Source of the DNA: Bauldia sp.
GTDB taxonomy: Bacteria; Pseudomonadota; Alphaproteobacteria; Rhizobiales; Kaistiaceae
Assembly: GCA_020853895.1 (NCBI GenBank)
Contig: JADYYB010000021.1
Span: forward strand, 1 to 32,433
Length of the DNA stretch: 32,433 bases
Direction of reading: 5' to 3'
The notes beneath the pieces were generated by a model. It ran no database searches and was not told the origin of the DNA. It saw only the letters and a list, made by a program, of their open reading frames with translations. Position numbers and translations under genes: made by a program. This document shows positions 1 through 32,433 of the stretch, in pieces. How positions within the stretch are numbered: position 1 is the stretch's first letter; the number at the start of each line of letters is the position of its first letter.

Positions 1-200
1 CGGGTCGATTGTCTTGGGCACGTGTCATCCCCCGGTGACGATGCGTGTCGCCTCGTGAATCAGTCCCTGCGAGAAAGTCCTCCGCCCCGAAAGTATCTGT
101 TGGCGCGAAGGATTTCAGCCCCTCCGGCGGCCGCTTCCTTCTCGCGAAGGGTGCGGCGTGGTAAATCGGTCGCGCCCGATCCCAGCCAGAAGGTGACGAG

Positions 201-914
201 ATGCGCGTGGTGCTGTTCGCCCTCTTCCTCCTCAGCGCCGCAGGAGCGGCCAACGCCCAGGGCGGGGGCAAGGGGGCGGAGATCTGCCCGGCGAATGCCT
301 TCTCCAGCGACGAGACGCTGACCTGCCGCTGCGACATCACCGAGCCGTTCGCCGGCGTATGGGGCAGCGGGCCCTATACCAGCGACTCCTCGATCTGCAC
401 CGCCGCGGTCCATGCCGGCCTTCTCAGCAGCGCCGCGCGGCCGGATGGCGTTCACCATACCGGCACGGTCACGCTCAACCGCTCCGAGGGCTGCCCGAGC
501 TATGCTCCGACCACGGCCAACGGCGTGACCACGCTGAGCTACGGCAGCTGGGATTCGAGCTTCTTCTTCCCCGAGGCGGGCGACGGCCAGTGCCCCGGCA
601 CGATCGCCGGGATGGACGTCTGCCCGGCCGGCCTCCCGTCGGGCGTCGCCGACCTCACCTGCGTGTGCCTGCCCGAGGCGACTTCGATCGGCGTGGTGTG
701 GGGCACGGGCGTCTATACCGACGACTCGGCGATCTGCCCGGCGGCGGTCCATGCCGGCGCGATCACCGCCGCGGGCGGGCCCGTCACGGTGCTGCGTACC
801 CTCGGCCAGGAGAGCTACACCGCCTCGCTCAGCAACGGGGTCGACTCGCGCAGCTACGGCAGCTGGCAATGGTCGATCATGTTCGGGGAAGCGACGGCGG
901 CGAAGGGGAAGTAG
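201..914 (+). CDS. Secreted protein with two LCCL domains
   Basis: A 237-residue protein that starts with a clear Sec signal peptide (hydrophobic residues 3-15, likely cleavage after ANA at about residue 19). The mature part is two repeats, about residues 28-125 and 138-230. Each repeat carries the LCCL hallmark, VWGSGPYTSDSSIC at 53-66 and VWGTGVYTDDSAIC at 167-180, followed by AAVHAG, and each ends in a SYGSW block. Paired cysteines in each repeat (C29, C42, C44, C66, C98; C141, C154, C156, C179) suggest disulfides, so the protein probably acts in the periplasm or outside the cell. LCCL domains are thought to bind polysaccharide or lipid, but no reaction is known here. The ATG is preceded by AAGGTGACGAG. 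The 200 bases before it show no other gene. It stands alone on the plus strand ahead of the dioxygenase gene. Confidence 0.85.
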   Translation: MRVVLFALFLLSAAGAANAQGGGKGAEICPANAFSSDETLTCRCDITEPFAGVWGSGPYTSDSSICTAAVHAGLLSSAARPDGVHHTGTVTLNRSEGCPSYAPTTANGVTTLSYGSWDSSFFFPEAGDGQCPGTIAGMDVCPAGLPSGVADLTCVCLPEATSIGVVWGTGVYTDDSAICPAAVHAGAITAAGGPVTVLRTLGQESYTASLSNGVDSRSYGSWQWSIMFGEATAAKGK

Positions 915-1018
915 GCGCTCGCTCAGGTTGGATGAGCGGATCGTAACCTTTCGGCCATCGCGCCGTAACGTAGGCTCGGCGATGGTTGGCTCGGACGCTC
1001 ACAGCGAAGGGGCAGATC

Positions 1019-1627
1019 ATGCCAGCGGAGATCGGACGACGGCGGTTCCTCAAGGGCATCGTGACGGCCGGGGTCGCCGGCCTGTCGCTGAGCGGGCTGA
1101 CCCGCGCCGCGGAGGCGCAGGGGCTCAGCCTCCCGCCCACGCTCGCCTGCGGGGACGATGACGACGAGGTCACCGAGGCGCAGACCGAGGGGCCGTATTT
1201 CACGCCCAACTCGCCGGAGCGGACGAATTTCCGCGAGGCCGGGTTCGCCGGCACCAACATCGTCCTCACCGGACTCGTGGTGACGCGCTCGTGCCGGCCG
1301 GTGCCGCAGGCGCTGGTCGAGCTGTGGCACTGCGACGACGGCGGCACCTACGACAACGCCGGATACAAGGGGCGCGGGCACACCTTCACCGACGCGCTCG
1401 GCACCTACCGCTTCGAGACGATCGTGCCGGGGCTCTATCCGGGGCGGACGCGGCACTTCCATCTCAAGTTCCAGGCGCCGAACAACCCGGTGCTGACCAC
1501 CCAGTTCTACTTCCCCGGCGAGCCGGGGAATCTCCGCGACGGCATCTTCAGCGACGAGCTTCTTCTCGAGATCGCCAGCGAGCCGGAGCTTACCGGCTGG
1601 TTCACCACCGTGCTGGATATCGCCTGA
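1019..1627 (+). CDS. Tat-exported intradiol ring-cleavage dioxygenase
   Basis: A 202-residue member of the intradiol dioxygenase family, non-haem Fe(III) enzymes that open catechol-type rings between the two hydroxyls. The start chosen is the ATG after GAAGGGGCAGATC; an upstream in-frame TTG would put the Tat motif too far in. Residues 7-30 form a Tat signal (RRRFLK then a hydrophobic stretch). The family landmark TEGPYF is at 56-61. The four expected iron ligands are Y111 (in GGTYDN), Y140 (in PGLYPGR), H146 and H148 (in RHFHLK). The Tat signal implies folding with iron in the cytoplasm and action in the periplasm. It lacks the long N-terminal helical domain of cytoplasmic catechol 1,2-dioxygenases. 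No other aromatic-degradation gene is nearby, so the substrate is unknown. Confidence 0.88.
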   Translation: MPAEIGRRRFLKGIVTAGVAGLSLSGLTRAAEAQGLSLPPTLACGDDDDEVTEAQTEGPYFTPNSPERTNFREAGFAGTNIVLTGLVVTRSCRPVPQALVELWHCDDGGTYDNAGYKGRGHTFTDALGTYRFETIVPGLYPGRTRHFHLKFQAPNNPVLTTQFYFPGEPGNLRDGIFSDELLLEIASEPELTGWFTTVLDIA

Positions 1628-1655
1628 GCCGAGCCTTGCGGCTAAGCCTCGGCTC
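1626..1655 (+). terminator. Weak hairpin after the dioxygenase gene
   Basis: GAGCCGAG at 1626-1633 pairs with CTCGGCTC at 1648-1655, and an inner AGCC/GGCT stem can also form. It starts at the stop codon of the dioxygenase gene. There is no clear T run, so termination is only possible and it may be an mRNA-end stabiliser. Confidence 0.3.
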
Positions 1656-1722
1656 GCGTTAGGCTTTCGGCATCGGCGGCGACTCGGAAGCGGGCCGCGG
1701 CGCAATCGCAACGGAGTCCGTC

Positions 1723-1974
1723 ATGGCCGGCGAGGTCAAATATCCCTGCTTCATCGAGAAGAAGAACGCCAAGGGGGAGTGGATCTGGGGATATTTCGCC
1801 AGGAACGGCGAGCAGATCGCCAAGAGCAGCGAGAGCTACGTCAAGCACGCCGACTGCACGCACAGCATCGAGCTCCTGAAGGGCTCCAAGACGCACAAGA
1901 TCTTCGTCGCCAAGCCCAAGCGCGCCGCCGCTCCGAGCCGGCCGCGGCGCACAAAGGCGGCCGCAAGCCCTTGA
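1723..1974 (+). CDS. Small DUF1508/YegP-like protein
   Basis: An 83-residue protein with no signal peptide. Residues 6-62 resemble the YegP/DUF1508 fold: an aromatic beta strand pair (GEWIWGYFARNGEQIAKSS) followed by a Y-x-x-x-x-x-C-x-x-x-I-E helix, as in YegP where one unit is about 50 residues. The usual GY after SSE is replaced by SY. The tail from residue 63 is rich in Lys, Arg, Ala and Pro (PKRAAAPSRPRRTK) and could touch nucleic acid. The ATG is preceded by CGGAG at a good distance. The function of the family is not settled. It lies alone between the dioxygenase and helicase genes. Confidence 0.7.
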   Translation: MAGEVKYPCFIEKKNAKGEWIWGYFARNGEQIAKSSESYVKHADCTHSIELLKGSKTHKIFVAKPKRAAAPSRPRRTKAAASP

Positions 1975-2074
1975 GTTTTCGGGCGAACGGGGTCATATAC
2001 GCCATGGCCGCGTGAAATGGGACCGCTTCGCCGTCCCTGGCCGTCACCCTGAAAATCTGAGCGCCCTATTCACG

Positions 2075-2144
2075 CCGGGTCTCATGACCCGGATGTCCGT
2101 ACTGTGCCCCGAGTGGGCCGCGCGGCGCCTAACGAAAGCTTATC
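2075..2144 (+). promoter_or_regulatory. Structured leader of the DEAD-box helicase gene
   Basis: A perfect inverted repeat, CCGGGT at 2075-2080 and ACCCGG at 2087-2092, sits about 55 bases before the helicase start with a six-base loop. A GC-rich segment follows (GGGCCGCGCGGCGCC, 2115-2129) that can fold on itself, then AACGAAAG just before the start. No T run follows, so it is not a terminator. Leaders of cold-inducible helicase genes are often structured; whether this one senses temperature is inference. Confidence 0.35.
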
Positions 2145-3932
2145 TTGACCTCCTTCAACGATCTCGGCCTCAACGGGCCGATCCTTCGCGCGCTCGAAGA
2201 CGAGCGCCACACGATTCCGACCCCGATCCAGGCCCAGGCCATCCCGCACGTGATGGCCGGCAGGGACATTCTCGGCATCGCCCAGACCGGTACCGGCAAG
2301 ACCGCGGCCTTCGCGCTGCCGATCCTGCACCGCCTGTCCAACACCAAGCGCGGCGCCAACCCGCGCAGCGTCCGCGTGCTCGTGCTGAGCCCGACGCGCG
2401 AGCTCTCCACGCAGATCCTCGAGCGCTTCCAGGCCTACGGGCGGCACTTCCAGTTCCGCAGCGCGCTGGTCATCGGCGGCACGCCGATCGGCAAGCAGAT
2501 CCGCGCCATGGCGCAAGGCAACGACGTGGTCATCGCCACGCCGGGCCGGCTTCTCGACCTCGTCGAGCAGCGCGCGCTTTCGCTGAGCGAAGTCGAAGTC
2601 CTGGTCCTCGACGAAGTCGACCAGATGCTCGACCTCGGCTTCATCCACGCGATCCGCGCGATCGCGGCAAAGCTCCCCAAGGTGCGCCAGAACCTCTTCT
2701 TCTCGGCGACCATGCCGCCGGAGATCCAGAAGCTCGCCGAGCAGCTCCTGACCGACCCGGTGCGCGTCGCGGTGACCCCGGTCGCCAAGACCGCGGACCG
2801 CATCAGCCAGCAGGTGATGCATGTCGAGGGCGGCGGCAAGGCCGCGGCGCTCGCCGGCATCCTCCGCGACCCCGCGGTCGAGCGGACGCTGGTCTTCACC
2901 CGCACCAAGCACGGCGCGGACAAGGTGGTGCGCAGCCTCAACCAGGCGCGCATCGCCGCCGAGGCGATCCACGGCAACAAGAGCCAGCCGCAGCGCGACC
3001 GCACGATGAACGCCTTCCGCGCCGGCAAGATCCGCGTGCTGGTGGCGACCGACATCGCCGCCCGCGGCATCGACGTGGAGAACATCAGCCACGTCATCCA
3101 GTACGACCTCCCGCACGTGCCGGAGAGCTACGTCCACCGCATCGGCCGCACCGCGCGCGCCGGCGCGGGCGGGCAGGCGATCGTGCTCGTGTCGCGCGAG
3201 GAGCGTCCGCTGCTGCGCGCCGTCGAGAAGCTGATCCGGCAGTCGATCCCGGTGATCGGCGCGCCGCCGGCTTCGGCCGACGCGTTCGCTGTTGCGGACG
3301 GGCCGATCACGCCGGACGTGGTGGCCGAGTGGACGCCCGAGCGTCCGCAGCACCGCCGTCCGCAGAACGGGCGTCCGCAGCGCGAGGGCCGCAACGGCCG
3401 CGGGCGCGGCGAGCGCCGGTTCGAGAACGCGGGTCCCGATCGCCTGTTCGCGATCGCCGACACCGCGCCGCGGGCGGGCCGCTCCGAGGCCGCCCCGGCC
3501 GAGCGGAACGATCGCGGTCCGGGCGGGCATCAGCCGCAGCGCGCGGGCGAGGGTCATCGTCGCCGCGAAGGCGGCAACGGCCATCGTCCGCACGGCAATG
3601 GCGGCCAGCGTCCGGGCGTGGGTCGTGGCCAGCAGCCGGAGGGCCGTTCGCAGCCCGCGCAGCTCGCGGCCGCCGTGCAGCAGGGCAGCGACAATGCGGG
3701 CGAGGCGCGCCGGGAGGGCAACCGCAACCATCGTCACAACGGGCAGCGCCCGGGCGGCGAGGGGCGGCCCTTCCATCAGAAGCGCCGCGGCGGCGAGCGT
3801 CATGGTCAGCACGGCCGCCCGGCGGCAACCTCCGACGAGGCGCGTCGCGAGGGGTCCGGAAAGCCGAACCGTTTCCGCAAGCGCAACAACGGCCAGCGCT
3901 TCGCCGGCAATCGCGCCTCCGCCCCGGCCTAG
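2145..3932 (+). CDS. DEAD-box ATP-dependent RNA helicase (RhlE type)
   Basis: A 595-residue RNA helicase. The start is a TTG: an in-frame stop lies at 2130-2132, and only this codon gives the expected RhlE-like beginning TSFNDLGLNGPILRAL. Motifs in order: Q motif PTPIQ at 25-29, motif I AQTGTGKT at 46-53, Ia PTRELSTQ, motif II as DEVD at 156-159 in place of DEAD, motif III SAT at 187-189, then the second RecA lobe ending in HRIGRTAR. After about residue 385 the protein is a long, low-complexity tail rich in Arg, Gly, Asn, His and Gln, typical of RNA-binding extensions on alphaproteobacterial RhlE proteins. Likely roles are ribosome assembly, mRNA decay or cold growth. It is a single-gene unit closed by a strong terminator. 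The exact subfamily (RhlE rather than DbpA) is inferred from the N-terminal sequence. Confidence 0.93.
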   Translation: MTSFNDLGLNGPILRALEDERHTIPTPIQAQAIPHVMAGRDILGIAQTGTGKTAAFALPILHRLSNTKRGANPRSVRVLVLSPTRELSTQILERFQAYGRHFQFRSALVIGGTPIGKQIRAMAQGNDVVIATPGRLLDLVEQRALSLSEVEVLVLDEVDQMLDLGFIHAIRAIAAKLPKVRQNLFFSATMPPEIQKLAEQLLTDPVRVAVTPVAKTADRISQQVMHVEGGGKAAALAGILRDPAVERTLVFTRTKHGADKVVRSLNQARIAAEAIHGNKSQPQRDRTMNAFRAGKIRVLVATDIAARGIDVENISHVIQYDLPHVPESYVHRIGRTARAGAGGQAIVLVSREERPLLRAVEKLIRQSIPVIGAPPASADAFAVADGPITPDVVAEWTPERPQHRRPQNGRPQREGRNGRGRGERRFENAGPDRLFAIADTAPRAGRSEAAPAERNDRGPGGHQPQRAGEGHRRREGGNGHRPHGNGGQRPGVGRGQQPEGRSQPAQLAAAVQQGSDNAGEARREGNRNHRHNGQRPGGEGRPFHQKRRGGERHGQHGRPAATSDEARREGSGKPNRFRKRNNGQRFAGNRASAPA

Positions 3933-3958
3933 CCTACTGCCAATGCTATGAGAATAAG

Positions 3959-3990
3959 AAAGCGCCCCGAACTTCGGGGCGCTTTTGTTT
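3959..3990 (+). terminator. Intrinsic terminator of the helicase gene
   Basis: AGCGCCCCGA (3961-3970) pairs perfectly with TCGGGGCGCT (3974-3983) across a three-base loop. The stem extends by AA/TT pairs and is followed by TTTTGTTTT. It lies 26 bases after the helicase stop. Confidence 0.93.
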
Positions 3991-4040
3991 TGGGCTGTAA
4001 CCCCTACGGAGCCGGCCCAGCAGGGGCCGCTCCCCTTTCC

Positions 4041-4166
4041 GCTCATCCCCGCGCAGGCGGGGACCCAGCTGGCAGGCGCAAAACCGGCGAGTGAACCCAT
4101 CGCTCGGTCCTGACCCGTCGGACTTGCTCAACCGTATGGGTCACCGCCTTCGCGGGGATGAGCGGA
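4041..4166. repeat. Inverted pair of REP-like palindromic units
   Basis: CCGCTCATCCCCGCG at about 4041 with AGGCGG next to it recurs in reverse complement at about 4144-4165 (CCGCCTTCGCGGGGATGAGCGG), with one mismatch over 22 bases. Each copy also has an internal GC palindrome. Such TCCCCGCG...GCGGGGA units are common extragenic repeats in alphaproteobacteria. The stretch 3991-4218 holds no gene that I can support. Confidence 0.6.
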
Positions 4167-4218
4167 TTTGGGGGACCGATGGCACCCACCGGTCCTCCAG
4201 CATTTCACCGCCGCAACG

Positions 4219-4247
4219 GAAAAGAGCCTCCCGCGGGGGGAGGCTCC
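4219..4247 (-). terminator. Intrinsic terminator of the cytochrome c gene
   Basis: Read on the minus strand, GAGCCTCC and GGAGGCTC (plus 4239-4246 and 4224-4231) form a stem followed by TTTTCC. It begins about 28 bases beyond the stop codon of the cytochrome gene. Confidence 0.85.
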
Positions 4248-4274
4248 AAGGGCAATCCAGGGAGTTTGAAGGTC

Positions 4275-4688
4275 TTACGGCGCTGGCGCAGCCGGGGCGG
4301 CAGGAGCGGAGGCGGCGCGGGCAGCTGCCACTTCCTCGGCCGTCACGGGCGGGAAGGTGTTGCCCCACGTGCCGCGGATATAGGTCGCGACAGCCGCGAT
4401 CGCCGCGTCGTCGAGCGTGTCGCCGAAGCCCGGCATCTCACCGCCGCCGTTGATGATCTGGCTCGCCACGATCGCCGCATCGGCGAGGTTCGCGTTGCCC
4501 GGGAAGCTCGGGCCGAGGCCGCCTTCGCCATTGGCTCCATGACAGCCGGAGCATCCGGCGCTGTTGTAGATCGCGGCGCCGTCCCCGGCCGGAGCGGCAC
4601 CTTGGCCCCAGGCCGGAAGGGCAATTGGGGAAAGCGTGAGGGCAGTAGCCGCGAAGCCGGCCGCGAGTGCATGGGCGCGTGATCTCAT
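4275..4688 (-). CDS. Periplasmic c-type cytochrome (class I, single haem)
   Basis: A 137-residue protein. The start is the ATG after AGGAGAGGACATC; the open frame extends 35 codons upstream but without a signal-like sequence. Residues 1-28 are a Sec signal peptide ending at about PAWGQG. The haem-binding motif CSGCH is at 46-50 and the likely methionine ligand is M85 in GEMPGF, the layout of small class I cytochromes. Residues 117-137 form an Ala/Pro-rich tail. It should carry electrons in the periplasm; the partner oxidase or dehydrogenase is not in the window. It is transcribed away from the vWA gene, with 170 bases between the two starts, and is closed by its own terminator. Confidence 0.9.
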   Translation of the reverse strand: MRSRAHALAAGFAATALTLSPIALPAWGQGAAPAGDGAAIYNSAGCSGCHGANGEGGLGPSFPGNANLADAAIVASQIINGGGEMPGFGDTLDDAAIAAVATYIRGTWGNTFPPVTAEEVAAARAASAPAAPAAPAP

Positions 4689-4858
4689 GATGTCCTCTCC
4701 TGAAGCCTGCCCCGCCGGACAACGCGCGAACGGGCGCCGCGGTTGCCGCAATGCGTGACCAAACAAGCCGCGATTTGCTCCCGCCAGGGTCAAGCTTCCG
4801 CCGAAGAGTGAGTGCTATCTCCCGCGTCAGGTGGGGGCACCGGTTAGGAGGAAATTCC

Positions 4859-6643
4859 ATGATGGGCCTGCGCCCAGCTGCCGTAAGCGTCGCCTCGATC
4901 CTTACGGTCGTCCTTGCCGCCAGCCATCCGGCCGGCGCGCAGAATCCTGCCAAGATCAATCCCGATCGTGCCGGCGACGGTATCGCCACCGCGGAAGCCT
5001 GCCGCGCGCTCGGGTTCGCCCGCGCCGCCGAGCAGGAGCGCTACGGCGGCCCTGGTTTCAGCGGCGGCTTGCCGTTGCCCTATCCCTCGACCGTGGCCCC
5101 GCTCGCGCCGCCGCCGCCCGTCGCGCCGGGCCAGCTGCAGGTTGCTCCCAGCATCGGCAATCTCGCCACGCTGCCCTACCCGACCGGCCGGATGGCCGGC
5201 GACGTCATCACCGAGCGCTATCCGGACGCGGTCACCAACCCGATCCGGCAGGTCGCCGAGCACCCGGTCTCGACCTTCTCGATCGACGTCGACACCGCCT
5301 CCTACAGCAATGTCCGCCGCTTTCTCAGCGAAGGCACGCTGCCGCCGCGCGACGCGGTGCGGGTCGAGGAGCTGGTCAACTATTTCGACTACGGCTACCC
5401 GGCGCCCGACAGCGCCGCCGAGCCGTTCCTCGCCTCGGTCACCGTCGCGCCCTCGCCGTGGGCGCCGGGGCGGGAGATCGTGCATATCGGCCTCCAGGGC
5501 TACGAGCTGCCCGAAGGCGAGCAGCCGCCGCTCAACCTCGTGTTCCTGATCGACGTCTCCGGCTCGATGCAGGGCCCCGACCGGCTCGAGCTGGCGCAGA
5601 AATCGCTGAACCTCCTCATCGACCAGCTGCGGCCCGAGGACCATGTCTCGCTTGCCGTCTATGCGGGCGCGGCGGGCGCGGTGCTGCCGCCCACGCCGGG
5701 CACGCACAAGCTGATGATCCGCTGCGCGGTCAACGCGCTCTCGGCCGGCGGCTCGACCGCGGGCGGGGAGGGCCTCGCGCTCGCCTACGATCTTGCCGAG
5801 GAGAATTTCGCCTCGGACGCGGTCAACCGCGTGATCCTGATGACCGACGGCGACTTCAATGTCGGCATCGCCAACCCGGAGATGCTCGAGGACTTCATCG
5901 CCGAGAAGCGCGAGACCGGCGTCTATCTCTCGGTCTACGGCTTCGGCCGCGGCAACTACAACGACCTCCTGATGCAGACCATCGCGCAGGCCGGCAACGG
6001 CACGGCGGCCTATGTCGACGTGCTGGCCGAGGCGCGCAAGCTCTTCCGCGACGATTTCGCGTCCTCGGTGTTCCCGATCGCCGACGACGTGAAGATCGAG
6101 GTCGAGTTCAACCCGGCGCGCGTCGCCGAGTACCGGCTCATCGGCTACGAGACGAGGCTCCTCAACCGCGAGGACTTCAACAACGACGCGGTCGACGCCG
6201 GCGAGGTCGGGGCGGGGGCCTCGGTCACCGCGCTCTACGAGATCACGCCGGTCGGCGGGCCGGTGTCGGTCGATCCGCTGCGCTACGGGCAACCGGGCGG
6301 CGAGGTGAAGCTCGGCGGGCCCGACACCAGCGGGGAGATCGCCTATCTCCGCATCCGCTACAAGGCGCCGGGCGAGGACAGATCGGTGCTGATGGAACGG
6401 CCGATCGGCGAGGACGACCGCATCGCCGATCTCGCCGACGGCGGGGAGGCGACCCGCTGGGCGCTCGCCGTCGCGGCCGTCGGCCAGCGCCTCCGCGGCG
6501 ACCCCTACATGAACGAAGCCTTCGGCTGGGAGGAGATGCTCGAGCTCGCGCAGGGCGCGCGCGGCGAGGACCTCTACGGCCTCCGCGCCGAGTTCGTGCA
6601 GCTGATCCGCGCCGCCGAAGACGCGCCGCCCCTCAACAACTAG
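4859..6643 (+). CDS. von Willebrand factor A domain protein, YfbK-like
   Basis: A 594-residue protein. The start is the ATG after TTAGGAGGAAATTCC, a strong ribosome site; earlier in-frame starts are not signal-like. Residues 1-28 look like a Sec signal (VASILTVVLAASHPAGA). A Pro-rich linker follows (70-115). The conserved N-terminal von Willebrand block is at about 137-182 (STFSIDVDTASYSNVRRFL). The vWA domain begins at about 225 with the metal site DVSGSM at 232-237 and MTDGDF further on. The C-terminal 150 residues match the DUF3520 partner domain of YfbK proteins (RLIGYETRLL, ALYEI). The family is periplasmic or membrane-linked and its role is not well defined; it is thought to bind a protein partner through the metal site. 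A hairpin follows the gene. Confidence 0.88.
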   Translation: MMGLRPAAVSVASILTVVLAASHPAGAQNPAKINPDRAGDGIATAEACRALGFARAAEQERYGGPGFSGGLPLPYPSTVAPLAPPPPVAPGQLQVAPSIGNLATLPYPTGRMAGDVITERYPDAVTNPIRQVAEHPVSTFSIDVDTASYSNVRRFLSEGTLPPRDAVRVEELVNYFDYGYPAPDSAAEPFLASVTVAPSPWAPGREIVHIGLQGYELPEGEQPPLNLVFLIDVSGSMQGPDRLELAQKSLNLLIDQLRPEDHVSLAVYAGAAGAVLPPTPGTHKLMIRCAVNALSAGGSTAGGEGLALAYDLAEENFASDAVNRVILMTDGDFNVGIANPEMLEDFIAEKRETGVYLSVYGFGRGNYNDLLMQTIAQAGNGTAAYVDVLAEARKLFRDDFASSVFPIADDVKIEVEFNPARVAEYRLIGYETRLLNREDFNNDAVDAGEVGAGASVTALYEITPVGGPVSVDPLRYGQPGGEVKLGGPDTSGEIAYLRIRYKAPGEDRSVLMERPIGEDDRIADLADGGEATRWALAVAAVGQRLRGDPYMNEAFGWEEMLELAQGARGEDLYGLRAEFVQLIRAAEDAPPLNN

Positions 6644-6688
6644 CGACAGTCCAACGGCTTCCGCCGCCGGTCAGGACTGTCACCCCGC

Positions 6689-6716
6689 GAAGGCCCGGCG
6701 CCAATGCCGGGCCTTC
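6689..6716 (+). terminator. Hairpin after the vWA gene
   Basis: GAAGGCCCGGC (6689-6699) pairs perfectly with GCCGGGCCTTC (6706-6716) over a six-base loop, 45 bases after the stop codon. The following CGCATTTCCC is only weakly T-rich, so termination is probable rather than certain. Confidence 0.6.
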
Positions 6717-6754
6717 CGCATTTCCCTGCGCGGCCGGAAGGCGGGCTCGACCAG

Positions 6755-6915
6755 CCCCCTCTCCCCGGAGGGGAGAGGGTTGGGGTGAGGGGGCTCTGCG
6801 CCATCCGGAAAGGATGCAGATCGGAGCCCACTTCGGAGAGGTGGAGCCCCCTCACCCGGATCCGGCCCGCCTCTGGCGAGCCGGGATGCCGACCTCTCCC
6901 CGCCGGGGAGAGGTG
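6755..6915. repeat. Two REP-like units in inverted order
   Basis: Unit 1 is a CCCCCTCTCCCC palindrome running into GGGGTGAGGGGGCTC (6755-6796). Unit 2 begins with GAGCCCCCTCACCC (6844-6857), the reverse complement of the end of unit 1. It ends with CCTCTCCCCGCCGGGGAGAGG (6893-6913), matching the inner palindrome of unit 1. The arrangement resembles paired REP elements. The gap 6644-7001 holds these repeats and a hairpin, and no gene that I can support. Confidence 0.65.
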
Positions 6916-7001
6916 AACGCGTGTCTGGCCAACGCCTGCTGGACCTTGGGATGGATCCCGGCTTCGCCGGGAAGGCGGTCGCGGGTTCTGGAGGAGCGAA
7001 G

Positions 7002-8510
<1,509 letters not shown>

Positions 8511-8544
8511 CGCGCCGTTCTAACCGGATGCGCCGGCGCCCGGC

Positions 8545-8578
8545 AAAGAAAACCGCCCGGAGGCTGGGCTCCGGGCGG
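8545..8578 (-). terminator. Intrinsic terminator upstream of mmsA
   Basis: On the minus strand the perfect 10-base stem CCGCCCGGAG/CTCCGGGCGG (arms 8569-8578 and 8553-8562) has a six-base loop and is followed by TTTTCTTT. It points toward mmsA and must end a transcript begun between here and the divergent glycosyltransferase gene. The rest of 8579-8824 shows no coding region that I can support. Confidence 0.8.
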
Positions 8579-8605
8579 CTGCTTGCAGGGATTCAGGGAG
8601 GAATG
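8545..8605 (-). ncRNA. Candidate small RNA with anti-Shine-Dalgarno motif
   Basis: On the minus strand an EcfG-like promoter (GGAAA at 8638-8634, 17 bases, CGTT at 8616-8613) would start a transcript at about 8605. That transcript begins CAUUCCUCCCUGAAUCCC and ends at a strong hairpin with a T tail at 8545, giving about 60 nt. The UUCCUCCC stretch is complementary to ribosome-binding sites. The design resembles stress-controlled C-rich alphaproteobacterial small RNAs such as GsrN, but I cannot show homology. The fifth base of the -35 box departs from the GGAAC consensus. It could instead be the leader or attenuator of mmsA. Confidence 0.38.
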
Positions 8606-8824
8606 GGTCGACAACGCGCGAGGCGCGGACTTGTTTCCGATGACGAAATGAGAATGACGGTCGCGTTCCAGAGGGCCTTCACGCATTCGACCGAACCGGT
8701 TAACCCGTCGCCCACGATAACGGGCGCCGGCGGCGGCCGGATCGCCCGGGTTGAGGGCAGGGCTCAGAAACGCACGAATGCCGCCACACTTCCGACAAGC
8801 GTGCGTCCTCCGACTCAAGGGGAT

Positions 8825-9835
8825 ATGATTCTGGAGAATCACCTAGGATCGGCGGTGCGGCAGCCTATGGCGGATGTCTCGGTGGTGATCCCGTGCCGGA
8901 ACGGCGCGGGGACGCTGGCGACGACGCTTCGCTCGCTCGTCAGCGAGGCCGATCTCCTGCACGAGATCCTGGTGATCGATTCCGATTCGCGCGACGGCTC
9001 GGGGCAGCTCGCCGAGCAGCTCGGCCGGGAGCTCGGCCTGCCGGTCCGGGTCGTGCCGGCCGCCGGCGGCTGCGCCGGAGCGACGCGGAATGTCGGCCTC
9101 GACGAGGCGGCCGGACGGTTCGTCTATTTCATCGACGCCGACGACGAGCACCTGCCGGGCGGGCTCCGCGGACTCCGCGCGGCGCTTATCGCCCATCCCG
9201 AGGCCAAGATCTCGGTCGGGCCGTTCATCCGCTCGACGGTGGGGGTCAAGCAGCGGCAGAAAACGCCGCGCGGCTATGCCCGCTCCCCGCTCGCCAACGC
9301 CGCGCTCTACGTGCGCGGGCACATCCCCTCGATCGGGGTGGGCAGCGGTCTCGTCGAGCGCGCGGCGATCGGGACGGTCCGCTTCCCGGTCGATCTCCCC
9401 TACGACGAGGACACGCTGTTCTGGGCCTCGCTCCTCGCCCGCCACAAGGTGGCCGTCGCCGACGCGCTGACCTTCGTCTACCACGTCGACACGCGGCGCG
9501 CGGACGACCGCTTCGTGATATCGCCACGGCGCGCCTTCCTGTCGTGGCGGGCAAGCCTCCGGCAACTCGCCGCCGAGGGCATCGACCAGCGGTCGCTGCG
9601 CATGCGCGAGGGGATCGTCGCGCTCAAGATCGCGCGCGTTCACTACGCCCGCGGCCTCTACCAGACCGCGGCGCGGTTCCTCCGCGTCGCCCGTGCCGCG
9701 CCGCAAACCGGCGGCGGCCGCTGGCGCGTCACCCGCTACCGCTACAAGATCCGCGCCGCCCGGCGGGCCGGGGGCATCCTGTCGCTCCGCCGCTCCCGCC
9801 TCCCGCAAGCCGGCAGCGACGCGGTCCGCTCCTGA
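8825..9835 (+). CDS. Family 2 glycosyltransferase
   Basis: A GT-A fold glycosyltransferase. From about residue 15 it reads MADVSVVIPCRNGAGTLATT, then the nucleotide-sugar region EILVIDSDSRDGSG, and the metal-binding FIDADDEH, the family 2 DxD site. The C-terminal 100 residues are basic and contain an amphipathic stretch, consistent with membrane association. Two starts are possible. ATG 8825 has an adjacent AAGGGGA, rather too close; ATG 8867 begins directly at the conserved domain but lacks a ribosome site. It opens a plus-strand group of three genes that look like cell-surface glycan functions. The sugar donor and acceptor cannot be read from the sequence. Confidence 0.85.
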   Translation: MILENHLGSAVRQPMADVSVVIPCRNGAGTLATTLRSLVSEADLLHEILVIDSDSRDGSGQLAEQLGRELGLPVRVVPAAGGCAGATRNVGLDEAAGRFVYFIDADDEHLPGGLRGLRAALIAHPEAKISVGPFIRSTVGVKQRQKTPRGYARSPLANAALYVRGHIPSIGVGSGLVERAAIGTVRFPVDLPYDEDTLFWASLLARHKVAVADALTFVYHVDTRRADDRFVISPRRAFLSWRASLRQLAAEGIDQRSLRMREGIVALKIARVHYARGLYQTAARFLRVARAAPQTGGGRWRVTRYRYKIRAARRAGGILSLRRSRLPQAGSDAVRS

Positions 9836-9931
9836 GTGCCTCTTTACCTTTCGGCGAAGATCGGCAACAGCGAAGCACCCGGATCGTCCTTCGTCGGCGG
9901 TCCGGCTCCCGATGCGGTGTCTTGATCGGTC

Positions 9932-10846
9932 ATGACGAGAGAACGAGGCAGGCGCCGCGACGGCCCATTCGCGCATGCATGGGTCGACGCGAAGACGCGC
10001 GGACGGCTCTTCGCCAGGTCGCTCGACGGCCGGTGGAAGAGGCCGGTGGCGCGCGGGGTGATCGTTTCCTTTACCTCGATGCCATCGCGCATCGGCCGCG
10101 TCCATTTCGTGATCGACGGCCTCCTCTCGCAGACCGTCCTGCCGGAGCGGATCGTGCTTTACCTGTCGAAGGCGGATTTCCCCGGTCTGGTCCTGCCACG
10201 CAGCCTGACCACGCGGCTCGATGACCGGTTCTCGATCCGCTGGCTGGACAGCAATCTCCGCTCCTACCGGAAGCTGGTGCACGCGCTCAGCGACTTCCCG
10301 GACAAGTCGATCATCACGGTCGACGACGACCAGCTCTACAGCGCCGACGCGATCGAGAGCCTGGTCACCGCCGCCCGGCGCTTTCCGGGACACATCGCCT
10401 TCCGAATCGGCTATCGGCTGGGGCCGTGCGATCCCCTGACCGGCAGCATTCCACGGGCGGGTCGCGAGCCCGACCTCTGGCATCTGCCGGTGGGGGTCGG
10501 CGGAGTCCTCTATCCGCCGGACTCGCTCCACGGCGAGGTCGGCAACAGCGACCTTTTCATGAGCCTCTGCCCCTATGCGGACGATCTGTGGTTCAAGGCG
10601 ATGGCCCTTCTGAAACGGACGCCGGCCGTGCGGGCCGAGCCGGGCGGCGGCCGCGGCCATTCGCTGTGGTTCAAATACGAGGAAAGCCTCAACTACCAGA
10701 ACGAGACGCTCGGCAAGTTCGAGGGCCAGATGACGGCGCTGGGACGCCATTACGGCATCGTGCCGGGCATCGATCCCGGGGCGCCCCCGGCCGCCGCGAA
10801 TGTCGGTGTCCCGTCCCCTTCCACCGTCCTGCCGGACGAGGTCTGA
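9932..10846 (+). CDS. Putative glycosyltransferase with DDD motif
   Basis: A 304-residue protein that looks like a GT-A type glycosyltransferase of the group annotated in polysaccharide loci. It has GVIVSFTSMPSRIGRVHFVIDGLLSQTVLPE near residues 42-72, the strand and loop where the sugar nucleotide binds. A metal-binding triad TVDDDQLY follows at about 129-136. A later block YADDLWFKAMAL resembles the D-E-W-F acceptor-site region of such enzymes. No signal peptide or membrane helix is seen, so it should work on the cytoplasmic face of the membrane. It lies 96 bases after the family 2 enzyme and is probably in the same transcript. Donor and acceptor are unknown. Confidence 0.65.
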   Translation: MTRERGRRRDGPFAHAWVDAKTRGRLFARSLDGRWKRPVARGVIVSFTSMPSRIGRVHFVIDGLLSQTVLPERIVLYLSKADFPGLVLPRSLTTRLDDRFSIRWLDSNLRSYRKLVHALSDFPDKSIITVDDDQLYSADAIESLVTAARRFPGHIAFRIGYRLGPCDPLTGSIPRAGREPDLWHLPVGVGGVLYPPDSLHGEVGNSDLFMSLCPYADDLWFKAMALLKRTPAVRAEPGGGRGHSLWFKYEESLNYQNETLGKFEGQMTALGRHYGIVPGIDPGAPPAAANVGVPSPSTVLPDEV

Positions 10847-10891
10847 CATGCTCCAGATGCGGCGCTTGGCAACCCAATCGCGGTCCTTCCG

Positions 10892-11854
10892 ATGCTGACG
10901 CGCGCCGTCACCTCGCCCGAACGGCTGCGGTCGATCGTCGGCAGCGCCGGCCGGAGGCTCGGGAAATATCGCTACGCGGCCTTCCTGGTCGGGGAATTCG
11001 AAGGCGATCTCGACCCGCGGCAGGAACGTGTCCTCGACGCGATCTACTGGCAGATCTCGGTCGGCGACCGGAGCAAGCCCGGCGGCTGCCACAAATGGAC
11101 CTGGCGTTCGCGCCTCCGGCAGGTGGACGACGCGCTCCTCGGGCTGCTGGAGACGCGCTTCGCCGCCGGCGACCGTCTCCGCGTCCACGACATGGCGGCG
11201 TCGAACGCGGTCACCTCGCTCGACCTCTTCGAGCTGCTTCGCGACCGCCCGATGGCCTCGGTCCACGCCACGGATTTCTTCGACCGCCTGTTCGTCGTGG
11301 ACGCGGCGCTCCCGGGCTGGAAGGTGGTGCTCAACGCAGACCGCAGCCTCCTCCAGTTCGTCGGCCCGGGGATGGTCGTCCGCCGGTCGAGCCTGGAGCG
11401 TACCCCCTTCGGCAAGGCGCTGGGGGCGGGCCTAAAGGCGCTCCTCTACGCGAAGGCGGTCGAGGCGGTCGAAGCGCAGACGCCGGGGGCGATGGCGGAG
11501 ATCGAGCTGTTCCATCCGCACTGCGTTCGTGCCGCGGCCGAAGATCCGCGGTTCACGCTCGGCCGGGACAATCTCTTCGACCCCGCGCCAGGCACCTACG
11601 AGGTCATCCGCGTGATGAACGCCTCGGCGCTGGGCGAGCTCGGACCCGAGCAGAGCTCCCGTTTCGTCAAGGGCCTGTTCGCCCGTCTCGCCGAGGGCGG
11701 GCTTTTCATTCTCGGCCTCAATGTCGGGGATGGGGCGTCGGGCCAGATCAGGGCGACGATCTGCGAGCGCTCCGGCGGTTTCCTGAAAGTGGTCAAGGAG
11801 CTGGGTGGCGGCATCGCGCCGGCGGAATCGTTCGAAGGGCGCAAATTCGCCTGA
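10892..11854 (+). CDS. Putative class I methyltransferase-like protein
   Basis: A 320-residue protein with a Rossmann-like methyltransferase pattern. LRVHDMAASNAVT (96-108) sits where motif I would be, in a form lacking the normal GxGxG but with the D-x-A-S-N-G/A-V-T-S version known from some SAM-dependent enzymes. SVHATDFFDR (123-132) fits motif II with an acidic ribose ligand. Near residue 238, IRVMNAS is followed by a helix and an LAEGGLFILG strand, the motif typical of methyltransferase C-terminal sheets. The substrate is unknown. Downstream of two glycosyltransferases it may decorate a glycan. The odd motif I leaves open that it binds no cofactor. The start has a weak ribosome site. Confidence 0.5.
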   Translation: MLTRAVTSPERLRSIVGSAGRRLGKYRYAAFLVGEFEGDLDPRQERVLDAIYWQISVGDRSKPGGCHKWTWRSRLRQVDDALLGLLETRFAAGDRLRVHDMAASNAVTSLDLFELLRDRPMASVHATDFFDRLFVVDAALPGWKVVLNADRSLLQFVGPGMVVRRSSLERTPFGKALGAGLKALLYAKAVEAVEAQTPGAMAEIELFHPHCVRAAAEDPRFTLGRDNLFDPAPGTYEVIRVMNASALGELGPEQSSRFVKGLFARLAEGGLFILGLNVGDGASGQIRATICERSGGFLKVVKELGGGIAPAESFEGRKFA

Positions 11855-12128
11855 GCGCCGCCGGCGCCGATGCGCAGTCGCGGCCGGAGCCGGCCGGTCG
11901 CGCCGAAGTGATGGCGAGCCACGCCGCGTGGGGCAATTGGGTCGCATCGCCGGATGTGGTTAAGAACGTTATCGCTGGCGTCAACGGCCGCGGGGCAAAT
12001 GTTTTCGCACCGCCGGGGCAGGGTGACGTGTTGCATCCTTGCCAGAAATCGGACAGGGTGACTTTGGCCCGTTGCTGTCCCTTTAGTCGGGGGGTGTTTC
12101 GCGCGCCTAAAGCAAGAAAACTAGGGAT

Positions 12129-12140
12129 GAGGGAGGAATT
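12129..12140 (+). promoter_or_regulatory. Strong ribosome-binding site of dctP
   Basis: GAGGGAGGAATT directly precedes the ATG at 12141. The ten bases AGGGAGGAAT at 12130-12139 are fully complementary to the 5' part of the candidate small RNA at 8595-8604. The 286-base gap before it (11855-12140) shows no gene and no promoter that I can place with confidence. Confidence 0.6.
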
Positions 12141-13268
12141 ATGGAGAAGGTAGTAGAGTCACGCCGCAGCTTTTTGAAGCGCGGCGCGGTCGTCGCGGGC
12201 GCCGCTGCAGGCACGCTCGCTGCCCCGGCGCTCGGCCAGGCCCAGGAACAGACGGTCATCCGTATGCAGTCGTCCTGGGGCGCGTCGGAAATCTTCCAGG
12301 AAATGGCCCAGGATTTCTGCACCCGCGTCGAGGAGATGTCGGGCGGCCGTATCCGCATCGAGCTCCTGCCGGCCGGCTCGGTCGTCGGCGCGTTCCAGGT
12401 CATGGACGCGGTCAATGACGGCGTCATCGACGCCTGCCACCAGGTGCCGGTGTACTGGTACGCCAAGCACAAGGGCGCCTCGCTGTTCGGCACCGGTCCG
12501 GTGTTCGGCGGCGACGGCACCAACCTCCTCGCCTGGATCAAGTCCGGCGAGGGCCAGACCTTCTACAACGAGCTGACCCAGCAGATCCTCGGCCTCAACG
12601 TCGTCGGCTTCTTCGGGATGCCGATGCCGCAGCAGCCGTTCGGCTGGTTCAAGAACCCGGTCACCTCGGCCGCCGACGTGAACGGCCTCAAGTACCGCAC
12701 CGTCGGTCTCGCGGCCGACCTCATGGCCGCCATGGGCATGAGCGTGGTCCAGCTGCCGGGCGGCGAAATCGTCCCTGCCATGGAGCGCGGCGTCATCGAC
12801 GCCTTCGAGTTCAACAACCCGACCGCGGACCGCCGCTTCGGCGCCCAGGACGTGGCCAAGAACTACATGCTCGGCTCGTTCCACCAGGCCTCGGAGTGCT
12901 TCGAGATCAACTTCAACAAGGACGTCTTCGACGATCTCTCGGCAGACCTGCAGAAGATCATCGAGTACGGCGTGGAGGCCTCGGCCACCGCCAACCTCTC
13001 GAAGGCGATCGACAACTACTCGCGCGACCTCGAGGGCCTGATCAACGAGGACGGCGTGACGGTTCTCCGCACCCCGGCCGACGTGCTCGAGGTGCAGATC
13101 GCCGCCTGGGACGCGCTCATCGTCCAGCTCGAGGCGGACGATTTCATCCGTCGCGCCCTCGCCAGCCAGAAGGCCTGGACCGAGCGGACCGTGTTCTACA
13201 CGCTTCTCAACCAGGCCGATCTCCGTCTGGCCTACGACCACTACTTCCCGGGCAAGCTGCCCGCGTAA
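12141..13268 (+). CDS. dctP: TRAP transporter substrate-binding protein DctP
   Basis: A 375-residue periplasmic binding protein of the TRAP (tripartite ATP-independent periplasmic) family. Residues 8-33 are a Tat-type signal (SRRSFLKRG, hydrophobic run, AQA). The mature start TVIRMQSSWGASEIFQEMA, then LPAGSVVGAFQVMDAVNDGVIDA, and GLKYRTVG with the carboxylate-binding Arg all fit the family. The block ERGVIDAFEFNNPTADRRFG and the C-terminal helices fit the subgroup of 2-oxo-acid and lactate binders such as TakP, though the ligand cannot be fixed by reading. A hairpin follows the stop, often seen after binding-protein genes to raise their level. The next gene is the small permease; no large permease DctM is present. 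Confidence 0.92.
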   Translation: MEKVVESRRSFLKRGAVVAGAAAGTLAAPALGQAQEQTVIRMQSSWGASEIFQEMAQDFCTRVEEMSGGRIRIELLPAGSVVGAFQVMDAVNDGVIDACHQVPVYWYAKHKGASLFGTGPVFGGDGTNLLAWIKSGEGQTFYNELTQQILGLNVVGFFGMPMPQQPFGWFKNPVTSAADVNGLKYRTVGLAADLMAAMGMSVVQLPGGEIVPAMERGVIDAFEFNNPTADRRFGAQDVAKNYMLGSFHQASECFEINFNKDVFDDLSADLQKIIEYGVEASATANLSKAIDNYSRDLEGLINEDGVTVLRTPADVLEVQIAAWDALIVQLEADDFIRRALASQKAWTERTVFYTLLNQADLRLAYDHYFPGKLPA

Positions 13269-13290
13269 GCTACTGAGTGGATTGACAGTC

Positions 13291-13322
13291 TCGGCGGGGT
13301 CGGCCTCGGGTCGCCCCGCCGA
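13291..13322 (+). terminator. Hairpin between dctP and dctQ
   Basis: TCGGCGGGG (13291-13299) pairs perfectly with CCCCGCCGA (13314-13322). There is no T run after it. Such stems after a binding-protein gene usually protect its message and lower read-through into the permease gene. Confidence 0.6.
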
Positions 13323-13374
13323 AATCACATCCAACCGAATTTCAAATCATCCCTAACGAATTCGCGGCTCGGCC

Positions 13375-14331
13375 ATGCGCGTCACAGCTTTCATTCTCGG
13401 CCTCATCTCGGCGCTGATCATCTATTCGTTCAGCGATCAGAACGTGGTGCTCAACCGCATTTTCGGCGAGCTCGCCGATATCGACGGCGGCCCGGCGCGC
13501 TGGATCTATTTCGTGGTGCCGCTGATCCTTCTCGGCGGCGCCATCGCGACCTTCTTCGCCCACATCGTCGGCGCGCTGCTGCTGGCGGTCGGCGCGGTGG
13601 CCATCTCCTTCCTCGTCGGCTTCAACGGCCTTTCGACCGTGGCGGCGCTCCTGGCCGGTTTCGGCGCGCTCATGGCCTATGCCGCGCCGGGCGGGATGCG
13701 CGGCTATATCGACTTCGCCGATTCGCTGTCGCAGTGGGTCGGCAAGGGGTTCGCCTGGGCGATCCTGGTGATGACCTTCGGCGTCAGCTACGAGGTGTTC
13801 GTCCGCTATCTCTTCGGCGCCCCGACGCGCTGGTCGTTCGACGTGACCTTCATCATGTACGGCACGCTGTTCATGATGGGGGGGGCCTATACGCTCTCGC
13901 GCGACGGCATGGTGCGCGGCGACTTCCTCTACCGCCTCTGGCCGATCAAGGTGCAGGCGACCGTCGAGCTCGTGCTCTACGTGCTGTTCTTCTTCCCGGG
14001 CATCACCGCCCTCATCCTGGCGGGCTGGAAATACCAGGCGCGCGCCTGGCGCTTCGGCGAGGTCTCGATCTCGAGCCCGGCCGGCATCCCGGTGTTCCAG
14101 TTCAAGTCGATCATCGTCGCGGCCGGCGTGATCGTCTTCCTGCAGGGGCTGGCGCAGGTCTATCGCAGCATCATCGCGCTGCGCACCGGCGTCTGGCTGC
14201 GGGCCGGGGCCGACGTCGAGGAGACCGAGAAGGTGCTCATCGCCGAGCGCGAGGCGGCGGCTTCCCACCAGCATTCGGGCGAGCCGATCGACGTGGTTCT
14301 CCCGGCGGGCACGGAGCATCCTGCGCGCTAG
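13375..14331 (+). CDS. dctQ: TRAP small permease DctQ with extra membrane domain
   Basis: A 318-residue integral membrane protein. Residues about 109-270 match the four-helix DctQ family: VGKGFAWAILVMTFGVSYEVFVRYLFGAPTRWS, then MYGTLFMMGGAYTL, and the late QFKSIIVAAGVIVFLQGL. DctQ is normally about 160-180 residues. Here about 105 further residues come first, with hydrophobic segments at about 4-19, 43-62, 64-82 and 88-104. This predicts eight membrane helices. The acidic tail (275-318) is cytoplasmic by inference. The ATG at 13375 has a poor ribosome site. It follows dctP by 106 bases, after a hairpin. No dctM lies downstream, where an amidase gene comes instead. Confidence 0.85.
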   Translation: MRVTAFILGLISALIIYSFSDQNVVLNRIFGELADIDGGPARWIYFVVPLILLGGAIATFFAHIVGALLLAVGAVAISFLVGFNGLSTVAALLAGFGALMAYAAPGGMRGYIDFADSLSQWVGKGFAWAILVMTFGVSYEVFVRYLFGAPTRWSFDVTFIMYGTLFMMGGAYTLSRDGMVRGDFLYRLWPIKVQATVELVLYVLFFFPGITALILAGWKYQARAWRFGEVSISSPAGIPVFQFKSIIVAAGVIVFLQGLAQVYRSIIALRTGVWLRAGADVEETEKVLIAEREAAASHQHSGEPIDVVLPAGTEHPAR

Positions 14332-14368
14332 GCGCGCAGGCTTCCTCCCGACGAGCGACGCACCAGCC

Positions 14369-14416
14369 ATGACCTCGACCAACCGGCCCTTCCGGACCGC
14401 AAAGGCGCGCCCGTGA
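14369..14416 (+). CDS. Fifteen-codon open frame overlapping the amidase start
   Basis: ATG at 14369 opens a 15-residue frame whose TGA (14414-14416) overlaps the amidase GTG start (GTGA). This is the arrangement of translational coupling. The peptide (MTSTNRPFRTAKARP) has no recognisable family. It may be only a chance frame in the 81-base gap after dctQ. Confidence 0.25.
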   Translation: MTSTNRPFRTAKARP

Positions 14417-15780
14417 GCAAGCTCCCGGTCTCGCGTTTCGCCTGGGCGGCCGACGCCACCGCGAGCCTCCTCCTCGACAAGCTCGGTTCCGGACAGGTCC
14501 GGGCGGGCGAGGTCGCGGAGGTGATCATCGAGCGCACCGAGGCGCGCGAGCCGGAGATCGGCGCCTACAGCTTCTTCGATCCGGGAATGGTACGGGCGCA
14601 GGCCAAGGAGGCCGAGAAGCGCCGGATGATGGGCCACCCGCCGGGCGTCCTCAACGGCGTGCCGGTGGCGATCAAGGACATCGTCGACACCGCCGACATG
14701 CCGACCGAGAACGGCACCACGATCGACGCCGGAAGGCGGCCCAAGCGCGACGCCACGATCGTGAGCCGCCTCCGTGCCGCCGGCGCGGTGATCACCGGCA
14801 AGACCGTCACCGCCGAGCTCGCCTTCCTCCACCCCGGCAAGACGAGGAACCCGCACGACCTCACGCGCACGCCGGGCGGCTCCTCGTCGGGCTCGGCGGC
14901 CGCCGTCGCCGCCGGCATGGTGCCGCTCGCCATCGGCACGCAGACCAACGGATCGGTGATCCGCCCCGCCTCGTTCTGCGGGGTGGTCGGCTTCAAGCCG
15001 AGCCACGGACTCATCCCCCGCACCGGCATCCTCTCGATCTCGCGCGAGCTCGACACGGTCGGCGTGTTCGGGCGGTCGGTCGAGGACGTGGCGCTCCTTG
15101 GCGACGTGCTCGCGGGCTACGATCCGGTCGACCCGGACACCGCGCCGGTCGCCGCGCCGGAGCTGCACCGCATCGCCACCAGCAAGCCGCCGGTGCGGCC
15201 GGATCTGGTGGTCGCGGAGACCTATGTCTCCGATCGCGCCGAGCCGGCCACGCGGCAGGGGCTCGAGGAGCTGACCAAGGCGCTCGGCGAGGCGGCGTCC
15301 ACGGTCAAGCTCGCCGAGAGCTTCGCCGAGGCGCATGTCTTCCTGCGCAACCTGATGCTGGCCGGAATGGCGCGGAGTCTCGCCCATTACTACGACCATG
15401 CGAAGGAGCGCCTCAGCCCCAAGATGCAGGCGGCGATCGAGGAGGGGCGGGCCGTCAAGGCGGTCGACTTCATCAAGGCGCGCGACTGGCGCGTGGCCTT
15501 CCTCAACGCGCTCGACCAGGTGTTCCACCGGTTCGACGCGATCGTCACGCCGGCGGCGATCGGCGAGGCGCCGGTCGGGCTCGAATCGACCGGCGACCCG
15601 GCGTTCTGCACGCTGTGGAGCTATTGCGGCCTGCCCGCGGTCACGCTGCCGCTCCTCGAAGGGGCCAACGGGTTGCCGGTCGGCGTCCAGCTGGTCGGGC
15701 GGCCGGGCGGGGATGCCCGCTTGTTGCGGACCGCGCGGTGGCTTACTGAGTTCTTGGCGAAGGAGCCTGCGGCCGCCTAG
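14413..15780 (+). CDS. Amidase signature family hydrolase
   Basis: A 455-residue amidase with the Ser-cisSer-Lys triad in the expected spacing: K88 in VAIKD, S157 in GGSSSGS, and the nucleophile S181 in QTNGSVIRPA. Family members hydrolyse amides to a carboxylate and ammonia, or act as GatA in tRNA-dependent amidation. The lack of gatB/gatC neighbours and the isolated setting argue for a small-molecule amidase. There is no signal peptide, so it is cytoplasmic. The GTG start is chosen because the protein begins well before the domain and a short frame stops across it (GTGA). Its place between dctQ and a small membrane protein, in one direction, suggests it acts on or near the compound taken up by the transporter. 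Confidence 0.88.
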   Translation: MSKLPVSRFAWAADATASLLLDKLGSGQVRAGEVAEVIIERTEAREPEIGAYSFFDPGMVRAQAKEAEKRRMMGHPPGVLNGVPVAIKDIVDTADMPTENGTTIDAGRRPKRDATIVSRLRAAGAVITGKTVTAELAFLHPGKTRNPHDLTRTPGGSSSGSAAAVAAGMVPLAIGTQTNGSVIRPASFCGVVGFKPSHGLIPRTGILSISRELDTVGVFGRSVEDVALLGDVLAGYDPVDPDTAPVAAPELHRIATSKPPVRPDLVVAETYVSDRAEPATRQGLEELTKALGEAASTVKLAESFAEAHVFLRNLMLAGMARSLAHYYDHAKERLSPKMQAAIEEGRAVKAVDFIKARDWRVAFLNALDQVFHRFDAIVTPAAIGEAPVGLESTGDPAFCTLWSYCGLPAVTLPLLEGANGLPVGVQLVGRPGGDARLLRTARWLTEFLAKEPAAA

Positions 15781-15805
15781 GCCCGCCGGGCGAAGGGAGA
15801 CGGCG

Positions 15806-16081
15806 ATGAAGATTCGCGACACGATCATGGCCTTCGGAACGCTGATCGCGTTCGGCGGCTTCCTCAGCGTCATCGTGTGGAAGCTCTTGAACTACCGCCC
15901 GATGTCGGTGGCGGTCGCGGCCGTGCGGCCGCAGAACGAGAGCTTCCGGCAGATGATCGTCAACACGATGAAGCCGTTCTTCACCTGGTTCAACGATTAC
16001 GCCCTGATCATCATCCTGGTGGTCGTCCTGCTGATGGCGGTGCTCGACTTCGTGCAGACCCTTCGGAAGCCGACGACCTAG
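15806..16081 (+). CDS. Small two-helix membrane protein
   Basis: A 91-residue protein with AAGGGAGA before its ATG, 25 bases after the amidase stop, so probably in the same transcript. Hydrophobic segments lie at about residues 8-26 (MAFGTLIAFGGFLSVIVWKLL) and 66-82 (YALIIILVVVLLMAVLDFV). The loop between them is about 40 residues. I do not recognise a family. It is far too short to replace the missing 12-helix DctM, but could be an accessory subunit of the transporter. A bidirectional terminator closes the unit. Confidence 0.7.
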   Translation: MKIRDTIMAFGTLIAFGGFLSVIVWKLLNYRPMSVAVAAVRPQNESFRQMIVNTMKPFFTWFNDYALIIILVVVLLMAVLDFVQTLRKPTT

Positions 16082-16132
16082 AGCGCGAGGCAGATCTCCC
16101 TCGACGCTATCCGTATTCAGGGACAGGAACCG

Positions 16133-16165
16133 AAAAGGCCGCGGCGAGCGATCGCCGCGGCCTTT
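16133..16165. terminator. Bidirectional intrinsic terminator
   Basis: AGGCCGCGGCGA (16136-16147) pairs perfectly with TCGCCGCGGCCT (16152-16163). T runs flank both sides (CCTTTCTC on plus, CCTTTTCG on minus). It separates the convergent TRAP/amidase unit and the aldolase pair. Confidence 0.9.
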
Positions 16166-16176
16166 CTCATGCCGGA

Positions 16177-16206
16177 AGGGGCGGACCCCGCACGAGGGGT
16201 CTGCCC
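16177..16206 (-). terminator. Hairpin just after the second aldolase gene
   Basis: GGGGCGGACCCC and GGGGTCTGCCCC form a 12-base stem with one G-T pair, twelve bases beyond the stop codon of the minus-strand aldolase gene. It has a weak T tail and probably adds to the stronger terminator at 16133-16165. Confidence 0.5.
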
Positions 16207-16217
16207 CTTGGATCGTG

Positions 16218-17120
16218 CTAGGGGGTCGGCGGGGTGAGATCGAGCTCGGCCCCGTCGTTCATCAGGCTGGTCTCGGTCGGGCCCTGGAAGCAGGTGAACT
16301 CCGGACGCTCCCAGCGCCAGCCCGACGGGCCGCAGACCGGCTTGCCGGCGGCCTGAGCGGCCGCGATGATCTCGCTGATCAGCGACTCGTATTCCGGCTG
16401 GCCCTCGGCGTAGCCCGAGAAGTTGCCGATGTCGCCCGAGGCGGCGAACAGCGCGGTCACGCCGTCGAGGGCGGCGATCTCACGGGCGTTCTCGACACCC
16501 TGCAGCGTCTCGATCATGAGGATGAGCACGACGTTGCGGTTGAAGGTGGCGCGGTAGCCGCCCGGAACGTTGCTGTAGAAGCCCGGACCCTGGCCGCCAC
16601 CCGAGGAGTGACGGCCCATCGGCGGGAAGTAGGTCCAGTTGACTGCCTCCTGGGCCTCCTCGACAGTGTCGATCGTCGGAACGATCATCACCATCGCGCC
16701 GGCATCGAAGGCCTGCTGGAACTCCTTCTCCGCGGTGTACGGGATGCGGGTGCCATGCGCGGCCTGCGGACGCGGGCAGCGCGCCCACATGTCGCCGACG
16801 TCGGACCAGTCGTTCTGCTCGTGCTGCATCTCGGTCCAGGTGAAGTCGTAGCCCGAGTTGGCGGCGGCGCAGTAGACGTACGGGTCGTTGGTGCGGATGG
16901 TGATGCCGACGACATGCTCGCCGGCCTCCATCTTGGCGCGCACCGGATTCCAGACCTCGATCTCGCCGGAGACGTCGTAGCGCGGACCATAGGTCCAGCT
17001 GTCGGCCTGGAAGTCAGGGCCGACGGCCGGAACGCCGGACGTCGGACCCTGCTGGGCGTGGGCAAGGGTCGCAAGACCCATCATGGCACCAAAAGCGGTC
17101 GCAAAAGCGATCTTCTTCAC
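16218..17120 (-). CDS. Exported HpcH/HpaI-type aldolase, paralogue B
   Basis: A 300-residue protein with a clean Sec signal peptide (KK, hydrophobic run, cleavage after AHA at 20-22). The rest follows the HpcH/HpaI aldolase / citrate lyase beta fold, metal-dependent enzymes that split or join 4-hydroxy-2-oxo acids with pyruvate or a related oxo acid. Residues aligning with HpaI catalysis are present: H100 in TEMQHEQ, R125 in HGTRIPY, E204 in LMIETLQG and D230 in ASGDIGN. Four cysteines (84, 115, 263, 277) could form disulfides, in keeping with export. The start is a GTG after GGGAGGAATACAAAC. It is the second gene of a tandem pair, about 94 percent identical to its partner, and is separated from it by a terminator. 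A cytoplasmic location is unlikely given the signal. The substrate is unknown. Confidence 0.82.
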   Translation of the reverse strand: MKKIAFATAFGAMMGLATLAHAQQGPTSGVPAVGPDFQADSWTYGPRYDVSGEIEVWNPVRAKMEAGEHVVGITIRTNDPYVYCAAANSGYDFTWTEMQHEQNDWSDVGDMWARCPRPQAAHGTRIPYTAEKEFQQAFDAGAMVMIVPTIDTVEEAQEAVNWTYFPPMGRHSSGGGQGPGFYSNVPGGYRATFNRNVVLILMIETLQGVENAREIAALDGVTALFAASGDIGNFSGYAEGQPEYESLISEIIAAAQAAGKPVCGPSGWRWERPEFTCFQGPTETSLMNDGAELDLTPPTP

Positions 17121-17172
17121 GTTTGTATTCCTCCCAATGATCAGGGGGCAGTCGTTGCTGCCACAAAATAAA

Positions 17173-17203
17173 GGGGCGGGTGGGGGTCATCCCCACCCGC
17201 CCC
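17173..17203 (-). terminator. Intrinsic terminator between the aldolase paralogues
   Basis: The perfect 13-base stem GGGGCGGGTGGGG/CCCCACCCGCCCC (arms 17173-17185 and 17191-17203) is followed on the minus strand by TTTATTTTG. It lies just after the stop of paralogue A and before the start of paralogue B, so paralogue B depends on read-through or its own promoter. Confidence 0.9.
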
Positions 17204-17221
17204 AAAAGCGAGTTTATAGCC

Positions 17222-18118
17222 TTACGGAGGGGTAAGGGCCAGTTGCGCGCCCTGGTTCATCAGGCCGGTCTCGCCCGGGCCCTGGAAGCAGGTGAACTCC
17301 GGACGCTCCCAGCGCCAGCCCGACGGGCCGCAAACCGGCTTGCCGGCGGCCTGGGAGGCCGCGATGATCTCGCTGATCAGCGACTCGTATTCCGGCTGGC
17401 CCTCGGCGTAGCCCGAGAAGTTGCCGATGTCGCCGGAAGCGGCGAAGAGGGCGGTGACGCCATCCAGCGCAGCGATCTCACGGGCGTTCTCAACGCCCTG
17501 CAGCGTCTCGATCATGAGGATGAGCACGACGTTGCGGTTGAAGGTGGCGCGGTAGCCGCCCGGAACGTTGTTGTAGAAGCCCGGACCCTGACCGCCACCG
17601 GAGGAGTGACGGCCCATCGGCGGGAAGTAGGTCCAGTTGACCGCTTCCTGGGCTTCCTCGACCGTGTCGATGGTCGGCACCATCACAACCATGGCGCCGG
17701 CGTCGAAGGCCTGCTGGAATTCCTTCTCGGTGGTGTAGGCGATACGCGTGCCGTGCATGGCCTGCGGACGCGGGCAGCGGACCCACATGTCGGCCACGTC
17801 GGCCCAGCTGTTCTGCTCATGCTGCATCTCGGTCCAGGTGAAGTCGTAGCCCGAGTTGGCGGCGGCGCAGTAGACATACGGATCGTTGGTGCGGATGGTG
17901 ATGCCGATGACGTGCTCGCCGGCTTCCATCTTGGCGCGCACCGGGTTCCAGACCTCGATCTCGCCGGAAACGTCGTAGCGCGGACCATAGGTCCAGCTGT
18001 CGGCCTGGAAGTCCGGGCCGACGGCCGGGACGCCCGAAGTCGGGCCCTGCTGGGCGTGTGCGAGGGTCGACAGACCCATCATCGCGCCGAATGCGGTCGC
18101 GAGAGCAATCTTCTTCAC
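17222..18118 (-). CDS. Exported HpcH/HpaI-type aldolase, paralogue A
   Basis: A 298-residue protein nearly identical to paralogue B: I count 19 substitutions over 298 aligned residues. The signal peptide, the four cysteines and all the catalytic-type residues (H100, R125, E204, D230) are the same. Differences concentrate at residues 104-146, near the active-site entrance, and at 282-294 in the C-terminal helix region that contributes to subunit contacts in the family. This suggests recent duplication with drift of substrate or partner choice. The start is a GTG after GGGAGGAGAAAAAA, a strong ribosome site. It is the promoter-proximal gene of the minus-strand pair and diverges from the hydroxyacid dehydrogenase gene. 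The enzymatic call is from fold and residues; activity outside the cytoplasm is inferred. Confidence 0.83.
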   Translation of the reverse strand: MKKIALATAFGAMMGLSTLAHAQQGPTSGVPAVGPDFQADSWTYGPRYDVSGEIEVWNPVRAKMEAGEHVIGITIRTNDPYVYCAAANSGYDFTWTEMQHEQNSWADVADMWVRCPRPQAMHGTRIAYTTEKEFQQAFDAGAMVVMVPTIDTVEEAQEAVNWTYFPPMGRHSSGGGQGPGFYNNVPGGYRATFNRNVVLILMIETLQGVENAREIAALDGVTALFAASGDIGNFSGYAEGQPEYESLISEIIAASQAAGKPVCGPSGWRWERPEFTCFQGPGETGLMNQGAQLALTPP

Positions 18119-18250
18119 TTTTTTCTCCTCCCATGGGATGCCGTAACTTTTGCACGGCGCCGTTACTTAGGCGTTCGGAGAGGCCAAAAGTCAACCGCGC
18201 GGCGACACGAAACGGCCCCCCGGACGTCACTCCACGACACATTGGCGTTG

Positions 18251-18261
18251 CTGCATCGCAG
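18251..18261. promoter_or_regulatory. CTGC-N3-GCAG palindrome in a divergent promoter region
   Basis: CTGCATCGCAG is a perfect inverted repeat in the 310-base gap between the aldolase pair and the dehydrogenase gene. The same pattern is the reported operator form of PhaR in some alphaproteobacteria. No pha gene is here, so a different regulator, or chance, is possible. The rest of 18119-18428 holds no gene that I can support. Confidence 0.3.
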
Positions 18262-18428
18262 AAAAATCTACCCCATTCAGGGGTTGCGGATTCTTACTCC
18301 AAAAACCACGGCCCGGCGGTATGAAGGCGCGGTCGATTCAGGCTACAAGGCGCGCCGCCGCTCCACGGTGAGGGAGCGGACAGGCGGACTTCCCGGAACC
18401 CCCGAGAACCACAAGAAAAGGACAAGCA

Positions 18429-19418
18429 ATGGCCAGCAAGACCGAGCGACCGGCACGGGTCGTCTTCCTCGACCGTGACACTCTCTCGCCCGAGACGCGC
18501 CTTCGCACTCCCGACTTTCCGCACGAACTCACGGTCCACGGCAAGACCTCGGCCGCCGAGGTCGCCGACCGCATCGTCGACGCCGAGATCGTCATCACCA
18601 ACAAGGCGCCGGTGCGCGGGCCCGAGCTCGAGAGGGCCAAGAACCTCAAGCTGATCGCGGTGGCGGCGACCGGCACCGACATCATCGACCTCAAGGCCGC
18701 CAAGGCGCACGGGGTGACGGTCTCCAACATCCGCAACTACGCGGTCCACACCGTCCCCGAGCACACCTTCTCGCTCATCCTCCTCCTCCGCCGCAGCCTC
18801 ATCGCCTACCGGGATTCGGTGAAGGCCGGGCGCTGGATCGAGGCCAACCAGTTCTGTTTCTTCGACCATCCGATCCGCGACCTCTCCGGCTCCACGCTCG
18901 GCGTGGTCGGCGACGGGGTGCTCGGCAAGGCGGTCGCCAAGCTCGGCGAGGCCTTCGGGATGAAGGTCATCTTCTCGGACTACAAGGGCACCACCGGGAT
19001 GGGCCCGCTCTACACCCCGTTCGACGAGGTGATGCGGCGGAGCGACATCATCACCCTGCACTCGCCGCTGATGCCCTCGACCCGCAACATGATCTCCACG
19101 CGCGAGTTCGCGATGATGGAGCGGAAGCCGCTCCTCATCAACACGGCGCGCGGCGGGCTCGTCGACGAGGCCGCGCTCTACGAGGCGCTGACGAAGGGGC
19201 AGGTGAGCGGGGCCGGCTTCGACGTGGTGACGGTCGAGCCGCCGCCGATGGACCACCCGATGATGAAGCTCCTCGAGCTGCCGAACTTCATCCTCACCCC
19301 GCATATCGCCTGGGCGAGCCAGGAGGCGATCCAGGGCCTCGCCGATCAGCTGGTCGACAATATCGACGCCTTCATGAAGGGCGCGCCGCGTAACGTGGTC
19401 ACGCCGGAAGGGTACTAG
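18429..19418 (+). CDS. D-2-hydroxyacid dehydrogenase (glyoxylate/hydroxypyruvate reductase type)
   Basis: A 329-residue NAD(P)-dependent enzyme that interconverts a 2-oxo acid and a D-2-hydroxy acid. The Rossmann motif is GVVGDGVLG (158-166), a variant of the usual G-x-G-x-x-G with D in the second place. The catalytic set is R241 in NTARGGLVDE, E270 in VVTVEPPP and H292 in TPHIAW. The N-terminal substrate half has the family's TGTD and HTVPEH elements. The TVEPPP region resembles glycerate dehydrogenases and glyoxylate/hydroxypyruvate reductases. That fits the nearby hydroxypyruvate isomerase and tartronate semialdehyde reductase, but the exact substrate is inferred. AAAAGGAC precedes the ATG. 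It diverges from the aldolase pair. Confidence 0.87.
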   Translation: MASKTERPARVVFLDRDTLSPETRLRTPDFPHELTVHGKTSAAEVADRIVDAEIVITNKAPVRGPELERAKNLKLIAVAATGTDIIDLKAAKAHGVTVSNIRNYAVHTVPEHTFSLILLLRRSLIAYRDSVKAGRWIEANQFCFFDHPIRDLSGSTLGVVGDGVLGKAVAKLGEAFGMKVIFSDYKGTTGMGPLYTPFDEVMRRSDIITLHSPLMPSTRNMISTREFAMMERKPLLINTARGGLVDEAALYEALTKGQVSGAGFDVVTVEPPPMDHPMMKLLELPNFILTPHIAWASQEAIQGLADQLVDNIDAFMKGAPRNVVTPEGY

Positions 19419-19528
19419 GCATGGGGCATCGGGCATCGGGCATCCGGCATCCGGCATCCGGTAAGGAAGAGGGCCCGGAATCACTTCCGAGCCCTCTGCC
19501 GATGCCGAATGCCTGATGCCGATTGCCG
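19418..19528. repeat. Heptamer tandem repeats and a mirrored set around a hairpin
   Basis: Six direct copies of GGCATSS lie end to end at 19418-19459. After a 13-base stem (AGAGGGCCCGGAA at 19468-19480, TTCCGAGCCCTCT at 19485-19497, one mismatch), four reverse-complement heptads of the GATGCC type follow at 19498-19528. The whole 111 bases can fold into one long palindrome. It lies between the convergent dehydrogenase and small secreted protein genes and probably ends transcription from both sides. Confidence 0.75.
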
Positions 19529-19530
19529 AC

Positions 19531-19860
19531 CTAGGCCGGCGGGGCCTCGAGCGGGATGTTGTTCTCCGTCAGGATGGCGTCGATCTGGCCCTTGAGGAAG
19601 GTGTGCTGGACCGACACCTCGCGGATGCGGGCGTAGACGAGCGCCTTGTCGGCATCGGTGAATTCGGCCGAGCTGGTGATGGCGCGGCGAATGGCGCGGA
19701 TGCAGTCTTCCTCGTACTGCATGGTGACGCCGCACGGGCCGTTCACCGAGGCGACCACCGGCGTGGCGGCCTGGGCAAAGGCGGCGGTGCCCGACAGGGC
19801 CGTGAAGCCGGCGGCGACGGCGGCCAGCGAGCCCATTCTCACAAGCGTGGTCAGATTCAT
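19531..19860 (-). CDS. Small secreted protein of unknown function
   Basis: A 109-residue protein. AAAGGAGC lies before the ATG. Residues 1-30 are a Sec signal peptide ending at AFA. The mature part of about 80 residues is mostly helical by composition and carries two cysteines, in GPCGVTMQYEEDCIRAIRRAI, ten residues apart, likely a disulfide. A conserved-looking stretch FTDADKALVYARIREVSVQHTFLKGQIDAIL follows. I do not recognise the family. It is convergent with the dehydrogenase gene and its upstream region carries two 15-base direct repeats. Confidence 0.7.
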   Translation of the reverse strand: MNLTTLVRMGSLAAVAAGFTALSGTAAFAQAATPVVASVNGPCGVTMQYEEDCIRAIRRAITSSAEFTDADKALVYARIREVSVQHTFLKGQIDAILTENNIPLEAPPA

Positions 19861-19877
19861 TGTTCTCTTTGCTCCTT

Positions 19878-19912
19878 TGGCGCGGTTTCGCCTTGTCTGG
19901 CGCGGTTTCGCC
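19878..19912 (-). promoter_or_regulatory. Two direct repeats upstream of the small secreted protein gene
   Basis: TGGCGCGGTTTCGCC occurs at 19878-19892 and again at 19898-19912, a 20-base period. The first copy touches the AAAGGAGC ribosome site of the minus-strand gene. A two-turn spacing suits a regulator bound on one face of the helix, or each copy can form a short GGCG/CGCC hairpin in the leader RNA. Confidence 0.45.
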
Positions 19913-20097
19913 CTCGCGCCCCCTCGGGCGCTAATTGCGGCGCGGAGGCGGGAAGTGTCAAGGCGATTGGCGCCCTGACAACAATCCCGGGCGGGTCATG
20001 GTTGCCTGCCTCGCGAGCGGCCCGGATCGGCGATTGACGGATGGCGTTCGAGGCGGCACAAGGCAGCGCCCACGCCATCCTGCCCGAGGAAAGTCCG

Positions 20098-20877
20098 ATG
20101 CCGCGCTTTGCCGCCAACCTCACCATGCTGTACGGCGAGCACCAGTTCCTCGACCGCTTCGCGGCGGCGGCCGCCGACGGCTTCGAAGGCGTCGAATATC
20201 TCTTCCCCTACGATTTCCCGAAAGAGGCGCTCGTCGAGCGGCTGCAGCAACACCGCCTCACTCAGGTCCTCCACAATCTCCCGGCCGGCGACTGGGCGGG
20301 CGGGGAGCGCGGCATCGCCTGCCTGCCCGACCGAGCGGCGGAGTTCCGCGAGGGGGTGGCGCGGGCCATCGACTACGCGACCGCGCTCGGCTGCGGCCAG
20401 GTCAACTGCCTCTCGGGCATCGCGCCGGCCGGCGTTTCCGCCGACCTCGTGCGCCAGACCTTCGTCGACAATCTCCGCTACGCGGCCGGCGAGCTGAAGA
20501 AGGCGGGGATAAAGCTCCTCGCCGAGGCGGTGAACACCCGCGACATCCCCGGCTTCTACCTCAACAAGAGCACCGACACCGAGGCGATCCTTGCCGAGGT
20601 CGGCTCCGACAACCTCTTCATCCAGTACGATTTCTACCACACCCAGGTGATGGAGGGCGACATCACCAACAAGTTCAAGCGGCTCAAGGACAGGATCGCG
20701 CACGTGCAGATCGCGGACAATCCGGGCCGCAACGAGCCGGGGACCGGCGAGATCAACTACGGATACATCTTCAGGATGCTCGACCAGGAAGGCTATTCCG
20801 GCTGGGTCGGCTGCGAGTATCGACCGGCGACCAAGACGAGCGAAGGGCTGGGCTGGCTCAAGAAGCTCGCCGTCTAG
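20098..20877 (+). CDS. hyi: Hydroxypyruvate isomerase
   Basis: A 259-residue TIM-barrel isomerase that interconverts hydroxypyruvate and tartronate semialdehyde. The start is the ATG after GAGGAAAG; an earlier in-frame ATG adds 19 unlikely residues. The start PRFAANLTMLYGEHQFLDRF is typical of Hyi. The four metal-site residues expected from the E. coli enzyme fall at the same numbers: E143, D178, Q204 and E240. The block DNPGRNEPGTGEINY is the family's conserved loop. A close relative, 2-oxo-tetronate isomerase (OtnI), cannot be fully excluded. It is followed after 33 bases by the tartronate semialdehyde reductase gene, the usual pairing for glyoxylate use. Glyoxylate carboligase and glycerate kinase are not in the window. 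Confidence 0.9.
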   Translation: MPRFAANLTMLYGEHQFLDRFAAAAADGFEGVEYLFPYDFPKEALVERLQQHRLTQVLHNLPAGDWAGGERGIACLPDRAAEFREGVARAIDYATALGCGQVNCLSGIAPAGVSADLVRQTFVDNLRYAAGELKKAGIKLLAEAVNTRDIPGFYLNKSTDTEAILAEVGSDNLFIQYDFYHTQVMEGDITNKFKRLKDRIAHVQIADNPGRNEPGTGEINYGYIFRMLDQEGYSGWVGCEYRPATKTSEGLGWLKKLAV

Positions 20878-20910
20878 CCCGCCCATAAACACGAGAAACG
20901 GAGCAAGAGC

Positions 20911-21798
20911 ATGAAGGTCGGATTCATCGGCGTCGGCATCATGGGGCGTCCCATGGCGGGCCACCTCCTCACCGGCGGGCACGAGGTCACCGTCTTCGAC
21001 GTGAAGCCGCTGCCGGCCGAGCTGACCGAGAAGGGAGCGATCGCCGCCAAGTCGGGCAAGGAAGTCGCCGAGAAGAGCGAGGTCATCATCATCATGGTGC
21101 CCAACACGCCCGACGTGGAGGCCGTGCTCTTCACCAAGGGCGGGGTCGCCGAGGGTCTTGCCAACGGCAAGACGGTGGTCGACATGAGCTCGATCTCGCC
21201 GATCGCCACCAAGGGCTTCGCCAAGCGCGTGGGGGAGCTCGGCGCCGACTATGTCGACGCGCCGGTCTCGGGCGGGGAGGTGGGCGCCAAGAACGCCACC
21301 CTCACCATCATGTGCGGCGGCACCGAGGAAGCCTTCAACCGCGTGAAGCCGCTCTTCGAGCTGATGGGCAAGAACATCACGCTGGTCGGGCCGGTGGGCG
21401 ATGGCCAGGTGACCAAGGTCGCCAACCAGATCATCGTCGCGCTCAACATCGAGGCGGTGGCCGAGGCCCTTCTCTTCGCCTCCAAGGCCGGCGCCGATCC
21501 GGCCAAGGTGCGCAGCGCGCTGATGGGCGGCTTCGCCTCCTCGAAGATCCTCGAGGTGCATGGCGAGCGCATGATCAAGCGCACCTTCGACCCGGGCTTC
21601 CGCATCGAGCTGCACCAGAAGGACCTCAACCTCGCGCTCGAATCGGCGCGGGCGCTGAAGATGTCCCTCCCCAACACCTCGACCACGCAGGAGCTCTTCA
21701 ACGCCGCCGCCGCCCAGGGCGGCTCGGCGTGGGACCACTCGGCGCTGGTCAGGGTGCTGGAAACCCTCGCCCAGCACGAGGTGGCGAAGAAGGCCTAG
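20911..21798 (+). CDS. glxR: Tartronate semialdehyde (2-hydroxy-3-oxopropionate) reductase
   Basis: A 295-residue beta-hydroxyacid dehydrogenase that reduces tartronate semialdehyde to D-glycerate with NAD(P)H. The Rossmann motif is GFIGVGIMGRPMA at 4-16. The substrate-binding block DAPVSGGEVGA is at 116-126, and the catalytic Lys is K169 in GQVTKVANQ. Length and motifs match GlxR/GarR. CGGAG lies before the ATG. It is co-transcribed with hyi, 33 bases downstream, and ends at a strong terminator. GarR-type enzymes in other bacteria work with HpcH/HpaI-type aldolases (GarL) that release tartronate semialdehyde and pyruvate. That makes the exported aldolases nearby a possible source of the substrate, though they are in a different compartment. 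Confidence 0.92.
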   Translation: MKVGFIGVGIMGRPMAGHLLTGGHEVTVFDVKPLPAELTEKGAIAAKSGKEVAEKSEVIIIMVPNTPDVEAVLFTKGGVAEGLANGKTVVDMSSISPIATKGFAKRVGELGADYVDAPVSGGEVGAKNATLTIMCGGTEEAFNRVKPLFELMGKNITLVGPVGDGQVTKVANQIIVALNIEAVAEALLFASKAGADPAKVRSALMGGFASSKILEVHGERMIKRTFDPGFRIELHQKDLNLALESARALKMSLPNTSTTQELFNAAAAQGGSAWDHSALVRVLETLAQHEVAKKA

Positions 21799-21826
21799 CC
21801 GCCCGCGACCCCGTGGGAGAAGATCG

Positions 21827-21852
21827 AAGGGCGGCCTTGGCCGCCCTTTTTC
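21827..21852 (+). terminator. Intrinsic terminator of hyi-glxR
   Basis: AAGGGCGGCC (21827-21836) pairs perfectly with GGCCGCCCTT (21839-21848) and is followed by a T run to 21851. It lies 28 bases after the glxR stop. Confidence 0.92.
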
Positions 21853-21950
21853 GTTCGAAGTGACCGCCGTCATTGCCGAGAAGCCCGCCGGACGCCATCG
21901 AGCCCGACGGGAAAAACCAACCGGAGCCCGGCCACGGCCGGCCAGCCACC

Positions 21951-23327
21951 ATGTTCCTGTCGATCGCCACGACGCACTCCCCCGCCACCGATCTCGGCTA
22001 CCTCCTCCACAAGCATCCGGAGCGGGTGCATGAGACCGAGCTGCCGTTCGGGAAGGCCTATCTCTTCTACCCGGCGGCGGGTCTGGAGCGCTGCGAGGCG
22101 GCGCTGGTCCTCGACGTCGATCCGATCGGGCTGGTGCGTGGCCGTGGGCAGGCGGAGGGGCTGCAGGACCAGTACGTGAACGACCGGCCCTATGCCGCGT
22201 CCTCGCTCCTCTCGGTGGCGATCACCCGCACGCTGCGGAGCGCGATGGCGGGCTCGTCCAAGGAGCGGCCCGAGCTCGCGGAGACCGAGATCCCGCTCGA
22301 GGCGCGGGTGACGCCGCTGCCGGCGCGCGGCGGGGAGGGGATGGTGCGGTCGCTGTTCGAGCCGCTGGGCTGGACGGTCGAGGCGGAGCCGATTGCGGGC
22401 GCCGGCGGGGCCGCGAGCCGCTACGTGTCGCTGCGGCTCAGCGGCCGGAAGAGGCTCCGCGAGCTGCTGACCCATCTCTACGTGCTCATCCCGGTGCTCG
22501 ACGACGACAAGCACTACTGGGTCGGCGAGGACGAGGTGACCAAGCTGCTCGACCGCGGCAAGGGCTGGCTGGAAGGCCATCCAGCGCGCGAGACGATCGT
22601 CGGACGGTACCTCAAGCATCGCCGTGCCCTGACAAGGGTTGCGCTAGCCCGCCTGGTGCCGGAGGACGAGGAGGAGGCGCCGGCCGACGAGGCCCGTCCC
22701 GCGCCCGAGGACAGCATCGAGGCGCCGATCCGCCTCAACGACCGGCGCCACGAGAGGGTCGTGAACGCCCTCAGGGAGGCCGGCGCCAAGGTGATCGCCG
22801 ATCTCGGCTGCAGCGAGGGCAAGCTCCTCGCGCGCCTCGTGAAGGAGCGCTGGGTCGAGGCGCTGATCGGGGTCGACGCGTCGGCGCGCGCGCTCGAATT
22901 CGCCTCGAAGCGGCTCCGGCTGAAGGAGCCGGGCGGTCCGCCTGAGGGCCGCGTCACGCTCCTCCACGGCGCGCTGACCTATCGCGACCGGCGCTGGAGC
23001 CACGCCGACGCGGCGGTGCTGGTCGAGGTGATCGAGCATCTCGACGCCGACCGCCTGCCGGCGCTGACGCGGGTCGTCTTCGGCGATGCGCGCCCGCGGA
23101 CGGTGATCGTGACCACGCCCAACGCCGAGTACAACGCGCTCTTCCCGACGCTCGCCGCCGGCGCCTTCCGCCATCCCGATCACCGCTTCGAGTGGACGAG
23201 GGGCGAGTTCGTCGCCTGGGCGCGCGAAATCGAGCGCACCCACGGCTACACGGCCGCTTTCGCCGATATCGGAGAGGCCGACGAGGAGCGGGGACCGCCG
23301 ACGCAGATGGCGGTGTTCACGCGATGA
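21951..23327 (+). CDS. hen1: RNA 3'-terminal ribose 2'-O-methyltransferase Hen1
   Basis: A 458-residue bacterial Hen1. It methylates the 2'-OH of the 3' end at a break in RNA before ligation, so the repaired RNA resists a second cut. Residues 1-250 are the bacterial-specific N-terminal domain that activates Pnkp. The C-terminal methyltransferase has the SAM motif DLGCSEG at 284-290. Its metal-binding set reads EVIEH at 359-363 (E359, E362, H363) with H408/H411 in RHPDHRFEWTR. The ATG has no strong ribosome site nearby. The TGA overlaps the pnkp start (ATGA), so the two are translationally coupled. Length and partner are as expected for the known RNA-repair system. Confidence 0.93.
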   Translation: MFLSIATTHSPATDLGYLLHKHPERVHETELPFGKAYLFYPAAGLERCEAALVLDVDPIGLVRGRGQAEGLQDQYVNDRPYAASSLLSVAITRTLRSAMAGSSKERPELAETEIPLEARVTPLPARGGEGMVRSLFEPLGWTVEAEPIAGAGGAASRYVSLRLSGRKRLRELLTHLYVLIPVLDDDKHYWVGEDEVTKLLDRGKGWLEGHPARETIVGRYLKHRRALTRVALARLVPEDEEEAPADEARPAPEDSIEAPIRLNDRRHERVVNALREAGAKVIADLGCSEGKLLARLVKERWVEALIGVDASARALEFASKRLRLKEPGGPPEGRVTLLHGALTYRDRRWSHADAAVLVEVIEHLDADRLPALTRVVFGDARPRTVIVTTPNAEYNALFPTLAAGAFRHPDHRFEWTRGEFVAWAREIERTHGYTAAFADIGEADEERGPPTQMAVFTR

Positions 23328-25900
23328 GAGCGCCGGACATCACCCAAATCGACATCCCCGACTTCGCGCTGGTCGTGCTGATCGGCGCGACCGGCTCGGG
23401 AAAGTCGACCTTCGCGGCCAAGCACTTCCTGCCGACCGAGATCGTCTCGTCCGACCGGGCGCGCGGGCTCGTCGCCGACGACGAGACCGACCAGTCGGCG
23501 ACGGCCGACGCCTTCGAGCTGGTGGCGGCGATCGCCGGCAAGCGCCTCAAGAACCGCCGCCTCGCGGTGATCGACGCCACCAATGTCCGCGCGTCGGATC
23601 GCAAGGGCTGGATCGACCTCGCGCGGCGCTGGCACGCACTGCCGGTGGCGATCGTCCTCGATCCGGGCGTGGATGTCTGCGTGGAGCGCAACAAGTCGCG
23701 GCCCGACCGCCAGTTCGGCGCGGAGGTGGCGCGGCGCATGACGGGCGAGATAAGGCGCGGGCTCCGCGGCCTCCAGAAGGAGGGTTTCCGACAGGTCTGG
23801 CGCTTCGGGTCGGTCGAGGGGATGGAGGCCGCCACCATCGAGCGGCGGCCGCTGTGGACCGACAAGCGGAGCGAGACCGGCGGGTTCGACATCATCGGCG
23901 ACGTGCATGGCTGCGCGGACGAGCTGGAGACGCTGCTGCGGACGCTCGGCTACGGCGTGACATGGCCGGTGGAGAAGGGTGCGCCGCCCTCGGTCACCGC
24001 GCCGGCCGGGCGGCGCGCGGTGTTCGTCGGCGACCTCGTCGACCGCGGGCCGCGGACGCCGGACGTGCTGCGCATCGCCAAGGCGATGGTCGACGCCGGG
24101 ATCGCGTTGGCGGTGAACGGCAATCACGACCGGAAGCTCCTCCGCTGGCTGGACGGGCGCGGCGTCAAGGTCGCCCACGGCCTCGCCCAGTCGATCGCGC
24201 AGCTCACGGGCGAGAGCGAGGCGTTCCGGAAGAGCATCCGCGACTTCCTCGACGGGCTCCTCAGCCATGCCTGGCTCGACCGCGGGCGCCTGGTCGTCGC
24301 CCATGCCGGCCTCAAGGAGGAGATGATCGGCCGCGCCTCGCCCGCCGTCCGCGAGTTCGCTCTTTACGGCGAGACGACCGGGGAGACGGACGAGTTCGGC
24401 CTCCCGGTGCGCGCCGACTGGGCGCAGGCCTATCGCGGCGACACAACGGTAGTCTACGGGCACACGCCGGTGCTCGAGCCGGCGTGGGTCAACAATACGC
24501 TCTGCATCGACACCGGCTGCGTGTTCGGCGGCAAGCTCACCGCGCTGCGCTGGCCGGAGCGGGAGCTGGTCAGCGTGCCGGCGGCCGCCGTCTACGCGGA
24601 GCCGACGCGGCCGCTCGCGGTGCGGAGCGCGGAGCGATCGGCACAAGCCGAGGCCGACGACCTCCTCGACATGGAGGACGTTTCCGGCCGGCGCCGGGTG
24701 GAGACCGAGCTCCGCGGCCGGATCGTCGTCGCGGAGGAGAACGCCGCGGCGGCGCTCGAGGTGATGAGCCGCTTCGCCATCGCGCCGCAATGGCTCGCCT
24801 ATCTGCCGCCCACCATGTCGCCGGCCGAGACCAGCCGCGCCGAGGGCTGGCTCGAGCGGCCCGAGGAGGCCTTCGCACACTATCGTTCGCGCGGCGTCGG
24901 CGAGGTCGTCTGCGAAGAGAAGCACATGGGCTCGCGGGCCGTGATCGCGCTGTGCCGCGACAACGCCGTGGCCCGCTCGCGCTTCGGCATTGTCGGGCCG
25001 GAGACCGGCGCGATCTGGACGCGCACGGGCCGGGCGTTCTTCGCGGCCGCGGCGCTCACCGAAGGGCTGCTGGCGCGGCTCCGCGTGGCGGCGGAGTCGG
25101 CGGGGCTGTGGACCGAGCTCGGCAGCGACTGGCTCCTTCTCGACGCGGAGATCATGCCGTGGTCGGCGAAGGCGGGCGCGCTGATCGACAGCCAGTACGC
25201 GCCGGTTGCGACCGCGTCACGCGCGGGCCTGTCGGCGGCGCTCGGTGCGCTCCAGACCGGGGCCGGGCGCGGGCTCGACCTCGCCGGGCTGGCGGAGAAG
25301 TTCGCCGGGAGACTGGGTCGCGCGGAAGCCTACGCCGATGTCTGGCAACCCTATGTCTGGCCGGTCGGCGGGCTCGAGGATCTTCGGGTCGCGCCGTTCC
25401 ACTTCCTCGCCAGCGAGGGGAAGGTCTGGTTCGACCATGATCACACCTGGCACATGGGCGTCGCCGACCGCCTCGCCGAGACGGGTGACGAGGTCATCAC
25501 CCGCACGCGCTGGCGCCTCGTCGATCTCGCCGACGAGGGCGCGGTCGCCGACGCGATCCGCTGGTGGGAAGAGGCGACCGGTTCGGGTGCCGAGGGCATG
25601 GTGGTGAAGCCGCGTGCCTTCGTCCCGCGCGGGGAGAAGGGGCTGCTGCAGCCGGCGATCAAGGTCCGCGGACGGCAGTATCTCCGCATCATCTACGGCC
25701 CGGAATACGACGCGCCGGAGCACCTCGAGCGTCTCCGCGAGCGCGGCCTCGGCGGCAAGCGCAACCTCGCCATCCGCGAGTTCGCCCTCGGCCACGAGGG
25801 TCTGAAGCGCCTCGTCGCCCGCGAGCCGCTCCGCCGTGTCCACGAATGCGTCTTCGCCGTGCTGGCGCTGGAGAGCGAGCCGATCGACCCAAGGCTGTGA
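23324..25900 (+). CDS. pnkp: Polynucleotide kinase-phosphatase-ligase Pnkp (RNA repair)
   Basis: An 858-residue three-domain enzyme that heals and seals broken RNA ends, near the roughly 870 of the Clostridium thermocellum protein. The kinase domain has P-loop GATGSGKST at 21-29 and adds 5' phosphate. The metallophosphatase domain has DVHG at 193-196, GDLVDRGP at 236-243, GNHD at 266-269 and a late YGHTP, and removes 2',3'-cyclic phosphate. The adenylyltransferase/ligase domain has its nucleophile K533 in EEKHMGSR, with EGMVVKP at 757-763 and QPAIKVRGR at 776-784. The start is the ATG that overlaps the hen1 stop. Alone, such ligase domains adenylate poorly and need Hen1. All catalytic motifs are intact, so the system should be active against tRNA-cutting toxins. 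Confidence 0.95.
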   Translation: MRAPDITQIDIPDFALVVLIGATGSGKSTFAAKHFLPTEIVSSDRARGLVADDETDQSATADAFELVAAIAGKRLKNRRLAVIDATNVRASDRKGWIDLARRWHALPVAIVLDPGVDVCVERNKSRPDRQFGAEVARRMTGEIRRGLRGLQKEGFRQVWRFGSVEGMEAATIERRPLWTDKRSETGGFDIIGDVHGCADELETLLRTLGYGVTWPVEKGAPPSVTAPAGRRAVFVGDLVDRGPRTPDVLRIAKAMVDAGIALAVNGNHDRKLLRWLDGRGVKVAHGLAQSIAQLTGESEAFRKSIRDFLDGLLSHAWLDRGRLVVAHAGLKEEMIGRASPAVREFALYGETTGETDEFGLPVRADWAQAYRGDTTVVYGHTPVLEPAWVNNTLCIDTGCVFGGKLTALRWPERELVSVPAAAVYAEPTRPLAVRSAERSAQAEADDLLDMEDVSGRRRVETELRGRIVVAEENAAAALEVMSRFAIAPQWLAYLPPTMSPAETSRAEGWLERPEEAFAHYRSRGVGEVVCEEKHMGSRAVIALCRDNAVARSRFGIVGPETGAIWTRTGRAFFAAAALTEGLLARLRVAAESAGLWTELGSDWLLLDAEIMPWSAKAGALIDSQYAPVATASRAGLSAALGALQTGAGRGLDLAGLAEKFAGRLGRAEAYADVWQPYVWPVGGLEDLRVAPFHFLASEGKVWFDHDHTWHMGVADRLAETGDEVITRTRWRLVDLADEGAVADAIRWWEEATGSGAEGMVVKPRAFVPRGEKGLLQPAIKVRGRQYLRIIYGPEYDAPEHLERLRERGLGGKRNLAIREFALGHEGLKRLVAREPLRRVHECVFAVLALESEPIDPRL

Positions 25901-25914
25901 AAAGCTTGCAGCAG

Positions 25915-26268
25915 GCAGGGCGGGCTTTGCGCCGACAGATGAACCACATCGCCGGCGAGACGCGCTTGGAGCGCTCCGCCGAGACGATCGCGTCCCCCGC
26001 GGCGCGGATGGTGGTCTCGACCTCCGCGCGGGTGAGGTGGAACTCCTTGCCGGTGACGATGCGCGCTTCGCGCGTCTCATCCGCCGGGTCGAGGCAGCGA
26101 TAGGTGAGGACGAGTTAGGGCGTGGCGCGCCCGCTCCGGGTAGGCGTTGCCGCAGATGAACTCGGGGCGCTTCAGCGCCAATAGTCGGCAGTGGCGCCGT
26201 CGGGCAACGGACGATCGACGAGCCATCTCCGGACGAAGCCGATCTTCAGAATTCGCCGCGTCAGCTAA
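25915..26268 (-). pseudogene. Decayed gene of unknown function
   Basis: On the minus strand three protein-like pieces follow in different frames: a first piece with TRRILKIGFVRRWLVDRPL that meets a TGA, a second with KRPEFICGNAYPERARHAL, and a third with LTYRCLDPADETREARIV and RAEVETTIRAAGDAIVSAERS. They join only by frameshifts. The last ends near AMWFICRRK and then runs antisense into pnkp. No start codon is seen. The composition looks coding and not random. I do not recognise the family. The stretch 26269-26345 holds nothing that I can support. Confidence 0.4.
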
Positions 26269-26345
26269 CCAGCCGCGATCTTAAACCCGTTGTCTTCTGA
26301 GAGTGACACGGCGGGAGGATGGGGTCGCGTCCGCGACGAGGCAAG

Positions 26346-27428
26346 TCAGCCGCGACGACTTCTCCCCGTAAGCGAGCGGCGGAGTCCCTGGATCCTTTGC
26401 CGCCAGACGCGCCGGTTCTCGAAGGCGCGCCGGTCCCTGACCACGTGGCGCATGAGGGCATTGTGCGCGCGGTCGACGTCGGCGCTACCCAGCCGGCGGC
26501 GGAGGCGCAGCGAGGCGGGGATGTCGACCGACCGCGAGGGATCGCCCCAGCACAAGAGCGTCGCCATCGCATCCTCGTGGCGCTGGGCATAGGGCCGCGC
26601 GTCGAACGGGATGCGCTTGGAGGGCGGGCTGTTGTTCACGGTCGGGTTCGTGTTGATCTCGAACACCGCGACCTTGTCGTCAACCACGGTGTAGTCGATG
26701 CGGCCATAATCGATCCCCGCGAGCTCGAAGATCGGCATCAGCTTGTCGCCGTGCGGGTTGGCCTTGAGGACCTCGTCGTGGATCCTGAGGTCCTCGGCCG
26801 TTACGTTGTCGGGCGCGCCGCGGATGAGCCAGGTGTCGCGCGAGAACCAGTGCTGCAGGTAGACGCGGTCGCCGACGCGGAACGAGCCGTATTTGTGGAA
26901 CTTGTTGTCCCAGCCGCGCTTGTTGGCGAACTCCACGATCATCAGGTCGGAAAGGTCCTCGTCCTTCGGCTCGGCCTTGAGGCCTGCGAGGAAGCGGTCG
27001 AGCGCGGCGGCCTCTTCGAGGAGTCCGCTCAGGATCTTGCCGTGACCCTTCTCGTGGCGAACGAAGACCGGAAACTTTATCCCGGAGCGCGAATCCTCGG
27101 GCCGGTAGACATTGAACGAGTTGAGACCGCGGGCGTGCAGCGTCTTCAGGAGATCGAAGCGCTGCAGCGTGCCCTTGGGGTCATTGAGCACCTTGACCGG
27201 CGAGCCGGGCGCGGAGAGGAACTCACGGTAGCGGGCGGCGCGCTCGATATCCTCGGCGCTCAGCCGGTCGAAATCGGTGAAGATGACCGCTCCGCCCTGC
27301 AGTTTCCCGAGGCTGAAGAAGGAAGGGTAATCGAGCAGCCTGATCTGTTCCGCGATCGGTCCGGCGTAATAGGCAAGGAAGATGCCGAGCGGGTAAGAAT
27401 GGCGGCGGGTGCAGACGTAGTGGATCAT
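26346..27428 (-). CDS. ATP-grasp family protein
   Basis: A 360-residue protein. The ATG is 14 bases after the sulfotransferase stop, so the two genes are one unit. The N-terminal third is a variable lobe (FTDFDRLSAEDIERAARY). The middle has a nucleotide-binding region with the likely ATP-contacting FPVFVRHEKGHG at 119-130. The C-terminal part holds IDYGRIDYTVVDDKVAVFEINTNPTV at 239-264, where the D and E-x-N residues match the magnesium sites of ATP-grasp ligases such as glutathione synthetase. These enzymes join a carboxylate to an amine through an acyl phosphate. The partner compounds are unknown. The last 80 residues are basic (RLRRRLGSADVDRAHN) and without clear family match. Confidence 0.72.
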   Translation of the reverse strand: MIHYVCTRRHSYPLGIFLAYYAGPIAEQIRLLDYPSFFSLGKLQGGAVIFTDFDRLSAEDIERAARYREFLSAPGSPVKVLNDPKGTLQRFDLLKTLHARGLNSFNVYRPEDSRSGIKFPVFVRHEKGHGKILSGLLEEAAALDRFLAGLKAEPKDEDLSDLMIVEFANKRGWDNKFHKYGSFRVGDRVYLQHWFSRDTWLIRGAPDNVTAEDLRIHDEVLKANPHGDKLMPIFELAGIDYGRIDYTVVDDKVAVFEINTNPTVNNSPPSKRIPFDARPYAQRHEDAMATLLCWGDPSRSVDIPASLRLRRRLGSADVDRAHNALMRHVVRDRRAFENRRVWRQRIQGLRRSLTGRSRRG

Positions 27429-27442
27429 CGCGACCTGCTGGA

Positions 27443-28294
27443 TCAGGCGTAGCCGAAGCGCCGCCGGATGCTCCGGCAACGCCAGTCGATAGCGGCCGCC
27501 TCGGAGGCCGACAGGGCGGTCGCATGGCTGCCGACGCTGCTCCGCGATATCGCCTTGCTGGTCAGCTCGGTGAGGTAGGCCCGCCAATGCTTGCTGCTGG
27601 CAAGGTTGCGGGCGGCAGTCTCGTCGCGCTCGGGGTCCGACTTCCGCGCCAGCTCCTCGAGGTTGCCGCTGCCAGGAGCGATCCGGCAATGACGCCAGAC
27701 CGCCGCCATCGTCGCCGAGGGCGCCGATACGAGATCCTCGTATTTCATGAAGTGGACGCGTTCGGCGAGTTCGCGGCGGAAACGGATGGCGCGGAGCACC
27801 GGGAGATAGGACGCCACGTAGACCTTGCCGGCCCGCTTGATGTTGCGGCCCCAGCCGCCGGGGCCAGCGGCCACGCCGTCCTGGCGCTGGCGGTCCGACA
27901 CCTTGAGGATCGAGGTCACGGTGTCCTTTGGCTCGCGCACCGAGACCACGAAGCGGGCCTCGGGCAGGGTCTCGGAGACGAGGAGGAGGGAATAGCCGAA
28001 GTCGACGCTCTTGATGACGAGCGTGTGCGGCCTCCCGGATTTGTCCCAAGCCGCATCGAGGATGCGTTGAACCGTGTGGCGGAGATGGGCGCGGAAGGCT
28101 TCGAGATCGGCGAAGTAGTCGTCGACAAAGAAGCGTTCCTTGCGCGCGTAGCGCCTATAAGCGTCGAACTGGTCGGTGATGTAGCGGGCGGGCGCGAGCA
28201 TCGGGCCAGTATCCGGCGAGGTCGAGATCGTCCGGTGGAGGAGCGTCGTCCCGCTCCTCATGCAGCCGGTGACGATGACCAGCCCATACCCCAT
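27443..28294 (-). CDS. Sulfotransferase family protein
   Basis: About 283 residues. The fold begins GLVIVTGCMRSGTTLLHRTI, whose CMRSGTT loop binds the 5'-phosphosulfate of PAPS, the sulfo donor. The second PAPS element appears as RFVVSVREPKDTVTSILK, with Arg and Ser in the 3'-phosphate site. These enzymes move a sulfo group to an alcohol or amine. I start at the ATG at 28294 because it precedes the first strand directly; a TTG ten codons earlier (28324) is also possible. It lies between the small membrane protein and the ATP-grasp gene, all on the minus strand and tightly spaced, so they probably modify the same compound or surface glycan. Confidence 0.8.
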   Translation of the reverse strand: MGYGLVIVTGCMRSGTTLLHRTISTSPDTGPMLAPARYITDQFDAYRRYARKERFFVDDYFADLEAFRAHLRHTVQRILDAAWDKSGRPHTLVIKSVDFGYSLLLVSETLPEARFVVSVREPKDTVTSILKVSDRQRQDGVAAGPGGWGRNIKRAGKVYVASYLPVLRAIRFRRELAERVHFMKYEDLVSAPSATMAAVWRHCRIAPGSGNLEELARKSDPERDETAARNLASSKHWRAYLTELTSKAISRSSVGSHATALSASEAAAIDWRCRSIRRRFGYA

Positions 28295-28340
28295 CAAGAG
28301 ATCCGGAAGACGCTGGCGCGACAACAGGCCGATGGTGCGC

Positions 28341-28499
28341 TCATCGGGGCGCGTCCTTGCCTTGGGCCTCGGAGGCGCGGGCCTTCTGCCCCCGGGTGTC
28401 GTCCCGGCGGCCGAGGAGGGCGAGGAGCCAGATGCCGCCTGCGAAGAAGAGGAGGTTGCCGACGAGGACCGCCAGCACCACGCCCAGCCACCACGCCAT
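28341..28499 (-). CDS. Small membrane protein, 52 residues
   Basis: ATG at 28499 to TGA at 28341-28343. The peptide starts MAWWLGVVLAVLVG and carries one long hydrophobic segment at about residues 3-31, then a charged tail (GRRDDTRGQKARASEAQGKDAPR). GAGGTGAGG precedes the start. It overlaps the region just before the sulfotransferase gene and runs in the same direction, with 16 or 46 bases between. Its first nine codons and ribosome site are duplicated in tandem just upstream. The family is unknown; it may anchor or assist the neighbouring enzymes. Confidence 0.6.
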   Translation of the reverse strand: MAWWLGVVLAVLVGNLLFFAGGIWLLALLGRRDDTRGQKARASEAQGKDAPR

Positions 28500-28566
28500 C
28501 CCTCACCTCACCCTCAGCACCACGCCCAGCCACCACGCCATCCCTCACCTCACCTCAGCACCATGC
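28473..28566 (-). repeat. Tandem duplication of a 42-base start region
   Basis: The 42 bases at 28473-28514 recur at 28515-28555 with one base fewer, and a degenerate partial copy begins at 28556. Each full unit holds a purine-rich ribosome site, an ATG and the codons MAWWLGVVL. Confidence 0.85.
28503..28541 (-). CDS. Twelve-residue leader frame copied from the downstream gene
   Basis: The upstream copy of the repeat gives ATG at 28541 and the peptide MAWWLGVVLRVR, ended by TGA at 28505-28503. Only three bases (GGG) separate this stop from the ATG of the 52-residue protein, the layout of termination-reinitiation. Whether it is translated is unknown. Confidence 0.4.
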   Translation of the reverse strand: MAWWLGVVLRVR

Positions 28567-28698
28567 CATCTCTCAACCGCTGCCGGTGATGGCCCGGGCA
28601 CGCGTCCGACGGGGTCACGCCGGGCCGGTCCGAGCTCACCCGCTCGGGCCCGACCGGCTCCGACCCAACCGGCCCAACGGCCACCGACCCGTCCGCGC

Positions 28699-29445
28699 TC
28701 AACCGTTCTTGCCCAGGATGACGCCCTGCTCAAGGCCGCGCTTGAAGCCGGTCAGGCCGATGAAGCGAAGGTTCGGCTCGGTCAGCTCGGCGAGGCACAC
28801 CAGCTCCACCCCGCGATAGTAGTCCGGGTTGCGCTGGAGGAAATAGGCGGCCTCGGGGTTCTGCGCGGCGATCTCGGCCTCGTCGGCCCATTCGGGCTTG
28901 AGGTGGCCGAGCGACTGGCCGAAATCGATGAGGCCGGTCTCGCGGGAATAATATTTGCCGAATTTATGCTCGGCGAGCTGGTCGGCGAGGCCCTGCAGAT
29001 AGGGCGAGGCGGGCTTGGTGCGGTTGGGGATGAACTCGCGGCAGAAGGTGTGGAGGAGGCGGTAGGTGCGGTGGCCCTTGACGATCAGGAACCAGTAGAG
29101 CGGCACGTCGGGCCGCTCGCTCTTGATGCCGCCGACCATCTCGAACCAGTCGGTGATCGCTGTCGGCTCGCCCCAGAAATCGTGGTGGACGAGGGTGTCG
29201 CCGGAGAAGATGGCGCGCACCGTCCGGCCCTCGTACTCGGTCTCGAGGACCGCGACGGTGGCGAAGCCGCGCAGCACGCGATCGCCGTCGCGGATCACCC
29301 CGACATAGTCCTTGCCGCCGAGGTCTTTCTTGAATAATTCGAGAGACGTTCCGCCGAAATAAGAAGAATAGAGGTCGAACAACTCTAAGACGACGCTCTC
29401 ACTCAAAGACGATGGGCGGTAAACACTGCTGTATGTCTTTTCCAT
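28699..29445 (-). CDS. GNAT-like acyltransferase family protein of unknown role
   Basis: A 248-residue cytoplasmic protein. The N-terminal half follows a GNAT-like pattern: LSESVVLELFDLYSSYFGGTSLELFKKDLGGKDYVGVIRD, then a strand pair and RGFATVAVLETEYEGRTVRAIFSGDTLVHHDFWGE, where a donor such as acyl-CoA or acyl-ACP would bind. A second block YWFLIVKGHRTYRLLHTFCREFIPN follows. Similar proteins occur in cyanobacteria and proteobacteria as uncharacterised N-acetyltransferase relatives. Its base use (more A/T near the start) is slightly unlike its neighbours. The ribosome site is weak. It lies upstream of the small membrane protein, sulfotransferase and ATP-grasp genes on the same strand. The 199-base gap 28500-28698 holds the tandem repeat and no other gene. 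Confidence 0.6.
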   Translation of the reverse strand: MEKTYSSVYRPSSLSESVVLELFDLYSSYFGGTSLELFKKDLGGKDYVGVIRDGDRVLRGFATVAVLETEYEGRTVRAIFSGDTLVHHDFWGEPTAITDWFEMVGGIKSERPDVPLYWFLIVKGHRTYRLLHTFCREFIPNRTKPASPYLQGLADQLAEHKFGKYYSRETGLIDFGQSLGHLKPEWADEAEIAAQNPEAAYFLQRNPDYYRGVELVCLAELTEPNLRFIGLTGFKRGLEQGVILGKNG

Positions 29446-29547
29446 CGAGAAGGTAATACCGGCCGCTCTGGAGAACGGGCGGTTCGTAGCATGGATGGGG
29501 GAGGGGCGCCAGCAGCCGGAAAGGGCCGCGTCGCCCTCGGCCCAGGG

Positions 29548-29769
29548 TTATGCCCCGGGTCGTCGTCGCAGCGAGCGGATGATGGCGAAGAGGCCCAAGC
29601 CGAGGAGGACGAATCCGGCAATGGCCCAAGGCGCCGACGGGCCTTCCAGCGGGGCGCAGTCGGCCACGCAGAGGATCGGCGCGATGCGGACGAGGCCGAG
29701 GCCTTGGAGCAGCCAGAGACCGCCGAGAAGCGCGGCGAGCACGCCGACGATCAGGACGAGGATCCTCAT
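29548..29769 (-). CDS. Small two-helix membrane protein
   Basis: A 73-residue protein; the start chosen is the ATG just before RILVLIVGVLAALLGGLWLLQGLG, because the upstream extension is not conserved-looking. Hydrophobic segments lie at about 2-22 and 46-64. Between them a loop with CVADC could form a short disulfide in the periplasm. A basic tail (RSLRRRPGA) favours a cytoplasmic C-terminus. Similar small proteins with a GLWLLQGLG-V-RI-PILC pattern are widespread in alphaproteobacteria, with unknown function. It diverges from the first P450 gene, with 164 bases between starts. Confidence 0.68.
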   Translation of the reverse strand: MRILVLIVGVLAALLGGLWLLQGLGLVRIAPILCVADCAPLEGPSAPWAIAGFVLLGLGLFAIIRSLRRRPGA

Positions 29770-29933
29770 TTTGGCACCTGCTGGGAAGGCCGGAACCGAG
29801 GCCGGTGGAAGCAGCATCTAGCGGGCCGGACAGCCGCGTCAATCCGGCTGGGGACTTGAAGCCATCGGGCGCTTGGCCGCCTTGCGACTCTGAGCCAATG
29901 CGGCCACACTCGCGCCCGCAACAAGGCGGCCGA

Positions 29934-31184
29934 ATGAGCCTTCCGCCCTTCGTGGATTTCTACCCGTTCGACCCGCCGCCGGAGGCCCTCTACGAGGCGC
30001 TCGGGCGGCTCCGGTCCGTGGCGCCGATCGTGCGCTCGCGGCCGATCATGCCGCCGCGCGACAGCACGGTCTATCTCCTCGGCCGCGAGGCCTGCGAGAA
30101 GGCGCTGGTGCACCCCCAGCTCGTGCAGGCGCCGGAGGGGGCGTATCAGGAGCTCCGGGCGATCTTCAGGGAGCACAACGCGATCTTCCGCGTGTTCTCA
30201 CAGACGATGCTGTTCATCGATCCGCCCGAGCACACGCGCCTCCGCCGCCCGCTGCAGGCGATGTTCTCGAGCGCGCGTGTCGCCGCGCTCGACAACTGGA
30301 TGACGATCCGGGCGCGCGAGCTGGCGCGGCGCTCGCTCGAGGCCGGCCGGTTCGACGTGGTCAGGGATGTCGCCGAGCCGTTCGTGCTCGAGGTTCTCTA
30401 CAAGATCCTCGGCCTTGCGCCGCGCGACGCAGCCTGGGTCCGGAAGCGCATGGCCTATGTGACCGACGCGCTCGATTTCACCACCGACCGGCCCTACCCC
30501 TTCGCCGAGGCGGAGGAGGCCGGGCAGGAGCTCGTCGACTATATCGAGGAGGCGCTGCGCGGCGCGCGGCCGCCGGTCGACACGGTGCTCGCCGCGATGC
30601 TCGAGCTCGAGCGGAGCGGGGAATGGGCGCATGACGACGTGGTCGCCTCCTGCATGCTCTTCCTCTTCGCCGGGCAGGAGACGGTGATCGATTCGATCGG
30701 CTCGTTCGCGCTGGCGCTCGAGGAGCGGCCGGAGAAGCGCGAGGAGGTGCTGCGCGCCACCGACGAGACCTGGCCGCCGATCGTGGAGGAACTGCTCCGT
30801 TTCGACGCGCCGGTCTCCTATGTCGCGCGCGTCGCCGCGGGCGACCTCGAGCTCGGCGGGTACACGATCGAGGACGGGCAAACCGTGGTCTCCTGCCTCG
30901 GCGCGGCCAACCGCGACCCGGCGTGGTGCGAGCGGCCGGACGAGCTCGACTTCGCCCGGCCGATGCGCCGGTCGCTGGCCTTCGGCACCGGCCTCCACAC
31001 CTGTCTCGGCCAGCACGTCGCGCGGCTCGAGCTCCGGGCGGCGCTGAAGGCGCTCTATGTCGACGCGCCGGACTGGCGCGTCCGCACCGAGGGAATCGTC
31101 TACCGGCCCAACGCGCTCCTTCGCGGGCTGACTAGCGCGCCGGCCGAGGCTGCGGTAGCCAGCGGCAAGCGGCACACGGCCTGA
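29934..31184 (+). CDS. Cytochrome P450 (first of a tandem pair)
   Basis: A 416-residue soluble bacterial P450, a haem monooxygenase that needs a ferredoxin or similar electron donor. The start is the ATG at 29934, because the frame upstream is not conserved-looking. Seen: the helix C region FIDPPEHTRLRRPLQAMFS (94-112), the I-helix oxygen-activating site AGQETV (246-251; Q replaces the commoner H or T), the ExxR pair E286-R289 in VEELLRF, and the haem loop FGTGLHTCLGQ with the cysteine ligand C357. No ferredoxin or reductase gene lies beside it. It is followed after 35 bases by a paralogue, so the two are probably co-transcribed. The substrate is unknown. Confidence 0.93.
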   Translation: MSLPPFVDFYPFDPPPEALYEALGRLRSVAPIVRSRPIMPPRDSTVYLLGREACEKALVHPQLVQAPEGAYQELRAIFREHNAIFRVFSQTMLFIDPPEHTRLRRPLQAMFSSARVAALDNWMTIRARELARRSLEAGRFDVVRDVAEPFVLEVLYKILGLAPRDAAWVRKRMAYVTDALDFTTDRPYPFAEAEEAGQELVDYIEEALRGARPPVDTVLAAMLELERSGEWAHDDVVASCMLFLFAGQETVIDSIGSFALALEERPEKREEVLRATDETWPPIVEELLRFDAPVSYVARVAAGDLELGGYTIEDGQTVVSCLGAANRDPAWCERPDELDFARPMRRSLAFGTGLHTCLGQHVARLELRAALKALYVDAPDWRVRTEGIVYRPNALLRGLTSAPAEAAVASGKRHTA

Positions 31185-31219
31185 GAGTCGGCGAGAAGCG
31201 GACGGGCGCACGGAGCTTG

Positions 31220-32433
31220 ATGATGAACTCGATGGCCTACGCGCTCTTCGACCCGCGGAATTTCGGCCCGGAAGACAGCCGCCACGCCACCTTCACGCGG
31301 CTCCGCGAGCACTCGCCGGTCATCCTCGGCGCGCCCGGCGTCAACGTCACGGAGCGCTGCTATTACGTCTTCACGCGCGAGCTGATGGAGAAGGCTCTCC
31401 TTCATCCCGCGCTGATGCACGCCCCGCCGGGCGCCTATCAGGAGATCCGCGCGATCCTCAAGCAGGACCCGGTGAGGAAGATCTTCCTCTCCGGGATGCT
31501 GTTCGCCGATCCGCCGGAGCACACGCGGCTCCGGAAGCCGCTGCAGCCGATGTTCTCGGGCTCGCGGCTGGCCGCGCTCGAGGAGGGGATGCTGACGCGG
31601 CTCCGCGCGCTGATGGGCGAGGCGCGCGAGCGTGGGTCGTTCGACGCGGTCGACGACGTCGCCGTGCCGTTCGTGATCGAGTTCCTGTTCCAGGTGATGG
31701 GTTTTCCGCACGCCGATCCGCACTGGCTCAAGGAGCAGAGCGAGATCGTGGCGCACGGGCTCGATTTTTCGACCGAAGCGTTCCCGGGGATCGGCGAAGC
31801 ACTCGGCAACATCGTCGCCTATGTCGAGGATGCGGTGAGCCGGCCGGCGCCCGATGGCTCGGTGCTGGCGGCGATGCAGGAGATCACCGCGCGCGGCGAC
31901 TGGAGCCACGACGACCTCGTCGCCTCGTGCGTCCTCTTCCTCAACGCCGGGCAGGAGACGGTGATCGACGCGATGGGCAACGCCTTCCTCGCGCTCGAGC
32001 AGAATCCAACGGAGCGACGGTCGCTGCGCGGGCGGCCCGATCTCTGCGCGCCGGCCGCGGAAGAGCTGCTGCGCTTCGAGCCGCCGGTCTATTTCACCGG
32101 CGAGCGGGTGGCGGCTTCCGACGTCGATCTCGGCACGCTCAAGGTCGCGGCGGGGGAGTCGGTGGTGTGCGTGCTGGCGAGCGCCAACCGCGACCCGGCC
32201 TGGATCGACCGCCCGGACGCGCTCGACTTCACGCGGCAGGGCGTCCGCCGCTCGATGGCCTTCGGCACCGGGCTGCACACCTGCATCGGGCAGCATCTGG
32301 CGCGGCTCGAGATGCGGACGCTCCTCCAGGTGCTCTACGCCGAGTCGCCCGAGTTCGGGATCAATGAGAGCGGGGTCCGCCACCGGCCGAACATCATCTA
32401 TCGCGGTCTGACCAAGGCGCCGGCCACGTTCGC
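31220..32433 (+). CDS. Cytochrome P450 (second of the pair, runs off the window)
   Basis: A P450 of at least 404 residues with no stop before the window ends. The start is ATG ATG after CGGAG; either Met fits. Seen: the FADPPEHTRLRKPLQPMFSGSRL block, the I-helix AGQETVID, the ExxR pair in AEELLRFEPP, and the haem loop FGTGLHTCIGQ with the cysteine ligand. It aligns along its length with the first P450, and both share the unusual AGQETVID helix, so it arose by tandem duplication. Divergence is substantial, unlike the aldolase pair, so the two probably have different substrates or steps. Only the last few residues are likely to be missing. Confidence 0.92.
   Translation, partial: MMNSMAYALFDPRNFGPEDSRHATFTRLREHSPVILGAPGVNVTERCYYVFTRELMEKALLHPALMHAPPGAYQEIRAILKQDPVRKIFLSGMLFADPPEHTRLRKPLQPMFSGSRLAALEEGMLTRLRALMGEARERGSFDAVDDVAVPFVIEFLFQVMGFPHADPHWLKEQSEIVAHGLDFSTEAFPGIGEALGNIVAYVEDAVSRPAPDGSVLAAMQEITARGDWSHDDLVASCVLFLNAGQETVIDAMGNAFLALEQNPTERRSLRGRPDLCAPAAEELLRFEPPVYFTGERVAASDVDLGTLKVAAGESVVCVLASANRDPAWIDRPDALDFTRQGVRRSMAFGTGLHTCIGQHLARLEMRTLLQVLYAESPEFGINESGVRHRPNIIYRGLTKAPATF

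Follow-up and report, generated by a model that had tools for sequence, protein, structure and literature searches.

The tandem aldolase genes

The window, by which we mean the whole stretch of 32,433 nucleotides analyzed here, carries two genes for HpcH/HpaI-type aldolases in tandem on the minus strand (copies A and B, Table 1). The first-pass annotation, made from the sequence alone, had described two such aldolases with signal peptides at this place, and both ORFs were recovered there. Between the two copies, identity is 94% at the protein level and 91% at the DNA level. Each has a strong Shine-Dalgarno sequence (GGGAGGAG and GGGAGGA) with the GTG start 6 to 8 bases downstream, and the GTG falls exactly at the signal peptide KKIA..ATAFGAMMGL.TLAHA, then QQ. 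The N-terminus is that of a classical Sec signal, with two lysines, a hydrophobic core and AHA, followed by the mature QQGPTSG. Signal peptides were called by a simple rule of our own together with conservation, rather than by SignalP. By this rule the aldolase has a cleavable N-terminal signal peptide and is free of a lipobox and of any other membrane segment. A membrane anchor or a missing signal, the outcomes that the first-pass annotation had held against export, thus find no counterpart: neither a lipobox nor a second hydrophobic segment was seen.

Divergence between the copies is low at nonsynonymous sites (dN 0.034, dS 0.36, dN/dS 0.095). A dN/dS of about 0.09 indicates purifying selection, with both copies retained in functional form. 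Contig C6 of this genome carries a third copy that is more distant from them. The hairpin between the convergent genes is probably a bidirectional terminator following copy B.

Table 1. Genes and features around the tandem aldolases, in window positions.
Feature	Position	Strand	Remarks
TRAP solute-binding protein (DctP)	12141..13268	+	Nearest solved structures TakP and 7ug8 (2-oxoacid binders)
TRAP small membrane subunit (DctQ)	13375..14331	+	DctM absent beside DctQ
Amidase	14413..15780	+	Normally the fourth gene of the TRAP module in relatives
Strong hairpin	16134..16165	.	Between convergent genes; z = -5.85
Exported HpaI-type aldolase, copy B	16218..17120	-	300 aa; GTG start; tandem duplicate, 94% identical
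Exported HpaI-type aldolase, copy A	17222..18118	-	298 aa; GTG start; signal peptide ~residues 1-22
D-2-hydroxyacid dehydrogenase, hydroxypyruvate/glyoxylate reductase type	18429..19418	+	Divergent from copy A; G013 ortholog in same place, 70%
Small exported Cys protein, proposed partner subunit	19531..19860	-	109 aa; homolog of the C-terminal domain fused to aldolase
Hydroxypyruvate / 2-oxotetronate isomerase (Hyi/OtnI)	20041..20877	+	Over NCBIfam cut-offs
Tartronate semialdehyde reductase (GlxR/GarR)	20911..21798	+	Over TIGR01505 cut-off

Fold, active site and cysteines

Both copies match the Pfam family HpcH_HpaI (PF03328) at an E-value of ~1e-14, with 53-54 bits against a gathering score of 25. 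The NCBIfam models for GarL, HpaI and YfaU match with E-values between 1e-18 and 1e-22, and the scores stay under the equivalog cut-offs: 71-78 bits against 393-407 for GarL (TIGR03239 / NF007849), and 70 bits against 369 for HpaI (TIGR02311). An AlphaFold model of the mature protein, run as a monomer with a 46-sequence alignment, has a mean pLDDT of 92.7 and a pTM of 0.90. It is a TIM barrel of the HpaI type, with Z-scores between 28 and 30 to GarL (30.4), SwHKA (29.8), HpaI (29.1) and YfaU (28.4), whereas relatives of citrate lyase score only about 18.

GarL, the 2-dehydro-3-deoxygalactarate aldolase (1dxe), shares the fold over 243 aligned residues at 2.6 A with 22% identity, far under the equivalog cut-off. 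The likeness extends to the adjoining genes for tartronate semialdehyde and glycerate metabolism. E. coli GarL is cytosolic. SwHKA, the hydroxyketoacid aldolase of Sphingomonas wittichii (6r62, 7nuj, 7o5r), aligns over 240 residues at 2.3 A with ~25% identity. Neither the signal region nor the ~30-residue N-terminal extension of the window aldolase has an equivalent in its chains, and SwHKA lacks the partner domain described below. The class II pyruvate aldolases HpaI/HpcH and YfaU (2v5j, 4b5s, 7et8, 2vws) have the same fold and the same catalytic and metal-binding His, Arg, Glu and Asp at equal spacing; the window aldolase differs from them in having QH rather than EH at the catalytic His and an RS rather than an RG loop, and in being exported.

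Across 46 diverse members of the exported clade described below, Q99, H100, R125, S172, E204 and D230 are invariant, and D139 is present in 44. In the alignments, H100 and R125 match the catalytic H45 and R70 of HpaI, and E204 and D230 match the metal ligands of HpaI enzymes (E151/D177 in AbHpaI, E145/D171 in SwHKA). Since Q99 and S172 also match Q43 and S116' of SwHKA, the complete SwHKA metal-site set (Q43, H44, R69, S116', E145, D171) is present. The first-pass annotation had noted the retained His, Arg, Glu and Asp and four cysteines in the two copies, and these prove to be conserved far beyond them. Its preference for an enzyme over a binding protein is likewise favored by the invariance of the predicted catalytic and metal-binding residues and by the high-confidence HpaI-like model. 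It had also considered that the metal ligands might lie apart; judged by alignment, E204 and D230 appear to occupy the metal-ligand positions.

The best sequence-profile match is the citrate synthase SbnG (4tv5, E-value 3e-35), which shares the fold and the RS motif. This match raises another reaction on oxaloacetate-like acids, either a decarboxylation or an SbnG-like condensation, and SwHKA also cleaves oxaloacetate to pyruvate. SbnG itself uses acetyl-CoA and works in the cytoplasm. We consider such a reaction very improbable here, as a synthase that depends on acetyl-CoA could hardly work outside the cytoplasm and no siderophore genes were seen nearby.

The cysteines point away from the cytoplasm. 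All 46 members have C84 and C115. C263 and C277 occur jointly in 39 and are jointly absent from 7, a pattern as of a disulfide pair. Two cytosolic relatives in the same alignment lack all four. Two disulfides, C84-C115 and C263-C277, would stabilize the aldolase outside the cytoplasm, the pairing being suggested by this pattern. In a deeper exported subgroup (L049, L085, L160-L162; profile E-values of ~1e-60 to 1e-67) the second cysteine pair is absent and the C-terminus is different.

The exported clade and a small helical protein

Close relatives of the window aldolase are found in Acidobacteriota, Gemmatimonadota and Alphaproteobacteria. At an E-value of 1e-40 or lower, matches occur in 80 of 193 genomes from the class of G490 (titled Acidobacteria), 22 of 96 from the order of G491 (Alphaproteobacteria) and 7 of 198 from the class of G488 (Gemmatimonadetes). 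Among 398 genomes sampled from the window's own phylum, its own genome is the only one with a match at this threshold. A tree calculated from 67 exported and 28 cytosolic rows separates the exported aldolases from the others at a branch with 100/100 support; the stem leading to them is long, at 1.95 changes per site. The root of this clade is uncertain, since the cytosolic rows were taken from genomes related to the window's own and several of them sit on long branches.

Our signal rule flagged 67/68 exported members compared with 3/28 cytosolic relatives, the latter being weak false flags. The single exported member that it missed, MRDALVGLTLAGLLALLPLAPRAQA, has a signal by eye. The whole clade carries signal peptides, which rules out that they are a peculiarity of this one duplicated gene. 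The export claimed in the first-pass annotation for the two copies is supported by this distribution and by the covarying cysteines. The spread of the clade over several phyla, the small protein described below and the hydroxypyruvate/glycerate neighbors go beyond that annotation. We found no report of exported HpcH/HpaI proteins in a search that lacked most subscription journals. The fold and the chemistry are established; that literature contains no description of the exported clade, of its pattern of disulfides or of the partner domain.

Gemmatimonadota and many Acidobacteriota have aldolases with a C-terminal extension. This extension, a helical domain, is homologous to the small exported protein encoded near the tandem genes in the window. 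Small homologous exported proteins also stand beside the aldolases of the C6 paralog and of G013 (same family). The extension and the small proteins share a motif with YExDC in which two cysteines are spaced by nine or ten residues, and helices follow it. In a model of a fused protein the domain consists of helices (pLDDT ~80-93) behind a flexible linker. With the whole fused model as query, Foldseek returned matches to the aldolase domain only. The small protein had no match above cut-off in Pfam, PHROGs or NCBIfam.

The association with exported aldolases is close. Searched with a profile of the tail, ~880 neighbor proteins yielded, besides fused aldolases, only these three small proteins (E-values 2.1e-10, 7.4e-9 and 1.4e-5; the next is 0.055). 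With a combined profile, strong matches (8e-27 or better) in 16 whole genomes are confined to exported-aldolase loci: the window's genome has two and G013 one. The sole other match is weak (0.0028). Four relatives that lack the exported aldolase had zero combined-profile matches to the domain. The sampled owners of the domain, fused or separate, form one clade with support of 97/52, which is weak by one of the two measures, and most other exported aldolases do not have it. There is thus good evidence, from homology and gene position, that the small protein is a partner subunit of the aldolase, which it would be expected to bind.

A dedicated partner domain could also belong to a protein that has left catalysis. 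The exported aldolase fold may have been reused to bind or sense 2-oxoacids, with the small helical protein as a signaling or docking partner. The long stem of the clade would fit such a change of role, as would the fact that the literature searched, which took in few subscription journals, describes no earlier case of a pyruvate aldolase that is exported. We think it improbable: a mere binder would not need the catalytic His and Arg plus both metal ligands across phyla, and the six invariant positions and D139 are kept as described above.

Neighboring genes and proposed function

Beyond the divergent dehydrogenase, which closely resembles glycerate dehydrogenase and hydroxypyruvate reductase, lie the small protein, the hydroxypyruvate isomerase and the tartronate semialdehyde reductase. 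The G013 locus is similar: its aldolase (50%) is likewise accompanied by this divergent dehydrogenase (70%) and by the small protein, and a glycerate 2-kinase is also present. The activities at the two loci have their place in the route by which hydroxypyruvate and tartronate semialdehyde reach 2-phosphoglycerate, as in glyoxylate and galactarate pathways. We ruled out that the dehydrogenase is confined to genomes with the aldolase; it is present in 24/101 relatives, and the shared feature is adjacency only. The Acidobacteriota aldolase loci have no consistent conserved neighbor, and their flanking genes vary widely. A search for plasmids found none.

From the export signal, fold, conserved residues, partner domain and gene context established computationally, we favor the reading that copies A and B are Sec-exported 2-oxoacid aldolases of the HpaI/GarL/SwHKA type, with disulfides and a divalent metal, which probably work with a partner module. 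The aldolase activity, its substrate and its direction would be those expected from the family. By analogy with it, E204 and D230 would hold a Mg/Mn-type metal, to which the carboxylate and carbonyl of the 2-oxo acid would bind. Polarization and protonation would fall to R125 and the H100/Q99 pair, together with a metal-bound water. A 4-hydroxy-2-oxo acid would be split into an aldehyde and either pyruvate or hydroxypyruvate, or would be formed from them. The SwHKA-like site together with the hydroxypyruvate genes makes hydroxypyruvate or pyruvate the likely oxo acid, and we place the reaction outside the cytoplasm because of the signal peptides and cysteines. In the window's branch the aldolase would act with the small exported helical module, which is the separate 109-aa protein in the window and a fused C-terminal domain in other members. 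The C3 products would probably be imported and then converted to glycerate by the neighboring hydroxypyruvate reductase, isomerase and tartronate semialdehyde reductase. Against this explanation, tartronate semialdehyde or hydroxypyruvate formed in the periplasm could be lost through diffusion, and the gene context differs elsewhere, with widely varying neighbors in Acidobacteriota and aldose 1-epimerases on the flanks in one order of Alphaproteobacteria.

These epimerases have signal-like N-termini and flank the aldolase in 11 loci. There are 20 such genes, often paired (L132, L133, L138-L143). They bear on a rather unlikely alternative in which the exported enzyme is a sugar-acid aldolase, acting on 2-keto-3-deoxy aldonates or aldarates as GarL and YfaU do, as the last step of an oxidation route in the periplasm; a dehydrogenase and a lactonase would make the acid and the aldolase would cut it. 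This alternative overlaps with the favored one because the substrate is the main difference. GarL has the highest Z-score. SMP-30-type lactonases lie near the exported aldolase in two loci: the C6 paralog is near an SMP-30/gluconolactonase and a PQQ dehydrogenase, and another homolog is in a gene run with an exported SMP-30. Set against these points, no dehydratase that makes 3-deoxy acids was recognized beside the aldolase, and no lactonase is among the window neighbors examined.

The TRAP genes nearby bear on the import step that the favored explanation includes. The nearest solved relative of the window DctP is TakP (2hzk), a 2-oxoacid-binding TRAP protein. In the alignment the DctP keeps Arg177, Tyr100, Gln156 and Glu214 of TakP, and differs from it in having Phe for Trp215 and Gln for Glu240. 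The DctP is, however, a neighbor only and stands outside the aldolase itself. A role for the TRAP transporter as a dedicated partner of the aldolase is weakened by eight relatives in which DctP-DctQ-DctM-amidase occurs without the aldolase, DctM standing between DctQ and the amidase. It is further weakened by DctP orthologs in ~12/101 genomes and by the missing DctM at the window. With the TRAP-amidase genes separate from the aldolase in eight genomes and DctM missing here, the import step is weakly supported, and the window TRAP genes are at most weakly linked to the aldolase. The sole recognized DctM of the window's genome is elsewhere, on contig C46. In relatives of this genome the four genes are a conserved module (L191-L198), which suggests import of an amide or a 2-oxoacid-like product.

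The aldol cleavage of 2-oxo acids is usually regarded as cytoplasmic. The exported clade is conserved and its active-site residues are intact, which implies that carbon skeletons may be broken or assembled in the periplasm of some bacteria; such chemistry would alter models of sugar-acid and 2-oxoacid use in Acidobacteriota and Alphaproteobacteria. We tentatively entertain, as a possibility, an undescribed family of periplasmic C-C lyases in several phyla, consisting of an exported, disulfide-stabilized SwHKA-like aldolase and an obligate small helical subunit, either fused to it or made from a gene of its own, with import of C3 compounds only. If true, this would be a two-part system in which 2-oxoacid aldol chemistry takes place outside the cytoplasm and the C3 products alone are imported. 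A class II pyruvate aldolase with disulfides would also be of interest to biocatalysis.

Several other genes on the plus strand of the window are of separate interest. An intradiol-dioxygenase-like protein (1019-1627) has a twin-arginine type signal (RRRFLKG) and, from its sequence, looks like another normally cytoplasmic enzyme type that is apparently exported. It is preceded by an exported protein with two LCCL-domain matches (201-914). A Hen1-type methyltransferase directly followed by a Pnkp kinase-phosphatase-ligase (21951-25900; Hen1_L E-value 2e-100, PNKP_ligase 4e-171) forms a bacterial RNA repair pair. Two adjoining, related cytochrome P450-like genes lie at 29934-32433, the second of which runs off the end of the contig.
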